Under the pieces are notes generated by a model, which searched no databases, was not told the origin of the DNA, and was given only the letters and a program-made list of their open reading frames with translations. Position numbers and translations under genes: made by a program. Source: Brucella daejeonensis (lineage in GTDB: Bacteria; Pseudomonadota; Alphaproteobacteria; Rhizobiales; Rhizobiaceae). From it: a DNA stretch of 64,000 nucleotides. How positions within the stretch are numbered: the stretch's first letter is position 1; every line of letters starts with the position of its first letter. Below are positions 1 through 64,000 of this stretch, one piece after another. Location of the stretch: assembly GCF_014199265.1 (NCBI RefSeq), contig NZ_JACIJG010000003.1, positions 1 through 64,000 of the forward strand. Direction: 5' to 3'.

Positions 1-90
1 GATACGACAAGCTGCTCGTCAACTTCATGGGCTTCGTCAAACTCGCCGCCCTGGCAATATGGCTTCGATAGTTAAATCGTCACCACGCCC
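1..90 (+). mobile_element. 3' end of an IS5-family insertion sequence
   Basis: Frame 3 (positions 3-71) reads YDKLLVNFMGFVKLAALAIW followed by LR and a stop, which matches the usual C-terminus of IS5-family (IS427-group) transposases. The non-coding tail after the stop, ending ATCGTCACCACGCCC at 90, has the look of the right terminal inverted repeat. The next bases are CTAG (90-93), which also begin a palindromic repeat found intact at 41096-41170, so the IS seems inserted at a CTAG target. The left part of the element lies outside the window. Family assignment rests on the C-terminal peptide only. Confidence 0.7.
3..71 (+). CDS. IS5-family transposase, C-terminal fragment (5' end outside window)
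   Basis: Only the last 22 codons are present. The run YDKLLVNFMGFVKLAALAIW is the conserved end of DDE transposases of the IS5 family. The catalytic residues lie upstream of the window, so it cannot be judged whether the gene is intact. Confidence 0.65.
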   Translation, partial: YDKLLVNFMGFVKLAALAIWLR

Positions 91-166
91 TAGTGATCTT
101 TTCGATTCCGACATTTGCTCGGCGCCTGTATCAGAGGGATGCAAATGTCGGCGTCAGATCAATAAT
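90..166. repeat. CTAG-type palindromic element, degenerate copy, next to IS end
   Basis: This starts CTAGTGATCTTTTCGATTCC and carries inverted arms CCGACATTTGC / GCAAATGTCGG around TCAGAGGGAT. It is the same element as 41096-41170, but the right-hand CTAG end has decayed. Confidence 0.75.
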
Positions 167-201
167 GTGGCGAACGAATTTCGGATTCAAAGCCACACTA
201 G
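162..201. repeat. Half of a second CTAG palindromic element
   Basis: In reverse complement this reads CTAGTGTGGCTTTGAATCC followed by GAAATTCGTTCG. It matches the left arm of the element at 44105-44180. Only one arm is present. Confidence 0.6.
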
Positions 202-214
202 TAATATATTGAAT

Positions 215-291
215 CTAATGTGGTTTATGGATTGACGTTCCTAAACGTAGATGCCATGCAAATAATAGGAACCTCAAATCCACCACACTAG
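215..291. repeat. CTAG/CTAA-bounded palindromic element of 77 bp
   Basis: The ends CTAATGTGGTTTATGGATTG and its near-complement CAAATCCACCACACTAG form a long imperfect palindrome with AGGAAC/GTTCCT inside. Size and ends match the other CTAG elements of the window. With the two preceding elements it fills most of the region before the BMP operon; no gene is visible in 91-425 apart from the ribosome-binding region. Confidence 0.6.
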
Positions 292-425
292 CGGCTAACC
301 CCAGAAACCACTTGAATTCACGATGGTTTAGGCAATGATGCAAATCGTTGCTCATGACCGTGCGTGTTTAAAACGAAGCAACCGGCTGCGCGCATCCGCG
401 CGCCGAAAACATCCAAGAGGGGTCC

Positions 426-1424
426 ATGACCAAAATCATCAAGACATCGAACTTCACACGCCGCGATATTCTCGCAATGTCGGCGGCACTGGGCGCAACG
501 GCAATCTCGACCCGCGTTTTTGCCGCTGGCGAAAAGCTGAAAGTCGCAGGCATTCATGCCTCGCCGGTTGAAAATGCCTGGAATTCCCGCCTTCATGAAG
601 CGCTCAAGCAGGCCAATGACGAAGGCGTCATCGAGTATGTTTTCTCTGAAGGCGTTTCGGCAAGCGACTATCCCCGCGCCATGCGCGAATATGCCGAACA
701 GGGCGTCAAGCTGATTATCGGCGAAGCCTATGCCGTCGAACGCGAAGCGCGTCAGGTTGCGGGCGACTATCCGCAGACCGCCTTTGTCATGGGTTCGTCG
801 GGCAAACCGCAGGGCGACAATTTCGGCGTGTTCGGCACCTGGAATTTCGAAGCCGGTTATCTGACCGGAATGCTGGCCGGCGCCATGAGCAAGTCGGGCG
901 TGTTCGGTTCGGTCGGCGCGGTGCCGATCCCCGAAATCAACATGCTGATTAACGCCTTTCAGGACGGTGTGCGTGAAACGCGGCCCGATGCGAAATTCGT
1001 CGCTTCCTTCATGGGCACCTTCTTCGACCCGCCGAAGGCGCGTGAGGCCGGTCTTGCGGCCATCGATTCCGGCGCGGATATTCTGTTCGGCGAGCGCATC
1101 GGCACGGCGGACGCCGCCAAGGAACGCGGCATCAAGGCGATCGGCTCGCTGACCGACTATACGTCGCGTTACCCGGATACGGTTTTTGCCAATGCAATCT
1201 GGAATTTTGGCCCGATCCTCAATGCAGCCGTCGCAGATGCGAAGGCCGGACAGCCGACCGGCAAGGACTACACGCCATTCAGCATGATGAAGGAAGGCGG
1301 CAACGACATCGCCTATGTCAAGGGCGTCGCGCCTGCGGAAGCCGAGGCAAAGATGGAAGCGCGCCGCGCCGAGATCAAATCCGGCGCATTCACGCTCAAG
1401 CTCAACGCTGATGAGCCGAAATAA
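426..1424 (+). CDS. BMP-family ABC transporter substrate-binding protein
   Basis: A 332-residue periplasmic binding protein of the BMP/Med family, which captures purine nucleosides or related ligands for an ABC importer. The N-terminus has a Tat-like motif TRRDIL (residues 12-17) and a hydrophobic stretch ending near FAA, so export as a folded Tat substrate is likely. No lipobox cysteine is visible. The body shows the family pattern (GVFGTWNFEAGYLTGMLAG; GSVGAVPIPEINMLINAFQDG). GAGGGGTCC precedes the ATG. It is first of a four-gene operon and is followed by a strong hairpin. Nucleoside specificity is inferred from family and operon layout; BMP proteins can bind other ligands. Confidence 0.88.
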   Translation: MTKIIKTSNFTRRDILAMSAALGATAISTRVFAAGEKLKVAGIHASPVENAWNSRLHEALKQANDEGVIEYVFSEGVSASDYPRAMREYAEQGVKLIIGEAYAVEREARQVAGDYPQTAFVMGSSGKPQGDNFGVFGTWNFEAGYLTGMLAGAMSKSGVFGSVGAVPIPEINMLINAFQDGVRETRPDAKFVASFMGTFFDPPKAREAGLAAIDSGADILFGERIGTADAAKERGIKAIGSLTDYTSRYPDTVFANAIWNFGPILNAAVADAKAGQPTGKDYTPFSMMKEGGNDIAYVKGVAPAEAEAKMEARRAEIKSGAFTLKLNADEPK

Positions 1425-1434
1425 TCATGCCTCC

Positions 1435-1458
1435 GCGCCGATGCCAAAACATCGGCGC
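1435..1458 (+). promoter_or_regulatory. Intercistronic hairpin after BMP binding-protein gene
   Basis: Perfect 9-bp arms GCGCCGATG (1435-1443) and CATCGGCGC (1450-1458) enclose CCAAAA, with no following T-run. It sits between the binding-protein stop and the ATPase start, where such structures commonly protect the upstream mRNA and lower downstream expression. Confidence 0.7.
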
Positions 1459-1478
1459 GCCTCCTGCACGGGCACCTC

Positions 1479-3005
1479 ATGACCTCCACCGTCCTTGAAC
1501 TGCAAAACATCACCAAGCGTTTTGGCCACCTGACCGCCAATGACGATATTTCGCTAAAGCTCGGACGCGGCGAAATTCTCGCCTTTCTTGGCGAAAACGG
1601 CGCGGGCAAAACGACACTGATGAATATCCTGTTCGGCCATTATGTGCCGGATGAGGGCCGCGTTTTCGTCAAGGGCGCGGAAATCCCGCAGGGCAAGCCG
1701 CGTGCGGCCATCGATGCGGGCGTGGGCATGGTGCATCAGCATTTTACCCTCGCGCCCAATCTGACGGTTCTGGAAAATATCGTCACCGGCACGGAAAATC
1801 TCTGGAAACTCAAATCCGCCGATCGTGCAGCACGGGCAAAAATCACAAAAATTGCCGACCGTTTCGGCCTGAAAGTCGATCCCGATGCGCGGCTCGGCGA
1901 TCTGTCGGTCGGTGAGCAACAGCGTGTGGAAATTCTCAAGGCGCTCTATAACGACGCCGATATTCTGATCCTCGATGAGCCGACCGCCGTTTTGACCACG
2001 CAGGAAGCGGAGAGCCTGTTCGCCACCTTGAAGGAAATGGCGCGTCAGGGCCTGTCGCTGATCTTCATTTCGCACAAGTTGCACGAAGTCATGTCGGCGG
2101 CAGGCCGCGTCGTGATTTTGCGCGGCGGCAAGGTGGTCGCCGAACGCCGAACATCGGAAACCTCGAAGGAAGAACTGGCGGAATTGATGGTCGGCCGGCG
2201 CGTGTCGCGCCCCACCCGCGCCGTTGCGACGCCCGGCGAGACTTTGCTGGAAGCCAAGAACATCACCGTTGTCGAAGACGGTATCACCCGTCTTTCCGAC
2301 CTCGATTTTCATTTACGCGCAGGTGAAACGCTCGGCATCATCGGCGTATCCGGCAATGGGCAGGCGGCACTGGGGCGGCTGGTCTCCGGTCTCAGCCAGC
2401 CCACCAAAGGCGCGCTCACCCTATTTGGGAAAGAAGTCACAACCTTTGATCCGCGCCGCTTTGTGGCCGATGGTATTGGGCGCATCCCGGAAGACCGCAA
2501 TGCCGAGGGCGTCATCGGTGACCTGACGCTGTGGGAAAACGCTATTCTGGAGCGCGTGCGCGATCCGGAATTCTCGAACGGTTTTCTGGTCAATCGCAAT
2601 GCGGCGCGTGCATTTACCGACCGCATCATCAAGGATTTCGATGTACGCGGCGGCACGCCCGATAGCCGCATCCGCCTGCTTTCGGGCGGCAATATGCAAA
2701 AACTCATTCTGGGTCGTAATCTGGAAACCGCCCCGCGTATTCTGATCGCCGCGCAGCCCACGCGCGGCCTCGATGAAGGCGCGGTCGCTGCGATCCATGC
2801 CCGTATTCTGGAAGCCCGCGCCAAGGGTGCCGCCGTTCTGCTAATCTCGGAAGATCTCGATGAAATCATTGGCTTGGCGGATCGGGTTCAAGCGATTGTT
2901 AAAGGTCGTCTGTCACCGCCTATCGACGCGGCTGAAGTCAATGCGCAAAAGCTCGGACTGATGATGGCCGGTGAATGGCATGCAAATACGAAGGGGCTGA
3001 ACTGA
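1479..3005 (+). CDS. Nucleoside/simple-sugar-type ABC transporter ATP-binding protein
   Basis: A 508-residue protein with two ABC domains in tandem, as in RbsA/YufO-type importers. The first domain has Walker A GENGAGKTT (about 38-46), signature LSVGEQQ and Walker B ILILDEPT. The second has the degenerate Walker A GVSGNGQAA, signature LSGGNMQK and the family-typical ILIAAQPTRGLD. The second site is therefore probably not a normal hydrolysis site, which is usual for the family. The stop overlaps the permease start (TGATG at 3003). It powers uptake with the two permeases that follow. Confidence 0.92.
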   Translation: MTSTVLELQNITKRFGHLTANDDISLKLGRGEILAFLGENGAGKTTLMNILFGHYVPDEGRVFVKGAEIPQGKPRAAIDAGVGMVHQHFTLAPNLTVLENIVTGTENLWKLKSADRAARAKITKIADRFGLKVDPDARLGDLSVGEQQRVEILKALYNDADILILDEPTAVLTTQEAESLFATLKEMARQGLSLIFISHKLHEVMSAAGRVVILRGGKVVAERRTSETSKEELAELMVGRRVSRPTRAVATPGETLLEAKNITVVEDGITRLSDLDFHLRAGETLGIIGVSGNGQAALGRLVSGLSQPTKGALTLFGKEVTTFDPRRFVADGIGRIPEDRNAEGVIGDLTLWENAILERVRDPEFSNGFLVNRNAARAFTDRIIKDFDVRGGTPDSRIRLLSGGNMQKLILGRNLETAPRILIAAQPTRGLDEGAVAAIHARILEARAKGAAVLLISEDLDEIIGLADRVQAIVKGRLSPPIDAAEVNAQKLGLMMAGEWHANTKGLN

Positions 3006-4048
3006 TGCGGATCGAGCTACGCGAAACACGTCCCATGGCACTGGTTGCAACTGCGCCGGTCATCGCCGTTCTGGCCGCTTTCATTCTGGCCGGATTGCTG
3101 ATCGCCGCCGCCGGAGCGCCGGTGCTGGAAGCCTTCCGTCAGATCGCCATCGGCGCTTTCGGCAATAAGCTTTCGATCACCGAAACGCTGACCCGCGCAG
3201 CGCCCCTGATGCTGACCGGTCTTGCCGCCGCCGTCGCCTTCCGCTCAAAGCTCTGGAACATCGGCGCAGAAGGCCAGTTTTATATGGGCGCGCTGGCCGT
3301 GGTGGCTGTCGGCGCGCAATTGCAGCTTCCCGCCCCGCTTTTGATCCCGCTCCTGCTTGTGGTCGGGGCAATCGCGGGCATGATTTTTCTCCTGATACCG
3401 CTCGGGCTTCGCCTGCGCTTCGGTGTCGATGAAGTCGTGACCACGCTTCTTTTGAACTTCATCGCCGTGCTCATTGTTTCCATGATGATCGAGGGACCGA
3501 TGAAGGATCCCCTCGCCTTTGGCTGGCCGCAATCCGAACCGGTGCCAGACACCGCCGTCTTGCCCAAGATCATGTCCGGCATGCGGCTTCATATCGGCAT
3601 CGTCATCGCCATCGTGCTGGCGCTTGTCATCGCCTATGTGCAGAAGCGTACCGTCTTCGGCCTTGAAACCAAGGCAGCGGGGCTCAACCCTGCGGCGGCG
3701 CGGTTTGCCGGTGTGCCGCTGGGCAAGACGCTCATAAAAGTCGCCTGCATTTCCGGCGGGCTGGCCGGGCTTGCGGGCGCGATACAGGTCATGGGCGTGA
3801 AAGGCTATGTCACGACCGATCTTTCGCCGGGCTTTGGCTATTCCGGCATCATTGTCGCCATGCTCGCCAATCTGAACCCCATCGGCGCGATCTTCTCCGC
3901 GCTTTTCACCGCCGCCATGTTCGTCGGCGCCGACGGCATGAGCCGCGCCATCGGCATTCCAAGCTTCATTGCCGACGTCACCGTGGCGCTGTCGCTCTTG
4001 ACCATGCTGGTCGCACTCTTCTTCACTCAATACAGGATCGCCCGATGA
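3005..4048 (+). CDS. ABC transporter permease (nucleoside type, first subunit)
   Basis: A 347-residue integral membrane protein of the BPD_transp_2 family (YufP-like), with about 8-10 hydrophobic segments. The conserved stretches AFRSKLWNIGAEGQF and GVDEVVTTLLLNFIAV are typical of nucleoside-importer permeases. An upstream in-frame start at 2975 lies inside the ATPase gene; the ATG at 3005 overlaps the ATPase stop as TGATG and gives a normal N-terminus. The 3' end overlaps the next permease by ATGA. Confidence 0.9.
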   Translation: MRIELRETRPMALVATAPVIAVLAAFILAGLLIAAAGAPVLEAFRQIAIGAFGNKLSITETLTRAAPLMLTGLAAAVAFRSKLWNIGAEGQFYMGALAVVAVGAQLQLPAPLLIPLLLVVGAIAGMIFLLIPLGLRLRFGVDEVVTTLLLNFIAVLIVSMMIEGPMKDPLAFGWPQSEPVPDTAVLPKIMSGMRLHIGIVIAIVLALVIAYVQKRTVFGLETKAAGLNPAAARFAGVPLGKTLIKVACISGGLAGLAGAIQVMGVKGYVTTDLSPGFGYSGIIVAMLANLNPIGAIFSALFTAAMFVGADGMSRAIGIPSFIADVTVALSLLTMLVALFFTQYRIAR

Positions 4049-4989
4049 ACGCGCTGATGGATATCCTGCTCTCCGCGGGCCTGTGGGTTTCGGTCCTGCG
4101 CATCGCGACGCCGCTGATTTTCGGCACGCTTGGCGCGCTTTATTGCGAACGCGCCGGTGTGCTCAATCTCGGCATCGAAGGTATCATGACCTTCGGCGCG
4201 ATGATTGGCTGGCTGACCGTGTTCAACGGCGCGGACCTGTGGGTGGGCGTTCTGGCAGCGGCAGCTTCCGGCGCGCTGTTCGGCCTGCTTCACGCCGCAC
4301 TTACCGTGCCGCTCGGCCTGTCGCAGCATGTGGTCGGCCTCGGCATCACGCTGTTTTCATCGAGTCTCAGCTATTTCCTGTTCCGCCTTCTGGTGCCGCT
4401 TTCCTCGACACCACCGACGATCACCCCGTTCCAGCCGGTCAATCCGTCATGGCTCACTGACCTTCCCTTCATCGGACAGGTGCTCGGCTCTCAAACCGCG
4501 CTGACATGGATCGCCATTCCGCTGGCCCTGCTGCTTGGTTATGTGCTGTTCCGCACGCCGCTCGGCCTTGCCATCCGCATGACCGGCGAAAATCCCCATG
4601 CGGCGGAAGCGCAAGGCATCGATCCCATCCGCGTACGCATTTTCACGATCATGTTCGGCAGCGCGCTGATGGCGGTGGGCGGCGCATTCCTGACGCTTTC
4701 CGCGTTCAATTCGTTCTTCCCGACGATGATGCAGGGACGTGGCTGGGTGTGTATTGCATTGGTGGTCTTTTCATCATGGAAACCGGCGCGCGCCCTTCTG
4801 GGCGCTCTGCTGTTCGCGCTTTTCGATGCCTTCCAGCTTCGCCTGCAAACCGTTTACGGCAAGGCTGTGCCTTATCAGCTTTTCCTGATGATCCCCTATA
4901 TCATGTCGATTGTCGCGCTGATCGTCATGGCGCGGCGCGCGCGCGTGCCGCAGGCGCTGATGCAGCCCTATCGGCGCGGCGAGAGATAG
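4045..4989 (+). CDS. ABC transporter permease (nucleoside type, second subunit)
   Basis: A 314-residue YufQ-like permease, partner of the preceding one. The N-terminal motif TPLIFGTLGALYCERAGVLN and the loop GENPHAAEAQGI are characteristic. It is translationally coupled through ATGA at 4045-4048. It is the last gene of the importer operon and is followed by a bidirectional hairpin. Confidence 0.9.
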   Translation: MNALMDILLSAGLWVSVLRIATPLIFGTLGALYCERAGVLNLGIEGIMTFGAMIGWLTVFNGADLWVGVLAAAASGALFGLLHAALTVPLGLSQHVVGLGITLFSSSLSYFLFRLLVPLSSTPPTITPFQPVNPSWLTDLPFIGQVLGSQTALTWIAIPLALLLGYVLFRTPLGLAIRMTGENPHAAEAQGIDPIRVRIFTIMFGSALMAVGGAFLTLSAFNSFFPTMMQGRGWVCIALVVFSSWKPARALLGALLFALFDAFQLRLQTVYGKAVPYQLFLMIPYIMSIVALIVMARRARVPQALMQPYRRGER

Positions 4990-4993
4990 AAGA

Positions 4994-5021
4994 AGCCGCC
5001 AGATCATGGCATCTGGCGGCT
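4994..5021. terminator. Bidirectional terminator between permease and amidohydrolase
   Basis: Arms GCCGCCAGAT / ATCTGGCGGC around CATGGC, followed on + by TCTCTGTTTTC. It separates two converging genes. Confidence 0.75.
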
Positions 5022-5029
5022 CTCTGTTT

Positions 5030-6787
5030 TCAAGCGCTATGACGCTCCTCGCCGGAGAGCCATGTTTCGCTGACCTTGATCTTGCTGATCGTCGCCGGAT
5101 CAACGGTGGTCGGGTCCTGCTCCAGAATGGTCAGATCGGCATATTTTCCGGGTTCCAGACTGCCGACAATGTCATCCATGCGGCAATGCCACGCGGCATC
5201 GATGGTCACGGCGCGTAACGCAGCATCGACCGGAATTCGCTCATCGGGAAAGAACACATCCCCGCCGTCATTCATAATGCGGGTCACGGCGTTTTCGACA
5301 TAACGCAGCGGTTCGATAGGCGTCACGTTCCAGTCGGAATGGAACGAGATTATCAGCCCGGCCGCCAGTGCCGAAGCGCACGGGTCGTAGAATTTCGCAC
5401 GATCCGGCCCCAGAATTTCGTCCCGGAATGCCTTGCCCCACCAGTGCACATGACCGATCAGGAAGCTTGGCGACAGACCCAGCTCCTTCATCTTCGCCAT
5501 CTGTTCGGGGTGAAAGACGCTGCAATGTTCGATGCGGTGGCGGTGATCGTCGCGCGGCGTTTCCTTCAACACGGTTTCGTAGGCGGCAATCGTCGCATCG
5601 ATCGCCGCATCGCCATTGGCATGAACGCCGACCTGCCAGCCGCCCTTATGCGCGCGGCGAATGGCTTCCGTCAGCTCTTCTGGCGTATAATTCATCGCTC
5701 CACGACTATCCGTGCCCAGATAGTTCTCGCGCTGATAGCCGGTTTTGGCCTGATTGGAGCCATCCGCCCATGCCTTGATGCCATCAAGGCGATACATATC
5801 CGTTCCGCGACCGGGCTTGAAGCCAAGCTTCTCCCACTGATCCATGGCGGTTGACACCAACATGCCGCGATAACGGATTGGCGGCTTCTTTGCCATGACA
5901 GCGTCCAGAAGCGCCACGTCATGTTCTGCCGCCAACATGCCAACGCCGCAATCGTGCAGCGAGGTGCAGCCCACGGAAGCGGCGTGATCCATCATCCTGC
6001 GGGTATATTCCTGCAACTGGACGGCCGTCGGCATGGGCATCTTGCCCAGGAACGGCATGAATGACGGCGGCTCTTCCAGACGCCCCGTCAACTTGCCGTT
6101 TGCATCTTTGACAAAACGGGATTCGGGAAGATCGGCTGAGGAGTCCGAAACGCCTGCAATAGCCAGCGCCTTGCTGTTGACATAGGAGATATGCCCGTTG
6201 CTCTCCATCATGAAAAATGGATTGTTCGGAGCAAGTTCATCCAGTTCCTTAAGCGTGGGAACATGCGCGCCTTTGGTGATGCTCGGATCGAACAACTGGG
6301 CACGGACCCACTCGCCTTCCTTGGCCCTGGCCACCGCATCGCGCAGCTTGTTCCAGACCTGATCGAAAGTCGGCGTGGAAATCGGGCCGACATCCAGCCA
6401 GTCGTCCATGGCGACAAAAGTCGAATGCATGTGCGGATCGATCAGCCCCGGCATCAGCGTTCGGCCATCCAGATCGACAATGCGCGTTGCGCTACCGCGA
6501 TAGGCATCGACTTCGTCCATGGAACCTATCGCCAATATGCGCTCGCCGCGAATGGCCAGCGCCTCGGCGCGCGGCGCGGCAGGGTTGATGGACAGGATCG
6601 GCCCACCGCGAAAGATCACATCGGCCGGATCGTCTGCTGCATAAGCGCGACCGATACCAAGCGCCGGTTCCACGGCAGTCGCGGCAAAGGCCGAAACTGC
6701 AGCTCCACCCATATATTTCAGAAAATCACGTCTGGTTGCCGCGTGCCGGACAACAGCAAGCATTCCTGGATTGCAGGCTAAACACAT
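5030..6787 (-). CDS. Tat-exported amidohydrolase (YtcJ-like, amidohydrolase_3)
   Basis: A 585-residue metal-dependent hydrolase. The N-terminus carries a twin-arginine motif ATRRDFLKYMGG followed by a hydrophobic AAVSAFAATAV stretch, so the enzyme is probably periplasmic. The barrel begins with LMPGLIDPHMHST (HxH metal ligands) and has GVHANGDAAID, RIEHC and SFHSDWNVTPIEP, all usual for YtcJ/N-substituted formamide deformylase-like enzymes; the C-terminus LEPGKYADLTILEQDP is also typical. The first ATG (6787) is chosen because GGGAG lies 9 bases upstream; an alternative start is 6763. The substrate is unknown. It converges on the BMP importer, so a functional link is possible but unproven. 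Confidence 0.85.
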   Translation of the reverse strand: MCLACNPGMLAVVRHAATRRDFLKYMGGAAVSAFAATAVEPALGIGRAYAADDPADVIFRGGPILSINPAAPRAEALAIRGERILAIGSMDEVDAYRGSATRIVDLDGRTLMPGLIDPHMHSTFVAMDDWLDVGPISTPTFDQVWNKLRDAVARAKEGEWVRAQLFDPSITKGAHVPTLKELDELAPNNPFFMMESNGHISYVNSKALAIAGVSDSSADLPESRFVKDANGKLTGRLEEPPSFMPFLGKMPMPTAVQLQEYTRRMMDHAASVGCTSLHDCGVGMLAAEHDVALLDAVMAKKPPIRYRGMLVSTAMDQWEKLGFKPGRGTDMYRLDGIKAWADGSNQAKTGYQRENYLGTDSRGAMNYTPEELTEAIRRAHKGGWQVGVHANGDAAIDATIAAYETVLKETPRDDHRHRIEHCSVFHPEQMAKMKELGLSPSFLIGHVHWWGKAFRDEILGPDRAKFYDPCASALAAGLIISFHSDWNVTPIEPLRYVENAVTRIMNDGGDVFFPDERIPVDAALRAVTIDAAWHCRMDDIVGSLEPGKYADLTILEQDPTTVDPATISKIKVSETWLSGEERHSA

Positions 6788-6913
6788 CTGAAAATACTCC
6801 CGAATGACGCCTCAATATTACAGATGGTGTAATTTATTTCCAATGAAGTCTATATATATGATTAATTTCTATAATATTATCCTATTCTAATATTCAATAA
6901 ATAAAGTAAAAAA

Positions 6914-6939
6914 GAAACGGCGCCCGAAGGCGCCGTTTC
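6914..6939 (-). terminator. Rho-independent terminator of typA
   Basis: Arms GAAACGGCGCC / GGCGCCGTTTC around a 4-base loop; on the minus strand the stem is followed by TTTTTTAC. Confidence 0.85.
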
Positions 6940-6961
6940 CAATTCACTATCGCAGTGTCGA

Positions 6962-8788
6962 TCAGGCAACGCTTGCCTTGCCGCTCTTTTCAAAACGCTT
7001 GCGCTCGTTCGGATCGAGGTAGAGCTTGCGCAGGCGGATCGACTTCGGCGTCACTTCCACCAGTTCGTCATCCTGAATCCACGACAAGGCGCGTTCCAGC
7101 GTCATCTTGATCGGCGGGGTCAGCTTCACGGCTTCATCCTTGCCGGCGGCGCGCACGTTGGTGAGCTTCTTGCCCTTCAGGACATTGACTTCAAGATCGT
7201 TGTCACGGCTGTGGATGCCGATCAGCATACCCTGATAGACCTTGACGCCCGCATCGATGATCATCGGGCCGCGATCTTCAAGGTTGAAGAGCGCATAGGC
7301 AACCGCTTCGCCCTGATCGTTGGAGATCAGAACGCCGTTGTTGCGTCCGGCAATCTCACCCTTGAAAGGCTGGTAGTCGTGGAACAGGCGGTTCATGATC
7401 GCCGTGCCGCGCGTATCGGTCAGAAGTTCCGACTGGTAGCCGATCAGGCCGCGGGTCGGCGCGTAGAAAACCATGCGCACGCGGTTGCCGCCCGAAGGAC
7501 GCAGCTCGACCATTTCGGCCTTGCGCTCGGACATTTTCTGCACGACCGTGCCGGAATATTCCTCATCGACGTCGATGACGACTTCCTCGACCGGCTCCAG
7601 CATTTCGCCATTGTCGCCTTCCTTCATGACGACGCGCGGACGCGAGACGCCAAGTTCAAAGCCTTCACGGCGCATGTTTTCGATCAGAACGGCAAGCTGC
7701 AATTCGCCGCGACCGGACACGAAGAAGGAATCCTTTTCGCTCGATTCCTCGATCTTCAGCGCGACATTGCCCTCGGCTTCCTTGAGCAGACGATCGCGAA
7801 TGACGCGGCTCGTCACCTTGTCGCCTTCGGTGCCCGCATAGGGGCTGTCATTGACGATGAAGGACATGGTGACGGTCGGCGGATCGATCGGCTGGGCTTC
7901 CAGCGGCGCATTGACCGACGGATCGCAGAACGTGTCGGCAACCGTGCCCTTGGACAGACCGGCGATGGCAACGATGTCGCCTGCCTGCGCCTCGTCGATA
8001 GCCTGACGCTCGATACCGCGGAAAGCGAGGATCTTCGAGATACGGCCGTTTTCGAGCAGCGAGCCGTCCTGCCCCAGAACCTTGACGGCCTGGTTCGCCT
8101 TGATCGAGCCGGAATGAATGCGGCCGGTGATGATGCGGCCAAGGAACGGATCAGCTTCGAGGATCGTGCCGATCATGCGGAACGGGCCTTCGGCAACCTT
8201 CGGGGCCGGAACGTGCTTGAGCACCAGATCGAACAGCGGGGACAGGCCTTCATCCTTCGGGCCTTCCGGGTTCAGCGCCATCCAGCCGTTACGGCCGGAA
8301 CCGTAGAGGATCGGGAAGTCGAGCTGCTCGTCGGTTGCGTCGAGATTGGCGAAGAGGTCGAAGACTTCGTTGACGACTTCCTCGTGACGGCCATCGGGAC
8401 GGTCGATCTTGTTGATCGCGACAATGGGCTTCAGGCCGACCTTGAGCGCCTTGCCGACGACGAATTTCGTCTGCGGCATCGGGCCTTCGGCGGCGTCCAC
8501 GAGAACGATGGCGCCGTCCACCATCGAAAGGATACGTTCAACTTCACCGCCGAAATCGGCGTGGCCGGGCGTATCGACGATATTGATGCGGGTGTTTTTC
8601 CAGACAACCGAGGTCGCCTTGGCGAGAATGGTGATCCCGCGTTCCTTTTCAATATCGTTGGAGTCCATCATGCGTTCTGCAACGCGCTGGTTCTCGCGGA
8701 ACGAGCCGGACTGCTTCAGGAGTTCGTCGACCAGTGTGGTTTTGCCATGATCGACGTGTGCGATAATAGCGATATTACGCAATTCCAT
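6962..8788 (-). CDS. typA: Translational GTPase TypA/BipA
   Basis: A 608-residue ribosome-associated GTPase of the EF-G superfamily, involved in ribosome assembly and stress adaptation. G1 is AHVDHGKTT near residue 10, G2 falls in EKERGITI, G3 is [10 protein letters not shown] and G4 is NKIDRPDGR. The C-terminal BipA domain includes [22 protein letters not shown]. The length is standard for the family. It is monocistronic, with its own terminator at 6914-6939. Confidence 0.97.
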
Positions 8789-8982
8789 ATGGAGATCACT
8801 TCTGTATGAGTTGGGAGCCGCGCCAACAGACCCGCGCGGAAAAACAATGCGGCGCTCTTACAGGTTTTTTTGCGTTTTAGAAAGGGGCAGCGCGAAACTG
8901 CCCCGTATTTCGCGAGGAAACCTGCATTTCACCGCGCTTTTACACCGTCAATCTGACAGTTTTTTGTCTGTGTCGGAACGGT

Positions 8983-10380
8983 TCAGAGCAACGTGCCGGA
9001 CAAAATGACCAGCGCCACGCTGAAATAAATCACCAGCCCCGTGACGTCGACAAGCGTCGCCACGAATGGCGCGGATGCGCTTGCCGGATCGAAGCCCAGC
9101 CTTTGCAGCACGAAAGGCAGCATGGAGCCGGTCAGCGAACCGAAGGTGACGATGCAGACCAGCGCCATGCCGACAGTGAACCCGACCAACATCCAGTGTT
9201 CGCCGTAATCGTAGATGCCGAGCGTCTGCCATGCGACGATGCGCAGAATGCCGATGCAACCCAGAAAACTGCCGAGCGCCAGACCGGAAGGGATTTCGCG
9301 TAGCGCGACGCGCCACCAGTCCTTGAGCCTGATTTCCTGCAAGGCCAGCGCGCGGATGATGAGCGAGGTCGCCTGCGAACCGGAATTGCCGCCCGAGGAC
9401 ATGATGAGCGGGATGAACAGCGTCAGCACCAGCGCCTTTTCCAGTTCTCCCTCGAAATACTGCATGGCGCTTGCCGTCAGCATTTCGCCGAGGAACAGAA
9501 TGCCGAGCCAGCCGGCGCGCTTTTTCAGCATCTCACCGAAGCCGAGCCGCATATAGGGCTTGTCCAGCGCCTCCATGCCGCCAAAGCGATAGGCGTCCTC
9601 GCTCGCTTCTTCCGTCATCGCGTCAAGCACGTCATCCACGGTCACGATGCCGATGATATGGCGGCCTTCATCGACCACCGGCACGGCCAGAAGGTCATGC
9701 TTGCGGAACAGGCGCGCTACCTCCTCGCGGCTTGCCAGCGGCGAAATGGTGATCGGCTCGTCGTCACGCGCAATCGACAGGATCGGCTCGTCGGGTTCAC
9801 GAATGATGAGGCGGCGCAGGCTGACCACGCCCTGCAAAACCCGTGTGATCGGGTCGATCACATAGATCGCATAGACCGTTTCACGCGTGCGCTCGACCTT
9901 GCGGATATGATCCAGCGTCTGCCCGACATTCCAGTTCGTCGGCACGGCAATGAATTCGATGGTCATGAGCGAACCCGCCGTATTCGGCGGATAGCCCATG
10001 AGCTTCTTCAGCGCGACCTTGGTTTCGGGCGCGAGAACGGGAAAGAGGCGCGCGCGGTCCTCGTCTTCCATGTCCTGAAAGACGTCGGTGGCGCGGTCCG
10101 CCGACATGCCGTCGAGCAGAAGGCTTGCGAGGCCGGGCGGGAGGGTTGCGAGGATTTCGGTCGCACGATGCAGTTCCGGCTGGTCGAGCAGGCGGATGGC
10201 ATCCTCGTGCGAAAGCTGCGCGGTGACGGCGACTGCATCATCGGCATCGAGTTCGTTGACGAGTTCCACCGCGTCGCCGGTACGCATATCCGCAATGCGG
10301 CTTGCGATGGCGGCGGCGGGAAGATCGGCAACATTGAGATCTTCCGCAAGGAAGTTGTTGTCGGGCTTGAGGCCGGTCAT
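8983..10380 (-). CDS. mgtE: Magnesium transporter MgtE
   Basis: A 465-residue Mg2+ channel/transporter of the inner membrane. The N-terminal superhelical domain (about 1-130) is followed by two CBS domains (about 135-260, with the DxHD-like turn FRKHDLLAVPVVDEGRHIIGI) and five membrane segments. The pore motif region is PLIMSSGGNSGSQA, and the last segment contains APFVATLVDVTGLVIYF. A start 15 codons further upstream is possible, but MTGLKPDNN has AGAAAGG at a good distance. N and CBS domains normally gate the pore by Mg2+ binding. No Mg-responsive leader was recognised upstream. Confidence 0.94.
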   Translation of the reverse strand: MTGLKPDNNFLAEDLNVADLPAAAIASRIADMRTGDAVELVNELDADDAVAVTAQLSHEDAIRLLDQPELHRATEILATLPPGLASLLLDGMSADRATDVFQDMEDEDRARLFPVLAPETKVALKKLMGYPPNTAGSLMTIEFIAVPTNWNVGQTLDHIRKVERTRETVYAIYVIDPITRVLQGVVSLRRLIIREPDEPILSIARDDEPITISPLASREEVARLFRKHDLLAVPVVDEGRHIIGIVTVDDVLDAMTEEASEDAYRFGGMEALDKPYMRLGFGEMLKKRAGWLGILFLGEMLTASAMQYFEGELEKALVLTLFIPLIMSSGGNSGSQATSLIIRALALQEIRLKDWWRVALREIPSGLALGSFLGCIGILRIVAWQTLGIYDYGEHWMLVGFTVGMALVCIVTFGSLTGSMLPFVLQRLGFDPASASAPFVATLVDVTGLVIYFSVALVILSGTLL

Positions 10381-10705
10381 GGGCTTGCCTTTCTGTCGAT
10401 CCGCCGTCGAAGGCAGACCGTGCAAGCCGACCGCGAGCGATCAGATCACGAACTGCCTTGACGGCTGAAACAATCGACTATGACTGTCGCTGGGCATAAG
10501 AGAATAAAACTCCGATTGAAATTGCCGCCACGGAAACTGGCAGCGGGCGTGATGTGCGCCCCGCGACCGCCAAAGTCAAGCCCTGCCGGAAAATGTAAAA
10601 CGCTTTTTCCCGAAAGCCGGTGTCAGCGGTTCGCGCCCCCTTGCCCGCCCGCGAGGCAGCGCCTAAGTCTGGTGCATATCGAAGCATTTGATCTGGAGCC
10701 TCATC

Positions 10706-12754
10706 ATGTCCGACAAGCCCGTTTATAATCATGCGCTGACCGAATGGAACGGACCGCTGGGCCTGCCGGATTTCACCGCTTTCAGGGATGACGATTTCGC
10801 GCCCGCTTTCGAGGCGGCGCTGGCGCGGGACCTAGCCGAAGTGGAAGCCGTCGCCGGAGCGAAGGACGAACCGACCATCGACAACACGCTGAAAGCCCTG
10901 CAACTGACCGGCAAGGCGCTCAAACGCGTCTCCGCCGTTTTCTGGATGCGCGCGGGCGCGCATACCAACAATGCGATCCAGGCGCTGGAACGCGAGATCG
11001 CGCCGAAAATGTCGCGTCATTATTCGCGCGTCATGATGGACCCGGCACTGTTCGCCCGCATCGACGCGCTTTACGAAAACCGCGACATGCTGGACCTCGA
11101 CATCGAAACGAAGCGCGTTCTGGAAAAGACCTGGAAGGGCTTTGTCCGGTCCGGCGCGAAGCTTGACGAGGCGGGCAAGACCGAGCTTGCCGCCATCAAT
11201 GAGAAGCTTGCCGGGCTTGGCGCGCGTTTCGGCCAGAACGTGCTGAAGGACGAGTCGGGCTGGGCGCTGTTCATCACCGACGAAGCCGACCTTGCCGGTC
11301 TGCCGGATTTCCTGAAAAACGCCATGCAGGGTGCTGCCACTGAACGCGGCAGGCCGGAGGCCTGGGCGGTCACGCTGTCGCGTTCGATTGTGGAACCATT
11401 CCTGTCCTTCTCGCAGAACCGTGCGCTCCGCGAACAGGCGTTCAGCGCCTGGGCGAAGCGCGGTGAAAATGGCGGCGAGACCGACAATCGCGACATTGTG
11501 CGCGAAATGGTGGAACTGCGCGAGCGCAAGGCGCATCTGCTCGGCTATGCCAATTTTGCCGCCTACAAGCTTGACGACACCATGGCCAAGACACCGAAGG
11601 CCGTCATGGACCTGCTCGAACCCGTATGGGACAAGGCGCGCGCCAAGGCGGCGGAGGAACAGGCCGAACTGGAGCGGCTGATCGCAGCCGATGGCGGCAA
11701 CCACAAGGTGGCGCCATGGGACTGGCGCTTCTACGCGGAAAAGCTGCGCGCCGAACGTTTCGCTTTCGACGAAGCCGAACTGAAGCCCTACCTGCAACTG
11801 GAGAAGATCGTCGAGGCCGCTTTCGACGTGGCGGGCCGCCTGTTCGGCATCCGCTTCGAGGAAAAGAAGGGCATAGCCGCATGGCACCCGGATGTACGGG
11901 TGTTTCAGGTATTCAATCCCGACGGCAGCGAACGCGGCCTTTTCCTCGGCGATTATTTCGCCCGCACCTCGAAGCGCTCCGGTGCATGGATGAGCGCGCT
12001 GCAATCGAGCCACAAGCTCGGCGACGGCCAGAAGCCGATCATCTATAACGTCATGAACTTCGCCAAGCCCAAGGCGGGCGAACCCGCCCTGCTCTCGCTC
12101 GACGACGCGCGCACGCTGTTCCATGAATTCGGTCATGCCCTGCACGGCCTTCTGTCGGACGTGACATGGCCCGCCGTTTCCGGCACCGCCGTCTCGCGCG
12201 ATTTCGTGGAACTGCCGTCGCAGCTTTACGAACACTGGCTGACCGTCCCGGCCGTGCTCGAAAAATATGCCGTGCACTACCGCACCGGCGACGCCATGCC
12301 GAAGGCGCTGTTGGAGAAGGTTCTGGCCGCACGCACCTTCAATGCCGGTTTCGATACGGTCGAATTCACCTCTTCGGCGCTCGTGGACATGGCTTTCCAT
12401 ACGGGCGCGGAAAAGATTGCCGATCCGCTGGCATTCGAAGCGCAGACCCTGTCGAAACTTTCAATGCCGGATGCAATCGTCATGCGTCACCGCACACCGC
12501 ATTTCACGCACGTATTTTCCGGCGACGGTTATTCGGCGGGCTATTATTCCTATATGTGGTCGGAAGTGCTCGACGCCGATGCCTTCTCGGCATTCGAGGA
12601 AACGGGCGACGCCTTCAACCCCGAACTGGCGGCGAAGCTGAAGCAGCACATCTATTCGGCAGGCGGAAGCCGTGACCCGGAAGAGCTTTACAAGGCCTTC
12701 CGCGGCAAGATGCCGACGCCGGACGCCATGATCGAAAAACGCGGCCTTAACTAG
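10706..12754 (+). CDS. M3-family oligopeptidase (oligopeptidase A / peptidyl-dipeptidase Dcp type)
   Basis: A 682-residue cytoplasmic zinc metallopeptidase (thimet oligopeptidase family) that degrades short peptides. The zinc-binding HEFGHALHG lies around residue 473, and the downstream SRDFVELPSQ supplies the third ligand. The start MSDKPVYNH (10706) is preceded by GGAG; a start 6 codons upstream is less likely. Length agrees with Dcp and PrlC; which of the two it is cannot be settled by eye. The stop codon lies inside a CTAGTGTGG string that resembles the end of the local CTAG repeats. Confidence 0.93.
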   Translation: MSDKPVYNHALTEWNGPLGLPDFTAFRDDDFAPAFEAALARDLAEVEAVAGAKDEPTIDNTLKALQLTGKALKRVSAVFWMRAGAHTNNAIQALEREIAPKMSRHYSRVMMDPALFARIDALYENRDMLDLDIETKRVLEKTWKGFVRSGAKLDEAGKTELAAINEKLAGLGARFGQNVLKDESGWALFITDEADLAGLPDFLKNAMQGAATERGRPEAWAVTLSRSIVEPFLSFSQNRALREQAFSAWAKRGENGGETDNRDIVREMVELRERKAHLLGYANFAAYKLDDTMAKTPKAVMDLLEPVWDKARAKAAEEQAELERLIAADGGNHKVAPWDWRFYAEKLRAERFAFDEAELKPYLQLEKIVEAAFDVAGRLFGIRFEEKKGIAAWHPDVRVFQVFNPDGSERGLFLGDYFARTSKRSGAWMSALQSSHKLGDGQKPIIYNVMNFAKPKAGEPALLSLDDARTLFHEFGHALHGLLSDVTWPAVSGTAVSRDFVELPSQLYEHWLTVPAVLEKYAVHYRTGDAMPKALLEKVLAARTFNAGFDTVEFTSSALVDMAFHTGAEKIADPLAFEAQTLSKLSMPDAIVMRHRTPHFTHVFSGDGYSAGYYSYMWSEVLDADAFSAFEETGDAFNPELAAKLKQHIYSAGGSRDPEELYKAFRGKMPTPDAMIEKRGLN

Positions 12755-12761
12755 TGTGGTT

Positions 12762-13628
12762 TCAATTCAATACGGAAACGCTCACCGTTCGGCCTGCGAC
12801 GAGGTGGACGTTTTCAGGCACGTTTTCGAGCTTGACCCGCACCGGCACACGCTGCGCGAGGCGCACCCAGTTGAAGGTTGGCGACACATTGGCGAGGAGG
12901 CTGGAGGAATCGCTGCGTTCGCGATCCTCGATGCCGCCCGCAATGCCTTCTACCCTGCCGGTGAGCCGGGCCTTGCTGCCCATGATATCGACCACGACCG
13001 GATCGCCGATCCGAATGCGCTCGAGCTTGTTCTCCTCGAAATAACCGGCGACGTAGAAGGAATCCGTATCGACCAGCGCTGTCACGGGCGAACCTGCGGA
13101 AACATAGTCGCCGGGTTGCAGCGAGAAGTTCGTGATGACGCCGTTGACCGGCGCCTTGACCGAGGAACGGTCCAGATTGAGCGCGGCAAGATCGCGGTCG
13201 AGTTGCGCCTGACGATAGGCGGCTTCGGCTTGCTGCGCTGTCGTTTCGACCTGCTCCAGCTTCTGGCGCGTCACGGTGGTGTCGTTGAGCTGGCGATAGC
13301 GGACAAGATCGCGATTGGCCATGTCGAGCGCGGCCTTGCTGCTGTCCACCTTCGCTTCCGCCGTCTGCAAGGCGAGCCTGTAGCGCGCCTGGTCGATGCG
13401 GAAGATCACGTCTCCCTGATGAACCGGCTGGTTGTCATGCACCATCACCTCGCCGACGAGACCGGAAACGTCCGGTGCGAGACGCACCACGTCGGCGCGA
13501 ATCTTGCCGTCGCGCGTCCACGGCGCATTCATGTAGTAGTCCCACAGGTGCCAGCCGAGCAGACCCGCCATGGCAACCATGGCGACGGTGAGAAGGACCC
13601 GGCCGGAATAGGCAAAGAGCTTTTTCAT
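12762..13628 (-). CDS. HlyD/AaeA-type membrane fusion protein of an efflux pump
   Basis: A 288-residue periplasmic adaptor with one N-terminal membrane anchor (about 9-27), a biotinyl-lipoyl half (VRLAPDVSGLVGEVMVHDNQPVHQGDVIFRID), a short coiled coil and the second lipoyl half (VKAPVNGVITNFSLQPGDYVSAG). It matches AaeA of the p-hydroxybenzoate efflux system. It overlaps the DUF1656 gene by ATGA at 13625-13628, so it is the last gene of the marR-FUSC-DUF1656-HlyD operon. The exported compound is probably an aromatic acid, by analogy. Confidence 0.9.
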   Translation of the reverse strand: MKKLFAYSGRVLLTVAMVAMAGLLGWHLWDYYMNAPWTRDGKIRADVVRLAPDVSGLVGEVMVHDNQPVHQGDVIFRIDQARYRLALQTAEAKVDSSKAALDMANRDLVRYRQLNDTTVTRQKLEQVETTAQQAEAAYRQAQLDRDLAALNLDRSSVKAPVNGVITNFSLQPGDYVSAGSPVTALVDTDSFYVAGYFEENKLERIRIGDPVVVDIMGSKARLTGRVEGIAGGIEDRERSDSSSLLANVSPTFNWVRLAQRVPVRVKLENVPENVHLVAGRTVSVSVLN

Positions 13629-13834
13629 AACGGTATTCCATTGAGAACGATGGCGGCGGCGCCGAGAATGCAGAAATACATGGCGGTATCGAACAGGGGG
13701 CGATGCCAGACGAAACGGTAGAAACGCACACGGGCAAGAAGCCGCTGCATGAGCGTGTTGGCGAAATAGGCGCCGAGCGCCAGCACGCCGAGGGTCGGAA
13801 TATAGATTCCGTATATGTCGAGTTCAGGTTGCAT
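13625..13834 (-). CDS. DUF1656 (AaeX-like) small membrane protein
   Basis: A 69-residue protein with two hydrophobic segments (about 10-30 and 47-67) and the conserved ELDIYGIYIPTLGVLAL start. DUF1656 proteins sit between the FUSC and HlyD genes of Aae-type efflux systems and probably belong to the pump. The ATG is 20 bases after the FUSC stop. The frame is open further upstream, but that part overlaps the FUSC gene and is not coding. Confidence 0.88.
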   Translation of the reverse strand: MQPELDIYGIYIPTLGVLALGAYFANTLMQRLLARVRFYRFVWHRPLFDTAMYFCILGAAAIVLNGIPL

Positions 13835-13853
13835 CACTGTTTCACATGGTTGT

Positions 13854-15947
13854 TCAGGCGGCTTGCGGCAGTTCCAGCCGCGGACGCGGCGGCAGGGCAA
13901 AAGGCGGAGCCTTGGGGAAAAGGTTGAAGCGAAGCGCGACCAGCGCCATCCGTGTGCGTCTGGCCACCGTGGGCGAGCCGCTTTCGATAATTGTCGTGAT
14001 CGCACCGTCGATGGAGGCGAGCAGCTTCCTGTCGATCTCGTCCGCCTCGTGTGGCCTGTTCGACAGGGCGCGGTAATGCGCGCCCACACCGTCCAGCACC
14101 TCATCGACCGCCATGCGGCAGGACGAAGGCAGCTTGGAGCGATATTGCTGGAGGTCGATGATGTTCATCCCGTTGCGCAGGTCCCGCAGCAGGTCCACCT
14201 TCGCCACATCGGAAGAACGCACTGTTGCCAGACGCGGCGTCATCATGCCGATGCGGTCGATCATGCGCAGCAGGAGGCGGTTCATGCGCTGGCGGCGATG
14301 ACGGTCGGGGCGGCGTTCGGCGGCAAGCGCGATATCGTGCCAGCCGGCCTTGATCAGGCGGCGCACGCTCCATTCCGCGCCGACCGAACGCACGATGGAG
14401 GTCACGACGGCAGCGATGACGATGCCCAGCACCGTGGCCAGATTGGCATTGGCGAAGCTCACGAAATCATGCGTCAGGTGTCCTTGCAGCATCAGCATGT
14501 TCGGCAGGTTCACGCACAGGACCATGCCGAGCAGAAACCGCGACGGAATCGCCAGAAGCAGACCTGCGGGCACCAGAAACAGGCCCAGAACCAGCACCAG
14601 CGGAAAGAAACCGTCCACCAGGGGCAGGAGCGCGAATTCAAACACGAAGGCTGCGGCGATCACGATCAGGAGCAGCCAGTTGAACTTGCGCATGACCGGA
14701 ACCGGATCGTCCGTGGTCGCGAAGATGCAGCAGAAGATGCCCGCCATCATGGCCGCGGCGCTGCCCTGCGACCAGCCGGTCGCGATCCAGAATGCCGTCG
14801 CGATGCAGGTCGCCAGAAAGGCGGAAAAGCCCGACAGGAAAGCCATGCCGAAATCGCGGTGTCTGGGCCGCCCCTTCAGATGCGCGTCATAACGGCGCCA
14901 GCGCAGCGAATGGCGCGAGCCGGAGAGAATATCCTGGCGCAGCGTGATGCAATCGCTCCATATCTGGACCAGATCGCGGACACGCGCCGCCACGTTGAAC
15001 GGCAGAAGCTCGCCCCAGCTCGACGCATCCCCGCCGTGCCGGTCGATTTCCTCGATCAGTCGCAGCAGCGCGGCGCGGCGCTCCTCGGAGAGGTTTTCTC
15101 CGCTCTCGATCCATGAGCAGGCCTCATCCAGCAATTTCTGGACAGCCGGATGCCAGGGCTTTTCAGTCTCGCCCGGCTTCAGCGCAAGCACGTCTTGCAG
15201 GCTCGATATGATCGGCAGTACCGCCACCATGCGCTGTTGCAGCACATGAAGCAGCGTTCCGACATTTCTGATCGAGGACGTGTCGTAGGCGACATGGGTG
15301 GTCAGGTTGCGCAGTTCCAGCGCATCGGCGGCAAGGCGCTGGCGGTCGCGCAGGAATTCCGGCGTCGCGCCCTCCCCGCGCATACTTGCAACCACGAGCT
15401 TCGCCCCGTCGCGCAGCCAGTTGTCGATGCGCGCCACCAGCACCGGCCCGCTATGGCGCGGGAAGACGATGCGGTTGACGACGGCGGCGCAGATGATGCC
15501 GACGGCTATTTCTTCCACGCGGCCGACCGCATAGTCGAATGTCGTTTCGGGCGCGGAGACGACCGCAAAGCTTGCAATGGCGACGGTATAGCCTGCCAGC
15601 ATGAAGAGATAGCTGCGCGGCGTGCCGTCGAGCAGGCTGACGACAAGGCAAAGCCCCATCCAAAGCCCGATGGCCAGCGTGAGAATCTCCGGCGAGTTGA
15701 CCAGATGCGGAACGAAGACAATCGTCACCGCACCGCCGATGATCGTTCCTATCAAGCGATAGAAACCCTTTGACGTGGTGGCGCCCGACAGCGGATGCGC
15801 AACGATATAGACCGCCGCGATGGACCAGTACGGATTGGGCAGGTCCGCCATCAGGCCAATCCACAAGGCGAGCATGGCCGCAGCGAAGGTCTTCAGCGAA
15901 AAGACCACGTCCCAGAATTTCGGTGTTGTTTCGGCCAGCTTCGTCAT
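13854..15947 (-). CDS. FUSC-family aromatic-acid exporter, inner-membrane subunit (AaeB-like)
   Basis: A 697-residue protein with two sets of about 5-6 membrane segments (N-terminal 15-170 and central 355-510) separated by soluble regions, the classic FUSC/ArAE architecture. It starts SLKTFAAAMLALWIGLMADLPNPYWSIAAVYI, which is the conserved FUSC opening. It partners the DUF1656 and HlyD proteins. Expression is probably set by the MarR repressor encoded 52 bases upstream. Confidence 0.92.
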   Translation of the reverse strand: MTKLAETTPKFWDVVFSLKTFAAAMLALWIGLMADLPNPYWSIAAVYIVAHPLSGATTSKGFYRLIGTIIGGAVTIVFVPHLVNSPEILTLAIGLWMGLCLVVSLLDGTPRSYLFMLAGYTVAIASFAVVSAPETTFDYAVGRVEEIAVGIICAAVVNRIVFPRHSGPVLVARIDNWLRDGAKLVVASMRGEGATPEFLRDRQRLAADALELRNLTTHVAYDTSSIRNVGTLLHVLQQRMVAVLPIISSLQDVLALKPGETEKPWHPAVQKLLDEACSWIESGENLSEERRAALLRLIEEIDRHGGDASSWGELLPFNVAARVRDLVQIWSDCITLRQDILSGSRHSLRWRRYDAHLKGRPRHRDFGMAFLSGFSAFLATCIATAFWIATGWSQGSAAAMMAGIFCCIFATTDDPVPVMRKFNWLLLIVIAAAFVFEFALLPLVDGFFPLVLVLGLFLVPAGLLLAIPSRFLLGMVLCVNLPNMLMLQGHLTHDFVSFANANLATVLGIVIAAVVTSIVRSVGAEWSVRRLIKAGWHDIALAAERRPDRHRRQRMNRLLLRMIDRIGMMTPRLATVRSSDVAKVDLLRDLRNGMNIIDLQQYRSKLPSSCRMAVDEVLDGVGAHYRALSNRPHEADEIDRKLLASIDGAITTIIESGSPTVARRTRMALVALRFNLFPKAPPFALPPRPRLELPQAA

Positions 15948-15999
15948 GGTTTCGGGGGCACCGGTTCAATGCATTGCATCTTTCCGGTCAGAAAGCCGA

Positions 16000-16440
16000 T
16001 CAGAAAGACTGCGTTTGAAGTTTCTCATTCAGCCTGCGCAGCACTTCCATGGCGGCATCGACCGAATCGGCATCGAGATCGCCAAGAAACAATGCGCGAA
16101 GACGCGCCGCCGACTTTTCCACCTCGGCGGCAAGCGCGCGGCCGTCTTCTGTCAGTTGAATGAGCCTGATGCGACGATCGGCATCGTCGGCGACACGCTG
16201 GATCAGGCCGTCCTTTTCCAGCTCATCGACGACCCGGACAATCGTCGCCCCCTCGATGCCAACGCGTTCGGCCAGCATACCCTGGGGGATACGATCTCCA
16301 CGCCGCAGGAGGATCATCAGCGGTATGGCTTTCGCATCCGAAAGACCATGTTCCGCCATCGCCGCGTCAAACGCTTTCCGCCAGCCTCTGGCGGTGCTTG
16401 CAAGAAGCGGTGCGAACTCGACCCATGCCTGTTTCATCAT
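16000..16440 (-). CDS. MarR-family transcriptional regulator of the FUSC efflux operon
   Basis: A 146-residue winged-helix protein. The recognition region is MLAERVGIEGATIVRVVDELEKDGLI and the wing is DADRRIRLIQLTEDG. It is first gene of the efflux operon, so it is likely an autorepressor released by an aromatic ligand. Inverted ATAGAT/ATCTAT sites lie just upstream of its start. The start could be either of two adjacent ATG codons (16440 or 16437). Confidence 0.9.
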   Translation of the reverse strand: MMKQAWVEFAPLLASTARGWRKAFDAAMAEHGLSDAKAIPLMILLRRGDRIPQGMLAERVGIEGATIVRVVDELEKDGLIQRVADDADRRIRLIQLTEDGRALAAEVEKSAARLRALFLGDLDADSVDAAMEVLRRLNEKLQTQSF

Positions 16441-16450
16441 ATCATTCCAT

Positions 16451-16493
16451 TCAAATAGATAGCTTCATATCTATATGGATACAATCTATTTGA
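16451..16493. promoter_or_regulatory. Candidate MarR operator with nested inverted repeats
   Basis: TCAAATAGAT (16451-16460) and ATCTATTTGA (16484-16493) are exact inverted repeats. A further ATCTAT lies at 16469-16474, giving three half-sites in 43 bases, 10 bases upstream of the marR start. This is typical of autoregulated MarR promoters. The assignment is inference. Confidence 0.55.
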
Positions 16494-16622
16494 TTACAAC
16501 CCGCCTCGCTTGTTCATCAATTGTTTGTGTAGGATTGCCGCGAAAAACATCGTCATGATTGTGGATGGCTGCGTCGCCAAGGCGCTTGACCGCCGCCCCC
16601 GCCCTCTGCCATCGATGCAGCC

Positions 16623-17369
16623 ATGCGCGCAAATTACAGAATGCAGAGACTTTACGTGGAAAACGACCTCGCGGCCGGTGCGCCGGTCGAGGCCGGTCCA
16701 CAGGCGGCTCATTATCTTTCACACGTCCTGCGGCTGAAGGACGGCGATGAAATCCTCGCCTTCAACGGACGTGACGGCGAATGGAAGGCACGGCTCAGGC
16801 CGGAAGGCAAGAAGCGGCTTTTTCTGGAACCGATCGAGCAGACCCGCCCGCAACCGGCCCCGAGCGACCTCGTCTATTGTTTCGCACCCCTGAAACAGGG
16901 GCGGCTCGATTACATGGTCCAGAAGGCCGTGGAGATGGGCGCGGGCGTGCTGCAACCCGTCATCACGCAGCACACGCAGGTGCCGAAGCTCGGGGTAGAC
17001 CGGATCCGGGCCAACGCTATCGAGGCCGCCGAACAATGCGGCGTCCTCTCCCTTCCCGAATGCCGCGATGCGGTGCGCTTCGACCGTTTCATCGACCAGT
17101 GGGACACATCCCGCCGCCTGATCTTCTGCGACGAGGGCCATGAATCGGACAATCCGCTCGCCATCCTGCAAGGGTTGAAGCCCGGCCCCGTCGGTCTTCT
17201 GATCGGACCGGAGGGCGGTTTTTCGGAGGACGAACGCCAGACGCTCAGGCGTCTTCCTTTCGTCACCGCCATTCCGCTCGGACCGCGAATCCTGCGGGCC
17301 GATACCGCTGCCGTCGCCGCCATGGCTCTGGTACAATCCGTGCTCGGCGACTGGGGAAATGTGGAATGA
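16623..17369 (+). CDS. rsmE: 16S rRNA (uracil-1498-N3)-methyltransferase RsmE
   Basis: A 248-residue SPOUT methyltransferase that methylates U1498 of 16S rRNA. The N-terminal PUA-like part ([23 protein letters not shown]) is followed by the knotted domain with [14 protein letters not shown] and [14 protein letters not shown], the cofactor-binding signature. Start MRANYRMQR is usual for Rhizobiales. It is divergent from the marR efflux operon. Confidence 0.95.
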
Positions 17370-17468
17370 AGTTCTCCTGACTTCCATGTTCAATGAAATT
17401 GACTTGCGGAATTTGACAAATTTGTCCAATCACGCTGAAAAGCGATAAATCGACCAGGGACGGACTGC

Positions 17469-18842
17469 ATGGCGCGCGATACGACTGATGAAACGGCACT
17501 GACGGGCGTAGAGCAGCTCGCAACCTATCTGGCCGGTGGCTGCAAGCCCAAGGATGCGTGGCGCATCGGCACCGAACACGAGAAATTCCCGTTCTACAAA
17601 GCCGATAACAGCCCTGTTCCCTATGAAGGGTCGCGCGGCATCAAAGCCATACTGGAGGGTATGCAGGCGAAGCTCGGCTGGGAGCCGATCATCGATGAAG
17701 GCAAGATCATCGGACTGGTGGAACCCACGGGACAGGGCGCGATTTCGCTTGAACCCGGTGGCCAGTTCGAACTTTCCGGCGCGCCGCTTACCTCCATTCA
17801 CCAGACCTGCCGCGAAATGAATGCGCATCTGAGCCAGGTACGCGAAATCGCCGAACCGCTGGGCATCTGTTTTCTTGGCGTCGGCGGCAGCCCGAAATGG
17901 ACGCTGGCCGAAACGCCCATCATGCCAAAGTCGCGCTACAAGATCATGACCAACTACATGCCGAAAGTCGGTCATGAAGGTCTGGACATGATGTATCGCA
18001 CCTCGACCATTCAGGTTAATCTCGATTTCTCGTCCGAGCGCGACATGCGCCGCAAGATGCAGGTTTCGATGAAACTGCAATCGGTGGCAACGGCGCTTTT
18101 CGCAAGCTCGCCCTTCACGGAAGGCAAGCCGAACGGCCTTCTGTCCTGGCGCTCCAACATCTGGCGCGACACGGACAACCAGCGTTCCGGCGTGCTTCCC
18201 TTCGTCTTCTCGGAAAATTTCGGTTTTGCCGATTATGTCGAATGGGCGCTCGACGTGCCGATGTATTTCATCCTGCGCGACGGCCATTATCACGACTGCA
18301 CGCATGTAACCTTTCGCCAGTTCATGAATGGCGCGCTGAAAGGCGAAGTGAGCGATCCGGTGCCCAATATGGGCGACTGGACCAACCATCTTTCGACGCT
18401 TTTCCCGGAAGTCCGCCTGAAGCGCTTCCTGGAAATGCGCGGCGCGGACGGCGGTCCATGGCGCCGCATCTGCGCCCTTCCCGCCTATTGGGTCGGCCTG
18501 CTTTACGACGAGGAGGCCCTGACCGCCGCCGAACTCCTGACCAAGGACTGGACCTATGAGGAAGTTCTGGCGCTTCGCAACGAGGTTCCGGTGAAGGCGC
18601 TGAACACGAGCTTCCGTGGCAAGCCGCTGGAACAGATCGCGCGTGAAACGCTGAAAATCTCGCGTCTGGGCCTGCTGAACCGCAAGAAGCTCAACAGCGA
18701 CGGTTATGACGAGACGCATTTCCTCGCGCCGCTGGAAGAAATCGTCGCCGCGGGCGTCACCGATGCCGAACGTATGCTGAAAGCCTATCACAGCGTCTGG
18801 GCGGGTTCGGTCGATCCGATCTTCCTCGAATATGCCTATTGA
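17469..18842 (+). CDS. gshA: Glutamate-cysteine ligase (plant/alphaproteobacterial type)
   Basis: A 457-residue GCS2-family enzyme, the first step of glutathione synthesis (glutamate + cysteine + ATP). WRIGTEHEKF, SLEPGGQFELSG and GVGGSPKW are the conserved active-site stretches of the class shared by plants and alphaproteobacteria; YRTSTIQVNLDFSSE follows. CCAGGGACGG precedes the ATG. It is monocistronic, with a terminator shared with the converging L,D-transpeptidase. Confidence 0.93.
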   Translation: MARDTTDETALTGVEQLATYLAGGCKPKDAWRIGTEHEKFPFYKADNSPVPYEGSRGIKAILEGMQAKLGWEPIIDEGKIIGLVEPTGQGAISLEPGGQFELSGAPLTSIHQTCREMNAHLSQVREIAEPLGICFLGVGGSPKWTLAETPIMPKSRYKIMTNYMPKVGHEGLDMMYRTSTIQVNLDFSSERDMRRKMQVSMKLQSVATALFASSPFTEGKPNGLLSWRSNIWRDTDNQRSGVLPFVFSENFGFADYVEWALDVPMYFILRDGHYHDCTHVTFRQFMNGALKGEVSDPVPNMGDWTNHLSTLFPEVRLKRFLEMRGADGGPWRRICALPAYWVGLLYDEEALTAAELLTKDWTYEEVLALRNEVPVKALNTSFRGKPLEQIARETLKISRLGLLNRKKLNSDGYDETHFLAPLEEIVAAGVTDAERMLKAYHSVWAGSVDPIFLEYAY

Positions 18843-18874
18843 ACGCCTATCGGGTATCGAGGTTCCGCAAATGA

Positions 18875-18904
18875 AAAGGGCGCGATCACCGCGCCCTTTC
18901 TTTT
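18875..18904. terminator. Bidirectional terminator between gshA and L,D-transpeptidase gene
   Basis: Arms AAAGGGCGCG / CGCGCCCTTT around ATCAC, followed by TCTTTTC on the + strand. Confidence 0.8.
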
Positions 18905-19650
18905 CAGCTTGAGACCTGTTGTCCCTTGGTCGGATCGGGGATCACGACGATGGCGCTGCCATCGCGGACATTGTTATAGAGATCGATCACGTCCTGATTG
19001 AGCATACGGATACAGCCGGACGAGACCGCCTTGCCGATGCTCCACGCTTCGGGCGAACCGTGAATGCGATAGAGCGTATCGCGACCGTCCTTGTGGATAT
19101 ACATGGCGCGGGCGCCGAGCGGATTTTTCAGGCCGGGCGGCATACCGCCATTGGCGATGCTATAGGGCGCAAGCGATGGCTGGCGCGCCACCATCTCGTC
19201 CGGCGGAGTCCAGCGCGGCCATTGACGCTTATAGGCGATCGTTGCGCGGCCAGCCCATGAAAAGCCGTCGCGCCCGACACCGATGCCGTAGCGCATGGCC
19301 CGGCCATTGCCGAGGACATGATAGAGATATTTGTTCGGCGTATCGACGATGACGGCGCCCTTGACCTCGTTCGTCGGATAATCGACTTCCTGCCGCCAGA
19401 ATTTGGGATTGACCTTGCGCGTATCGACAGCCGGAATCGGAAATTGTTCCTCCGGCATGGCCCGATACATGAGCGGAACCTCGCGCGCCGGCTCCGTCGG
19501 GACGGTTTTCTTGATCGGCTGCGGTGGCCGCGCGGTCGAAACACAGCCCGAAAGCACGAGACCGCCGAGGCCGATGAGAAGGCCCCGGCGGCTGAACGCG
19601 GCCTTCGCAATGTCTTGCGCAAGGTCGCCCTGGGAGTTTTTAAGCGGCAT
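18904..19650 (-). CDS. L,D-transpeptidase lipoprotein (YkuD domain)
   Basis: A 248-residue peptidoglycan or outer-membrane-protein crosslinking enzyme. Residues about 24-36 form a signal with a lipobox-like VLSGC, so it is probably a lipoprotein. The YkuD domain spans about 95-245 with IHGSPEAWSIGKAVSSGCIRM: His and catalytic Cys present, and SSGC where SHGC is usual. Alphaproteobacterial L,D-transpeptidases make 3-3 crosslinks and can attach outer-membrane proteins to peptidoglycan; which role applies here is not visible. Confidence 0.9.
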   Translation of the reverse strand: MPLKNSQGDLAQDIAKAAFSRRGLLIGLGGLVLSGCVSTARPPQPIKKTVPTEPAREVPLMYRAMPEEQFPIPAVDTRKVNPKFWRQEVDYPTNEVKGAVIVDTPNKYLYHVLGNGRAMRYGIGVGRDGFSWAGRATIAYKRQWPRWTPPDEMVARQPSLAPYSIANGGMPPGLKNPLGARAMYIHKDGRDTLYRIHGSPEAWSIGKAVSSGCIRMLNQDVIDLYNNVRDGSAIVVIPDPTKGQQVSS

Positions 19651-19740
19651 ACTGAATCTCTAGCAATGACAGATGCGCGAGACAAAGAAGGCCCAGCTTA
19701 AGTCAGCCTTAAGGCCATGCCGACGCGAGCAAAATCGTGC

Positions 19741-20094
19741 TCAGTCTCTGTGGGACAATATGTTCACAAGCCGCCCGAAGGAGTCGCGCACAAAGAAGCG
19801 GCGCACGCCCCATTCTTCATCGGCCGGGCCGTATTCGACGGGGAAACCCGCCGCGATCGTGCGTTCCAACACCGCATCCACATCATCGACCTCGATGGAA
19901 AGGTCGGGGACCGGCGTGCCCGATCCGCCTTCGCTCATGATACTGATCTGCACGCGCGCGCTGGCATCCGCCACATAGGTGACGATCCAGCCAAGGTCCA
20001 TCCCCACATCGAGGCCCAACAAGTCTCCGTAGAAACGCTTTGCGGCTGCCAGATCGGCAGCGGCTATATTGGCAACGATGCGGCGGACAGCCAT
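19741..20094 (-). CDS. VOC (glyoxalase/bleomycin-resistance-like) family protein
   Basis: A 117-residue single VOC-domain protein (babbabbb fold) with the pattern AAADLAAAKRFYGDLLGLDV and PVEYGPADEEWGVRRFFVRDSFGRLVNIL. The function is unknown; such proteins are often dimeric metal enzymes or binding proteins. The start at 20094 overlaps the stop of the DUF1737 gene (TGATG), so a longer upstream reading is rejected. Confidence 0.8.
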   Translation of the reverse strand: MAVRRIVANIAAADLAAAKRFYGDLLGLDVGMDLGWIVTYVADASARVQISIMSEGGSGTPVPDLSIEVDDVDAVLERTIAAGFPVEYGPADEEWGVRRFFVRDSFGRLVNILSHRD

Positions 20095-20300
20095 CAATAT
20101 TCGCCGAGCTTGATGTCGGGCGTATAATCCACGCCGTCGACTTCCTTCACCACCGGCTGGCCGCAATGCATGACGCCCGTGGCCGCATTGAAGGAATAGG
20201 TGGGCGAGCCGTAGAGCTGCCAGCCTTTATTCAGCGCCGCCGTGACGCGGTGGCAGAATGCGGAATCGTCCGGCCCTGTAATGAAACGGTATAACTTCAT
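20094..20300 (-). CDS. DUF1737-like small protein
   Basis: A 68-residue protein starting MKLYRFITGPDDSAFCHRVT with GWQLYGSPTYSFN, the DUF1737 pattern (LNxGWxLxGxP). Function unknown. It lies 16 bases after the CitE-like gene and overlaps the VOC gene, so the three probably form one transcript. Confidence 0.8.
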   Translation of the reverse strand: MKLYRFITGPDDSAFCHRVTAALNKGWQLYGSPTYSFNAATGVMHCGQPVVKEVDGVDYTPDIKLGEY

Positions 20301-20316
20301 GATGTCACTTCCTCTG

Positions 20317-21192
20317 TTATAACTTTACACCTGTCTTGCCGAGCAGGCGCTCGGCCATTTCGAGATGCAGCCGCTCGATCATCTGCCCGTCCAGCGAAAC
20401 GACGCCCTTTTCGGCGTTTTCCGGTCGGGCAAAGATTTCGACGATGGCGCGCGCATGGGCGACCTCCTCCTCCGTCGGAGAAAAGGCCCGGTTTGCCGCT
20501 TCGATCTGCCCCGGATGGATCAGCGTCTTGCCGTCGAAACCCATGGCCGCGCCCTGTGCGCATTCCGCTTCGAAACCGGCGCTGTCGCGAAAATCGTTGA
20601 AGACGCCGTCGAGAACCGCGATTCCACCAGCCCGCGCCGCAAGCACGATCTGCATCAACCACGGCACCAGATAGGGGCGCCCAGGCTGCGGACGCACGCC
20701 CGTCGCCCGCGCTATATCGTTAGGCCCGACCACGAAACCGGCAAGCCGCATCGCGGAACGATAGCCCAGCATGGCGATCTGGTCGGCATTGAGAATCCCA
20801 CGCGGCGTCTCGATCATGGCCCATACGCCGACCGCCGGATCGGCATCGTCACGGTCAAGCAGTCTGGCCGCATCGATAACGTCCTGCGGACGCTCCACCT
20901 TGGGCAGAAGGATTGCATCCGCGCCCGTCTTCGCCACCGCGACAACATCGTCCCTGCCCCACGGCGTCTCCGCAGCATTGACCCGCACGATGCGTTCGAA
21001 ACCGACCGCCGGATTGGCGGCGAAATGAGCGGCAAGCGCTTCCCGTGCCGATTGCTTGGCTTCCGGGGCGACGGAATCCTCCAGATCGTAGATCACGCAA
21101 TCGGCGGCGAGGATCAGGGATTTTTCGAGCGCGCGCGCATTGGCTGCGGGCACGAACAGGACGGAACGGCGCGGACGAACAACTGTTTTCAT
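20317..21192 (-). CDS. HpcH/HpaI-family CoA-ester lyase (CitE-like)
   Basis: A 291-residue TIM-barrel lyase of the CitE/malyl-CoA lyase group. The start MKTVVRPRRSVLFVPAANARALEKS, DCVIYDLEDSVAPEAK, RVNAAETPWGRDD, ILLPKVERPQD, AMIETPRGILN and GKTLIHPGQIEAAN are the family hallmarks (conserved Arg, Glu and Asp Mg-site residues). The enzyme cleaves or hydrolyses a CoA thioester such as (S)-citramalyl- or malyl-CoA; the exact substrate cannot be read off. The frame stays open upstream through a 12-bp tandem repeat, which I take as non-coding. Confidence 0.88.
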   Translation of the reverse strand: MKTVVRPRRSVLFVPAANARALEKSLILAADCVIYDLEDSVAPEAKQSAREALAAHFAANPAVGFERIVRVNAAETPWGRDDVVAVAKTGADAILLPKVERPQDVIDAARLLDRDDADPAVGVWAMIETPRGILNADQIAMLGYRSAMRLAGFVVGPNDIARATGVRPQPGRPYLVPWLMQIVLAARAGGIAVLDGVFNDFRDSAGFEAECAQGAAMGFDGKTLIHPGQIEAANRAFSPTEEEVAHARAIVEIFARPENAEKGVVSLDGQMIERLHLEMAERLLGKTGVKL

Positions 21193-21253
21193 GACCCGAT
21201 TTGTGCACCGAACCGCCCGGGCACGCAAGGCCGGGCAGACGCTCCGGCGCGAT

Positions 21254-21320
21254 CTTGTATTCTGGCTTGTATGCTGGCCTGTAGGCTGGCTTGTATGCTG
21301 GCTTGTATGCTGGCTCATAT
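21254..21320. repeat. 12-bp tandem repeat (VNTR-like), five units and a partial one
   Basis: Units of CTTGTATGCTGG with small changes start at 21254, 21266, 21278, 21290 and 21302, with a decayed sixth at 21314. It lies about 60-130 bases upstream of the CitE-like gene, in its probable promoter/leader. Confidence 0.85.
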
Positions 21321-21539
21321 ACGGGGTCCGGCTTCGCTTCCAGGGCGCCTCCGGGTGCGGGACTTGAAATCCGCACCGTGCCTGCCTATTTTCCACCCTT
21401 CGGTCGAATGCACCCGCCGCCCGCAGCCGCAAGGCCACGGTAAAGCATTCTGAATCTTCGTTTTTGTTCCGGTGACGGCAGAAACGGCAATGCGGGCGCC
21501 CGTTCACGAAAACGCCGCTCACAATCAGGAGCGAAAACA

Positions 21540-22001
21540 ATGACCGCAGCTATCATCGCTGGGAACAATAATGCTGACTTCAAGCATCGGGCCCGCCGCC
21601 TGCGCCAGGCCCTGAGCGAGGAAGGCATCCAGATCAGCCATGGCAAGGCGCTCGACCTCGTCGCCCGCCAGTCCGGTACGCGCGACTGGAACACGCTTGC
21701 CGCCGCCGAAGGCAGAACCGAAGCCTCACCGCAGGACGACACTGCGCCCTATCGCGTCGGCCAGCGCATTTCCGGCCTGTTTCACACCACGCCGTTCGAT
21801 GCGCGCATCATCGCCGTGGAAGAAACGATCAAGCCCGACCTGTGGCGTATCACGCTTCAGTTCGATCCCGCCATCGACGTGGCGGTTTCGCCGAACCTTT
21901 CGATGCTGCGCAGGCGCTTTACCGCTGTCGTCGGCGACGACGGCAAATCCCGCCGCCTGACCGGCAGCGAGGCAGGCGGCATCGCACTGAAGGTTGCATA
22001 A
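21540..22001 (+). CDS. Uncharacterised protein with glyoxalase-associated N-terminal motif
   Basis: A 153-residue protein. The N-terminal part ISHGKALDLVARQSGTRDWN resembles a motif seen at the N-terminus of several rhizobial glyoxalase-superfamily and plasmid-borne proteins. The rest (GQRISGLFHTTPFDARIIAVEE, ITLQFDPAIDVAVSP) looks like a small beta domain. No signal peptide or membrane segment. The ATG follows GGAGCGAAAACA. Function unknown. Confidence 0.7.
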   Translation: MTAAIIAGNNNADFKHRARRLRQALSEEGIQISHGKALDLVARQSGTRDWNTLAAAEGRTEASPQDDTAPYRVGQRISGLFHTTPFDARIIAVEETIKPDLWRITLQFDPAIDVAVSPNLSMLRRRFTAVVGDDGKSRRLTGSEAGGIALKVA

Positions 22002-22159
22002 TTGCGCAAAGCGCATCGGACACGCATGATCCGTGAAGCTTGACGCAGCTTTCCGACAGGATTATGCGCATTACCTGACAGGCGAACTGTCCGGTCGGCC
22101 TCAAAACCGCCCGGATGGTCCGTCATGAAGGTCGGGAGTTCGACCTATTGGGCAGTTTA

Positions 22160-22301
22160 GAGCCTGTTCCAAAAGTCGCCCTGTGTGGCTGCAAATGGCA
22201 ATTTTCTGCGTTCCGGTGCTCATGTACGTTAAGTACATTGCGCTCCGGTACTCGAAAATCACCATTTTCGCACACACACGCTGCTTTTTGATTCAGGCTC
22301 T
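22160..22301. repeat. 142-bp palindromic repeat upstream of leuD
   Basis: It begins GAGCCTGTTCCAAAAGTCGCC and ends TTTTTGATTCAGGCTC, with inner arms ATGGCAATTTTCTGCG... and ...CGAAAATCACCATTTTCG and a central GTGCTCATGTACGTTAAGTA. It is nearly identical to 50837-50976. It ends 82 bases before leuD, so the leuD transcript or promoter borders it. Confidence 0.85.
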
Positions 22302-22383
22302 TAGGCCTCAAACGTTGACTCTCGGTCAAGCTGATGTAAACCAGTTTGCAAAATTGCAAAATGCCAACCGACAGGTTCAGGAC

Positions 22384-22989
22384 ATGGATAAGTTCACCAA
22401 GCTCACGGGCGTCGCCGCCCCCCTGCCGATCGTCAATATCGATACGGATATGATCATCCCGAAGGATTATCTGAAGACGATCAAGCGCACGGGTCTGAGC
22501 AAGGGCCTTTTCGCCGAAATGCGCTTCAACGAAGACGGCACGGAGAACCCGGATTTCGTCCTGAACAAGCCCGGCTATCGCAACGCGCAGATTCTGGTCG
22601 CGGGCGACAATTTCGGCTGCGGCTCCTCGCGCGAACATGCACCATGGGCCCTGCTCGATTTTGGTATTCGCTGCGTGATTTCGACCTCTTTCGCCGACAT
22701 CTTCTACAATAACTGCTTCAAGAACGGCATCCTGCCGATCAAGGTCAGCCAGGAAGATCTCGACAAGCTGATGGACGACGCTTCGCGCGGCGCCAATGCG
22801 ACCCTGACCGTCGATCTCGAAACCAGGGAAATCCATGGTCCCGATGGCGGCACGATCGCCTTCGATCTGGACGATTTCAAGCGTCACTGCCTCCTGAACG
22901 GCCTTGATGACATCGGCCTGACCATGGAAAAAGCCGGCAGCATCGACACTTTTGAGGCAAAACGCGCCGAACTGCGCCCCTGGGCATGA
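22384..22989 (+). CDS. leuD: 3-isopropylmalate dehydratase small subunit LeuD
   Basis: A 201-residue subunit that with LeuC isomerises 2- to 3-isopropylmalate in leucine synthesis. [20 protein letters not shown] and [16 protein letters not shown] are the standard N-terminus, and [17 protein letters not shown] is the swivel-domain active-site stretch. The frame is open upstream through the repeat, but the ATG at 22384 matches the family start. TTGACT at 22315 is a possible -35. LeuC is not in the window. Confidence 0.95.
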
Positions 22990-23025
22990 TATTGCCCGGT
23001 GCGGCCAACGCGCATAACGCACATG

Positions 23026-23084
23026 GAGCGCGGTTCGTTTCGATTGAATCAGGACGAGCCGCGCTCTATCTATTTGTTTTGAAC
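23026..23084. repeat. Rhizobiales-type GAGCG/CGCTC palindrome
   Basis: Arms GAGCGCGGTTCG (23026-23037) and CGAGCCGCGCTC (23055-23066) are followed by TATCTATTTGTTTT. The same layout and tail occur at 48829-48931 and, decayed, at about 24696-24776. Confidence 0.65.
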
Positions 23085-23166
23085 CGCGCATCCCGCCCGC
23101 GAACTGCGGGCTGCGCTCACAAGAGCCCGGTGGCCTGAACAATTGAATAGGACACGATTGGCTCAC

Positions 23167-23589
23167 ATGGCCAAAGAAGATCAAAGCGGCGAATGGGCGA
23201 GACGTTTCTCGCCCTCGCTGGACGAAATAGAATCCATCGCGATCGAAGCTCTGGCGCATATGCCCGAGGATTTTCGTACGCTCTGCGGCGACCTCATCAT
23301 CCAGATCGCCGATTTCCCGGACGAGCAGGTCATCGAGGATATGGGGCTGGACACGCCGTTCGACCTGCTCGGTCTGTTCGAGGGGCGCGGCATCGGCGAG
23401 CGCTTCACGCTACAAACCGGTGAAGGCCCCAACCGCATCACGCTCTATCGCCGCGCCGTTCTCGACTATTGGGCCGAGAACGAGGAAACGCTGGGCGACA
23501 TTATCGCCCATGTCCTCATTCACGAAATCGGCCACCACTTCGGCCTCTCCGACGAGGATATGGAGAATATCGAAGCGCAGGTCGAATAA
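23167..23589 (+). CDS. Zincin-like metallopeptidase family protein
   Basis: A 140-residue soluble protein with HEIGHHFGLSDEDM near the C-terminus, the PF06262 minimal-zincin signature, and the usual FPDEQVIEDMGLDTPFDLLGLF and ITLYRRAVLDYWAENEETL. Proteolytic activity has rarely been shown for this family. The ATG at 23167 fits the family better than a TTG 8 codons upstream. A GC-rich hairpin follows. Confidence 0.85.
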   Translation: MAKEDQSGEWARRFSPSLDEIESIAIEALAHMPEDFRTLCGDLIIQIADFPDEQVIEDMGLDTPFDLLGLFEGRGIGERFTLQTGEGPNRITLYRRAVLDYWAENEETLGDIIAHVLIHEIGHHFGLSDEDMENIEAQVE

Positions 23590-23611
23590 CCGAAAACCGC
23601 GATGAAATGCG

Positions 23612-23635
23612 AAGGGCGTCCCAAGAGACGCCCTT
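23612..23635. terminator. Terminator after zincin gene
   Basis: Arms AAGGGCGTC / GACGCCCTT around CCAAGA; only a weak T-run, so efficiency is uncertain. Confidence 0.6.
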
Positions 23636-23664
23636 GACTGATTCAGATTCTTGGCGAGCGAATA

Positions 23665-24087
23665 TCAGGCCACACTCAGGCGAACGTCGATATTACCGCG
23701 TGTCGCGTGCGAATATGGGCAGACGATGTGCGCCGCCTTAACCAGTTCCCCGGCCTTCGCCTTGTCCACGCCCGGAAGGGCGATCTCCAGCGCGACATCG
23801 AGACCGAAGCCGCCGCCGTCCTCACGTGGGCCGATGCCGACCGTTGCGGTAACCGTGCTGTCTGCGGAGACGGTCACTTTCTCCCTGGCTGCGACGAATT
23901 TCAGCGCACCGAGGAAACAGGCTGCATAGCCGGAAGCGAAGAGCTGTTCGGGATTGGTGCCCTCGCCGCCCTGACCGCCAAGTTCCCTGGGCGTATCCAG
24001 AACAACGCTGAGGCGTCCATCGGCGGTCTTCGCGCTGCCGGTCCGTCCGCCGGTTGCAGTCGACTGGGTCGTATAGAGAATAGGCAT
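23665..24087 (-). CDS. ohr: Organic hydroperoxide resistance protein Ohr
   Basis: A 140-residue OsmC-superfamily thiol peroxidase that reduces organic and lipid hydroperoxides. The two redox cysteines lie in GYAACFLGALK and VCPYSHATRGN, and the N-terminus MPILYTTQSTATGGR is typical. AAGGAG precedes the ATG. It is divergent from ohrR, with a shared regulatory region of about 150 bases. Confidence 0.95.
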   Translation of the reverse strand: MPILYTTQSTATGGRTGSAKTADGRLSVVLDTPRELGGQGGEGTNPEQLFASGYAACFLGALKFVAAREKVTVSADSTVTATVGIGPREDGGGFGLDVALEIALPGVDKAKAGELVKAAHIVCPYSHATRGNIDVRLSVA

Positions 24088-24144
24088 TTCGATTTCTCCT
24101 TGATCGGGCTTAACTTCACGCACAAGGTGGCATCTATTTGCATT

Positions 24145-24205
24145 GCGCACAATTTAATTCTGTAAAATTTATTATCACAATTATGTGACACGCAATCCAA
24201 TTGCA
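24145..24205. promoter_or_regulatory. Candidate OhrR-controlled divergent promoter region
   Basis: AT-rich imperfect dyads such as GCACAATTTAATTCTG (from about 24147) and GCAATCCAATTGC (24192-24204) lie between ohr and ohrR. They resemble the ACAATT/AATTGT pattern known for OhrR boxes. Placement is inference from pattern and context. Confidence 0.45.
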
Positions 24206-24237
24206 TTTGATGTATATATCTGCCACGGAGAACACAG

Positions 24238-24693
24238 ATGAAGCGCGACGATCAAAAATCCGCCCTCGGGCTTTCGAACATGGTCTGCTTTGCGATCTAC
24301 TCGACCGCAAATGCGTTGACGCGCGCTTACCAGCCGATCCTCGCCGGGCTGGACCTGACCTATCCGCAGTTTCTGGTGATGATCGTGCTGTGGGAAGAAG
24401 ACGACAGGACCGTTTCGGAGATCGGTGCGAAGCTCAATCTCGATTCCGGTACGCTGACACCGCTTTTGAAACGTCTGGAAGCAGCGGGGCGCATCATGCG
24501 CCGACGCGATCCGCAGGACGAGCGTCAGGTTCGCATCACCCTGACCGCAGAGGGCCGCGAATTGCGCAAAGCCGCGGAAACCGTTCCCGAGCAGGTTTTC
24601 TGTGCGTTGGGCCAGCCGATCGATGAGCTGAAAGATCTGCGTGCGCGATTGCTCGACATACGCGGCAATCTCGCCGACAGCCTCCCTCGCTAG
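24238..24693 (+). CDS. ohrR: Organic-peroxide-sensing MarR-family repressor OhrR
   Basis: A 151-residue winged-helix regulator. The reactive cysteine is in [16 protein letters not shown] near residue 19, followed by [44 protein letters not shown] and the wing [15 protein letters not shown], all OhrR hallmarks. Oxidation of the Cys by organic hydroperoxide releases repression of the divergent ohr gene. A second cysteine (VFCALG) sits near residue 121. Confidence 0.93.
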
Positions 24694-24770
24694 AGCGGGA
24701 TGATTTTAGAGAGCGTCCCGAAAAGTGTGAAACGGTTTTCGGATAAGATGCGCGTAAAAACAAAAGAATA

Positions 24771-24792
24771 GAGCGCCGACAAAGCGGCGCTC
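24771..24792 (-). terminator. Terminator of the micro-gene pair
   Basis: Arms GAGCGCCG / CGGCGCTC around ACAAAG; on the minus strand the stem is followed by TATTCTTTTGTTTTTACG. Confidence 0.65.
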
Positions 24793-24817
24793 AGACTTCT
24801 GATAAGGCAAAGCCGGA

Positions 24818-24922
24818 TCAGCGAAAGTGGTTATTATAATGCTTGTCGTACCAGAGCCAGCCGAGACCGGCTGCGGCTATGATCAGCGGGAAAATATACC
24901 AGAAGAAGATCTCGGAAGTCAT
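24818..24922 (-). CDS. 34-residue membrane micro-protein, overlapping upstream small gene
   Basis: The reading MTSEIFFWYIFPLIIAAAGL ends WLWYDKHYNNHFR: one hydrophobic helix of about 19 residues, aromatic at both ends, then a short basic tail. AGGGAG lies 10 bases before the ATG, which overlaps the stop of the 71-residue gene as ATGA, so translation is probably coupled. A terminator follows at once. The function is unknown; size and topology recall small accessory subunits of membrane complexes, but no family is recognised. Confidence 0.6.
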   Translation of the reverse strand: MTSEIFFWYIFPLIIAAAGLGWLWYDKHYNNHFR

Positions 24923-25134
24923 CGCTTCAATCTCCCTAACACTCGTCTTGCCATAAAATGTAGTACTATCGCAGGCAAAATCCAAGCTGCGAGGACGAGA
25001 AAAGACACGAACAAGCCGCTGCCCGGCGTAAAATTAAAGGTCTTGCCCAAAACGCCGACGGCCAGGAACGCCGTGGACAGGCGATCGAGATTGTTGGCCA
25101 ACAACTTTGTTCGCTCGTTATGGATCAAACTCAT
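24919..25134 (-). CDS. 71-residue small membrane protein
   Basis: Starts MSLIHNERTKLLANNLDRLS with two hydrophobic segments (about 21-36 and 41-60) and a basic end RRVLGRLKR. It overlaps the 34-residue gene by ATGA. Upstream are the terminator of asd and a GGGGAGGGGC ribosome-binding stretch. No family recognised. Confidence 0.65.
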   Translation of the reverse strand: MSLIHNERTKLLANNLDRLSTAFLAVGVLGKTFNFTPGSGLFVSFLVLAAWILPAIVLHFMARRVLGRLKR

Positions 25135-25196
25135 CTGTGCCCCTCCCCATCACTTCTTATCCGAAGGCTTGATAAGCCCCGCCTGCATCGGAAGAA

Positions 25197-25222
25197 AAAA
25201 GCGCCGGCAAAGCGGCGCTTTT
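25197..25222 (-). terminator. Rho-independent terminator of asd
   Basis: Arms AAAAGCGCCG / CGGCGCTTTT around GCAAAG; the minus strand continues TTTTTTCTTCC. Confidence 0.85.
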
Positions 25223-25243
25223 CATGTCAAACTGCAACTTCGA

Positions 25244-26278
25244 TCAGGCGGCGAGCGCCTTGGGCTTGATCAGGCCGCGAGCAACGAGAAGCTCGGCGAT
25301 CTGGATCGTGTTGAGTGCGGCACCCTTGCGCAGATTGTCGGAAACGACCCACAGGGCCAGACCGTTTTCAACCGTAATATCCTCACGGATACGGCTGATA
25401 TAGGTCGCATCTTCGCCAGCGGATTCATAAGGCGTGATGTAGCCGCCGTTTTCGTGCTTGTCGACAACCTGGCAGCCCGGCGCTTCGCGCAAAATCTCGC
25501 GTGCTTCTTCCGCCGTGATCGGCTTATCGAACTCGATATTGACCGCTTCGGAATGGCCGATGAAGACCGGAACGCGGACAGCGGTCGCCGTCAGCTTGAT
25601 CTTGGGATCGAGCATCTTCTTGGTTTCGGCCACCATCTTCCATTCTTCCTTGGTGTAGCCGTCTTCCATGAAGGTATCGATATGCGGGATAACGTTGAAG
25701 GCGATACGCTTGGTGAACTTCTTCACCGAGACCGGATCGGCCACGAAAACAGCGCGCGACTGCTCGAAAAGCTCGTCCATGCCTTCCTTGCCCGCGCCCG
25801 AAACCGACTGATAGGTCGAAACGACGACGCGCTTGATTTTCGCCGCGTCATGCAGCGGCTTCAGCGCCACGACGAGCTGCGCGGTCGAGCAATTCGGATT
25901 GGCGATGATGTTCTTCTTGCGAAAACCTTCGACCGCGTCGGGGTTCACTTCCGGCACGATCAGCGGCACTTCGGCGTCGTAGCGCCAGGCCGACGAATTG
26001 TCGATGACGACGCAGCCCTGCTTGCCGATCTTCGGCGACCATTCCTGCGACACCGAACCGCCAGCCGACATCAGGCAGATGTCCGTGTCGGAAAAATCAT
26101 AGGTATCGAGCGCCTTGACCTTCAGCGTCTTGTCGCCATAGGACACTTCCGTGCCCTGGCTGCGGCGCGAAGCAAGCGCCACGACCTCATCGGCGGGGAA
26201 ACCGCGCTCTTCGAGAATATTGAGCATTTCACGCCCGACATTTCCGGTAGCGCCGACAACTGCAACCTTGAAACCCAT
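25244..26278 (-). CDS. asd: Aspartate-semialdehyde dehydrogenase
   Basis: A 344-residue NADPH enzyme that reduces aspartyl phosphate to aspartate semialdehyde, the branch point to lysine/diaminopimelate, threonine, isoleucine and methionine. VAVVGATGNVGREM is the nucleotide site, NPNCSTAQ holds the catalytic cysteine (about 133), and STYQSVSGAGKEGM and VPVFIGHSEAVNIEF follow. AGGAGACGAATA precedes the ATG. A longer frame upstream is only the structured leader. It is preceded by a 41-codon Thr/Lys/Ile-rich leader peptide. Confidence 0.97.
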   Translation of the reverse strand: MGFKVAVVGATGNVGREMLNILEERGFPADEVVALASRRSQGTEVSYGDKTLKVKALDTYDFSDTDICLMSAGGSVSQEWSPKIGKQGCVVIDNSSAWRYDAEVPLIVPEVNPDAVEGFRKKNIIANPNCSTAQLVVALKPLHDAAKIKRVVVSTYQSVSGAGKEGMDELFEQSRAVFVADPVSVKKFTKRIAFNVIPHIDTFMEDGYTKEEWKMVAETKKMLDPKIKLTATAVRVPVFIGHSEAVNIEFDKPITAEEAREILREAPGCQVVDKHENGGYITPYESAGEDATYISRIREDITVENGLALWVVSDNLRKGAALNTIQIAELLVARGLIKPKALAA

Positions 26279-26384
26279 TATTCGTCTCCTGTCCCTCTCC
26301 GCTTCCAGATCCGGAACCCCGCAGGCCACGCGGGTCTTCCGTCCCCGGGCCAGACCCGGGGAGAGGGCGAGCAGGCCAAGGGAA
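26279..26384 (-). promoter_or_regulatory. Structured asd leader RNA (candidate attenuator)
   Basis: On the minus strand, between the leader-peptide stop and the asd start, CCCCGGG-TCTGG-CCCGGGG forms a stable hairpin. It competes with GGGTCT pairing AGACCC further down. A separate CCCTCTCC can pair with GGAGAGGG directly beside the asd Shine-Dalgarno AGGAG. No T-run is present, so control would act on translation or through Rho rather than by an intrinsic terminator. Pairings were read by eye. Confidence 0.5.
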
Positions 26385-26510
26385 TCAGACCGTTTTCGTG
26401 GTCGTTTTAGTAATGGCCGTGATTTTTTTGATAATCGAAGGCATACGTATCGCCCCGGCAAGAATGCCGGCAGTTCCAAGCGAAACTGACGCTACGTTGA
26501 CGCGATCCAC
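26385..26510 (-). CDS. Thr/Lys/Ile-rich leader peptide upstream of asd
   Basis: A 41-codon frame starts at GTG (26510) with AAGGAG 8 bases upstream, an excellent ribosome-binding site. It ends KKITAITKTTTKTV then TGA, 106 bases before asd. The last 16 residues hold six Thr, four Lys and four Ile: products of the pathway asd feeds, clustered just before the stop as in thrL-type attenuator peptides. An internal ATG (26444) would give a 19-residue peptide with the same tail. The control role is inference; what is seen is the composition, the ribosome-binding site and the position. Confidence 0.6.
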   Translation of the reverse strand: MDRVNVASVSLGTAGILAGAIRMPSIIKKITAITKTTTKTV

Positions 26511-26877
26511 GCGAGTTCTCCTTCGTTCGGCTTTGCTTTTACGCAGTTTATAGATGGAGTCAATTCTCCAGCGGTGCAAGATGCGCGTTTTTAGACCGTA
26601 GCGGCGAATTAACCTGCGCACCGGCGTGACGACCTTTGGAAAAACACCGAAATCCGGGAGCGAAATCCGTTCTGCCCTGGTGCAGCGAACAGTATTTCCA
26701 CCTGCCAGTTCTGTCTCATACTAAAGACTACTGCCCGAATCCCCTTTTTCCGTTCATCATGCAAGCGTGAGGAGAGCGCCTGAACAGTTGAGAGGAACTG
26801 TTCCGCGCACCAGACGGTCTCCGTCTACATGGCGGAATGGGACCGTCTCATATAGCTCTGTTTGGGAGGACAGATAA
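26511..26877. other. Divergent intergenic region between asd leader and MHS transporter
   Basis: No gene found. On the + side two perfect inverted repeats precede the transporter: GAACAGTT-GAGAGG-AACTGTTC (26782-26803) and AGACGG-TCT-CCGTCT (26812-26826), possible operator or leader hairpins. On the minus side TTGACT and CTATAA strings lie about 26540-26565, but with poor spacing for a promoter. Confidence 0.4.
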
Positions 26878-28773
26878 ATGACAGTCTCGTCAAGTGCCGA
26901 GATCGGCACACAAAGAATGACGGGGGAAGAGCGCAAGGTCATCTTTGCATCTTCGCTCGGCACCGTTTTCGAATGGTACGACTTTTATCTCTACGGAACG
27001 CTTGCCGCCTTCATCGGCGCAACCTTCTTCAACGAATATCCCGAAGCCACCCGCAATATCTTCGTGCTTCTGGCCTTTGCGGCGGGCTTTCTGGTGCGCC
27101 CCTTCGGCGCGCTCGTCTTCGGACGCATCGGCGACCTTGTCGGCCGTAAATACACGTTCCTCGTGACCATCGTCATCATGGGTTCATCCACCTTCCTCGT
27201 GGGTATCCTGCCCGGCTCGGCCACGCTCGGCATTTTCGCTCCGATCATCCTGATCGCGCTGCGAATGCTGCAAGGGCTGGCGCTCGGCGGTGAATATGGC
27301 GGTGCGGCAACCTACGTCGCGGAACATGCGCCGGACAATCGTCGCGGTTTCTTCACCTCCTGGATCCAGACCACGGCCACGCTCGGCCTGTTCCTGTCGC
27401 TGCTGGTCATTCTCGGCATCCAGACCTTCATGAGCAAGGAAGCCTTCGCCGCCTGGGGCTGGCGCATTCCATTCCTCGCCTCCATCATCCTGCTCGGTAT
27501 TTCCGTCTGGATTCGTATGCAGATGAGCGAATCGCCCGCATTCAAGCGCATGAAGGAAGAAGGCAAGACCTCGAAGGCTCCGCTTTCGGAAGCTTTCGGC
27601 CAGTGGAAAAACGCAAAGATCGCCCTGATTGCTCTTTTCGGCCTCACCGCCGGTCAGGCCGTGGTGTGGTATTGCGGCCAGTTCTATGCGCTGTTCTTCC
27701 TGCAGAACGTCCTGAAGGTCGAAAACCAGTCGGCCAATATCATGGTGGCAATCGCCCTCGTGATCGGCACCGGCTTCTTCGTCGTCTTCGGCTGGCTGTC
27801 GGACAAGATCGGCCGCAAGCCCATCATCATGGCGGGACTTCTTCTGGCAGCCGTGACCTACTTCCCGCTGTTCAAGGCGCTGACCCATGCCGCCAATCCG
27901 GCACTGGCCCAGGCCGAACAGACCGTCAAGGCAACCGTTACGGCGGCCCCCGGCGACTGTAACTTCCAGTTCAACGCCACCGGCACTTCCAAGTTCACCA
28001 CCTCCTGCGATGTCGCGACAAGCTTCCTCGCCAAGAGTTCGGTGCCTTACGAAATCGTTCAGACGGCAGCAGCCGGAACGCCTGCAACCATTACGCTCGG
28101 CGACAGCACGATCTCGTCTTACGACGCCGGGCAGGCTGGCGCAGACGCCGCTGCCAAGCAGTCGGCCCTGTCCCACGACGTAAACCTCGCCCTGCAGAAG
28201 GCGGGCTTCCCGCTTGCCCGCGGCACGGCACAGGTACCTGATTCCAAGCTTGACGCCTTCGTCGCGGCCAATCCCGAACTTGAGCTTAACGCCGAAGCCG
28301 TCCGCGCAGGCGACAAGACGATGGTTCCGGCCGCCGATCTGGTAAAGCAGAAGCTGCTGACCCAGACCGAAGCCGAGGGCCTTGGCACCAGCGCCGAACA
28401 GGCCGTCTACTCCATCCCGAATGCCGGCGCATTCAAGATGGTGGCCGATCCGGCACAGGTGAACTGGGTCATGACAATCGCCATCCTGACCGTTCTCGTC
28501 ATCTATGTGACGATGGTCTATGGCCCGATTGCCGCGATCCTCGTGGAAATGTTCCCGACCCGCATCCGCTACACCGGCATGTCGCTGCCCTATCACATCG
28601 GCAATGGCTGGTTCGGCGGTCTGCTTCCGGCTGGCGTGTTCGCGCTCAGCGCGGCCAGCGGCGACATCTATTACGGCCTCTGGTACCCGATCGTCATCGC
28701 ATCCATCACCTTCGTGGTTGGCTTGCTGTTCGTGAAGGAAACCAAGGGGGTCGACCTGCATCACATCGATTGA
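26878..28773 (+). CDS. MHS-family MFS transporter with large inserted periplasmic loop
   Basis: A 631-residue metabolite:H+ symporter (proline/alpha-ketoglutarate permease-like). Family marks: SLGTVFEWYDFYLYGTLAAF, RPFGALVFGRIGDLVGRKYTF, ALGGEYGGAATYVAEHAP. Helices 1-10 end near residue 345. About 195 residues then follow with no membrane segment, including two cysteines (GDCNFQF, TSCDVAT), before the last two helices. Usual MHS proteins have about 430-450 residues. GGGAGGAC precedes the ATG. The substrate is unknown. Confidence 0.9.
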   Translation: MTVSSSAEIGTQRMTGEERKVIFASSLGTVFEWYDFYLYGTLAAFIGATFFNEYPEATRNIFVLLAFAAGFLVRPFGALVFGRIGDLVGRKYTFLVTIVIMGSSTFLVGILPGSATLGIFAPIILIALRMLQGLALGGEYGGAATYVAEHAPDNRRGFFTSWIQTTATLGLFLSLLVILGIQTFMSKEAFAAWGWRIPFLASIILLGISVWIRMQMSESPAFKRMKEEGKTSKAPLSEAFGQWKNAKIALIALFGLTAGQAVVWYCGQFYALFFLQNVLKVENQSANIMVAIALVIGTGFFVVFGWLSDKIGRKPIIMAGLLLAAVTYFPLFKALTHAANPALAQAEQTVKATVTAAPGDCNFQFNATGTSKFTTSCDVATSFLAKSSVPYEIVQTAAAGTPATITLGDSTISSYDAGQAGADAAAKQSALSHDVNLALQKAGFPLARGTAQVPDSKLDAFVAANPELELNAEAVRAGDKTMVPAADLVKQKLLTQTEAEGLGTSAEQAVYSIPNAGAFKMVADPAQVNWVMTIAILTVLVIYVTMVYGPIAAILVEMFPTRIRYTGMSLPYHIGNGWFGGLLPAGVFALSAASGDIYYGLWYPIVIASITFVVGLLFVKETKGVDLHHID

Positions 28774-28797
28774 TCGTTCGGCAGGAATGGAAACACG

Positions 28798-28822
28798 ACG
28801 CCGCCCTTCGGGGCGGCGTTTT
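28798..28822. terminator. Terminator between MHS transporter and ada
   Basis: Arms ACGCCGCCC / GGGCGGCGT around TTCG, then TTTTC on the + strand. Confidence 0.85.
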
Positions 28823-29874
28823 CATATGCGGTATTGCGCTTCGATCTCGATCAGTTTCTGCTTGCGCCACAGGCCGCCGCCATAGCCGGTCAGCGAACCG
28901 TCCGCGCCGATCACACGGTGGCAGGGAATGATGATCCCGATCTGGTTGGCTCCGTTCGCGCGCGCCACCGCCCGCACGGCCAGCGGTTTGTCGAGAGCCC
29001 TGGCAATCTCGCTGTAACTGCGCGTCTCCCCTGCCCTGATATTGAGAAGCTCACGCCAGACATCCTGCGTAAAGGCGCTGCCATGCAGCACAAGCGGCAG
29101 GTCGAAGGCGGGCAGCCTGCCCTCGAAAAACGCGTTCAACTGCCGTTCGACCAGATCGTGCGTGTCGAAACGGCCCGTACCGAGATCGCCGTGACAGGCG
29201 GCATAAAGCTTTTTCAATTCGCCCGGCAGCGCCTTGCGGTCGACGAATTCCAGAAGATGCAGGCTTTTTGCATCGCAGATCGCAATCATGGTGCCAAGCG
29301 GCGTCTTGAACCAGTCCGCGCGCAACAGCCCGCCCTTGAGAAGCTTCGAAGGTGGCAGGCCGACAATCCGCGCAAAAGCGCTGCGGAAAGCTTCGGGCGA
29401 ACCGAACCCGGCATCGATCTGTGCATCGATGACACGCCCGCCGTCGGCGAGCGCCTGAAAGCCGTAGCGCAAACGTTCCTGACGCGCCATTTCCAGAAAT
29501 GTCATGCCGAAATGACGGCGGAAACTGCGGCGTACGGTGGAAAGGTCCAGCCCCATGCGAACGATGTCATCTTCGCTCCAGCGGCGCTCGGGATCGGCTT
29601 CCAGCGCATCCAGAAGCTGCTTCACGGATGGTTCCGCCTCGGCGGCGGGCTGTAGCGGATGGCATCTTTTGCAGGGCCGGAAACCATCGGCCATGCATTC
29701 GGCAACGGATGCGAAAAAGCGGCAGTTTTCCGGTTTCGGTTTTCGCGCCGGACAGGTCAGGCGGCAGAAAATTCCGGTCGAAATAACGCCGACATAAGCC
29801 CGGCCTTCATAGGAAGCATCGCGGGCAACGAGCGCATCGTAGAGTTTTTTCTGGTCAGGAGGTGTGAACAACAT
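28822..29874 (-). CDS. ada: Ada: methyl-DNA repair methyltransferase and transcriptional activator
   Basis: A 350-residue multi-domain protein. The N-terminal zinc domain has cysteines in FCRLTCPARKP and CKRCHPL (first Cys accepts methyl from phosphotriesters). An AraC-type HTH spans about 85-180 (RRSFRRHFGMTFLEMARQER). The O6-methylguanine methyltransferase domain has the acceptor IIPCHRVIG near residue 318. Order and length match Ada. Methylation of the N-domain normally turns it into an activator of its own gene. No alkB neighbour is present. Confidence 0.95.
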   Translation of the reverse strand: MLFTPPDQKKLYDALVARDASYEGRAYVGVISTGIFCRLTCPARKPKPENCRFFASVAECMADGFRPCKRCHPLQPAAEAEPSVKQLLDALEADPERRWSEDDIVRMGLDLSTVRRSFRRHFGMTFLEMARQERLRYGFQALADGGRVIDAQIDAGFGSPEAFRSAFARIVGLPPSKLLKGGLLRADWFKTPLGTMIAICDAKSLHLLEFVDRKALPGELKKLYAACHGDLGTGRFDTHDLVERQLNAFFEGRLPAFDLPLVLHGSAFTQDVWRELLNIRAGETRSYSEIARALDKPLAVRAVARANGANQIGIIIPCHRVIGADGSLTGYGGGLWRKQKLIEIEAQYRI

Positions 29875-29938
29875 GCGGCTATTCTTAAGCGGCGCAATGT
29901 AAATTTACAGCCTCAAATCGGGCACTTACTCAAAAAAA

Positions 29939-29973
29939 GAAAGCCCGCCATGCCGATTGCATGACGGGCTTTC
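29939..29973 (-). terminator. Rho-independent terminator of leuB
   Basis: Outer arms GAAAGCCCG / CGGGCTTTC with an inner CATG/CATG pairing; the minus strand continues with TTTTTTTGAG. Confidence 0.85.
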
Positions 29974-29992
29974 CGAACGGATTTCCCGGCGT

Positions 29993-31108
29993 TTATTCCG
30001 CCGAAAGCTTCGAGAACTTGGCGAGGATGGCATCACCCATTTCGCCGGTGCCAACCTTGGCCATGCCTTCCGACCAGATATCCGCGGTGCGGGTACCGTC
30101 GTCCAGAACGGCGGCGATGGCGGCTTCGAGGCGATCGGCTTCCTCAACGAGGTTGAATGAATAGCGCAGGCACATGGCCAGCGAGGCGATCATCGCGATC
30201 GGGTTGGCAATGCCCTTGCCCGCAATATCCGGGGCCGAACCGTGCACCGGTTCGTAAAGTGCCTTGCGCTTGCCGGTCTTGCTGTCCACCGCGCCCAGCG
30301 AAGCGGACGGCAGCATACCCAGCGAGCCGGTCAGCATCGATGCGACGTCCGACAGAAGGTCGCCGAACAGATTGTCGGTCACGATGACGTCGAACTGCTT
30401 CGGCTGGCGCACGAGCTGCATACCGCCCGCATCGGCCAGCATATGCTCCAGTTCCACGTCGGAATGCTTTTCCTTGTGACGTGCGGTCACGACCTGATTC
30501 CAGAGGACGCCCGACTTCATCACATTGCGCTTTTCCATCGACGTGACCTTGTTGCGGCGCGTGCGCGCCAGCTCGAAGGCCACATCGGCGATGCGTTCGA
30601 TTTCGTAAGTGTCGTAGACCTGCGTATCGATGCCGCGCTTCTGGCCGTTGCCCAGATCGATGATTTCCTTCGGCTCGCCGAAATAGACGCCGCCAGTCAG
30701 TTCGCGCAGAATCAGGATGTCCAGACCTTCGATCACTTCCGGCTTCAGCGAGGAAGAATGCGAAAGGGCGGGATAGCAAATGGCCGGACGCAGGTTTGCA
30801 TAAAGCTGCATATCCTTGCGCAGGCGCAGAAGACCGGCTTCCGGGCGTACTTCATAAGGCACGCTGTCCCATTTCGGACCGCCGACAGCGCCGAACAGCA
30901 CGGCATCGGCGGCAAGCGCCTTCTCCATATCCGCATCGGAAATGGCCTGACCGTGTGCATCGTAGGCGCAGCCGCCAACCAGACCTTCCTCCGTCTCAAA
31001 GCCGAGACCGAGGCCGGAATTGAGGAAAGAAATGATCTTGCGGACTTCGCTCATCGCCTCAGGACCGATGCCGTCGCCGGGCAGGAGAAGAAGTTTTCTG
31101 GATGCCAT
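29993..31108 (-). CDS. leuB: 3-isopropylmalate dehydrogenase LeuB
   Basis: A 371-residue NAD-dependent decarboxylating dehydrogenase of leucine synthesis. [14 protein letters not shown] begins the fold; [26 protein letters not shown]-like [16 protein letters not shown] and the NAD-site [20 protein letters not shown] are present. The start MASRKLLLL (31108) has AGAGG upstream; a 10-codon extension is less likely. LeuD is about 7 kb away on the opposite strand. Confidence 0.97.
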
Positions 31109-31349
31109 AATGCCAAGCCTCTGTTTTTTAATACACAATACGGACTGACGAAGCGTTTTCCGATATTGTCTTTTCAGGTTCCGCGAGGGTTATAAAGCCC
31201 CGTTGTGCGACACGCAACAATGAGCGGAGCCGAAACTTATGAAAAAGATAAAGGCTTGTGCAGAAATTATATAACAGAGCGAAACGATGCCCGGTTTCGG
31301 TTTTTCCGTCTCTTCCGTGCGTGGAAACGCCTCTCGCTTCCGCTGAATA

Positions 31350-31490
31350 CCAAGGCGGCCCCCACTTTCGGGAAACATGCTTTAAGTTTTTGTTTTAACG
31401 CATGTCTTTATCCCGTCGAAGCGGGACTAGAAATCAGTCCAGTGGACTGATTTCCCCGCGTAGGCGGTTCCCACTTTCGGGAGACATGCT
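31350..31490. repeat. Palindromic repeat mosaic between leuB and Trm112-like gene
   Basis: Two copies of CCCACTTTCGGGAGACATGC/CCCACTTTCGGGAAACATGC-type strings (about 31359 and 31471) flank a perfect palindrome, GAAATCAGTCCA-G-TGGACTGATTTC (31430-31454). These are Rhizobiales REP-type modules. The rest of 31109-31492 shows no gene. Confidence 0.65.
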
Positions 31491-31492
31491 GG

Positions 31493-31687
31493 TCACTCGC
31501 TCAGGCTGCGCGCCTCGGACGGCAGCATGATCGGTATGCCGCCGCGGATGGGATAGGCAAGCTTTGCCTTGCGCGAGATCAGTTCATTGCGTTCGGCGTC
31601 ATATTCCAGCGTGCCCTTGGTCAGCGGGCAGACCAGAAGCTCCAGCAAGCGAACATCGATAGTACCGGTTTCGGTCTTTTCAGTCAT
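31493..31687 (-). CDS. Trm112-like (UPF0434) small protein
   Basis: A 64-residue protein, [18 protein letters not shown] ... [19 protein letters not shown], the Trm112p/UPF0434 pattern. In eukaryotes Trm112 activates methyltransferases; the bacterial role is unclear. The frame is open to an ATG at 31714 that overlaps the Lon-domain gene stop as TAATG; the shorter start is chosen because homologs usually begin just before [12 protein letters not shown]. Only one cysteine of the zinc-knuckle type remains (VCPLT). Confidence 0.82.
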
Positions 31688-31713
31688 CGTCATTTCCCCG
31701 GCCCGATCCGGCA

Positions 31714-32409
31714 TTATTGCAGCCGCGAGCCAAAATCGTCTTCCTTCACCCTCGCCAATACCATTTCGGTGATGGCGATCAAAGTGGCCGCGCGCGTCTT
31801 GAGATCGGGCGCTTCCAGAAGCGCCTGCTTTTCCGCCGGACCGAAAGGCGACATGATGGAAAGCGCGTTGACCAGCGTTTCATTATTGGCGCGGGCGATG
31901 CTGTCCCAGTCGGCTTCGAGATTATGCGCTTCAAGATAATCGCGGAATGCGCCAAGGAGCGCCTCGCGATCGATTTCCGCCGCGTCCCGCGCCTCGGCCA
32001 GATCGGCGAGAAAAGGCATGATCCGGCACTGGCGATAGGGCTGACGGCAGTTGATTTCCTCACGAACACGGAAGCGGCAGATGCCCTGCAAGGTGATGAG
32101 CAGGCGGCCGTCGCCGGTTTCGGCAAAGGTCGTGATGCGCCCCAGACAGCCGACATTGCTTAGCGAAGGACGCAACGTTTCATCGAATTCGTCCGCGCTG
32201 TCGTCCGTCTGTTCGTCGATCTTCGGCTGGATCATGCCGATGATCCGCTTTCCGGCCAGTGCATTCTCGATCATGGCCAGATAACGCGGCTCGAAAATGT
32301 TGAGCGGAAGCTGGCCGCCGGGCAGAAGCAGCGCTCCTTTCAGCGGGAAGACCGGCACGACATTCGGTATATCCGTGCCGGTCCTGTAACGGGCATTGCC
32401 CACTTGCAT
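31714..32409 (-). CDS. Lon protease N-terminal (substrate-binding) domain protein
   Basis: A 231-residue stand-alone LON N-domain: [34 protein letters not shown], then [29 protein letters not shown]. There is no ATPase or protease part, so it is not Lon itself. It is coupled to the Trm112-like gene. Its role is unknown; it may recognise unfolded clients. Confidence 0.9.
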
Positions 32410-32549
32410 TGCAACCTCCCTTTAGGACTTCTCGCCGAGAGACACCCTAACAGTTAGATTTCCGGCATAATCCCGACCTTGTTCCATACCGACCGGATTA
32501 TGCGTCACACAGGCCCGAAACGCCTGAAAGGAACCAGCGTCACGGGCAA

Positions 32550-33512
32550 TCAGGCAAAGAGAAGCGATGACAACTTGCGCCTTGCGCCGAGCGTCGCCGG
32601 GTCCGTATTGCCCCAAGCCTCGAAGAACTGAAGCAGTTGCTTGCGCGCTCCGTCATCGTTCCATGTACGATCCAGCTTCATGATCGAAAGCAGCTCGTTT
32701 GCAGCTTCTTCGCGACGGCCCTGCGCGTTGCGCACCTGTGCAAGGTCGAACCGCGCCTGATAATCTTTCGGATCGGCCTGCACCCGCCTTTCAAGCTCGA
32801 TCGGATCGCCGATAAGCTTGACCTGATCGGCCAGCGCGAGACGCGCCTCCAGCGCGCGAGCGGCTGGTGCATCCTGCTGGTCGGTGGGCAATTGCGCAAG
32901 GATTTCGCGCGCCTTTTCAGCGTCGCCGGATTCGAGCAGGCAGGTGGTAAGCCCGACGAGCGCGTCCACATTGTCAGGCACCGCCTGAAGAATGGACGAG
33001 AAAATCTCCGACGCCTGAACGAAATCTCCGGCTGTTACCAGTTCATTTGCAGCCGTGATCGCTTCGGCGAGCGCCGTCTCCTGATCGCTCGGCCCGCCAA
33101 TCTTGGCGATGAATTCCTTCACCTTGGATTCCGGTAGGGCGCCCATGAAACCGTCGGCCGGCTGGCCGTTGACAAAAGCGATAACCGCCGGGATCGACTG
33201 AATGCCGAGCTGACCCGCAATGGCGGGATGTTCGTCGATATTCATCTTGACGAGCTTGACCGCCCCGCCCGCTTCGCGAACCGCTTTTTCGATGATCGGC
33301 GTCAGCTGCTTGCAGGGCCCGCACCACGGTGCCCAGAAGTCCACCAGCACCGGCTGCTTGCGCGATTCCGCAAGTACATCCGCCTGAAAGGTCGCGGTGG
33401 TTGTATCCTTGACAAGATCCGCCCCGCCCGTTGCCGCAGGCGCTGAACCGAAAGAAACATTTGCCGTCATCTGGCCGCCTGCGCCGGCATAGGGATTGTT
33501 CTGGCTGGTCAT
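32550..33512 (-). CDS. Thioredoxin-TPR co-chaperone (CnoX/YbbN-like)
   Basis: A 320-residue protein: about 30 flexible residues, a thioredoxin domain with the active site WAPWCGPCKQL (about 60), and C-terminal TPR-like helices (about 150-320). The WCGPC site suggests redox activity, unlike E. coli YbbN, which lacks it. CnoX proteins protect clients from overoxidation and deliver them to GroEL. The start at 33512 has GAGGAA at 9 bases; a start 15 codons upstream is rejected. Confidence 0.9.
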   Translation of the reverse strand: MTSQNNPYAGAGGQMTANVSFGSAPAATGGADLVKDTTTATFQADVLAESRKQPVLVDFWAPWCGPCKQLTPIIEKAVREAGGAVKLVKMNIDEHPAIAGQLGIQSIPAVIAFVNGQPADGFMGALPESKVKEFIAKIGGPSDQETALAEAITAANELVTAGDFVQASEIFSSILQAVPDNVDALVGLTTCLLESGDAEKAREILAQLPTDQQDAPAARALEARLALADQVKLIGDPIELERRVQADPKDYQARFDLAQVRNAQGRREEAANELLSIMKLDRTWNDDGARKQLLQFFEAWGNTDPATLGARRKLSSLLFA

Positions 33513-33660
33513 AGAAATTCCTCGCATTTTCCCGCCGGTGCGGCCATCCGCGCGCAAGCCGGCATCGCTCTTTTCAGTTTGTGTCTGCGGCAGCCGATTT
33601 CAAGGCAGTCAGCCGGTCGGAAACGGCTTCGCCGGCAGAAACAAGATTGTCGAAAACAGT

Positions 33661-34182
33661 CTATACCGAAGCGTCGGCTTTGGCATCCTCGGAAACCGCA
33701 AGAATGCGCGGTTCGTGACCTGTCGACCTGAGAAACGCGATCAGGTCTTCGCGGCCGATCGCGGTCGTGGCTTCGTTGGTCAGCGGATGGCCGTTGATGA
33801 TGTCGTGTTTCATCAGATCGGCATCAAGAATGACCTGCACCTGATGATCCGTATCGTTGACGGCACCGAAAACGGTCACGGAGCCCGGAATCACACCCAG
33901 ATATTCCATCAGCTTTTCCGGCTTGCCGAACGACACACGGCTTGCCGCGCCAATCAGGTGGTGGATCGATTTCAGGTCCACGGTCGCATCCTCCTCGACG
34001 GTCACAAGAAAGAAATTGTCCTTCTTGTCCTTCAGGAACAGGTTCTTGGTGTGTCCGCCGGGAATCTCGCCGCGCAGATTCTGGGAATCCGCGACCGTGA
34101 ACAGGGGCGGATGTTCGACGGTCTTCACCTCGATACCGAGTTTCTGGAGATAATCGTGAAGCTCGCTCGGCGATAAAGGCAT
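33661..34182 (-). CDS. YbaK/ProX-type aminoacyl-tRNA deacylase (PrdX-like)
   Basis: A 173-residue free-standing INS-like editing domain that hydrolyses mischarged tRNAPro. The conserved pattern is VEHPPLFTVADSQNLRGEIPGGHTKNLFLKDKKDNFFLVTV (with the catalytic-site Lys in KNLFLKD), then GAVNDTDHQVQVILD. Which mischarged amino acid it removes (Ala or Cys) is not visible. Start MPLSPSELH is chosen; MLNRMGG, 8 codons earlier, is possible. Confidence 0.88.
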   Translation of the reverse strand: MPLSPSELHDYLQKLGIEVKTVEHPPLFTVADSQNLRGEIPGGHTKNLFLKDKKDNFFLVTVEEDATVDLKSIHHLIGAASRVSFGKPEKLMEYLGVIPGSVTVFGAVNDTDHQVQVILDADLMKHDIINGHPLTNEATTAIGREDLIAFLRSTGHEPRILAVSEDAKADASV

Positions 34183-34570
34183 GTTTCCACCCATCCTGTT
34201 CAGCAATGAATTGTCGAACCCGCCATCGAAGATTCCTCATGCTTCGGTGACGCGCAACAGCGCTTATAGACCATGCGGCGAGGCTTAGAAACCGGGCAGG
34301 ACGAATTGGATCGCCTGTACGAATACGTCGGACTGAATCGCTGCCGCAGCGCCCGATTCCACGCCTCCAGCTCACGATTTCACCACATCCGGTTCAAAAA
34401 TCACAGGCGGAAAAGCAAGTATCACACCATGTAATATCAATAATTATCAAATACTTATGAAAGTTTTCGCAGCTCCGCTCAACGAAATGACATTTTCCTG
34501 TAATTTCCCTGTTGCAATCTCCGGGACGTTGGTTCATATAGCGCCTGCCTGACGGAAACGATTGGCGCGA
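34183..34570. other. Intergenic region before tRNA-Gly, no gene seen
   Basis: The stretch around 34420-34460 is AT-rich, and TTGGTTCATATAGCG lies about 40 bases before the tRNA, a possible tRNA promoter element. No repeat or open frame of note. Confidence 0.4.
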
Positions 34571-34645
34571 GCGGGTGTAGCTCAGGGGTAGAGCACAACC
34601 TTGCCAAGGTTGGGGTCGAGGGTTCGAATCCCTTCGCCCGCTCCA
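34571..34645 (+). tRNA. tRNA-Gly (anticodon GCC)
   Basis: Acceptor GCGGGTG pairs CGCCCGC; D-arm GCTCAGGGGTAGAGC; anticodon loop CTTGCCAAG gives GCC; T-arm GGGTTCGAATCCC; discriminator T followed by encoded CCA. It reads glycine GGC/GGU codons. Confidence 0.97.
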
Positions 34646-34670
34646 GTTTTCCGATCAGTATCAGGCAACA

Positions 34671-34697
34671 AAATCCCGGCTTTGTCCGGGATTTTTG
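34671..34697 (+). terminator. Terminator after tRNA-Gly
   Basis: Arms AAATCCCGG / CCGGGATTT around CTTTGT, followed by TTTGCTTTTTGG. Confidence 0.85.
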
Positions 34698-34797
34698 CTT
34701 TTTGGCAGCGTATAAACACGTTAGAAGCGCCAGAGCTACTCGGCCCTCATTTCCCCTTTTCCCGGAACAAAAAAGCAATGTCTGTCGTTCAACCGAC

Positions 34798-34935
34798 ATG
34801 AACATTATCAGCGCAATGATATGGGGCGCAGCGCTTGGGGCGCTGTTCGGAACGGCCCTTGGTCACGTGCCGACCGCAGCCGCGATGGGCGCGGTGATCG
34901 GCATCATCTACGTTCTGTTCTGGGCGGAAGCCTGA
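34798..34935 (+). CDS. 45-residue glycine-zipper-like membrane protein
   Basis: MNIISAMIWGAALGALFGTA continues LGHVPTAAAMGAVIGIIYVLF, a helical hairpin with small-residue spacing (GxxxG-like repeats). The frame is open further upstream, but there it runs through the tRNA terminator. A clean terminator follows at 34954. The ribosome-binding site is weak and no family is recognised. Confidence 0.45.
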   Translation: MNIISAMIWGAALGALFGTALGHVPTAAAMGAVIGIIYVLFWAEA

Positions 34936-34953
34936 TCCCCGGCGCACCAAGGA

Positions 34954-34977
34954 AAAAGGCGCCTCGCGGCGCCTTTT
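34954..34977 (+). terminator. Terminator after small membrane gene
   Basis: Arms AAAAGGCGCC / GGCGCCTTTT around TCGC. It lies 33 bases before the 3' end of the converging DUF3597 gene. Confidence 0.8.
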
Positions 34978-35009
34978 GCCAGATCGCCAGTCGGCCAGCC
35001 ATATCAATA

Positions 35010-35417
35010 TCAAAGGCCGACTGGAACCTTGCCGCCATTATCCTTGAGCTTCTGAATAACCTGCTTGTGCAGCCAGATATTCATGGTGGCGGAGTCACCC
35101 GTATCGCCGGTATATCCAAGCTCGGTTGCAAGCTGCTTGCGATGTTCGAGACTGCTATCGAGGCCGAGAGCCTTCATCAGATCGACAATCGAAGTCTTCC
35201 AGTTGAGCTTCTGGCCGCTCTTGGCGACCGCTGCGTCCAGAATGGCGCCAATATCGACCGACTGCGCGGATGCAGAAGCGGACGAAGGAGCGGCCTCGGC
35301 CGGAGCCGGCGAAGCTGAAGCAGTGGTCGGCGACGGCTGCGCAGCCGCTTCGGTTGCAGGCGTTGCCGCTTGCGCTTCACCCCAAATGGCGTTCTTAATC
35401 TTGTCGAAAATCCCCAT
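35010..35417 (-). CDS. DUF3597 domain protein
   Basis: A 135-residue soluble protein: short N-terminus MGIFDKIKNAIWG, an Ala/Pro/Ser-rich linker (about 18-52), then the DUF3597 domain (VDIGAILDAAVAKSGQKLNWKTSIVDLMKALGLDSSLEHRKQLATELGY), whose helical fold is known but whose function is not. An ATG one codon upstream is equally possible. Confidence 0.85.
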   Translation of the reverse strand: MGIFDKIKNAIWGEAQAATPATEAAAQPSPTTASASPAPAEAAPSSASASAQSVDIGAILDAAVAKSGQKLNWKTSIVDLMKALGLDSSLEHRKQLATELGYTGDTGDSATMNIWLHKQVIQKLKDNGGKVPVGL

Positions 35418-35747
35418 CACGGTCTCCAGATCGTTGAAAACTTAACGCGCCCGCACATGCATCATCAGCGATGCACGGAATCGGACGCAGCACATTGCCC
35501 GGGCAGCTTCCCCGACAATGCGCTCGAAGTAAATGATTTCGGAAGCGTTTTGTTCCCTATAAAAATGGGCCCGGAAGTCAAAGGGCGGAACCGGGTGTGA
35601 ATGCACGATGCATCCATGATGAATTTATAGCCAGTTGCTCATTTTTTATGCACCGGTCTGCGCAATGCTCGCGCACAATACACACCAGCACACTTGTTCC
35701 GAAACCCGCCCATGCCGACCACCCGCCAAATCCGGCGCGACGAAAAC
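35418..35747. other. Intergenic region upstream of glnII
   Basis: No gene seen. It contains TGCACCGGTCTGCGCA (about 35650), a weak match to an NtrC-type dyad at a suitable distance upstream of the sigma54 promoter. Confidence 0.35.
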
Positions 35748-35763
35748 TGGCATACTCCTTGCT
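35748..35763 (+). promoter_or_regulatory. Sigma54 (-24/-12) promoter of glnII
   Basis: TGGCAT-ACTCC-TTGCT matches the TGGCAC-N5-TTGCW consensus with GG and GC in correct spacing, 82 bases before the glnII start. Type II glutamine synthetase of Rhizobiales is normally expressed from such NtrC-activated promoters under nitrogen limitation. Confidence 0.8.
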
Positions 35764-35844
35764 TCTCATGAAACGAACACCGAGCCGGGCGGCACTGCTG
35801 ACTTGCGGTGAACGATCAATTGAGGATGACAGAGAGACTGACCG

Positions 35845-36885
35845 ATGACCAAGTACAAGCTCGAATACATTTGGCTCGATGGATACATGCCTGCACAGAA
35901 TCTGCGCGGCAAGACGCAGATCAAGGAATTCGATGCTTTCCCGACCCTTGAGCAACTGCCGCTCTGGGGCTTCGACGGCTCGTCCACGATGCAGGCGGAA
36001 GGCCATAGCTCGGACTGTGTCCTGAAGCCGGTCGCGCTCTATCCTGACCCGGCGCGCACCAATGGCGCGCTCGTCATGTGCGAAGTCATGCTGCCGGACG
36101 GCGTCACCCCGCATCCGACCAACAGCCGCGCCACCGTGCTTGACGACGACGATGCATGGTTCGGCTTCGAGCAGGAATATTTCCTTTATGAAAACGGCCG
36201 TCCGCTCGGCTTCCCGGCACAGGGTTTCCCCGCACCGCAAGGCACCTATTACACCGGCGTCGGCTACAAGAACGTGGGGTCGATCGCCCGCAAGATCGTC
36301 GAGGAACATCTCGACCTTTGTCTCGCCGCGGGCATCAACCACGAGGGCATCAACGCGGAAGTCGCCAAGGGCCAGTGGGAATTTCAGGTTTTCGGCAAGG
36401 GTTCGAAACGCGCCGCCGACCAGATCTGGATGGCTCGTTATCTCCTTCTGCGCCTTTGCGAACAGTATGGCGTCGATGTCGAGTTCCATTGCAAGCCGCT
36501 CGGCGACACGGACTGGAACGGCTCAGGGATGCATTGCAACTTCTCGACCAGATTCATGCGTGACGTTGGCGGCAAGGAATATTTCGAGGCCCTCATGGCC
36601 CGGTTCGAAAAGAATCTGGACGCCCATATCGACGTCTATGGACCGGACAATCATCTTCGCCTGACCGGCAAGCACGAAACCGCTCCGTGGAACAGGTTCT
36701 CCTATGGCGTCGGCGATCGCGGTGCTTCGATCCGCGTTCCGCATTCCTTCGTCGCGAATGGATATCGGGGTTATCTCGAAGACCGCCGCCCGAATTCGCA
36801 GGGCTGCCCTTACCAGATCGCTTCGCAGGTTCTCCGCACGATCTCGGAAGTCCCAACCACGGACGATCAGTCACTCGCTGCCTGA
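35845..36885 (+). CDS. glnII: Glutamine synthetase type II (GSII)
   Basis: A 346-residue eukaryote-type glutamine synthetase (glutamate + NH3 + ATP). LEYIWLDGYMPAQNLRGKT, PLWGFDGSSTMQAEGHSSDC, WFGFEQEYFL, GINHEGINAEVAKGQWEFQV, DTDWNGSGMHCNFST and GKHETAPWNRFSYGVGDRGASIR are the conserved active-site regions. Unlike GSI it is not adenylylated. GSII is characteristic of Rhizobiales and some actinobacteria. It is driven by the sigma54 promoter upstream. Confidence 0.97.
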   Translation: MTKYKLEYIWLDGYMPAQNLRGKTQIKEFDAFPTLEQLPLWGFDGSSTMQAEGHSSDCVLKPVALYPDPARTNGALVMCEVMLPDGVTPHPTNSRATVLDDDDAWFGFEQEYFLYENGRPLGFPAQGFPAPQGTYYTGVGYKNVGSIARKIVEEHLDLCLAAGINHEGINAEVAKGQWEFQVFGKGSKRAADQIWMARYLLLRLCEQYGVDVEFHCKPLGDTDWNGSGMHCNFSTRFMRDVGGKEYFEALMARFEKNLDAHIDVYGPDNHLRLTGKHETAPWNRFSYGVGDRGASIRVPHSFVANGYRGYLEDRRPNSQGCPYQIASQVLRTISEVPTTDDQSLAA

Positions 36886-36918
36886 TCCTGAAGAAGCGCC
36901 TGCTGCAAGCGGCAGGCG

Positions 36919-37812
36919 CTACCGATAGAGGATGAATGCCAGCCCTATCACGACGAAAGCGGCTCCAATCCACGCCCCGGCGGCCGGACGCTCGCCCGTC
37001 CGAAGCCACAGAAGCGGCAGGATGATTACCGGCGTCGTTGCCGATATGGTGGAGACGATACCGGTCTTGCCGCCAGACAATGCGAAAAGCAACAGGGTCA
37101 TACCGACCGCCAGCGCAAGAAACCCTGAAAGAGCGGTCATTGCAACAACCGGCAATGTCGGCGGATTGCGCGATTTGACCGCTGCAACCGGCAATTGGGC
37201 AAGAGCGCTCAGACAGGCCGCCGCCACCCCGACCCGTATGAGCGAGCCGACGAATGGATCGATCCCGGTTTCCATGACCGGACGCACGATGATCGAGCCG
37301 ATTGCCTGGCCTGACGCCGCAAGCAATCCGAACGCAATTCCAATCCACAATGCGCCTTTCACGGCTTCCCAGGGATGTTTCTGGGAAGATCTTTTTCCAA
37401 AGAAGATGGCCAGACACACACCGATAATGGTGAGCGCCATGCCAAAGACCGCACGGATCGAAAGCATTTCGCCCAGAACCGTCCAGCCCAGAAGCGCCGC
37501 TATCGGCGCATTCATGGCGAAAAGAATACCGGCGCGCCGCGGCCCGAGCCGGATAACGGCCGCAAACAGGGCCGTATCTCCCAGAAATATGCCGATGAAG
37601 CCGGAACACATCAGAGGCAGAATATTTTCGCTGTCCAACTGCCGCCACGAACCGGTGAAGGCGACATAGGCGATCAGAAGACAGGTCACGAAAACCTGAC
37701 GAATGCGATTATATGACAGCGCGCCCAGATGCCCTGCCGCCCCTGCGGAAATCAGCCCCGTAAGCGCCCAGCAGATGGCAGACCCGAAGGCTGCAAGTTC
37801 ATAGATCGGCAT
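36919..37812 (-). CDS. EamA/DMT-family transporter
   Basis: A 297-residue membrane protein with about ten hydrophobic segments in two EamA repeats (about 5-140 and 150-295). RRAGILFAMNAPIAALLGWTVLGEM is the typical end of the first repeat. An exporter of metabolites is likely, substrate unknown. ATG 37812 has GTGGGG upstream; a GTG three codons earlier is possible. An inverted repeat AGCGCCTGC / GCAGGCGCT overlaps its 3' end. Confidence 0.88.
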   Translation of the reverse strand: MPIYELAAFGSAICWALTGLISAGAAGHLGALSYNRIRQVFVTCLLIAYVAFTGSWRQLDSENILPLMCSGFIGIFLGDTALFAAVIRLGPRRAGILFAMNAPIAALLGWTVLGEMLSIRAVFGMALTIIGVCLAIFFGKRSSQKHPWEAVKGALWIGIAFGLLAASGQAIGSIIVRPVMETGIDPFVGSLIRVGVAAACLSALAQLPVAAVKSRNPPTLPVVAMTALSGFLALAVGMTLLLFALSGGKTGIVSTISATTPVIILPLLWLRTGERPAAGAWIGAAFVVIGLAFILYR

Positions 37813-37929
37813 GTTCCCCACTCAATGACGCTGACAGCCCGTTCCTGAAGCGCAGCCTTATCATCATGCCGTTCGAGTCGGTAGTGGCCGTAAAACCCGG
37901 TCTGGCCCGCCTGTCCTAATAGGCCCGCC

Positions 37930-38112
37930 CATGACCAATCGCTCAATTTTCGGCCATCAAAATCACAAATTTTTGCCTGTCTCCCCTGTTTACGGGGATA
38001 TTCAACGTGCAGCCGCGGGGATACTGTCGGACTCGCTTCGGCTAACACCCTCAACACGCCGAAGCCTAACCCCGGCGCTGTGGATCCGTTGCTGCCGGGG
38101 TTTTTCTTTTTT
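37930..38112 (+). ncRNA. Candidate small RNA with intrinsic terminator
   Basis: No open frame here, but strong structure: CCCC-TGTTTAC-GGGG (37983-37997), GCTTCGGC / GCCGAAGC (38035-38042 / 38058-38065), and a textbook terminator AACCCCGGC / GCCGGGGTT (38068-38076 / 38094-38102) followed by TTTCTTTTTT. No + strand gene lies between glnII and this terminator. The unpaired TCTCCCC near 37980 could act as an anti-Shine-Dalgarno seed. It could instead be a leader of the DUF930 gene 72 bases downstream. The 5' end is a guess. Confidence 0.5.
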
Positions 38113-38183
38113 GGGGTGATTTTCACCAGATTAACAGGTCCTGACCCTAGCTTCACACCGTCGAGTCCGTCATCATCCGGGCC

Positions 38184-39038
38184 ATGCGGCAATTTGCGAG
38201 AAGACTGACGGGCGAGACGGGATGGGGCGTACCGGCATCGGTCGGCCTCCATCTGATGCTCGCATTGCTGCTCGTCGTGCGTTTGCCCGCATTGTCCGCA
38301 CCTTCGGCGGAACAAAGCGTCAATGTGGAAATCGTTCCCCAACCGGCCCCGAAAGAACAGGCAAAGCCGAAACAACCACCTGCCGCCGCAGCCCCGCAGG
38401 CTTTCGAATCGGCAGCAGCCAAAACGGAAACGCCCAAGCCGGAACGAGCGGATTTGCCGCCCGCCGCACCCGAAACCGGGAAAAACAAAGACGAAACGCC
38501 ACCCGACCCAGCACCATCAGCCGAGCTACCTCGACCAGGAAAGCAGTCTGCCGACAATCTGCTGCGGGCGGACAATGGAACCGACGCTGCGGCATCGAAA
38601 CAGAAAGTGCCTGTTCCCGATCAAAAGCCCGCTTTGCAGCCCGCAAAGCCACTATCCGCACAACCGGCGAAAAGACTGACCAAAGCGCGCGAAATCTACT
38701 CGAAAGACGCCATGGCAGACCCGCGCGTGAGACAGGCTATCGGAAAACTGCCCGCGAAGGATCGTGTCATCCAGCTATGCGGCATTGAAGCGCTGGAGCA
38801 GGTCCGTCGTCACCAGCCGGGCGCTTTCCCGGACATGCTGGCCCGTACAGGCGGTTCCGTTTCGGATTCCGGCCAGACTGTCAGCGATGGGGCCTATCGC
38901 AGCAAAGGCAAATGGTATGCTATCGATTTCACCTGCAAGGTCGATCCCGCAACCCTGGCCATCAGTTCCTTCAGCTATTCCATCGGCCACCCGATCCCGG
39001 AAAGCCAATGGAACAGCAGGCAGTTGCCGAGAGATTAG
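38184..39038 (+). CDS. DUF930 domain protein with TonB-like N-terminus
   Basis: A 284-residue protein. Residues about 17-35 form one membrane helix (VPASVGLHLMLALLLVVRL), followed by a Pro/Lys/Glu-rich spacer (about 50-160) as in TonB, then the DUF930 domain (DPRVRQAIGKLPAKDRVIQLCGIEALEQVRR ... KWYAIDFTCKVD) with two cysteines. It probably spans part of the periplasm. The role of DUF930 is unknown. No ExbB/ExbD genes are nearby, so TonB function is not claimed. Confidence 0.82.
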   Translation: MRQFARRLTGETGWGVPASVGLHLMLALLLVVRLPALSAPSAEQSVNVEIVPQPAPKEQAKPKQPPAAAAPQAFESAAAKTETPKPERADLPPAAPETGKNKDETPPDPAPSAELPRPGKQSADNLLRADNGTDAAASKQKVPVPDQKPALQPAKPLSAQPAKRLTKAREIYSKDAMADPRVRQAIGKLPAKDRVIQLCGIEALEQVRRHQPGAFPDMLARTGGSVSDSGQTVSDGAYRSKGKWYAIDFTCKVDPATLAISSFSYSIGHPIPESQWNSRQLPRD

Positions 39039-39075
39039 AGACACCGCATCCCGGATGTGATCCAAAACGGAAGAA

Positions 39076-39303
39076 CTATCGCATCATCGCGGCGACATTG
39101 CCGCCATCGACGCTGATCACCGCCCCCGTCGATGCCCTTGCCTGCACGAGATGCAGGACTGCCGCCGCGACATCTTCCCCCGAGACCTCGCGTTTCAGGA
39201 GATTGCCGCGCATATAGATTTCCGGCGTCACGCCCTTTCCCCGACCATCGGATCTCCTCAACATCACGCCCGATCGCCGAAAAATCGAGCTGGCGCTTCC
39301 CAT
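39076..39303 (-). pseudogene. C-terminal fragment of a short-chain dehydrogenase (aldolase/SDR type)
   Basis: The frame ends YMRGNLLKREVSGEDVAAAV, then STGAVISVDGGNVAAMMR, which is the C-terminus of bifunctional aldolase/SDR proteins (RhaD-like). Similarity fades before about 39303, and the frame upstream runs antisense through the ABC ATPase gene. No Rossmann nucleotide site or catalytic Tyr/Lys is present, so this is a remnant of a larger gene cut at the left edge of the sugar-alcohol locus. Confidence 0.6.
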
Positions 39304-39445
39304 CTGGAGAGCAGCGCTATCAACCTTCTTTTGCCCCTCATATAATGCATGTTGACATTTGTCGATCATTTGCCGAATATTGTCAAACGACTCTGGGAGA
39401 AGTCGAAACTGGCGACGGGTCAATGTCGCTCGCGGAGGAAATGCA

Positions 39446-40924
39446 TTGGAATTTCTGCTGGAAGTGGAAGGGCTCAAAAAGTCCTTTGGCGGCGTTGCCG
39501 CCTTGCGGGACGGGCGGCTGCAATTGCGGGCAGGTTCGGTGCACGCGCTGTGCGGAGGCAATGGCGCAGGCAAATCCACTTTCCTGAAAATCCTGATGGG
39601 AATTCACGCGCGTGACGGCGGGCATATCCGGCGGCGCGGAAAAGAGGTCACCTATTCCAGCCCGGCAGAAGCGCTTCAGGCGGGCATCGCGATCATCGAA
39701 CAGGAATTAAGCCCCGTTCCCCATATGACAGTCGCGGAAAATATCTATCTGGGCAGGGAACCGCTTCGCCGCTTCGGCGGCATCGACTTCAAGACGATGA
39801 ACAGGAATGCGCAGCGGCTGCTGGACCAGCTTGAGTTCAAAATCCGCGCCAACCAGTTCATGATGAACTTGTCGGTCGCCCAGATTCAGCTTGTGGAAAT
39901 TGCCAAGGCGCTGAGCCACGATGCCGAGGTCATTTTCATGGATGAACCGACCTCGGCAATCGGGGAAAAGGAAGCGCAGCAACTCTTCGCCGCCATCCAG
40001 AACCTGAGAGCAAGCGGAAAAGGCATCGTCTATGTCTCGCACCGGCTGTCGGAAATCTTCCAGATCGCCGATTCATACACCGTGTTTCGCGACGGCAGCT
40101 ATATCGACAGCGGCGAACTCGGGAATATCACACGCGCCGAACTCATCCACATGATCGTCGGGCGGGAACTCGGCGAAGAATATATCAAGACAAACGCTCC
40201 AACCGAAATCCCCGGCTTGCAGGTTTCGGGACTAAGCGCTCCCGGCAAGATCGCCGATATATCCTTCACGGCCCATAAGGGCGAGATTCTCGGCATCTAC
40301 GGATTGATGGGATCGGGGCGGTCGGAAATTTTCAATTGTCTTTTCGGCCTCGATAAAGCCTCGAGCGGCACCATCCACCTCGAAGGCGAACCTGTCTCCG
40401 TGCGCCGCCCGTCGGATGCGATGGCGCTTGGACTGGCCTTCGTGACGGAAGACCGCAAGCTCACCGGTCTTAATCTCGACGAGAGCGTCCGCAACAATAT
40501 CTGTCTGGCGAGCCTTCCCGAAATGAGCCCCCGCTTCGCCATGAAGCGGCGTGAGGAAATGTCCGCCAGCAAGCAAATGATCGAACGGTTCAGGATCAAG
40601 GTCGCCACGGACACGATGGCTGTCTCCGGTCTCTCCGGCGGCAACCAGCAAAAAGTCGTTCTGGGCAAGTGGTTCCTGCGGAAGCCGAAGGTCCTGCTGC
40701 TCGATGAACCGACACGCGGTGTCGATGTTGGCGCAAAGCAGGAAATTTACCGCATCATCTGCGAATTCGCTGCCGAAGGCGGCACCGTCGTCATGATCTC
40801 TTCGGAAATCGATGAAGTTCTCGGCATGTCGGACCGGATCATGGTCATGCGCAGCGGACAGTCGGCAGGCATCTATCGCAGGCAGGAAGCGGACGCGCAG
40901 TCGCTCGTGCATCTTTCCACATGA
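39446..40924 (+). CDS. Ribose-type sugar ABC transporter ATP-binding protein (RbsA-like)
   Basis: A 492-residue tandem ABC ATPase. Domain 1: Walker A GGNGAGKST, LSVAQIQLVEIAKAL, IFMDEPTSAI. Domain 2: GLMGSGRSEIF, LSGGNQQKVVLGKWF, LLLDEPTRGVDVGAKQEIY. A TTG start at 39446 is proposed because GGAGG lies 8 bases upstream and LEFLLEVEGLKKSFGG is the normal N-terminus; no in-frame ATG fits. It is first gene of the sugar-alcohol operon. The intergenic space before the permease is filled with two palindromic repeats. Confidence 0.9.
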   Translation: MEFLLEVEGLKKSFGGVAALRDGRLQLRAGSVHALCGGNGAGKSTFLKILMGIHARDGGHIRRRGKEVTYSSPAEALQAGIAIIEQELSPVPHMTVAENIYLGREPLRRFGGIDFKTMNRNAQRLLDQLEFKIRANQFMMNLSVAQIQLVEIAKALSHDAEVIFMDEPTSAIGEKEAQQLFAAIQNLRASGKGIVYVSHRLSEIFQIADSYTVFRDGSYIDSGELGNITRAELIHMIVGRELGEEYIKTNAPTEIPGLQVSGLSAPGKIADISFTAHKGEILGIYGLMGSGRSEIFNCLFGLDKASSGTIHLEGEPVSVRRPSDAMALGLAFVTEDRKLTGLNLDESVRNNICLASLPEMSPRFAMKRREEMSASKQMIERFRIKVATDTMAVSGLSGGNQQKVVLGKWFLRKPKVLLLDEPTRGVDVGAKQEIYRIICEFAAEGGTVVMISSEIDEVLGMSDRIMVMRSGQSAGIYRRQEADAQSLVHLST

Positions 40925-41004
40925 GAAACGGCCCGAAGGCAATGCGTTTCGTTCGAGACCAGGGAGATAGGACCGCAAGCGCCCGCAAAAAGGCGGAACC
41001 GGTT

Positions 41005-41082
41005 CTAGTGGATTGAATTTGACGTTTGAATCCCGACTGAATGAGATGCTGTTTCAAACGTCAAATTCGAAAAATCCACTAG
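41005..41082. repeat. 78-bp CTAG-bounded palindromic element
   Basis: It runs from CTAGTGGATTGAATTTGACG to CGAAAAATCCACTAG, with arms GAATTTGACGTTTGAA / TTTCAAACGTCAAATTC. A near-perfect palindrome bounded by CTAG on both sides. Confidence 0.85.
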
Positions 41083-41095
41083 ATGCATGAAGTTG

Positions 41096-41170
41096 CTAGT
41101 GGTCTTTCGATTCCGACATTTGCTCGGCAACTATATCAGAGGGATGCAAATGTCGGAATCAGACCACTAG
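41096..41170. repeat. 75-bp CTAG-bounded palindromic element, intact copy
   Basis: It runs from CTAGTGGTCTTTCGATTCCG to CGGAATCAGACCACTAG with inner arms CCGACATTTGC / GCAAATGTCGG. It is the same element as 90-166, which abuts the IS end. It ends 13 bases before the permease start. Confidence 0.85.
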
Positions 41171-41183
41171 AGAGGTAAAGCAA

Positions 41184-42188
41184 GTGTCCACCACCGAAAA
41201 CAATTCATCGACGAACTGGTTTGGCTCCGAACGCCGCAGACTGGTCATCCAGGAATACGGAATCTTCATAGCCTTCCTGCTGCTGGCCACGATCCTCTCA
41301 TTCTCCAACCAGTATTTCCTGACGGCGGGCAATATTTCCAACGTCCTCTTGCAGACCTCGATCAACGGCATCCTCGCCATCGGCATGACCTTCGTCATCC
41401 TGACGCGCGGCATTGATCTTTCGGTCGGCTCGGTCGTCGCCCTGGCCGGCATCGTCAGCGCAAGTTTCGCCACCACATCCGCAACCGCGGGCATTGCGGG
41501 CGCGCCCTACTCGCCATTCGTGGCCATTCCCGTCGGGCTGCTGGTCGGCATCTGCTGCGGTGCATTGGTCGGCATGATCGTATCGCGCTTTTCGGTCCCG
41601 GCCTTTGTCGCGACGCTGGGTATGCTGTCGGCCGCACGCGGACTGACGCTCATTTATGGCGGCGGCAAGCCGGTGCCCGCGCTCATCCCGGATTTTCGCT
41701 GGATCGGAACCGGTAACATTGTGGGCATCCCGGTCCCCGTCGTCCTGCTCGCAATCGTGTTTCTGGTGTCCTGGTGGGTGCTCAACCGGTCGCGGTTCGG
41801 GCGCTACATCTATGCCGTCGGGGGCAATCCCCATGCGGCCAATACATCGGGCATCAACATTTCACGGGTCCGGTTTTCGGTCTATGTCATCTCGGGCGGT
41901 CTTGCCGGTCTTGCAGGCATGATCCTTTCAGCACGCACCGGCTCGGCTCTCCCACAAGCAGGTATCAGCTACGAACTCGACGCCATCGCGGCGGTCGTCA
42001 TCGGCGGCACCAGTCTTTCCGGCGGTGTGGGCCGCATTACCGGAACGCTCATCGGCGCACTCATCATCGGCGTCATGAACAACGGCCTCGATCTGATGGG
42101 CATCCAGTCCTACTACCAGCAGGTCCTGAAGGGCGCGCTGATCGTCGGCGCGGTCATGCTCGACCAGAAACGCAATCAGGATGCCTGA
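41184..42188 (+). CDS. Sugar ABC transporter permease (RbsC-like)
   Basis: A 334-residue inner-membrane permease with about ten helices. ILAIGMTFVILTRGIDLSVGSVVALAG, RFSVPAFVATLGMLSAARGLT, GNPHAANTSGIN and VVIGGTSLSGGVGRITGTLIGALIIGV are RbsC-family signatures. It uses a GTG start with GAGAGGTAAAGC upstream. One permease gene implies a homodimeric channel with the upstream ATPase. Confidence 0.92.
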   Translation: MSTTENNSSTNWFGSERRRLVIQEYGIFIAFLLLATILSFSNQYFLTAGNISNVLLQTSINGILAIGMTFVILTRGIDLSVGSVVALAGIVSASFATTSATAGIAGAPYSPFVAIPVGLLVGICCGALVGMIVSRFSVPAFVATLGMLSAARGLTLIYGGGKPVPALIPDFRWIGTGNIVGIPVPVVLLAIVFLVSWWVLNRSRFGRYIYAVGGNPHAANTSGINISRVRFSVYVISGGLAGLAGMILSARTGSALPQAGISYELDAIAAVVIGGTSLSGGVGRITGTLIGALIIGVMNNGLDLMGIQSYYQQVLKGALIVGAVMLDQKRNQDA

Positions 42189-42262
42189 TCGCCGCCGGTT
42201 CAAATCATTTGCATAAACGGCGCGCCAGTCGGTTAGCCGCATCAACCAAGGAGGAGATAACA

Positions 42263-43252
42263 ATGAAAAGACTCTTGATCACACTGGCAGCGGCATCCGC
42301 ACTGTTCGCCACGTCTTCACTCGCCCAGGAAGCGAAGCTCAAGATTGGCGCCGCGCCCTATGGATTGAACGCCGAGTTCATGCAGATTTGGTCGGAAGCT
42401 CTCAAGCAGCACCCGGCAGTAAAGAACGGCGAGGTTGAACTGACCGTGTTTGACGGCCGCTACGATGCGCTGGTCCAGCAAGAGCAGTTCAACACGATGA
42501 TCACCCAGAAATTCGATGCGATCATCTTCGTTCCCATCGATATCGAAGCCGGCGCCACCGCCGTTCAGGCGGCAAGCGATGCCGGTATCCCTGTTGTCGG
42601 CTCGAATACCCGCGTCAACTCCGATCTGCTTGCGGCCTATGTCGGCTCGGACGACACGGTTTCAGGCTACATGGAAGCCAAGACCGTGCTCGACAAGATC
42701 GGCTGCAAGGGCAACGTGGTTATTCTTGAAGGGCCTATCGGCCAGTCCGCGCAGATTTCCCGTCTGGAGGGTAACAAGAAGGCGCTTGCCGAATGCCCGG
42801 ATGTGAAGGTCCTCGAAGATCAGACCGCAAACTGGTCCCGTGCCGAAGCCCAGACACTGATGGAGAACTGGCTGACGGCCCATCCCGGTCAGATCAACGG
42901 CGTGATCGGCCAGAACGATGAAATGGCACTTGGCGCAATCGAAGCGATCAAAGCCGCCAATCTCAAGGTGGACGACTTCGCAATCGCCGGGATCGATGGC
43001 ATCACCGATGCTCTCCATGCGGTCAAGGATGGTACGATGACCTCCATTCTGCAGGACGCCAACGCTCAGGCGCAAGGCGCTCTCGACCTTGCGATTTTCC
43101 ATGCCAGAAAGGGCGACTACAAGCCGCAGGCCGACATCTGGGCGCAGTACCCGGACATGCCGTTCAATGACGGCAAGGACAAGAACTACAATGTTCCATG
43201 GACGCCTGTAACCGCCGAGAACGTCGACAAGCTCCTGGAAAGCCGCAAGTAA
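42263..43252 (+). CDS. Sugar/polyol ABC transporter substrate-binding protein (RbsB-like)
   Basis: A 329-residue periplasmic binding protein of the peripla_BP_4 group. The Sec signal MKRLLITLAAASALFATSSLAQE ends at LAQ. FDAIIFVPIDIEAGATAVQAASDAGIPVVGSNTRV and NGVIGQNDEMALGAIEAIKAA ... IAGIDGITDAL are typical. GGAGGAGATAACA gives a very strong ribosome-binding site. The ligand is inferred to be a polyol from the neighbours. A stable hairpin follows the stop. Confidence 0.92.
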   Translation: MKRLLITLAAASALFATSSLAQEAKLKIGAAPYGLNAEFMQIWSEALKQHPAVKNGEVELTVFDGRYDALVQQEQFNTMITQKFDAIIFVPIDIEAGATAVQAASDAGIPVVGSNTRVNSDLLAAYVGSDDTVSGYMEAKTVLDKIGCKGNVVILEGPIGQSAQISRLEGNKKALAECPDVKVLEDQTANWSRAEAQTLMENWLTAHPGQINGVIGQNDEMALGAIEAIKAANLKVDDFAIAGIDGITDALHAVKDGTMTSILQDANAQAQGALDLAIFHARKGDYKPQADIWAQYPDMPFNDGKDKNYNVPWTPVTAENVDKLLESRK

Positions 43253-43259
43253 ATGCCCC

Positions 43260-43299
43260 GACGCCCCGGCGCGGCGCCTTATCGCCGAACCGGGGCGTC
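43260..43299 (+). promoter_or_regulatory. Intercistronic hairpin after RbsB-like gene
   Basis: Perfect 10-bp arms GACGCCCCGG (43260-43269) and CCGGGGCGTC (43290-43299) with a secondary GGCG/CGCC pairing in the loop; no T-run. It lies between the binding-protein and dehydrogenase genes. Confidence 0.7.
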
Positions 43300-43328
43300 A
43301 GCCCACAATCTGTACATTCGAGGCTAAA

Positions 43329-44102
43329 ATGTCCGATCAAGCTCCCCAAATTGACCTGAATTTCCCGCTTTCTGGAAAAGTGGCCGTCGTGACCGGAGGC
43401 GCTTCCGGCATTGGCGCCGCAATATCCAAGGCTTTCGTTGCCAAGGGAGCCAAAGTCGCGGTACTCGACATCAGCGCCGACATGGCGAAAGCCAAAGCCG
43501 AGGAGCTTGGCGAAAACGCCAGACCGTTCGTCTGCGATGTGTCCAGCCAGCATTCGGTTAATGAAGCCATCGCCGCCGCCGTCGCCCAATTCGGCTCCAT
43601 CGACATTGCCGTCAACAGCGCGGGCGTCGTCTATCTGGCTCCAGCGGAAGATATTTCGCTCGATTCCTGGGGCAAGACGATCGATATCAATCTCAAAGGC
43701 AGCTTTCTTGTCACGCAGGCTGTCGGCCGCGCCATGATCGCCGCGGGCAAAGGCGGCAAGATCATCAATCTCGCATCCCAGGCCGGAACGGTCGCCATCG
43801 AAGAACACGTCGCCTATTGTGCATCGAAATTCGGCGTCATCGGCATGTCGAAGACCTTCGCGGCAGAATGGGGCAAATATGGCATCTGCGTCAACACGCT
43901 TTCTCCGACCATCGTGCTCACCGAACTTGGTAAAAAGGCCTGGGCCGGAGAAAAGGGTGAGGCGGCGAGGAAGCGCATCCCCGCCGGCCGCTTTGCCTAC
44001 CCGGAAGAGATTGCGGCAGCCGCGGTGTTTCTCGCATCTGCTGGAGCCGATATGATTACAGGCGCCGATCTTCTGATCGATGGCGGCTATACCATTCTTT
44101 GA
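43329..44102 (+). CDS. SDR dehydrogenase, probable D-threitol (tetritol) dehydrogenase
   Basis: A 257-residue classical short-chain dehydrogenase. VVTGGASGIGAAISKAF is the NAD site, followed by NSAG, INLASQAGTVAIEEHVAYCASKFGV (Ser, Tyr-x3-Lys catalytic set) and NTLSPTIVLTELGKKAW. The last stretch and the overall sequence recall D-threitol dehydrogenase described in mycobacteria. Position between a polyol-type importer and Dha-type kinases supports oxidation of a tetritol or other polyol to a ketose. The precise substrate is inference. Confidence 0.88.
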   Translation: MSDQAPQIDLNFPLSGKVAVVTGGASGIGAAISKAFVAKGAKVAVLDISADMAKAKAEELGENARPFVCDVSSQHSVNEAIAAAVAQFGSIDIAVNSAGVVYLAPAEDISLDSWGKTIDINLKGSFLVTQAVGRAMIAAGKGGKIINLASQAGTVAIEEHVAYCASKFGVIGMSKTFAAEWGKYGICVNTLSPTIVLTELGKKAWAGEKGEAARKRIPAGRFAYPEEIAAAAVFLASAGADMITGADLLIDGGYTIL

Positions 44103-44104
44103 GC

Positions 44105-44180
44105 CTAGTGTGGCTTTGAACCCGAAATTCGTTCGCAACACTGCTCCAAAGTGATACGAATTTCAGATTCACCACATTAG
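44105..44180. repeat. 76-bp CTAG palindromic element between SDR and dhaK genes
   Basis: It runs from CTAGTGTGGCTTTGAACCCG to CAGATTCACCACATTAG, arms CCGAAATTCGT / ACGAATTTCAG. It starts 2 bases after the SDR stop and ends 26 bases before the dhaK start; the left arm recurs at 162-201. Confidence 0.8.
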
Positions 44181-44206
44181 CGCTCATTCATCTTACAGGA
44201 GATACC

Positions 44207-45199
44207 ATGCAGCGCTTCATCAACAATCCGGACGAAGTCGTTGAGGACACGGTCAAGGGTTTTGTCAAAGCTCATTCCGACATCGTTCGGCTTGCCGAAA
44301 ACCCGCGCGTGATTGCCGCTACAGGCGCGCCGATTGCAGGCAAGGTCGGCGTCGTTACGGGCGGCGGCTCGGGGCACGAACCGGCGTTCATCGGCTATAC
44401 CGGCAAAAACATGCTCGATGCCGTCGCGGTTGGTGAACTGTTCTCCTCGCCAACCGCCAAGAGCTTCTACGACGCCATCCGCGAGGCCAACGGCGGCAAG
44501 GGCGTTATCGTTCTCTACGGCAACTATGCCGGTGACAACATGAACGTGAAGATGGCGATCAAGCTTGCCGCCAAGGACGGTATCGAAGTGGCGACGGTCG
44601 TCGCGAACGACGATGTCTGCTCCGCTCCGGCCGACGAGCGCGAGAAACGTCGTGGCGTGGCGGGCGAAATCTTCATGTGGAAGGCAGGCGGCGCGAAGGC
44701 TGCAACAGGCGCCACACTCGATGAGGTTCGCGCGACGGCGCAAAAAGCCATCGACAATTGTCGCTCGATCGGCGTCGGACTTGGACCGTGCACCCTGCCT
44801 GCCGTGGGACATCCCAATTTCGAGATCGCACCGGGAACGATGGAAGTCGGCATCGGCCATCATGGCGAGCCGGGCGTGCGGGTCGAACCGCTCAAATCGG
44901 CAGCCGAGGTGGCCAGAGATATGTGTCACATCGTGCTCGACGATCATGGGCTTGCCGAAGGCACGGAAGTGGCCGTCCTCATTTCCGGCCTGGGCGCAAC
45001 GCCGCTCAACGAGCTTTATATTCTCAACGATACGATCGAGTCCGAAATCAGTGGGCGCGGGCTGAAAATTCACCGCACCTATATCGGCAATTATTTCACC
45101 TCGCTTGAAATGGTCGGAGCCACGCTGACGGTGATGGCGCTTGACGATGAGCTGAAGGAACTGCTCGATGTCGAAGTAAAGTGCACCGCCATTCTGTAA
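44207..45199 (+). CDS. DhaK-type ketose kinase subunit
   Basis: A 330-residue DhaK subunit that binds dihydroxyacetone or a related ketose covalently. VGVVTGGGSGHEPAFIGYTG forms the substrate site, and the hemiaminal histidine lies in GIGHHGEPG (His 219). The start MQRFINNPDEVVEDTVKGFV is typical. Its partner is the DhaL gene 12 bases downstream. In this context the substrate may be a tetrulose (erythrulose) rather than dihydroxyacetone, as for the erythrulose kinases of tetritol pathways; this is inference. Confidence 0.93.
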   Translation: MQRFINNPDEVVEDTVKGFVKAHSDIVRLAENPRVIAATGAPIAGKVGVVTGGGSGHEPAFIGYTGKNMLDAVAVGELFSSPTAKSFYDAIREANGGKGVIVLYGNYAGDNMNVKMAIKLAAKDGIEVATVVANDDVCSAPADEREKRRGVAGEIFMWKAGGAKAATGATLDEVRATAQKAIDNCRSIGVGLGPCTLPAVGHPNFEIAPGTMEVGIGHHGEPGVRVEPLKSAAEVARDMCHIVLDDHGLAEGTEVAVLISGLGATPLNELYILNDTIESEISGRGLKIHRTYIGNYFTSLEMVGATLTVMALDDELKELLDVEVKCTAIL

Positions 45200-45211
45200 G
45201 GAAGAGAACCC

Positions 45212-45853
45212 GTGCAAACACTCAATAACGCGAAAGCCGGAGATATCGTACTGGCGATGGCGGAGCGCATTGTCGAAAACCGCGCCTATCTCAGCGAAAT
45301 CGACGGGAAGATCGGCGACGGCGATCACGGCGTCAACATGGCCAAGGGCTTCAACATGGCCGCCGAACGCCTGAAGGGGCAAAACGAAACCCTTTCCGCA
45401 TCCCTCGATACGCTCGGAACCGTGCTCATGACCGAGATCGGCGGCTCGATGGGACCGCTTTACGGAGTGATGTTTACCGAATTTGCCGAGAAAATCGACG
45501 GCGTGGACAATATCGACCCCGCCGCCTTCAGCCATATGCTTCATGCCGGACTGGAAGGCATTCAGGCAATCGGTTCCGCCAAGGTGGGCGACAAGACCCT
45601 GCTGGACACGCTTGTGCCCGCAGTCGAAGCCTTCGATGAGGCCAACGCCAGTGGAAAGTCCTTTGGAGAAGCGCTTCAGGCTCTTATTGCCGCGGCTGAA
45701 AAAGGCCGCGATTCCACAATCGACCTGGTTGCGAAGATCGGCCGCGCCAGCCGCCTTGGCGAGCGTTCGCTGGGCGTTCTCGATGCAGGGGCGACCTCCT
45801 GCGCGATCATTCTGACAGAACTTGCCAACGGCGCACGCGAACGCCTGCAATAG
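45212..45853 (+). CDS. DhaL-type nucleotide-binding kinase subunit (first copy)
   Basis: A 213-residue all-helical subunit carrying ADP/ATP and Mg. The Asp cluster is IDGKIGDGDHGVNMAKG, with GGSMGPLYG and TLLDTLVPAVEAF and the C-terminal RASRLGERSLGVLDAGATSC. GTG start with GGAAGAGAAC upstream. No DhaM/PTS gene is seen, so whether ATP or a distant PTS supplies the phosphate is open. Confidence 0.9.
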   Translation: MQTLNNAKAGDIVLAMAERIVENRAYLSEIDGKIGDGDHGVNMAKGFNMAAERLKGQNETLSASLDTLGTVLMTEIGGSMGPLYGVMFTEFAEKIDGVDNIDPAAFSHMLHAGLEGIQAIGSAKVGDKTLLDTLVPAVEAFDEANASGKSFGEALQALIAAAEKGRDSTIDLVAKIGRASRLGERSLGVLDAGATSCAIILTELANGARERLQ

Positions 45854-45860
45854 ATTTCCG

Positions 45861-45882
45861 AAAGGCCCGCATCGCAGGGCCT
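45861..45882 (+). terminator. Weak hairpin after first dhaL
   Basis: Arms AAGGCCC / GGGCCTT around GCATCGCA, followed by CCGGTTC; partial terminator at best. Confidence 0.5.
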
Positions 45883-45903
45883 TCCGGTTCTCCGACACTC
45901 AGA

Positions 45904-45943
45904 GCATGATCCCCAAAAGCGGGAGCCGTTTTGGGGATCATGC
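45904..45943. repeat. Perfect Rhizobiales REP-type palindrome
   Basis: Arms GCATGATCCCCAAAA (45904-45918) and TTTTGGGGATCATGC (45929-45943) are exact inverted repeats, the common rhizobial intergenic module. It lies upstream of the SorC-DhaK gene and could also serve as a hairpin insulating it from the first dhaL. Confidence 0.75.
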
Positions 45944-46043
45944 CCAGACAAAGAGTTAGCGCCAGCCAGACGCAAACAAAAACATTGTATTGCGGGGCCA
46001 GCCGGTCGATAGAAGAAAGACCAGGGAGACAAGCGCGAACGAG

Positions 46044-48128
46044 ATGGCGTCACCAGCAAAAACAACCGCAGGCAAAGCCGGACAGGCAGAACCGGCCGAA
46101 GGCATTCCGCTGCGATATGGTGACGATCCCTATGTCTGGGCGTGCTGGCTTTATTATGAAGACGGGCGCACACAGGGCGAAATCGCCGAAATCATGGGCA
46201 TATCGCGAGCAACCGTAAACAGTTATCTCGCGGATGCGCGCAGCCGTGGCATCGTCAATATTTCCATCGAACCGGCACGTCTCAGTTCCCTTGCCATCGC
46301 GCAGGAACTCAAACGCCATTTCGGGCTGAGCGACTGCCTTGTGGTGCCGAACGATGATGGTTCGCGAGCGCTTATCGACCGGCTTGGAACAGCCGCCGCG
46401 CAGGCGATTTCCAGGCTCCTGAAATCAGGAGATACGCTGGCCGTCGCCTGGGGACGTACTGTTCTCTCCATTGCCGAGAATACCCGTATATCCAACCTGC
46501 AGGACGTGACCATCGTGCAGGCGACGGGCGGCACACGCGCCAGTTTCAGCTATACGCCCGAACTTTGCGCAGCAGCCATGGCACGGGCGACGAACGCCCG
46601 TCTCGTCAACATCGCGGCCCCCGCCATCGTATCCAGCCCCGAATTGAAGACGGCCATTCTCGACGAACCGATCATCGCGGAGCAATTCGAAGCGCTGAAC
46701 CACGCCAACAAGGCGCTGTTCGGGATTTCCTCGCTGCGCCCGAACTCGACGATCCATACGAGCGGCTTCTTTGAAAATGTTTCGATACAGGAATATCTGG
46801 CCAAGAATGCCGTCGGTGTCGTGGCGGGGCGTTTCATCGACGCTTACGGACAACCCGTGTCAGGCCCCCTCGATGACAGGACCATCGGCATAACGCTCGA
46901 CATGCTGCATAAAATCTCGATGCGCATCGCAGTCGCCGGTGGCTTCGACAAGGTTCCGGCAATTCTCGCCGCTTTGCGCGGTGGCTATATCAATGTGCTG
47001 GTTACCGATGCCGCAACAGGCCGGGGCATCCTCAATGCCGATGGCGTGACCGGGATCGACAGCAAGCTGTCCCAGAAACTGCGCCCCGAGCCGGCGGCAA
47101 ACATATCCAGCCATTATCGCACCCACATCAAGAAGTTCCTGAACAGCCCCGACGACGTGGTAGAGGAAATGCTCGACGGCGCCACCAAGGCCCATCAAGC
47201 CTACCTGACCCCGATCAACGGGGCGAAACGCGCCCTTGTCGCGCGTTGCGGTCCCCGTCCGGGCAAGGTGGGGCTGGTGATCGGCGGCGGTTCGGGCCAC
47301 GAGCCGTGCTTTCTGGGCTATGTGGGCAAAGGGCTTGCCGATGCGGTGGCCATCGGCAATGTCTTTTCCTCCCCTCCGCCCGCCCCCATTTTGGAATGCG
47401 CGAAGGCTGCTTCCGGCGGCGAAGGCATCCTCTTCGTCTATGGCAACTATGTCGGCGATGTCATGAATTTCGAAATGGCGGCCGAAATGGCGCAGGAAGC
47501 CGACATACCGACACGGACAGTGTTGACGACCGACGACATCTCCTCCTCTCCGGTAGAGGACCGGGACGGACGCCGCGGCGTCGCCGGAAACTTCTTCATC
47601 TTCAAGGTAGCAGGTGCGGCCTGCGATCGCGGTCTGTCGCTGGAAGCGTGCGAAGCGGTGACACGCAAGGCCAACCGGCGCACCTATACGATGGGCGTCG
47701 CCCTCGAACCCTGTTCCCTGCCGCAGACGCGGCGGCACAATTTCGAGATCGGGGCCGAAGAAATGGAAATCGGCATGGGTATTCATGGCGAGCGCGGGGT
47801 CGTCCGCGAAAAAATGATGCCCGCGGATGCCATCGTCGATCACATCATGGACCGGATTTTTGCCGAAATGAATGCCTCGCCCGGAGACAGGGTTGCGGTG
47901 CTCGTCAACTCCTTCGGCTCGACCCCACTGATGGAGCTTTACATTCTGTTCCGGCGGGTCGAACAGCGGCTGAGCGCCAAGCAGATAAGGATCGAAGCCA
48001 ACTGGGTCGGGCATTACTGCACATCGCTTGATATGAATGGAGCGTCCATCTCCATCATGCATCTCGATCAGGAACTGTCCGATCTTCTGTCACACCCTTG
48101 CGATACCGCTTTTCTTCGGGTCAACTGA
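46044..48128 (+). CDS. SorC-family regulator fused to a DhaK kinase domain
   Basis: A 694-residue fusion. Residues about 30-75 form an HTH (DGRTQGEIAEIMGISRATVNSYLADAR). About 80-345 is the SorC/DeoR-type sugar-binding domain (GDTLAVAWGRTVLSIAENT, VAGRFIDAYGQPV, GILNADGVT). About 365-694 is a complete DhaK domain with LVIGGGSGHEPCFLGYVG and the covalent-substrate His in GMGIHGERG (about 581). All DhaK active-site marks remain, so this is not a dead domain by eye. A ketose may thus be bound or phosphorylated on the same chain that binds DNA. ATG 46044 is the first plausible start; its Shine-Dalgarno is weak. Confidence 0.88.
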   Translation: MASPAKTTAGKAGQAEPAEGIPLRYGDDPYVWACWLYYEDGRTQGEIAEIMGISRATVNSYLADARSRGIVNISIEPARLSSLAIAQELKRHFGLSDCLVVPNDDGSRALIDRLGTAAAQAISRLLKSGDTLAVAWGRTVLSIAENTRISNLQDVTIVQATGGTRASFSYTPELCAAAMARATNARLVNIAAPAIVSSPELKTAILDEPIIAEQFEALNHANKALFGISSLRPNSTIHTSGFFENVSIQEYLAKNAVGVVAGRFIDAYGQPVSGPLDDRTIGITLDMLHKISMRIAVAGGFDKVPAILAALRGGYINVLVTDAATGRGILNADGVTGIDSKLSQKLRPEPAANISSHYRTHIKKFLNSPDDVVEEMLDGATKAHQAYLTPINGAKRALVARCGPRPGKVGLVIGGGSGHEPCFLGYVGKGLADAVAIGNVFSSPPPAPILECAKAASGGEGILFVYGNYVGDVMNFEMAAEMAQEADIPTRTVLTTDDISSSPVEDRDGRRGVAGNFFIFKVAGAACDRGLSLEACEAVTRKANRRTYTMGVALEPCSLPQTRRHNFEIGAEEMEIGMGIHGERGVVREKMMPADAIVDHIMDRIFAEMNASPGDRVAVLVNSFGSTPLMELYILFRRVEQRLSAKQIRIEANWVGHYCTSLDMNGASISIMHLDQELSDLLSHPCDTAFLRVN

Positions 48129-48179
48129 ACTATGCCGCCCCGGCGGCTTCATGAATTCCAGATCGTCTGGGAGGTAAAA

Positions 48180-48827
48180 ATGCAGGAAACTGCAGCGCGT
48201 CGCCTTAGCCGAATGTTCCAACTCATCGCCTTTTCCATCAAGGAGGAAAAGGAACGCCTGTCCGACCTCGACGGCGCCATCGGCGATGCAGACCACGGCA
48301 TTACCATGGCGCTCGGCTTTTCGGCTGTAACCGGCGCGCTTGCCAAGGCCGATCTGGAACAGACCCTGCCTTCTGAAATCTTCGCCATCGCCGCTTCGGC
48401 TTTCCTGGATGCCGTGGGCGCGTCGACAGGTCCGTTATACGCTTCTGCATTTCGCAGCGCCTCCAAAGCGTTGAAAGCGCATGAGACGCTGGACACCGAA
48501 GGACAGGTTGCCATCATCGAGGCGATGACGCAGGGCATTCAGGACCGCGGAAAAGGACAGCGCGGCGACAAGACCATGCTCGATGCCTGGATACCGGCTG
48601 CGGAAGCGGCGGAAAAAGCGCGGTCGTCCGGTCTTTCCGGCTCGCAAATGTGGGCCCGGATACTCGATGCGGCGGAAAAGGGCGCGGATTCGACCCGCTC
48701 CATGGTCGCAACCAGAGGCCGCGCCGCGCGACTGGGAGAGCGTTCGCTCGGGCATATCGATCCGGGGGCGGCTTCCGCCATTATAATCCTGAGTGCCATG
48801 CGGGATAGCCTTGCCGATGCCGGCTAG
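48180..48827 (+). CDS. DhaL-type nucleotide-binding kinase subunit (second copy)
   Basis: A 215-residue DhaL, 51 bases after the fusion gene and probably its partner. The Asp cluster is LDGAIGDADHGITMALG (ADADHG-like, as in PTS-type DhaL), then GASTGPLYASAF, GDKTMLDAWIPAAEAA and RAARLGERSLGHIDPGA. GGGAGGTAAAA precedes the ATG; a start 16 codons upstream is rejected. Divergence from the first DhaL suggests an old duplication rather than a recent one. Confidence 0.9.
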   Translation: MQETAARRLSRMFQLIAFSIKEEKERLSDLDGAIGDADHGITMALGFSAVTGALAKADLEQTLPSEIFAIAASAFLDAVGASTGPLYASAFRSASKALKAHETLDTEGQVAIIEAMTQGIQDRGKGQRGDKTMLDAWIPAAEAAEKARSSGLSGSQMWARILDAAEKGADSTRSMVATRGRAARLGERSLGHIDPGAASAIIILSAMRDSLADAG

Positions 48828-48828
48828 A

Positions 48829-48931
48829 GCGGTTCCGGTTCAAATGGAATCGTTGGAACCGCTCTATCTATTTGTTTTTACGCATTTCCGGGCGCAAAAC
48901 CGGTTTCCACTTTTGCTGGAAATGCTCTAAG
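48829..48931. repeat. Rhizobiales-type GAGCGGTTCC palindrome pair
   Basis: GAGCGGTTCC ... GGAACCGCTC is followed by TATCTATTTGTTTTTACGC and GGTTTCCACTTTTGCTGGAA. Same family as 23026-23084. It probably also acts as an end hairpin for the operon. Confidence 0.65.
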
Positions 48932-48956
48932 CAGGGCGCTCCGAGCCTCGATATTA

Positions 48957-50588
48957 TTAAGCTTTATTGGCCGACAAGGCGTGTTTTCCAGCCGACAGAA
49001 TTTCCGGAGCAGCACCGCGACTTTGCTTGATTTCTATGTGATAGCGCATGAAATCCACAGCCGGCAACGGCTTGGAAAACAGCCACCCTTGTGCGAAATG
49101 CACGCCACGCTCCTTAAGAAAGGCCGCCTGTTCTTCCGTCTCGACACCTTCCGCCACTGAAAACAGACCAAGCGCATGGGCAAGTTCAATGATGTGCAGG
49201 ATGACGGAACTCGTCGCGGCCTGCGTTCCGATCGTATCGACGAAGGATTTGTCTATCTTGAGCGCGTCCAGCGGCAGTGTTTGCAGGTATTGCAAGCTGG
49301 AATAGCCGGTGCCGAAATCGTCTATGGCAATGGAATGGCCCGCCTTGCGGGCTCTTTCAAGCGTGTGGCTTGCGGAATTGACGTCGAGAAACCCCCGCTC
49401 GGTCGCCTCCAGCCAGATCTGCTCCTTGCGAATATCGGTTCGGTCCAGTTTTTCCGCCACCAGATCGACGATCCTGCCCGATTGAATGTCCGAAGAACAC
49501 ACATTGATCGCGATGTGAAGGGTCCGGTCCCCTGCCAGGAACGAGCTCATATCGGCAATGACCGCGTCGATGACGAGATCCGTAATCGGCGCGATCTGCC
49601 CTGTTTCTTCGGCCAGCGGTATGAACAGGTCAGGCCTGACCAGAGAGCCGTCGGGCCGCTTCCAGCGTACCAGTGCTTCAGCGCCGACGCATATTCCCGT
49701 CTTCAGATCGACGATAGGCTGGTAATGAACCATGAACTCGCGTTTGCTGATCGCCAGATCGAGTTCCGCCCGAAGCGACAGGCGGCGCTTCGAAAGCCAG
49801 AAGACCGCGCAAAGCAGAAGCAGCGACAACAGTGCTCCGGCGGGCAGGAAAACGATCAATTCCTGCCACAGGCGGGGAACAAGTCTGGCACGCGGTTCTA
49901 TTACCACCGCCGACAGACCGTCACTTTGAGCGACGCCCGCCAATGAGGAAGCATAAATACCGCTCTTCTCGTTGGCGGCAAGCGATGCGACCAGATCACG
50001 GTCCGGATTGTTGCGCATACTGATGATCTCGCCACGATCGTTCAGCAGGGCGATTGCGATTTCGTCATCGATAACGAGATCGATGAAATAGGATGGCGTT
50101 ATGAGAACGTTATAACTTCCCATTGCCACTGCCGTCGTCTGTTGGCCGAGACTGGCATCCGGCGTTACGCGCAAGACGACACCCAAGCCGTCCGGGGTAG
50201 TGAAGTCGGCCGGCAGGCCTTCGACATGCTGCGTTGTCACGCCCCATGAAGTACATTTCAGAAGACCATTTTCGAAATAGCCGATTTCTTCCACGGCCGG
50301 GGTATTGATCGTCTGGCTGCGCATCAGCGCGATGTGCTCTCCCGAACAGGGAGGCAAGTCCGCATGTATCATCACCTCCATCACCTGCCGGGCATCCTGA
50401 AAGGTCGTCCTTGCGCGGAAAACTGCTCGCTCAGCGATCTGCGAAAGAAGAGACAGTTCTTTCTGACTTGCAAGGTGATAGGAGACCCAGCTCATCGTAG
50501 CCATGGGAACCACGGTCCCGACCAGCGCGAGCAACAAACCGATAATGACTACTCTCCCTCGCCGGGAAGATATTATCTGGTTTGCCAT
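48957..50588 (-). CDS. CSS-motif sensor EAL phosphodiesterase (cyclic-di-GMP)
   Basis: A 543-residue membrane protein. A helix at about 12-36, a periplasmic CSS domain (about 40-235) with Cys in LPPCSGEHIAL and KCTSWG (CTS in place of CSS), a second helix at about 240-262, then an EAL domain (about 275-530). Catalytic marks GAEALVRWKRPDG, IAINVCSSDIQ, WLEATERG, IDDFGTGYSSL, LKIDKSFV and VAEGVE are intact, so c-di-GMP hydrolysis is expected. CSS-EAL enzymes are redox-controlled through the periplasmic cysteine pair. It is convergent with the sugar-alcohol locus. Confidence 0.93.
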   Translation of the reverse strand: MANQIISSRRGRVVIIGLLLALVGTVVPMATMSWVSYHLASQKELSLLSQIAERAVFRARTTFQDARQVMEVMIHADLPPCSGEHIALMRSQTINTPAVEEIGYFENGLLKCTSWGVTTQHVEGLPADFTTPDGLGVVLRVTPDASLGQQTTAVAMGSYNVLITPSYFIDLVIDDEIAIALLNDRGEIISMRNNPDRDLVASLAANEKSGIYASSLAGVAQSDGLSAVVIEPRARLVPRLWQELIVFLPAGALLSLLLLCAVFWLSKRRLSLRAELDLAISKREFMVHYQPIVDLKTGICVGAEALVRWKRPDGSLVRPDLFIPLAEETGQIAPITDLVIDAVIADMSSFLAGDRTLHIAINVCSSDIQSGRIVDLVAEKLDRTDIRKEQIWLEATERGFLDVNSASHTLERARKAGHSIAIDDFGTGYSSLQYLQTLPLDALKIDKSFVDTIGTQAATSSVILHIIELAHALGLFSVAEGVETEEQAAFLKERGVHFAQGWLFSKPLPAVDFMRYHIEIKQSRGAAPEILSAGKHALSANKA

Positions 50589-50836
50589 CTGTTACTTCCG
50601 CTCCTTCAGGAAGTTCTCGACGACATGGAGACAGCCCGCACGGTTCACCCCGAGAGAGGAACTGCGCGGAATTTTCTCACTGCAAATACGGCGCGCCAAT
50701 CTTGTTCAACTATAATAGAAGTCACCTTCCGCAGTAAAAATTCTTCCCGCACAGTTTCCTTCCCCTTGCGGGCAGGAATGTAACGCCGCTTCCAATCAAG
50801 CGGTGCTATCAGTTCTCACCAATTCACCAGATACAA

Positions 50837-50976
50837 GAGCCTGTTCCGAAAGTCGCCATGAGTGGCTGCAATGGCAATTTCTTGCGTTCCGGTGCTCATG
50901 TACGTCCAGTACATTGTGCTCCGGTACTCGAAAATCACCATTTTCGCACACATAGGCCGCTTTTTGATTCAGGCTC
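50837..50976. repeat. 140-bp palindromic repeat, second copy
   Basis: From GAGCCTGTTCCGAAAGTCGC to TTTTTGATTCAGGCTC; near-identical to 22160-22301, including the central GTGCTCATGTACGT. It lies in the long gap before the TAXI-TRAP operon. Confidence 0.85.
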
Positions 50977-51203
50977 TAAAGCCGAATCCCTCAATGGATT
51001 GCATATCCTATAAAAAAGACAGGATTGAAAAATTATCATAAACATTAGACACCATCAATACATATTGTTATTGTAAAAATGTGGATATATTTAATAATCT
51101 CTTTATTTAGGCATCACTTATTATAAAAAATCAATCGCCACTACTTTCTTGAGGTCAACCAAAATTCTGTTCACACGAACCGATACTCCATTGCAGGAAC
51201 CCC
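50977..51203. other. AT-rich spacer
   Basis: The stretch 51000-51170 is markedly AT-rich compared with the rest of the window (runs such as TAAACATTAGACACCATCAA and TTTAATAATCTCTTTATTTA). No open frame or RNA recognised. It could be a region recently brought in or held by a nucleoid protein. Confidence 0.45.
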
Positions 51204-51313
51204 GAACCTGAATCGAAAAGCGGCCTATGCATGCGAAATGGTGATTTTCGGGTGCCGGGAGGCAGCAGATTGCCAATTGCGGCCACTCATGGCGATTTCT
51301 GGAACAGGCACTC
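51204..51313. repeat. Degenerate inverted copy of the 140-bp repeat
   Basis: GAACCTGAATCGAAAAGCGGC ... GGTGATTTTCGGGTGCCGG ... GGCGATTTCTGGAACAGGC is the reverse complement of the repeat at 50837-50976 with the centre lost. From 51314 to 51547 I see only the leader of the next operon, with CCCCCAAAAACATTTT near 51392. Confidence 0.65.
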
Positions 51314-51547
51314 AGACTTCGTGGCGCTTGCCGAAGCCTTTCTTCTCCCGTTCGCCAGCATTTGAAGGATTCTCCGGAAAAAAATAATAACCCCCAAAAA
51401 CATTTTGGATTCTTAGGATCATGCTGTAGGTTTCAGCCGATTCAGGAGGCGGATATATGGGGGTTTCGGTGAAGAGGCGGTCTGTCAATTCACCGCTTTG
51501 CCATAGCCATTGCGCTGCGATAGCGGCTATTGAAGTGAGGAGGAAAC

Positions 51548-52501
51548 ATGTATTTTTTTAACAGGAAAGTGGCGGTGTCCCTGGCGACAGCGCTCGGGCT
51601 CGTTCTCGGTGCGGCTCAGGCGCAGGCCGAAGAATTCGTGAATATTCTGACGGGCGGCACGAGCGGCGTTTATTATCCTCTTGGCGTTGCCATGGAGAAG
51701 ATTTACTCGGACATCCCCGATGTGCGTCCGTCGGTTCAGGCGACCAAAGCGTCGATTGAAAACATCAACCTGATCAACAGTGGACGTGGAGAAGTAGCGT
51801 TCACGCTCGGGGATTCCCTGCGCAATGCGTATGAAGGCAACGAGGCGGCGGGTTTCAAGAAGAAGCTCACCAATCTCAGCACTCTGGCCGCGATCTATCC
51901 GAACTATGTCCAGATCGTTGCCTCGAAGGAATCCGGCATCAAGACGCTGGCCGACCTGAAAGGGAAGCGGCTTTCCGTCGGAGCGCCCAAATCCGGCACC
52001 GAATTGAATGCGCGAACCATACTTGAAGCCGCCGGGCTTTCCTACGACGACCTCGGCAAGATCGAATATCTGCCCTTCGCGGAATCGGTCGAACTGATGA
52101 AGAACCGGCAACTGGATGCCACCCTGCAATCTTCGGGCCTTGGCGTCGCCTCGCTGCGCGATCTTGCCAATTCGGTGGATATCAATGTGGTTGAGGTTCC
52201 GGCAGAGGTGATCGAGAAAATCGGCTCTCCCTATCAGGTCAACACGATCCCCGCCAACACCTATAGCGGGCAGGATAAGGACGTCGTGACCGCTTCGGTG
52301 ATCAATTATCTGATCGTGCGTCCGGACATGGACGAAGAGCTGGTCTATCAGATGACCAAGCGCCTGTTTGAGAATCTCGATCAGCTGGCTGCCGCTCATG
52401 CATCGGCCAAGGCGATCAAGCTCGACAAGAGCACGATCGTTTCACCGGTTCCGATCCATCCCGGCGCAATGCGTTACTATAAGGAAAAGGGCATCGAATA
52501 A
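51548..52501 (+). CDS. TAXI-family TRAP transporter solute-binding protein
   Basis: A 317-residue periplasmic protein. A Sec signal (about 1-27, AAQAQAEE) is followed by the TAXI pattern FVNILTGGTSGVYYPLGVAMEKIYS, GRGEVAFTLGDSLRNAYEG and GLSYDDLGKIEYLPFAESVELMKNRQLDATL. GAGGAGGAAAC precedes the ATG. It delivers its ligand (for known members often glutamate or other carboxylates) to the fused permease downstream. A strong hairpin follows. Confidence 0.92.
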   Translation: MYFFNRKVAVSLATALGLVLGAAQAQAEEFVNILTGGTSGVYYPLGVAMEKIYSDIPDVRPSVQATKASIENINLINSGRGEVAFTLGDSLRNAYEGNEAAGFKKKLTNLSTLAAIYPNYVQIVASKESGIKTLADLKGKRLSVGAPKSGTELNARTILEAAGLSYDDLGKIEYLPFAESVELMKNRQLDATLQSSGLGVASLRDLANSVDINVVEVPAEVIEKIGSPYQVNTIPANTYSGQDKDVVTASVINYLIVRPDMDEELVYQMTKRLFENLDQLAAAHASAKAIKLDKSTIVSPVPIHPGAMRYYKEKGIE

Positions 52502-52547
52502 TCTCCGGCATGTGCCGAGAGATTTGTTGCCTGTCCACACGGCAAAC

Positions 52548-52570
52548 GCCCGGGTAGCACCTACCCGGGC
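52548..52570 (+). promoter_or_regulatory. Intercistronic hairpin after TAXI binding-protein gene
   Basis: Perfect 10-bp arms GCCCGGGTAG / CTACCCGGGC around CAC; only GCTCTTCG follows, so not a full terminator. Confidence 0.75.
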
Positions 52571-52615
52571 GCTCTTCGATTTTTATCAGATGACTGACCC
52601 GACGAAAGTTCGTTT

Positions 52616-54721
52616 ATGAGTGAGAGCCAGAACTCCGCCGTAGAATCGGCTGAACATATCCCCGGCTGGGGCGCAGGTTATGGCGCCAGAATCCTGTTCG
52701 CCATAGCTGTGGCATTTTCCGTTTTCCAGCTTTGGACTTCAGCCTATTCGCCTTTGCCGAGCCAGGTCGTTCGCTCCGTTCATGTCGGCTTTCTTCTTCT
52801 GCTGCTGTTCGGCCTTTACGCCAATGCGTCGACGGCTTTCGCGAAGCGCGCCGTCTTCTGGTGCGCCGCTGTCATCGCTTTCGCGCTCAGTCTCTATCAC
52901 TGGTTCTTCTACGAAGATCTGGTGATCCGCGCTGGCGAGCCCAATACGCCGGATATCGTCATCGGCATTCTCGTTGTCGCGCTCGTCTTCTGGGCAGGCA
53001 AGAAGATGATGGGCTGGACCTTGCCGCTCATCTGCTTAATTTTTCTGGCTTACGGCCTGTTCGGCCAATATCTGCCGCACCCGTTCAATCATCGCGGCTA
53101 TGATTTCGAACAGGTGGTCGAGGTTCTCTTTCTTGGAACCGAGGGGATTTACGGCACGCCGATCTATGTTTCGTCGAGCTATATTTTCCTCTTCATCCTG
53201 TTCGGTGCGTTTCTCGAACGCGCAGGCATGATCCAGCTTTTCAACGACATTGCCATGGGAACGGTCGGCTCCTCACGCGGCGGACCTGCCAAGGTGTCGG
53301 TGATTTCGTCCGCCCTGATGGGAACGATCAATGGCTCCGGTGTCGCCAATGTTGTGACGACCGGCGCATTCACAATTCCGCTCATGAAGCGATCCGGCTT
53401 TCGTCCCGCCTTTGCCGGCGGTGTCGAGGCAGTGGCATCGATGGGCGGGCAGATCATGCCGCCCGTCATGGGCGCCGTGGCCTTCATCATGGCCGAAACG
53501 CTCGGCCTTCCCTATGTGGAAGTCGTCAAGGCCGCGATTGTTCCGGCAGTTCTCTATTTCATCACCGTCTTTGTAATGGTTGACCTGGAAGCGCGCCGCC
53601 TCAGGATGAAGGGCCTCGACAAGAACGAGATGCCAAGTGCGCTCGATGCCATCCGCAAGCGCTGGTTTCTCGTCCTGCCTCTTGCTGCTCTGGTCTGGCT
53701 CCTCTTCTCGGGCTATACGCCGCTTTTCGCGGGAACCGTCGGCCTCAGTCTCACCGCGCTGATCATTCTCGGCGTACCGATTTCCGGCAGCATGTCGCTG
53801 CCCTTGCGAGTTCTGTTCTGGGTCGCGCTCGGCGTGATGTCTGCTGCCGCGTTCGGCTCCACATTCAACGTCTTCGGCTATGCATTGCGCGGAATTACGC
53901 TGATCATCGTTCTCGTCGCTCTCCTCGTAGCGATAAACTTCGTGATACGCGGCGGACGCGAGACATTGAACCTTTGCCTGCAAAGCCTCGGAGAAGGCGC
54001 CAAGAATGCGCTGCCGGTGGGCGTCGCCTGCGCCCTTGTAGGCGTTATCATCGGGGTTCTGGCACTGACCGGCGCGGGTTCGACATTTGCCCGTGTGATC
54101 GTCACCGTTGGCGAAAATTCGCTGTTTTTCTCGCTGATCCTCACCATGCTTGCCTGCCTCGTGCTCGGCATGGGCATCCCGACGATCCCGAACTATATCA
54201 TCACATCCTCGATAGCCGGACCTGCGCTTCTCCATCTAGACGTGCCGCTTCTGGTTTCGCATATGTTCGTCTTCTATTTCGGTATCATGGCCGACCTTAC
54301 GCCGCCGGTCGCCCTTGCTGCTTTCGCCGCAGCACCCATCGCGCGGGAATCGGGCATGAAGATCGGGGTACAGGCAATCTCCATCGCGGTGGCGGGCTTT
54401 GCCGTGCCTTTCATGGCTGTCTATGAGCCGGTGATCATGCTTCAGGAAGGCGGCCCCCTGGCCGAAAAATTCGGTTTCTGGCTGGCCTTCGTCTATATGC
54501 TGATCAAAGCGCTGCTGAGCATTCTCTTGTGGGGGGCATCGGTTATCGGCCACCTGCGCACGCCGCTCAAGCTGTGGGAGCGCGCCTGGGCCTTTGCTGC
54601 CATAGCGCTCATGCTTGCCACCTATCCATACAGCGACGAGTTGGGCTTCGCTGCCTGCGCTGCCTTCCTTGCCTGGCATTTCTGGAAATCGCGTCAGTCC
54701 GCCGTCACGGCGGCGGACTGA
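52616..54721 (+). CDS. TRAP transporter fused permease (small + large subunit)
   Basis: A 701-residue protein with about 16-18 membrane helices: a four-helix DctQ-like part (about 25-130) joined to a DctM-like part. GGPAKVSVISSALMGTINGSGVANVVTTGAFTIPLMKRSGF, GGVEAVASMGGQIMPPVMGAVAFIMAE and MGIPTIPNYIITSSI are signature stretches of the 4TM/12TM fused family that works with TAXI proteins. Its stop overlaps the DUF1850 start (TGATG). Confidence 0.93.
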   Translation: MSESQNSAVESAEHIPGWGAGYGARILFAIAVAFSVFQLWTSAYSPLPSQVVRSVHVGFLLLLLFGLYANASTAFAKRAVFWCAAVIAFALSLYHWFFYEDLVIRAGEPNTPDIVIGILVVALVFWAGKKMMGWTLPLICLIFLAYGLFGQYLPHPFNHRGYDFEQVVEVLFLGTEGIYGTPIYVSSSYIFLFILFGAFLERAGMIQLFNDIAMGTVGSSRGGPAKVSVISSALMGTINGSGVANVVTTGAFTIPLMKRSGFRPAFAGGVEAVASMGGQIMPPVMGAVAFIMAETLGLPYVEVVKAAIVPAVLYFITVFVMVDLEARRLRMKGLDKNEMPSALDAIRKRWFLVLPLAALVWLLFSGYTPLFAGTVGLSLTALIILGVPISGSMSLPLRVLFWVALGVMSAAAFGSTFNVFGYALRGITLIIVLVALLVAINFVIRGGRETLNLCLQSLGEGAKNALPVGVACALVGVIIGVLALTGAGSTFARVIVTVGENSLFFSLILTMLACLVLGMGIPTIPNYIITSSIAGPALLHLDVPLLVSHMFVFYFGIMADLTPPVALAAFAAAPIARESGMKIGVQAISIAVAGFAVPFMAVYEPVIMLQEGGPLAEKFGFWLAFVYMLIKALLSILLWGASVIGHLRTPLKLWERAWAFAAIALMLATYPYSDELGFAACAAFLAWHFWKSRQSAVTAAD

Positions 54722-55080
54722 TGCCTGTCTGTATTGCAACGGCTGGCGGCATCATGAAGATAGCTGCCGCCAGCTTCATCCTCTCATGGACCCATAGCGT
54801 CGAGAAAATTCCGTGGCAGGAATACTGGAGCGTTACGCATGAGGGGCTGGTTCTTGCCGAGGCGCGCATCAAAGGGTCTGGCGCCGGCATGGACCCGCCA
54901 GAAGATGCCGTTCTCGAAAACGGCTGGTACCGCTATCACCCGAACATTCCACCCCGGAAGGAAATCGTTCTCGCAGCATCCGGCAAGACCGGCGGGGGAT
55001 GGACCTTCTGCGCCGAACAGAAATGCATAGAACTGGGCAAGGCCGAGGCCGTCCCCATTCACATCAAACCATGTGAATAG
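54721..55080 (+). CDS. DUF1850 protein, TAXI-TRAP accessory
   Basis: A 119-residue protein with WTHSVEKIPWQEYWSVTHEGLVLAEARIKGSGAGMDPP and NGWYRYHP, the DUF1850 pattern. The N-terminal ILSWTHSVE region follows a short hydrophobic stretch, so it may be exported. DUF1850 genes regularly sit beside fused TRAP permeases; here it is translationally coupled. Its biochemical role is unknown. Confidence 0.85.
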   Translation: MPVCIATAGGIMKIAAASFILSWTHSVEKIPWQEYWSVTHEGLVLAEARIKGSGAGMDPPEDAVLENGWYRYHPNIPPRKEIVLAASGKTGGGWTFCAEQKCIELGKAEAVPIHIKPCE

Positions 55081-55288
55081 AGCGCATATCTGCCGCGCCG
55101 CCCCCAAGGCACGCCCCCAGGCACGGGAGCGGCCTCCGCATCCTTGTACCAAGGCGCCGCACATCGATCCCCTACACCTCAGCGTAACGCAATCTCCAGC
55201 CAGGCAACCTGTCTGATTTGAAGTCCGCGCATTTCGATGTTGACTGGTATGGTAGTATGGCATAAGCAGGTTGATGAGGAGTCAGTTC

Positions 55289-55408
55289 ATGCAAAGCCCA
55301 TCATTGCGACAGAAGCACATCAGTGTGGTGGATCAGCTTTACGCTGCATTGCGCCCTGATCGCGCTGTCGCGCAAGGCGATGCCGTTCGGGCCGAATATT
55401 TCCTGTAG
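55289..55408 (+). pseudogene. Remnant of a GntR-family regulator N-terminus (39 codons)
   Basis: GAGGAG lies 8 bases before an ATG that opens QKHISVVDQLYAALRPD, like the start of FadR/UxuR-type GntR repressors (xxISVVDQLYxALR), but the frame leaves the pattern at once and stops at TAG after 39 codons. The HTH and effector domain are missing. TTGACTGGTATGGTAGTATG upstream looks like a promoter. It sits just before the hexonate TRAP operon, where such a regulator is commonly found. The rest of 55081-55450 shows no gene. Confidence 0.5.
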
Positions 55409-55450
55409 GGCACACAGCAACAGCAAAGACATCATCGGGAGGAGGAAAGA

Positions 55451-56425
55451 ATGAAATTTCGTAGTCTTACGCGTCTGGCGGCAACCTGCGCGGTTCTTGC
55501 CGTCATGGGCGGCACATCGCTTGCACAGGAGGTCACGCTCAAGCTCGGCCACCTCGCAAATGAGGAAAACATCTGGCACAAGGCGGCGCTCAAATTCGCG
55601 GACGAGGTCAAGTCGCGTACCGAAGGGCGCGTCGCCGTCGAAGTCTATCCCAATGAATCGCTCGGCAAGGAAATCGACGTCATCAACGGAATGCAGCTTG
55701 GCACAGCCGATATGACGATTACCGGCGAAAGCCTGCAGAACTGGGCGCCGAAGGCGGCGCTGCTGGCTTTGCCCTATGCATACAAATCGCTTGAACACAT
55801 GGACAAGGTCGCTTCCGGCGAGATCGGCAAAGAGATCGAGGCGGAAATCATCGAGAAGGCGGGTATCCGTCCGCTGACCTATTTTGCGCGCGGCCCCCGC
55901 AATCTGTCGGCCAACCGCGAAATCAGCAAGCCCGAAGACCTGAAGGGCTTCAAGCTTCGCGTGCCGAATGTGCCGATCTTCGTGGCGGCATGGCAGGCGC
56001 TCGGGGCGAACCCGACGCCGATGGCCTTCTCGGAGGTTTTCACCTCGCTTCAGAATGGCACTATCGAGGGGCAGGAAAACCCGCTCGCCCTCTTCAAGTC
56101 GGGCGGTTTCTATGAAGTCCAGAAGGTCATAAACAAAACGGAACACGTCCGCTCCTGGATTTATCTCGCTATATCGGAACGGAGCTGGAGCAAGCTGTCG
56201 GAGGCCGATCAGGCCGCGTTGCAGGAAGCTGCCAAGGTCACGCAGGCTTATGAACGCGAACTGTTCGTCGCCGACGAAAAATCGCTGGTCGCCGATCTGG
56301 AAGGCCGAGGCGTAAAATTTGTCGATGTCGATCAGGCTGCCTTCGCCGCCAAGGCGCGTGACGCCGTCATCGCCTCCGTACCGCAGGAAATCCGTCCGCT
56401 GGTCGAGCAGGTTTTCAACGACTGA
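55451..56425 (+). CDS. DctP-type TRAP transporter solute-binding protein
   Basis: A 324-residue periplasmic protein. A Sec signal ends TSLAQE; VTLKLGHLANEENIWHKAALKFADEVKSRTEGRV, LPYAYKSLEHM, LKGFKLRVPNVPIFV (substrate-binding Arg) and FTSLQNGTIEGQENPLALF are DctP-family marks. GGGAGGAGGAAAG gives a strong ribosome-binding site. The linked UxuA/UxuB/IdnD enzymes point to a hexonate or hexuronate ligand. Confidence 0.93.
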   Translation: MKFRSLTRLAATCAVLAVMGGTSLAQEVTLKLGHLANEENIWHKAALKFADEVKSRTEGRVAVEVYPNESLGKEIDVINGMQLGTADMTITGESLQNWAPKAALLALPYAYKSLEHMDKVASGEIGKEIEAEIIEKAGIRPLTYFARGPRNLSANREISKPEDLKGFKLRVPNVPIFVAAWQALGANPTPMAFSEVFTSLQNGTIEGQENPLALFKSGGFYEVQKVINKTEHVRSWIYLAISERSWSKLSEADQAALQEAAKVTQAYERELFVADEKSLVADLEGRGVKFVDVDQAAFAAKARDAVIASVPQEIRPLVEQVFND

Positions 56426-56435
56426 GATAGCGGAG

Positions 56436-56456
56436 CTGCCGGACCCGCTCCGGCAG
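56436..56456 (+). promoter_or_regulatory. Intercistronic hairpin after DctP gene
   Basis: Arms CTGCCGGA / TCCGGCAG around CCCGC, no T-run; between the binding-protein stop and the DctQ start. Confidence 0.7.
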
Positions 56457-56475
56457 TTCCTCCATCGAGGATACC

Positions 56476-56976
56476 ATGACAAAAGCATTCAAAGGGCTGG
56501 AAGGCCTATGCCGCCTTCTGATACTTGCGGCATTTCTCGTGCTGATCGGTGCGGTTCTGTTGCAGGTCTATGCGCGTACGTTCCTGAGCAGCGCGCCGGT
56601 CTGGACCGAGGAACTCACCAGATTTTGCCTGCTCTATATCGGTGCGCTCGGCGCGGGCCTTGCCCTGCGCAGCGGCGACATGGTCAATGTCGACCTCCTC
56701 TGTGAAAGCCTGCCGGGTCGCCTTCCCTGGCTCCTGAGACTGATCAGCGCTGCGCTGACGGTAATATTTGCGGCTGTTCTTCTACCCGCGGCATGGGACT
56801 ACACGATGATCGGCAGCCGCCAGACCGCCCCGTCTCTGGGATGGCGCATGGACTTTATCCATGCATCGCAACTCGTTCTTTTCGTTGCCCTGGGTCTCTG
56901 GGCGCTGATGCGCATCGCCGAAATGCTGTCAGGTCGCCATGACGGGCGCCCCATCCCCAATTCGGAGGAAATCTGA
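56476..56976 (+). CDS. TRAP transporter small permease (DctQ)
   Basis: A 166-residue protein with four membrane helices. VLLQVYARTFLSSAPVWTEELTRFCLLYIGALGAGLALRSGDMVNVDLL is the DctQ signature. It overlaps the DctM start by one base (TGATG at 56974). Confidence 0.92.
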   Translation: MTKAFKGLEGLCRLLILAAFLVLIGAVLLQVYARTFLSSAPVWTEELTRFCLLYIGALGAGLALRSGDMVNVDLLCESLPGRLPWLLRLISAALTVIFAAVLLPAAWDYTMIGSRQTAPSLGWRMDFIHASQLVLFVALGLWALMRIAEMLSGRHDGRPIPNSEEI

Positions 56977-58253
56977 TGGGTCTGACCCTGCTCCTTGGCA
57001 CATTCGTGCTGGGCCTTGCCATTGGCCTGCCCGTGGCCGTGACACTGGGCCTCTCCTCCATGGCCTATCTTCTGTTCGCGGACATTCCGCTGGTTGTCAT
57101 CCCCCAGAAAATGTATGCCGGGATGGACAGCTTCGTCCTGCTCTGCATTCCGGGTTTCATCCTTGCCGGCAACCTGATGAATTCCGGCGGCATCACCGAA
57201 CGGATCATTCGCTTCGCAAATGCCCTTGTGGGCTGGATGCGCGGCGGTCTTGCCCAAGCCAATATCGCGGCCTCCATGCTCTTCGGCGGCATCTCCGGAA
57301 CAGCGGTCGCCGACGTGGCTTCCGTTGGCGGCATGATGATCCCCGGCATGAAGAAGGTCGGATATCCTGCCGATTTTTCCGCCGCCGTCACCGCCGCCTC
57401 ATCGACCGTCGGCCCCATGATCCCGCCAAGCGTGCCGATGATTATCGTCGGGTCGCTTTCCGGCCTCTCGGTTGGGAAACTGTTTCTTGCAGGCGCCATC
57501 CCCGGCCTGCTGATGGGGTTTGCCATGATGGTGACGACCTATTTCATCGCCCGGAAGAAGAAATTCCCCCGCGAGGACTGGAAGGGGATCGGCGAATTGC
57601 TGTCGTCGTTCGTCGGCGCCATCTGGGCAATCGCAATGACCGCCCTCATCGTGGGCGGGCTGCTGATCGGCATCACGACGCCGACCGAAACGGCCGTGGT
57701 CGCGTGCCTTTATGCGGCGGTCGTCGGTCTGTTCGTTTACCGGGAACTGCCGGTAAACCGCATTCCGAAGATCATCATCGACAGCGCGATAAGCTCCGCC
57801 GGCATTCTCGTGCTGGTCGGCACCGCCAATGTGTTCGGCTGGATTCTGGTTGCGGAACGCATCCCGCAGACATTGGCCAATGCCGTGCTTTCCTTTACGG
57901 ACAACAGGTTTCTCGTCATCCTGCTGATCAATATCCTGCTTCTGTTCGTCGGCATGTTCATGGAGACGATCGCGGCACTCATCATTTTGTTCGTACCGTT
58001 GCAGGCTCTGGCCATGGCCGTCGGCATCGCCCCCATCCATTTCGCCTGTTTTGCGGTTCTCAACCTGATGATCGGCCTGACGACGCCGCCCGTCGGCGTT
58101 TGCCTGTTCGTCGCGTCGAATGTCGCGCGATTACCCCTCTCGCCGGTGATCAGGGCAATCATCCCCTATCTCGTCACCAATTTGATCGTACTGCTGATGG
58201 TCAGCTATATGCCGCCTCTGGCGACATGGTTGCCCGACACTCTGATGCCCTGA
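56976..58253 (+). CDS. TRAP transporter large permease (DctM)
   Basis: A 425-residue, about 12-helix permease. FVLLCIPGFILAGNLMNSGGITERII, LFGGISGTAVADVASVG, AAVTAASSTVGPMIPPSVPMIIVG and TTPTETAVVACLYA are the classical DctM motifs. The next gene begins 7 bases after its stop. Confidence 0.94.
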   Translation: MGLTLLLGTFVLGLAIGLPVAVTLGLSSMAYLLFADIPLVVIPQKMYAGMDSFVLLCIPGFILAGNLMNSGGITERIIRFANALVGWMRGGLAQANIAASMLFGGISGTAVADVASVGGMMIPGMKKVGYPADFSAAVTAASSTVGPMIPPSVPMIIVGSLSGLSVGKLFLAGAIPGLLMGFAMMVTTYFIARKKKFPREDWKGIGELLSSFVGAIWAIAMTALIVGGLLIGITTPTETAVVACLYAAVVGLFVYRELPVNRIPKIIIDSAISSAGILVLVGTANVFGWILVAERIPQTLANAVLSFTDNRFLVILLINILLLFVGMFMETIAALIILFVPLQALAMAVGIAPIHFACFAVLNLMIGLTTPPVGVCLFVASNVARLPLSPVIRAIIPYLVTNLIVLLMVSYMPPLATWLPDTLMP

Positions 58254-58260
58254 GGCTGCC

Positions 58261-59343
58261 ATGAACGAAACGTCGAACACCCGCGTGATCTGCCTTCACG
58301 CACAGGATGATCTGAGGATCGAAAGCCGTTCTCTCGGCGCTCCGGGTCCGGGCGAAGTGCTGATTGCCGTTCAGGCAGCCGGAATTTGCGGATCGGATCT
58401 GCACTACTGGCTGGAGGGCGGCATCGGCACCATCCGCGTGCGGGAGCCGATCATTCTCGGCCACGAGGCGTCCGGGCGCATCATGGCGCTCGGTGAAGGC
58501 GTGACAGGCTTCGCAACCGGTCAGCTCGTTGCAATGAACCCGTCGCAGCCCTGCGGTACGTGCAGTTTCTGCCAGCAGGGCTTGCCGCGTCATTGCAGCG
58601 CGATGCGCTTCAAGGGATCGGCGATGTATCTGCCGCATGAACAGGGCATGTTCCGCGACAGGATCGTGATCGCGGCCGAGCAGTGTTTTGCCGTGCCGGA
58701 CGGGATCGATCCGGGGGCAGCAGCCTGTTCGGAACCGCTGGCGGTATGCCTTCATGCCGCCAATCGCGGCGAAGCGATTGCGGGCAGTCTCGCAGGCAAG
58801 ATCGTCATGGTGACAGGCGCGGGTCCCATCGGCGCGCTTTGCGTGGCGGTTGCACGGCTGCGCGGTGCCTCCGAAATCATCGTGACCGACATTCAGGACG
58901 CGACCCTGGGCGTCGCCGCCCGAATGGGCGCCGATCACACGGTCAATACCGCTAAAGATCCGAAAGCGCTCGCCCCCTGGCAGGAAGGCAAGGGCAAGGT
59001 TGATCTCGTGTTCGAATGTTCGGCTGCGGCACCCGCCATCAACGATGCGATCTCCTGCCTGAAACCGCTCGGCACGCTGGTGCAGGTCGGGGTGGCCGGA
59101 CCAACCGCGATGCCTCTAAACGTCATGGTGGGCAAGGAAATCCAGTTCGTCGGCTCGCAGCGTTTCGATGCCGAATTCGCGGACGCGGTACGGCTTATCG
59201 GGTCAGGAGCCATCGACCCGCAACCGATCATCACCGCGACGCTTCCCATGACCGAAGCCCTGGCCGCCTTTCGCGCGGCCACGGATCGTTCCCGGTCCGT
59301 CAAGGTTCAAATTCGCTTCGCTGACGCATCAGCGCAACCCTGA
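58261..59343 (+). CDS. Zinc-dependent dehydrogenase, IdnD-like (L-idonate/L-gulonate 5-dehydrogenase type)
   Basis: A 360-residue MDR alcohol dehydrogenase. AAGICGSDLHYWLEGG (catalytic Zn Cys), GHEASGRI, four structural-zinc cysteines in QPCGTCSFCQQGLPRHC, MRFKGSAMYLPHEQGMF (very close to E. coli IdnD) and VTGAGPIGAL for NAD. In this operon oxidation of L-gulonate at C5 to D-fructuronate would feed UxuB; L-idonate is an alternative substrate. The choice is inference. Confidence 0.88.
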   Translation: MNETSNTRVICLHAQDDLRIESRSLGAPGPGEVLIAVQAAGICGSDLHYWLEGGIGTIRVREPIILGHEASGRIMALGEGVTGFATGQLVAMNPSQPCGTCSFCQQGLPRHCSAMRFKGSAMYLPHEQGMFRDRIVIAAEQCFAVPDGIDPGAAACSEPLAVCLHAANRGEAIAGSLAGKIVMVTGAGPIGALCVAVARLRGASEIIVTDIQDATLGVAARMGADHTVNTAKDPKALAPWQEGKGKVDLVFECSAAAPAINDAISCLKPLGTLVQVGVAGPTAMPLNVMVGKEIQFVGSQRFDAEFADAVRLIGSGAIDPQPIITATLPMTEALAAFRAATDRSRSVKVQIRFADASAQP

Positions 59344-59361
59344 AAACAGAAAGACGACAAT

Positions 59362-60579
59362 ATGAGACAGACCTGGCGCTGGTTTGGTCCCAAGGACCTT
59401 GTATCCATCGATGACATGCTACAGGCTGGCGTGGAAGGTGTTGTCACCGCTCTGCACCATGTCGCGACCGGCGCGGTCTGGTCACCGGCCGAGATTGAAA
59501 AACGGCAGGCCGAAATCGCCCGGATGAAAAACGGCGAGCCGTCCGGACTGAAATGGGAAGTCGTCGAAAGCCTTCCGGTTTCAGAAGATATCAAACGCCA
59601 GACGGGCGACTGGAAGACGCATATCGCTAACTGGAAAACGTCGATGCGAAATCTGCGGAACGCAGGCATCGAGGTCATTTGCTACAATTTCATGCCTATC
59701 CTCGACTGGACGCGCACCGATCTTGCCTATCGTCTGCCCAACGGGGCGACCTGCATGCGCTACGACGCCCTCGATTTCGCCGCGTTCGACCTGTTTCTGC
59801 TTGAGCGCAAGGGGGCATCGGAAAATTATGACCCCGCGCTTATCGAAGCTGCCCGCAAGCGTTTCGCGCAGATGTCGGAAGCACGACGACTGGAACTTTC
59901 CGGCAATGTCGTGTTCGGTCTGCCCGGCGCCGCCGAACGCATGTCGATGGACGACGTGAAGGCTCACCTTGCCCACTACGACAATATTTCACCGGAGCGC
60001 CTGCGCGGTCACCTGATCGATTTTCTGGCGGAAGTGAGCCCGCTTGCCGAAGAACTCGGCGTGCGTCTCTGCTGCCATCCCGACGATCCGCCGTTCCCGC
60101 TTATGGGCCTGCCGCGCATCATGTCCACGGAAGCCGATTACAAGGCGGTGATGGATGCGGTAGACATTCCGGCGAACGGCATCACCCTCTGCACGGGATC
60201 GCTGGGCGCGCGTGCCGACAACGATCTGCCGGGCATGATGAAGCGTCTGGGCGACCGGGTGCATTTCCTGCATCTGCGCAATGTGGCGCTCGAAGAGCCT
60301 TATCTCGGTGGTTCGTTCCACGAGGCGGCCCATCTCGAAGGCCATACGGACATGGTTGCGATGATCGCAGCAGTTCTGGCCGAGGAAACCCGCCGCAAGA
60401 CGGCGGGCCGGACCGACTGGCAGATTCCGATGCGTCCCGACCACGGCCAGGACATTCTCGATGACCTGAACCGCAGCGCGCAGCCGGGATATCCGTCCAT
60501 TGGCCGTCTGAAAGGTCTGGCTGAGCTGCGCGGGATCATGACCGCCCTTTCCCATCCGGCTGTCGGAGTTGCTGAATGA
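59362..60579 (+). CDS. uxuA: Mannonate dehydratase UxuA
   Basis: A 405-residue TIM-barrel enzyme that dehydrates D-mannonate to 2-keto-3-deoxy-D-gluconate. MRQTWRWFGPKDLVSIDDMLQAGVEGVVTALHHV, VICYNFMPILDWTRTDL, LCCHPDDPP (metal ligands), FLHLRNV and PMRPDHGQDILDDL are family marks. It overlaps uxuB by ATGA (60576-60579). Confidence 0.95.
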   Translation: MRQTWRWFGPKDLVSIDDMLQAGVEGVVTALHHVATGAVWSPAEIEKRQAEIARMKNGEPSGLKWEVVESLPVSEDIKRQTGDWKTHIANWKTSMRNLRNAGIEVICYNFMPILDWTRTDLAYRLPNGATCMRYDALDFAAFDLFLLERKGASENYDPALIEAARKRFAQMSEARRLELSGNVVFGLPGAAERMSMDDVKAHLAHYDNISPERLRGHLIDFLAEVSPLAEELGVRLCCHPDDPPFPLMGLPRIMSTEADYKAVMDAVDIPANGITLCTGSLGARADNDLPGMMKRLGDRVHFLHLRNVALEEPYLGGSFHEAAHLEGHTDMVAMIAAVLAEETRRKTAGRTDWQIPMRPDHGQDILDDLNRSAQPGYPSIGRLKGLAELRGIMTALSHPAVGVAE

Positions 60580-62045
60580 CACGATTATCCGCACATGCCA
60601 CGACCGGAGCAACGGCCATCTGGCCCGCCTATCGCCCGGAAGATCATGCATCGGGCATCGTCCATCTAGGGCTTGGCAATTTCGCCCGCGCCCATCTCGT
60701 GGCCTATACCGATGACGTTCTCGCACGTAAAGGCGGCGACTGGCGGGTCGTTGGCGTGTCGCTGCGTGGAACGGCGGTTGCCGAAAGCCTGAACCCGCAA
60801 GACGGGCGTTATACCATCATCACGCGCGGCCCCGTGACGGAAGCGCGCGTGATCGGTGCGCTGGAACGGGTGCTGTCCGGCCCGGCAGCGAGCCGGGATG
60901 CGCTGGACGCGATGACGTCGCCCGGATGCCGCATCGTCAGCCTGACGGTGACGGAAAAGGGTTATGGCATCACGAGCGACGGGCAACTTGATCGCAATCA
61001 TCCCGCGGTCGCCGCCGACCTTGCAGACCCTGAAACGCCGGGCGGCGTGATCGGTCTCATCGTGGCCGCCCTCTCCCGCCGCAAGGCAGACGGCTTGTCG
61101 CCATTCACCGTGCTGAGCTGCGACAACCTCTCGCACAATGGCGAGAAACTGCGCAACGCCGTGCTTGCCTTCGCCGACGAAACCGGAGGTGAGACCCTTT
61201 CGCGCTGGATAGCGGACAGGGCGACCTTTCCCTCCACGATGGTGGATCGCATCACCCCGGCATCGACCGCCGACACGGCTGAACTGGCCGCAAAGCTGAC
61301 GGGTTATGAAGACCGCGCCGCTGTCGAGACCGAGCCTTTCAGCCAGTGGGTGATCGAGGATAAATTCTGCGCCGGACGCCCGGAATGGGAATGCGCGGAC
61401 GCCCTGTTCGTCGACGATGTCGCTCCATATGAAAGCATGAAACTGCGCATGCTGAACGGAGCGCATTCGATGCTTGCTTATAGCGGGCAGCTTTCAGGCA
61501 AGACCTTCGTTCGCGACGTCATGGCGGATGCGGATCATGCCTTGCTCGTTCGCCGTCACCTTGTCGCGGCTGCATCGACTGTTCAGGGACTGGCCATCGA
61601 CCTCGATGCCTATGCCACAGCCCTCGCGGAACGGTTCGCCAATCCGGCCATAGCCCATTCAACGGCGCAGATTGCCATGGACGGGACACAGAAACTTCCC
61701 CAGCGCATCACCTCTCCCGCTCTGGAAACGCTAAATGCCGGGGGACCACAGGCCCCGTTTGTATTCGCGCTTGCGTCCTGGCTCGCTTATCTGGCCCAGA
61801 GGGACCGCGACGACCAGTCCATGCCGATAAACGATCCAAAGGCGGTGGAATTGCAGGACGCCCTGCGCAATGCGGCGACAGCGGACGAAATCGTGCGTGC
61901 GGTCGCGAATGTCTGCCCGGATATTCTTCCCCCGGCATTGACGGGCGGTGGTTTCGGTTCGGCATTAAGGGACATGGTTTCCACTATTCTCTCGGAAGGA
62001 ATGGCAGCCGTCATTCGCCGGGAAGCCGCAGCCGGGCAGCGATGA
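60576..62045 (+). CDS. uxuB: Mannitol-dehydrogenase-family oxidoreductase, probable fructuronate reductase UxuB
   Basis: A 489-residue polyol-specific long-chain dehydrogenase. IVHLGLGNFARAHLVAYTDDVL is the NAD site; TVTEKGYG, VLSCDNLSHNGEKLRNAV, TFPSTMVDRITPAS, EPFSQWVIEDKFCAGRPEWE and KLRMLNGAHSMLAYSG are characteristic, with the catalytic Lys and His in the last ones. Coupling to uxuA supports D-fructuronate/D-mannonate as the substrate pair over mannitol. It is last gene of the operon. Confidence 0.92.
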   Translation: MTRLSAHATTGATAIWPAYRPEDHASGIVHLGLGNFARAHLVAYTDDVLARKGGDWRVVGVSLRGTAVAESLNPQDGRYTIITRGPVTEARVIGALERVLSGPAASRDALDAMTSPGCRIVSLTVTEKGYGITSDGQLDRNHPAVAADLADPETPGGVIGLIVAALSRRKADGLSPFTVLSCDNLSHNGEKLRNAVLAFADETGGETLSRWIADRATFPSTMVDRITPASTADTAELAAKLTGYEDRAAVETEPFSQWVIEDKFCAGRPEWECADALFVDDVAPYESMKLRMLNGAHSMLAYSGQLSGKTFVRDVMADADHALLVRRHLVAAASTVQGLAIDLDAYATALAERFANPAIAHSTAQIAMDGTQKLPQRITSPALETLNAGGPQAPFVFALASWLAYLAQRDRDDQSMPINDPKAVELQDALRNAATADEIVRAVANVCPDILPPALTGGGFGSALRDMVSTILSEGMAAVIRREAAAGQR

Positions 62046-62092
62046 TCGGGAACGACTTCCGGTAAAGTGAAACGCAAATTTCAGCAGGTAAC

Positions 62093-62127
62093 AAAACGCC
62101 GATCTGATTGAATCAGATCGGCGTTTT
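62093..62127. terminator. Long bidirectional terminator after uxuB
   Basis: Perfect 17-bp arms AAAACGCCGATCTGATT / AATCAGATCGGCGTTTT around one base, then GTCTTTTTG. It serves both uxuB and, with a T-rich minus side, the converging barrel gene. Confidence 0.9.
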
Positions 62128-62182
62128 GTCTTTTTGCGTATATCCAATCCTAAAACCTGTTCCCGCTTTTGGGAAACACGCT

Positions 62183-64000
62183 TTAAAATTTTCCGATAAC
62201 GTTCAGGAACACACCGCGATCATTAAGGGTCAGGTCGCGCAGATCGTCGGAGAAGGCGCCGAAATTATAGCCAGCACCAACCTTGAAGTTCTCGCCCACA
62301 TGACGATAGACGGCCAGCAATGCGCCGTAATCGGTGGTCTTTGCTTCCGGCATATGCATGACCCTGCCCTCAAGCAGCGCATCCCAGTTCTTCACGACAT
62401 GAAGATCGGCTCGGACAATGCCGAGATGAGCCGATGACGTATACCAGTCGGAAAATTCCTTGCGGTCGCCGTCCATCTGCCGTTCCCGAACCTGACCGTA
62501 ACGCATGCCATATTTGCCGCCGACCGACAGCCACGGCATCAGGTCATAGGTGAAGTCCGCCGAGAGGATATGGCTGCGCTGCGCCGGACCATATTCGTCG
62601 CCGGTAATCGCGCTGACCTGATCTTCGCCGGGAAGGTCGTAGACCCAGGCATATTTGAACAGCGCATTCAGCCGATCGTTGTCTACCGGGCGATAGGCAT
62701 AGCCGATAGAAGCATCGACGTAATCGCCGTCACGGAACGAACTATCGCCCGTGGACTCCGAAAGAACGGCATCCACATTGACCAGCAGGCGCCAATCCTC
62801 GCTGGTCTTCCAGGAAAGACCCGTCGCAAACAGATAGGTATTGCGGTCGCGGCTGCTGTCATCGGATTCCTCGAAGCGGGCCTCGCCGCGTATGCGGGCG
62901 TTGATGCCCCGCTCCTCGTCCTTGTAACCGACCGAGAGCGAAATCGCCTTGCGGTCGAAATCGGAGCGTTCCGCGCCGGTGTCCGGATCAACCGTATCGT
63001 CTTCCACCGAGCCTGCCTCGAAGCCGCCATCGACGGTCCAGACCTTGTCCGGCGTATAGATCACGCCATAAGTCTTGGTGAGCGACATGCGACGACCGAA
63101 GAGGTCGTAATTGTTCTCCGCATAGGTCGAAAGCGTATCGTCGAGCTTGCGCCGCATCCCGAGAACGAAAGTCCCCTTGTCGACACCGTCGAGATCGTAG
63201 CTGCGGTCGAGGTCGAAGGCGCGATCCGGGTCGAGCCGGTAGCCGAAATAGTAATTGTCGGACGCGGTTGGCGAATAGTTGATCGCCGCCAGTCCGCCCA
63301 GCCCGCTGTTGCCGTAGGAGATCTCGCCTTCGAGACCGATCTTCTCCGTCAACTGATATTTCGTGCCGACACCCAGCCGGTCATTGCGGCGCACGTCGCC
63401 ATCGCGTGATAGCGTGCCCTGACCGAAGACATAATATTTATGGTCGGCATCGGGCGCATAGTCGAGCCGGACACCGGCGTCCAGCCTTTCGCCGTCATAG
63501 CCGCTCTTGCCGGAATAGACCGCGATGGGCGAGCGCAGTTCCGTATAGGAAATGCCGAAGGAAGCCTTCCAGTATTCATTGAACTGATGACTGACCGTCG
63601 CCTCGCCCTTGCGTTTGGTGCGGCCTCCGGTTTCGCGCTCGTAGAATTCGTCGTAATCGCGCCCTTCCCTGTAATCGTCGTAGGTGAACTTGAGATCGGT
63701 GTCCTTCGTCAGTTCTATATCCGCATGAGCACCCCAGATGCGTTCATCCACCAACGCCTGCTCGGCAAGCGTTGAAAAGCCTGCCTGCTTTTCCCCATAA
63801 TAACCGCCGACCGTGCCCTTGATGCCGCTTCTGGTTATGTCCTCCAGATCGATCTGGCCCTTCGTTCGCCACGCCATCGCCGCACGGTCACGCGTGCCGG
63901 TTGTCGTGACATCGCTCAGCGTAAGGCCACCGTCGGTCGAACGCGACAGGCCGAAACCCGGCCCCTTGGAACGGGAAACTTCCGCCTCAAGGAACGTCTT
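62183..64000 (-). CDS. Large outer-membrane beta-barrel protein, C-terminal part (5' end outside window)
   Basis: The frame is open from 64000 to the stop at 62183, 605 residues, with no start needed inside the window. The sequence alternates polar and aromatic residues in many strands (WKASFGISYTELRSPI, KYYVFGQGTLSRDGDVRRNDRLGVGTKYQL, ADFTYDLMPWLSVGGKYGMRYG) and ends VFLNVIGKF with the terminal Phe of barrel proteins. At least 20 strands can be guessed. Whether the missing N-terminal part is an autotransporter passenger or another domain is unknown. Confidence 0.75.
   Translation of the reverse strand, partial: KTFLEAEVSRSKGPGFGLSRSTDGGLTLSDVTTTGTRDRAAMAWRTKGQIDLEDITRSGIKGTVGGYYGEKQAGFSTLAEQALVDERIWGAHADIELTKDTDLKFTYDDYREGRDYDEFYERETGGRTKRKGEATVSHQFNEYWKASFGISYTELRSPIAVYSGKSGYDGERLDAGVRLDYAPDADHKYYVFGQGTLSRDGDVRRNDRLGVGTKYQLTEKIGLEGEISYGNSGLGGLAAINYSPTASDNYYFGYRLDPDRAFDLDRSYDLDGVDKGTFVLGMRRKLDDTLSTYAENNYDLFGRRMSLTKTYGVIYTPDKVWTVDGGFEAGSVEDDTVDPDTGAERSDFDRKAISLSVGYKDEERGINARIRGEARFEESDDSSRDRNTYLFATGLSWKTSEDWRLLVNVDAVLSESTGDSSFRDGDYVDASIGYAYRPVDNDRLNALFKYAWVYDLPGEDQVSAITGDEYGPAQRSHILSADFTYDLMPWLSVGGKYGMRYGQVRERQMDGDRKEFSDWYTSSAHLGIVRADLHVVKNWDALLEGRVMHMPEAKTTDYGALLAVYRHVGENFKVGAGYNFGAFSDDLRDLTLNDRGVFLNVIGKF

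Follow-up and report, generated by a model that had tools for sequence, protein, structure and literature searches.

A SorC-type regulator fused to a DhaK kinase domain in a predicted C4-sugar operon of Brucella daejeonensis

Organization of the locus

The locus described here lies within a 64,000-nucleotide stretch of Brucella daejeonensis DNA, referred to below as the window. At its center is a frame (46044–48125 plus stop) that is open throughout, with no stop or frameshift between the segments encoding a regulator and a kinase domain. The fusion is a genuine single protein, as had been proposed in a preliminary description of this DNA, in which sensor and kinase were taken to be one molecule. 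The genes and elements of the module are as follows.

39352..39386, no strand assigned: operator-like element TTGACATTTGTCGATCATTTGCCGAATATTGTCAA, left palindrome plus right repeat
39446..40924, + strand: sugar ABC transporter ATPase (ribose type; ABC_tran, RbsA-like), first gene of the operon, with a TTG start inferred from orthologs
41184..42188, + strand: ABC transporter permease (BPD_transp_2)
42263..43252, + strand: ABC transporter substrate-binding protein (Peripla_BP_4), start at MKRLLITL
43329..44102, + strand: GolD/DthD-family dehydrogenase (D-threitol dehydrogenase type, SDR; NF005309, 412.8 bits against a cut-off of 286)
44207..45199, + strand: DhaK1, separate DhaK subunit (Dak1)
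45212..45853, + strand: DhaL1 (Dak2; TIGR02365 above cut-off)
46044..48128, + strand: fusion protein, SorC regulator plus DhaK, 694 aa
46137..46244, + strand: helix-turn-helix of the fusion, about residues 32–67
46287..47036, + strand: SorC sugar-binding (effector) domain, residues 82–331, with W136-G137-R138 and K303 invariant
47040..47126, + strand: linker, about residues 333–361, neither length nor sequence conserved, low pLDDT
47127..48125, + strand: DhaK domain, residues 362–694
47298, 47457 and 47784, + strand: catalytic codons of the fusion for His419, Asp472 and His581
48180..48827, + strand: DhaL2, putative dedicated ATP-binding partner gene (Dak2; TIGR02365, 189.8 bits against 138.3)

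The proposal of one chain with a SorC-type helix-turn-helix, a sugar-binding domain and a full DhaK is borne out by Pfam and by alignment with proteins of known structure. Specifically, Sugar-bind (PF04198) is matched at residues 82–331 (E = 1.9e-63) and Dak1 (PF02733) at residues 379–689 (E = 3.3e-117) of the same chain. Residues 32–331 align end to end with the DeoR (8r7y), LsrR and SorC proteins of known structure, and residues 362–689 can be aligned with E. coli DhaK. As judged from the sequence, the helix-turn-helix and a sugar-binding domain of about 250 aa place the regulator half in the DeoR subfamily of the SorC family. The GGGSGHEP motif and the covalent-substrate histidine are both retained, as had been stated: His419 corresponds to H56 of E. 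coli DhaK, Asp472 to D109, and His581 to H218, the histidine that carries the substrate covalently. The separate DhaK/DhaL pair nearby and the second DhaL were also correctly described; DhaL2 begins 51 bp past the fusion stop and keeps the GDADHG, GPLY and GDKT motifs.

Distribution and origin of the fusion

Full-length homologs of the fusion, 52–84% identical, are present in Rhizobiaceae, Brucella/Ochrobactrum, Mesorhizobium, Labrys, Aureimonas, Paracoccus, Gemmobacter and Tropicimonas. Rhizobium, Sinorhizobium and Roseibaca are among the other genera with full-length homologs. In samples of 385 and 399 genomes drawn at class and phylum level, matches of full-length grade were confined to the Alphaproteobacteria. 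We collected 71 fusion-bearing loci, 67 of which have flanks sufficient for neighbor counts. Across these comparisons, the fusion presents itself as an old, conserved architecture of the Alphaproteobacteria.

The expectation that annotated homologs might exist was correct. NCBI already applies the name 'bifunctional sugar-binding transcriptional regulator/dihydroxyacetone kinase subunit DhaK' to proteins of Sinorhizobium, Ensifer and Shinella, which belong to the same family and share the gene order DhaK-DhaL-fusion-DhaL. The annotation supplies a name only: we found no functional study of the fusion in the open-licence literature, where a subscription paper could have escaped us, and locus tags of S. 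meliloti genes had no match in open-licence papers. To that extent, the statement that no mechanism had been described for these homologs also stands. The architecture is already known, and the assignment to a C4-sugar operon, the conservation of the kinase residues and the operator-like element are new.

With respect to ancestry, a DhaK tree places the DhaK domains of the fusions together with unfused DhaKs of erythritol-type loci in one well-supported clade, to which DhaK1 (40% identical to the DhaK domain of the fusion) does not belong, as it falls in a separate clade. The fusions of two loci, L052 and L064, group with unfused DhaKs, and a single fusion clade is not rejected (p-AU 0.23). 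Both a single origin with later fission and two fusion events fit this tree. A third DhaK of the same B. daejeonensis genome (L038; contig C33, 10000–28000) shares one chain with a DhaL. Its locus includes an ABC importer and, as a gene of its own in convergent orientation, a SorC regulator of about 29% identity; this locus is an unfused analogue of the fusion.

The operon and its substrate class

The gene order among orthologs is ABC ATPase, permease, binding protein, SDR dehydrogenase, DhaK1, DhaL1, fusion and DhaL2, with DhaL2 preceding the fusion in some of them. Within the available flanks of the 67 loci, DhaL1 is a neighbor in 62, DhaK1 in 61 and DthD in 45. The ortholog of the dehydrogenase in Sinorhizobium sp. 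B11 is annotated as a D-threitol dehydrogenase. DerI (D-erythrulose-4-phosphate isomerase) adjoins the fusion module in L040, L042, L045–L048, L065, L106, L107 and L126, and a LerI-like TIM stands beside the fusion in L064. Unfused sisters of the fusion DhaK occur with LerI/DerI, several of them also with EryABC (L070, L071, L077 and others). In B. daejeonensis itself, an adjacent LerI-DerI pair lies behind ery-like genes on another contig. An ery-like operon with EryA-, EryB-, EryC- and EryD-like genes, a triosephosphate-isomerase-like gene and DerI (NF051858) is found at L172 (contig C6, 117000–136900).

From this gene content, the module appears to be a C4-sugar (threitol/erythrulose) operon, and its substrate is most likely an erythrulose enantiomer. 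Erythrulose had been named as one of the ketoses to consider, and the DthD-type SDR together with the DerI and LerI neighbors gives good support to substrates of this type. The module shares a DthD-type dehydrogenase, DhaK-family kinases and LerI/DerI isomerases with the tetritol catabolism of M. smegmatis (DthD, DerK, LerK, LerI, DerI) and with the ery loci of rhizobia and Brucella; we know of no kinase in those systems that is fused to a regulator. In the C4 sugar alcohol pathway, erythrulose is converted to erythrulose phosphates and these to erythrose-4-phosphate (PMC12780249, PMC10733421).

The kinase half and DhaL2

The equivalents of H56, D109 and H218 are invariant in all 71 fusions, and DhaL2 adjoins the fusion in 66 of the 67 loci. 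Because of this invariance and this adjacency, the DhaK half is likely to be a functional kinase, with slightly changed loops. The one exception with respect to DhaL2 is Aureimonas sp. Leaf427 (L108): its fusion retains the catalytic residues although no DhaL2 adjoins it, and both kinases there may depend on DhaL1.

In terms of substrate, Lys104 of E. coli DhaK is part of the canonical dihydroxyacetone site. The corresponding residue is Gly in 71/71 fusions and in 65/65 DhaK1 proteins, and Lys in a distant canonical set. A Gly at this position would fit a ketose larger than dihydroxyacetone. The fusion DhaK also scores 369 bits against the TIGR02363 equivalog model, below the cut-off of 406. 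In view of the Lys104 replacement and this score, the DhaK half is probably a DhaK-family ketose kinase, and a dihydroxyacetone kinase is improbable. Against TIGR02362, the model of the DhaQ co-activator, the domain reaches 202 bits, below the cut-off of 413.

Among positions conserved in other DhaKs (n = 69), four are relaxed in the fusions and five in DhaK1. Two of the four fusion-relaxed positions border the active site: Ser54, beside the catalytic His, is Ser in 109/109 other DhaKs and Thr, Ala or Ser in the fusions, and Pro221, which follows the HGE motif, is Arg in 18 of the 71 fusions, including the protein of the window. Judged by these substitutions, the active-site loops of the fusion DhaK are not quite standard.

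The regulator half

The fusion has the helix-turn-helix and sugar-binding domain common to the DeoR subfamily (B. subtilis DeoR, E. coli LsrR, Klebsiella SorC), from which it differs in its additional C-terminal DhaK. Stand-alone, DeoR-like SorC proteins are 43–47% identical to its SorC half. EryD was considered as the closest kin and rejected, EryD-type and other SorC neighbors being about 26–33% identical. In L080, L082 and L083, a stand-alone SorC gene, 43–44% identical and divergently oriented, lies beside operons of the DhaK1/DhaL1 type, and its product would be the unfused counterpart of the regulator half.

The signature residues of the SorC pocket, W136-G-R and K303, are kept in the fusion. 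The lysine of the LKGG stretch of DeoR, which we take to be the residue that forms a Schiff base with the effector, aligns with Thr161. With Thr161 at this position, the fusion is expected to bind its effector non-covalently, unlike DeoR. As for the nature of the effector, the phosphosugars that SorC effector domains bind come from the pathway under their control, and CggR, a member of the other subfamily of the SorC family, comes off its operator in response to FBP and also to DHAP, which DHA kinase produces (PMC11229326).

A candidate operator upstream of the operon

Alignment of 10 orthologous promoters revealed an operator-like consensus, TTGACATTTGTCGA-N8-CGAATATTGTCAA, in which 14 bases never vary and the right half that comes after them is conserved. 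In the window, the candidate overlaps -35 (TTGACA) and -10-like (AATATT) hexamers with a promoter match of 10/12. With up to 3 mismatches allowed, the 4.64-Mb genome contains no second such site, and a reversed-pattern control gives 0. The operator of B. subtilis DeoR, ATTGAACAAAATTTCAATTACCAATTTACATATGTTCAA, likewise consists of a left palindrome and a right repeat over the promoter (PMC11229326), and the candidate shares this layout, including the promoter overlap.

A matrix trained on the 10 loci was tested on 28 other fusion loci and on 23 controls without the fusion. In 20 of the 28 test loci, the best matrix site precedes a module gene by no more than 450 bp, and in 17 of these it scores above 8. 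Among the controls, the best scores are 14.5 and 10.1 (one related pair), with the others below 9; the weakest test matches (8–11) overlap this range, and 13 strong ones (15–41) are clear of it. In L052 and L064, which have no DhaK1 nearby, the candidate operator is directly upstream of the fusion gene. Several loci, among them L047, L050 and L065, yielded no site; in some of these the promoter region itself may be missing. From the co-occurrence of site and fusion, we infer that the fusion binds the 39352–39386 element.

The regulatory regions had originally been placed at 40925–41183 and 45854–46043, and both assignments gave way to the conserved element. We rejected 40925–41183 as an operator, as it contains two palindromes of ~80 bp, each with dozens of copies in the genome, and is replaced in the ortholog L040 by a spacer of about 45 nt. 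The palindromes, at 40990–41175, are bounded by CTAGTGG...CCACTAG, one mostly 98–100% conserved and the other about 88–95%; their copies are usually side by side and sometimes form alternating arrays of about 163 bp (e.g., C5:23541-24034, C9:78366-78695 and C13:9-357), and by these features the pair is a BIME-like paired repeat. The 45854–46043 region was likewise rejected, as it holds no match to the conserved element and a repeated palindrome instead. This palindrome, atgatccccaaaagcggg...ttttggggatcatg at 45904–45943 upstream of the fusion gene, recurs in similar form at about ten other places in the genome and resembles rhizobial intergenic palindromic elements.

A proposed mechanism and its alternatives

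Taken together, the evidence makes it on balance probable that the fusion is a SorC/DeoR autorepressor of a tetritol/ketotetrose operon, sensing a phosphorylated ketotetrose made by its own kinase half. Without substrate, the tetrameric SorC part would sit on 39352–39386 over the promoter and repress the operon. Imported threitol or erythrulose would give erythrulose, which DhaK1/DhaL1 and the fusion with DhaL2 would phosphorylate with ATP. Erythrulose phosphate, or a close downstream phosphosugar, would then enter the SorC pocket of the same or a neighboring chain and cause operator release, after which DerI would convert the product to erythrose-4-phosphate. One gene would encode both the sensor and the enzyme that makes its signal, which amounts to a product-sensing trigger enzyme, and the gain from fusion would lie in proximity and fixed stoichiometry. 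Trigger enzymes such as NadR, PutA and BirA combine in one polypeptide an enzyme and the repressor of its pathway. The fusion differs from these in having unrelated domains and a kinase predicted to require a separate ATP subunit (DhaL2), and both of its activities are predicted, from the domains and the candidate operator.

The preliminary description had instead suggested that substrate at the kinase site gates promoter binding. In this alternative, which we consider unlikely, DNA binding by the SorC part responds to ketose bound at the kinase site, to docked DhaL2 carrying ATP or ADP, or to both, much as in E. coli DhaK/DhaL-DhaR or Lactococcus DhaQ-DhaS but within one chain. Those systems resemble the fusion in that a DhaK-family protein is coupled to transcription of its own operon. 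DhaR and DhaS are separate proteins of unrelated regulator families; the fusion differs in being one chain with a SorC regulator. DhaK-family proteins are known as partners of regulators, and Foldseek searches with the fusion model returned, in addition to SorC-family matches, 4lrx, a complex of DhaR(N) with DhaK from E. coli, and 2iu4, the DhaQ co-activator, among the best structural matches. The near-constant adjacency of DhaL2 and the relaxation of positions 54 and 221, next to the active site, in fusions only also speak for such coupling. Against it, residues 340–361 of the variable linker have a pLDDT <50 and are predicted to be disordered, so that no conserved rigid path is visible; the conserved SorC pocket would be superfluous were the kinase site the only sensor; and the domain scores far higher as a DhaK than as a DhaQ co-activator. 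As stated, gating by kinase-site substrate is not supported. Product sensing by the SorC half appears the more economical reading, given this linker and a conserved pocket that binds phosphosugars in characterized relatives. An interface within the tetramer or with DhaL2 is possible, the model being of a single chain (pTM 0.60). We hold as doubtful a combined arrangement in which the kinase state (ketose on His581, DhaL2-ATP/ADP docked) sets operator affinity and the SorC pocket acts as a second, product input. If kinase-state gating were true, the promoter would read both pathway substrate and phosphorylation capacity.

It is decidedly improbable that the DhaK half has a purely sensory or structural role, or phosphorylates only very slowly, with flux passing through DhaK1/DhaL1 and DhaL2 serving a regulatory role. 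The second kinase pair in about 61/67 loci could carry all flux, the kinase activity of the fusion then being dispensable, and the relaxed Ser54 and Pro221 would agree with this. Nonetheless, the catalytic residues are invariant and the domain is otherwise constrained as in kinases, DhaL2 has intact motifs in 66/67 loci, and L052 and L064 have the fusion and DhaL2 but no DhaK1 nearby.

Very improbable is the reading that fusion merely secures co-expression of halves that act independently, with no gain from being one molecule. The flexible, unconserved linker, the unfused occurrence of the sister DhaK and the stand-alone SorC genes of L080, L082 and L083 would fit such independence, but the halves are joined in 71 loci of distant genera, although operons already give co-expression. 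Finally, a sequencing or assembly artefact or a chance fusion of frames, to which we assign a negligible probability and for which no supporting observation emerged, is excluded as the source because full-length homologs occur in many genera and dozens of independently sequenced species show the same architecture.

The fusion is a widespread arrangement in which a repressor is linked to an enzyme that uses or makes the compound it is predicted to sense. With a predicted operator, substrate class and partner subunit, it offers a compact test case for whether DhaK-family enzymes signal through substrate occupancy or through product, and it may lend itself to use in rhizobia as an element inducible by C4 sugars.

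Other features of the window

Beyond the module, the translations of the window suggest an EAL-type c-di-GMP phosphodiesterase-like protein at 48957–50588 and, at 51548–54721, a TRAP transporter of TAXI type, comprising its binding protein and fused permease. A tRNA-Gly (GCC) gene lies at 34571–34645.
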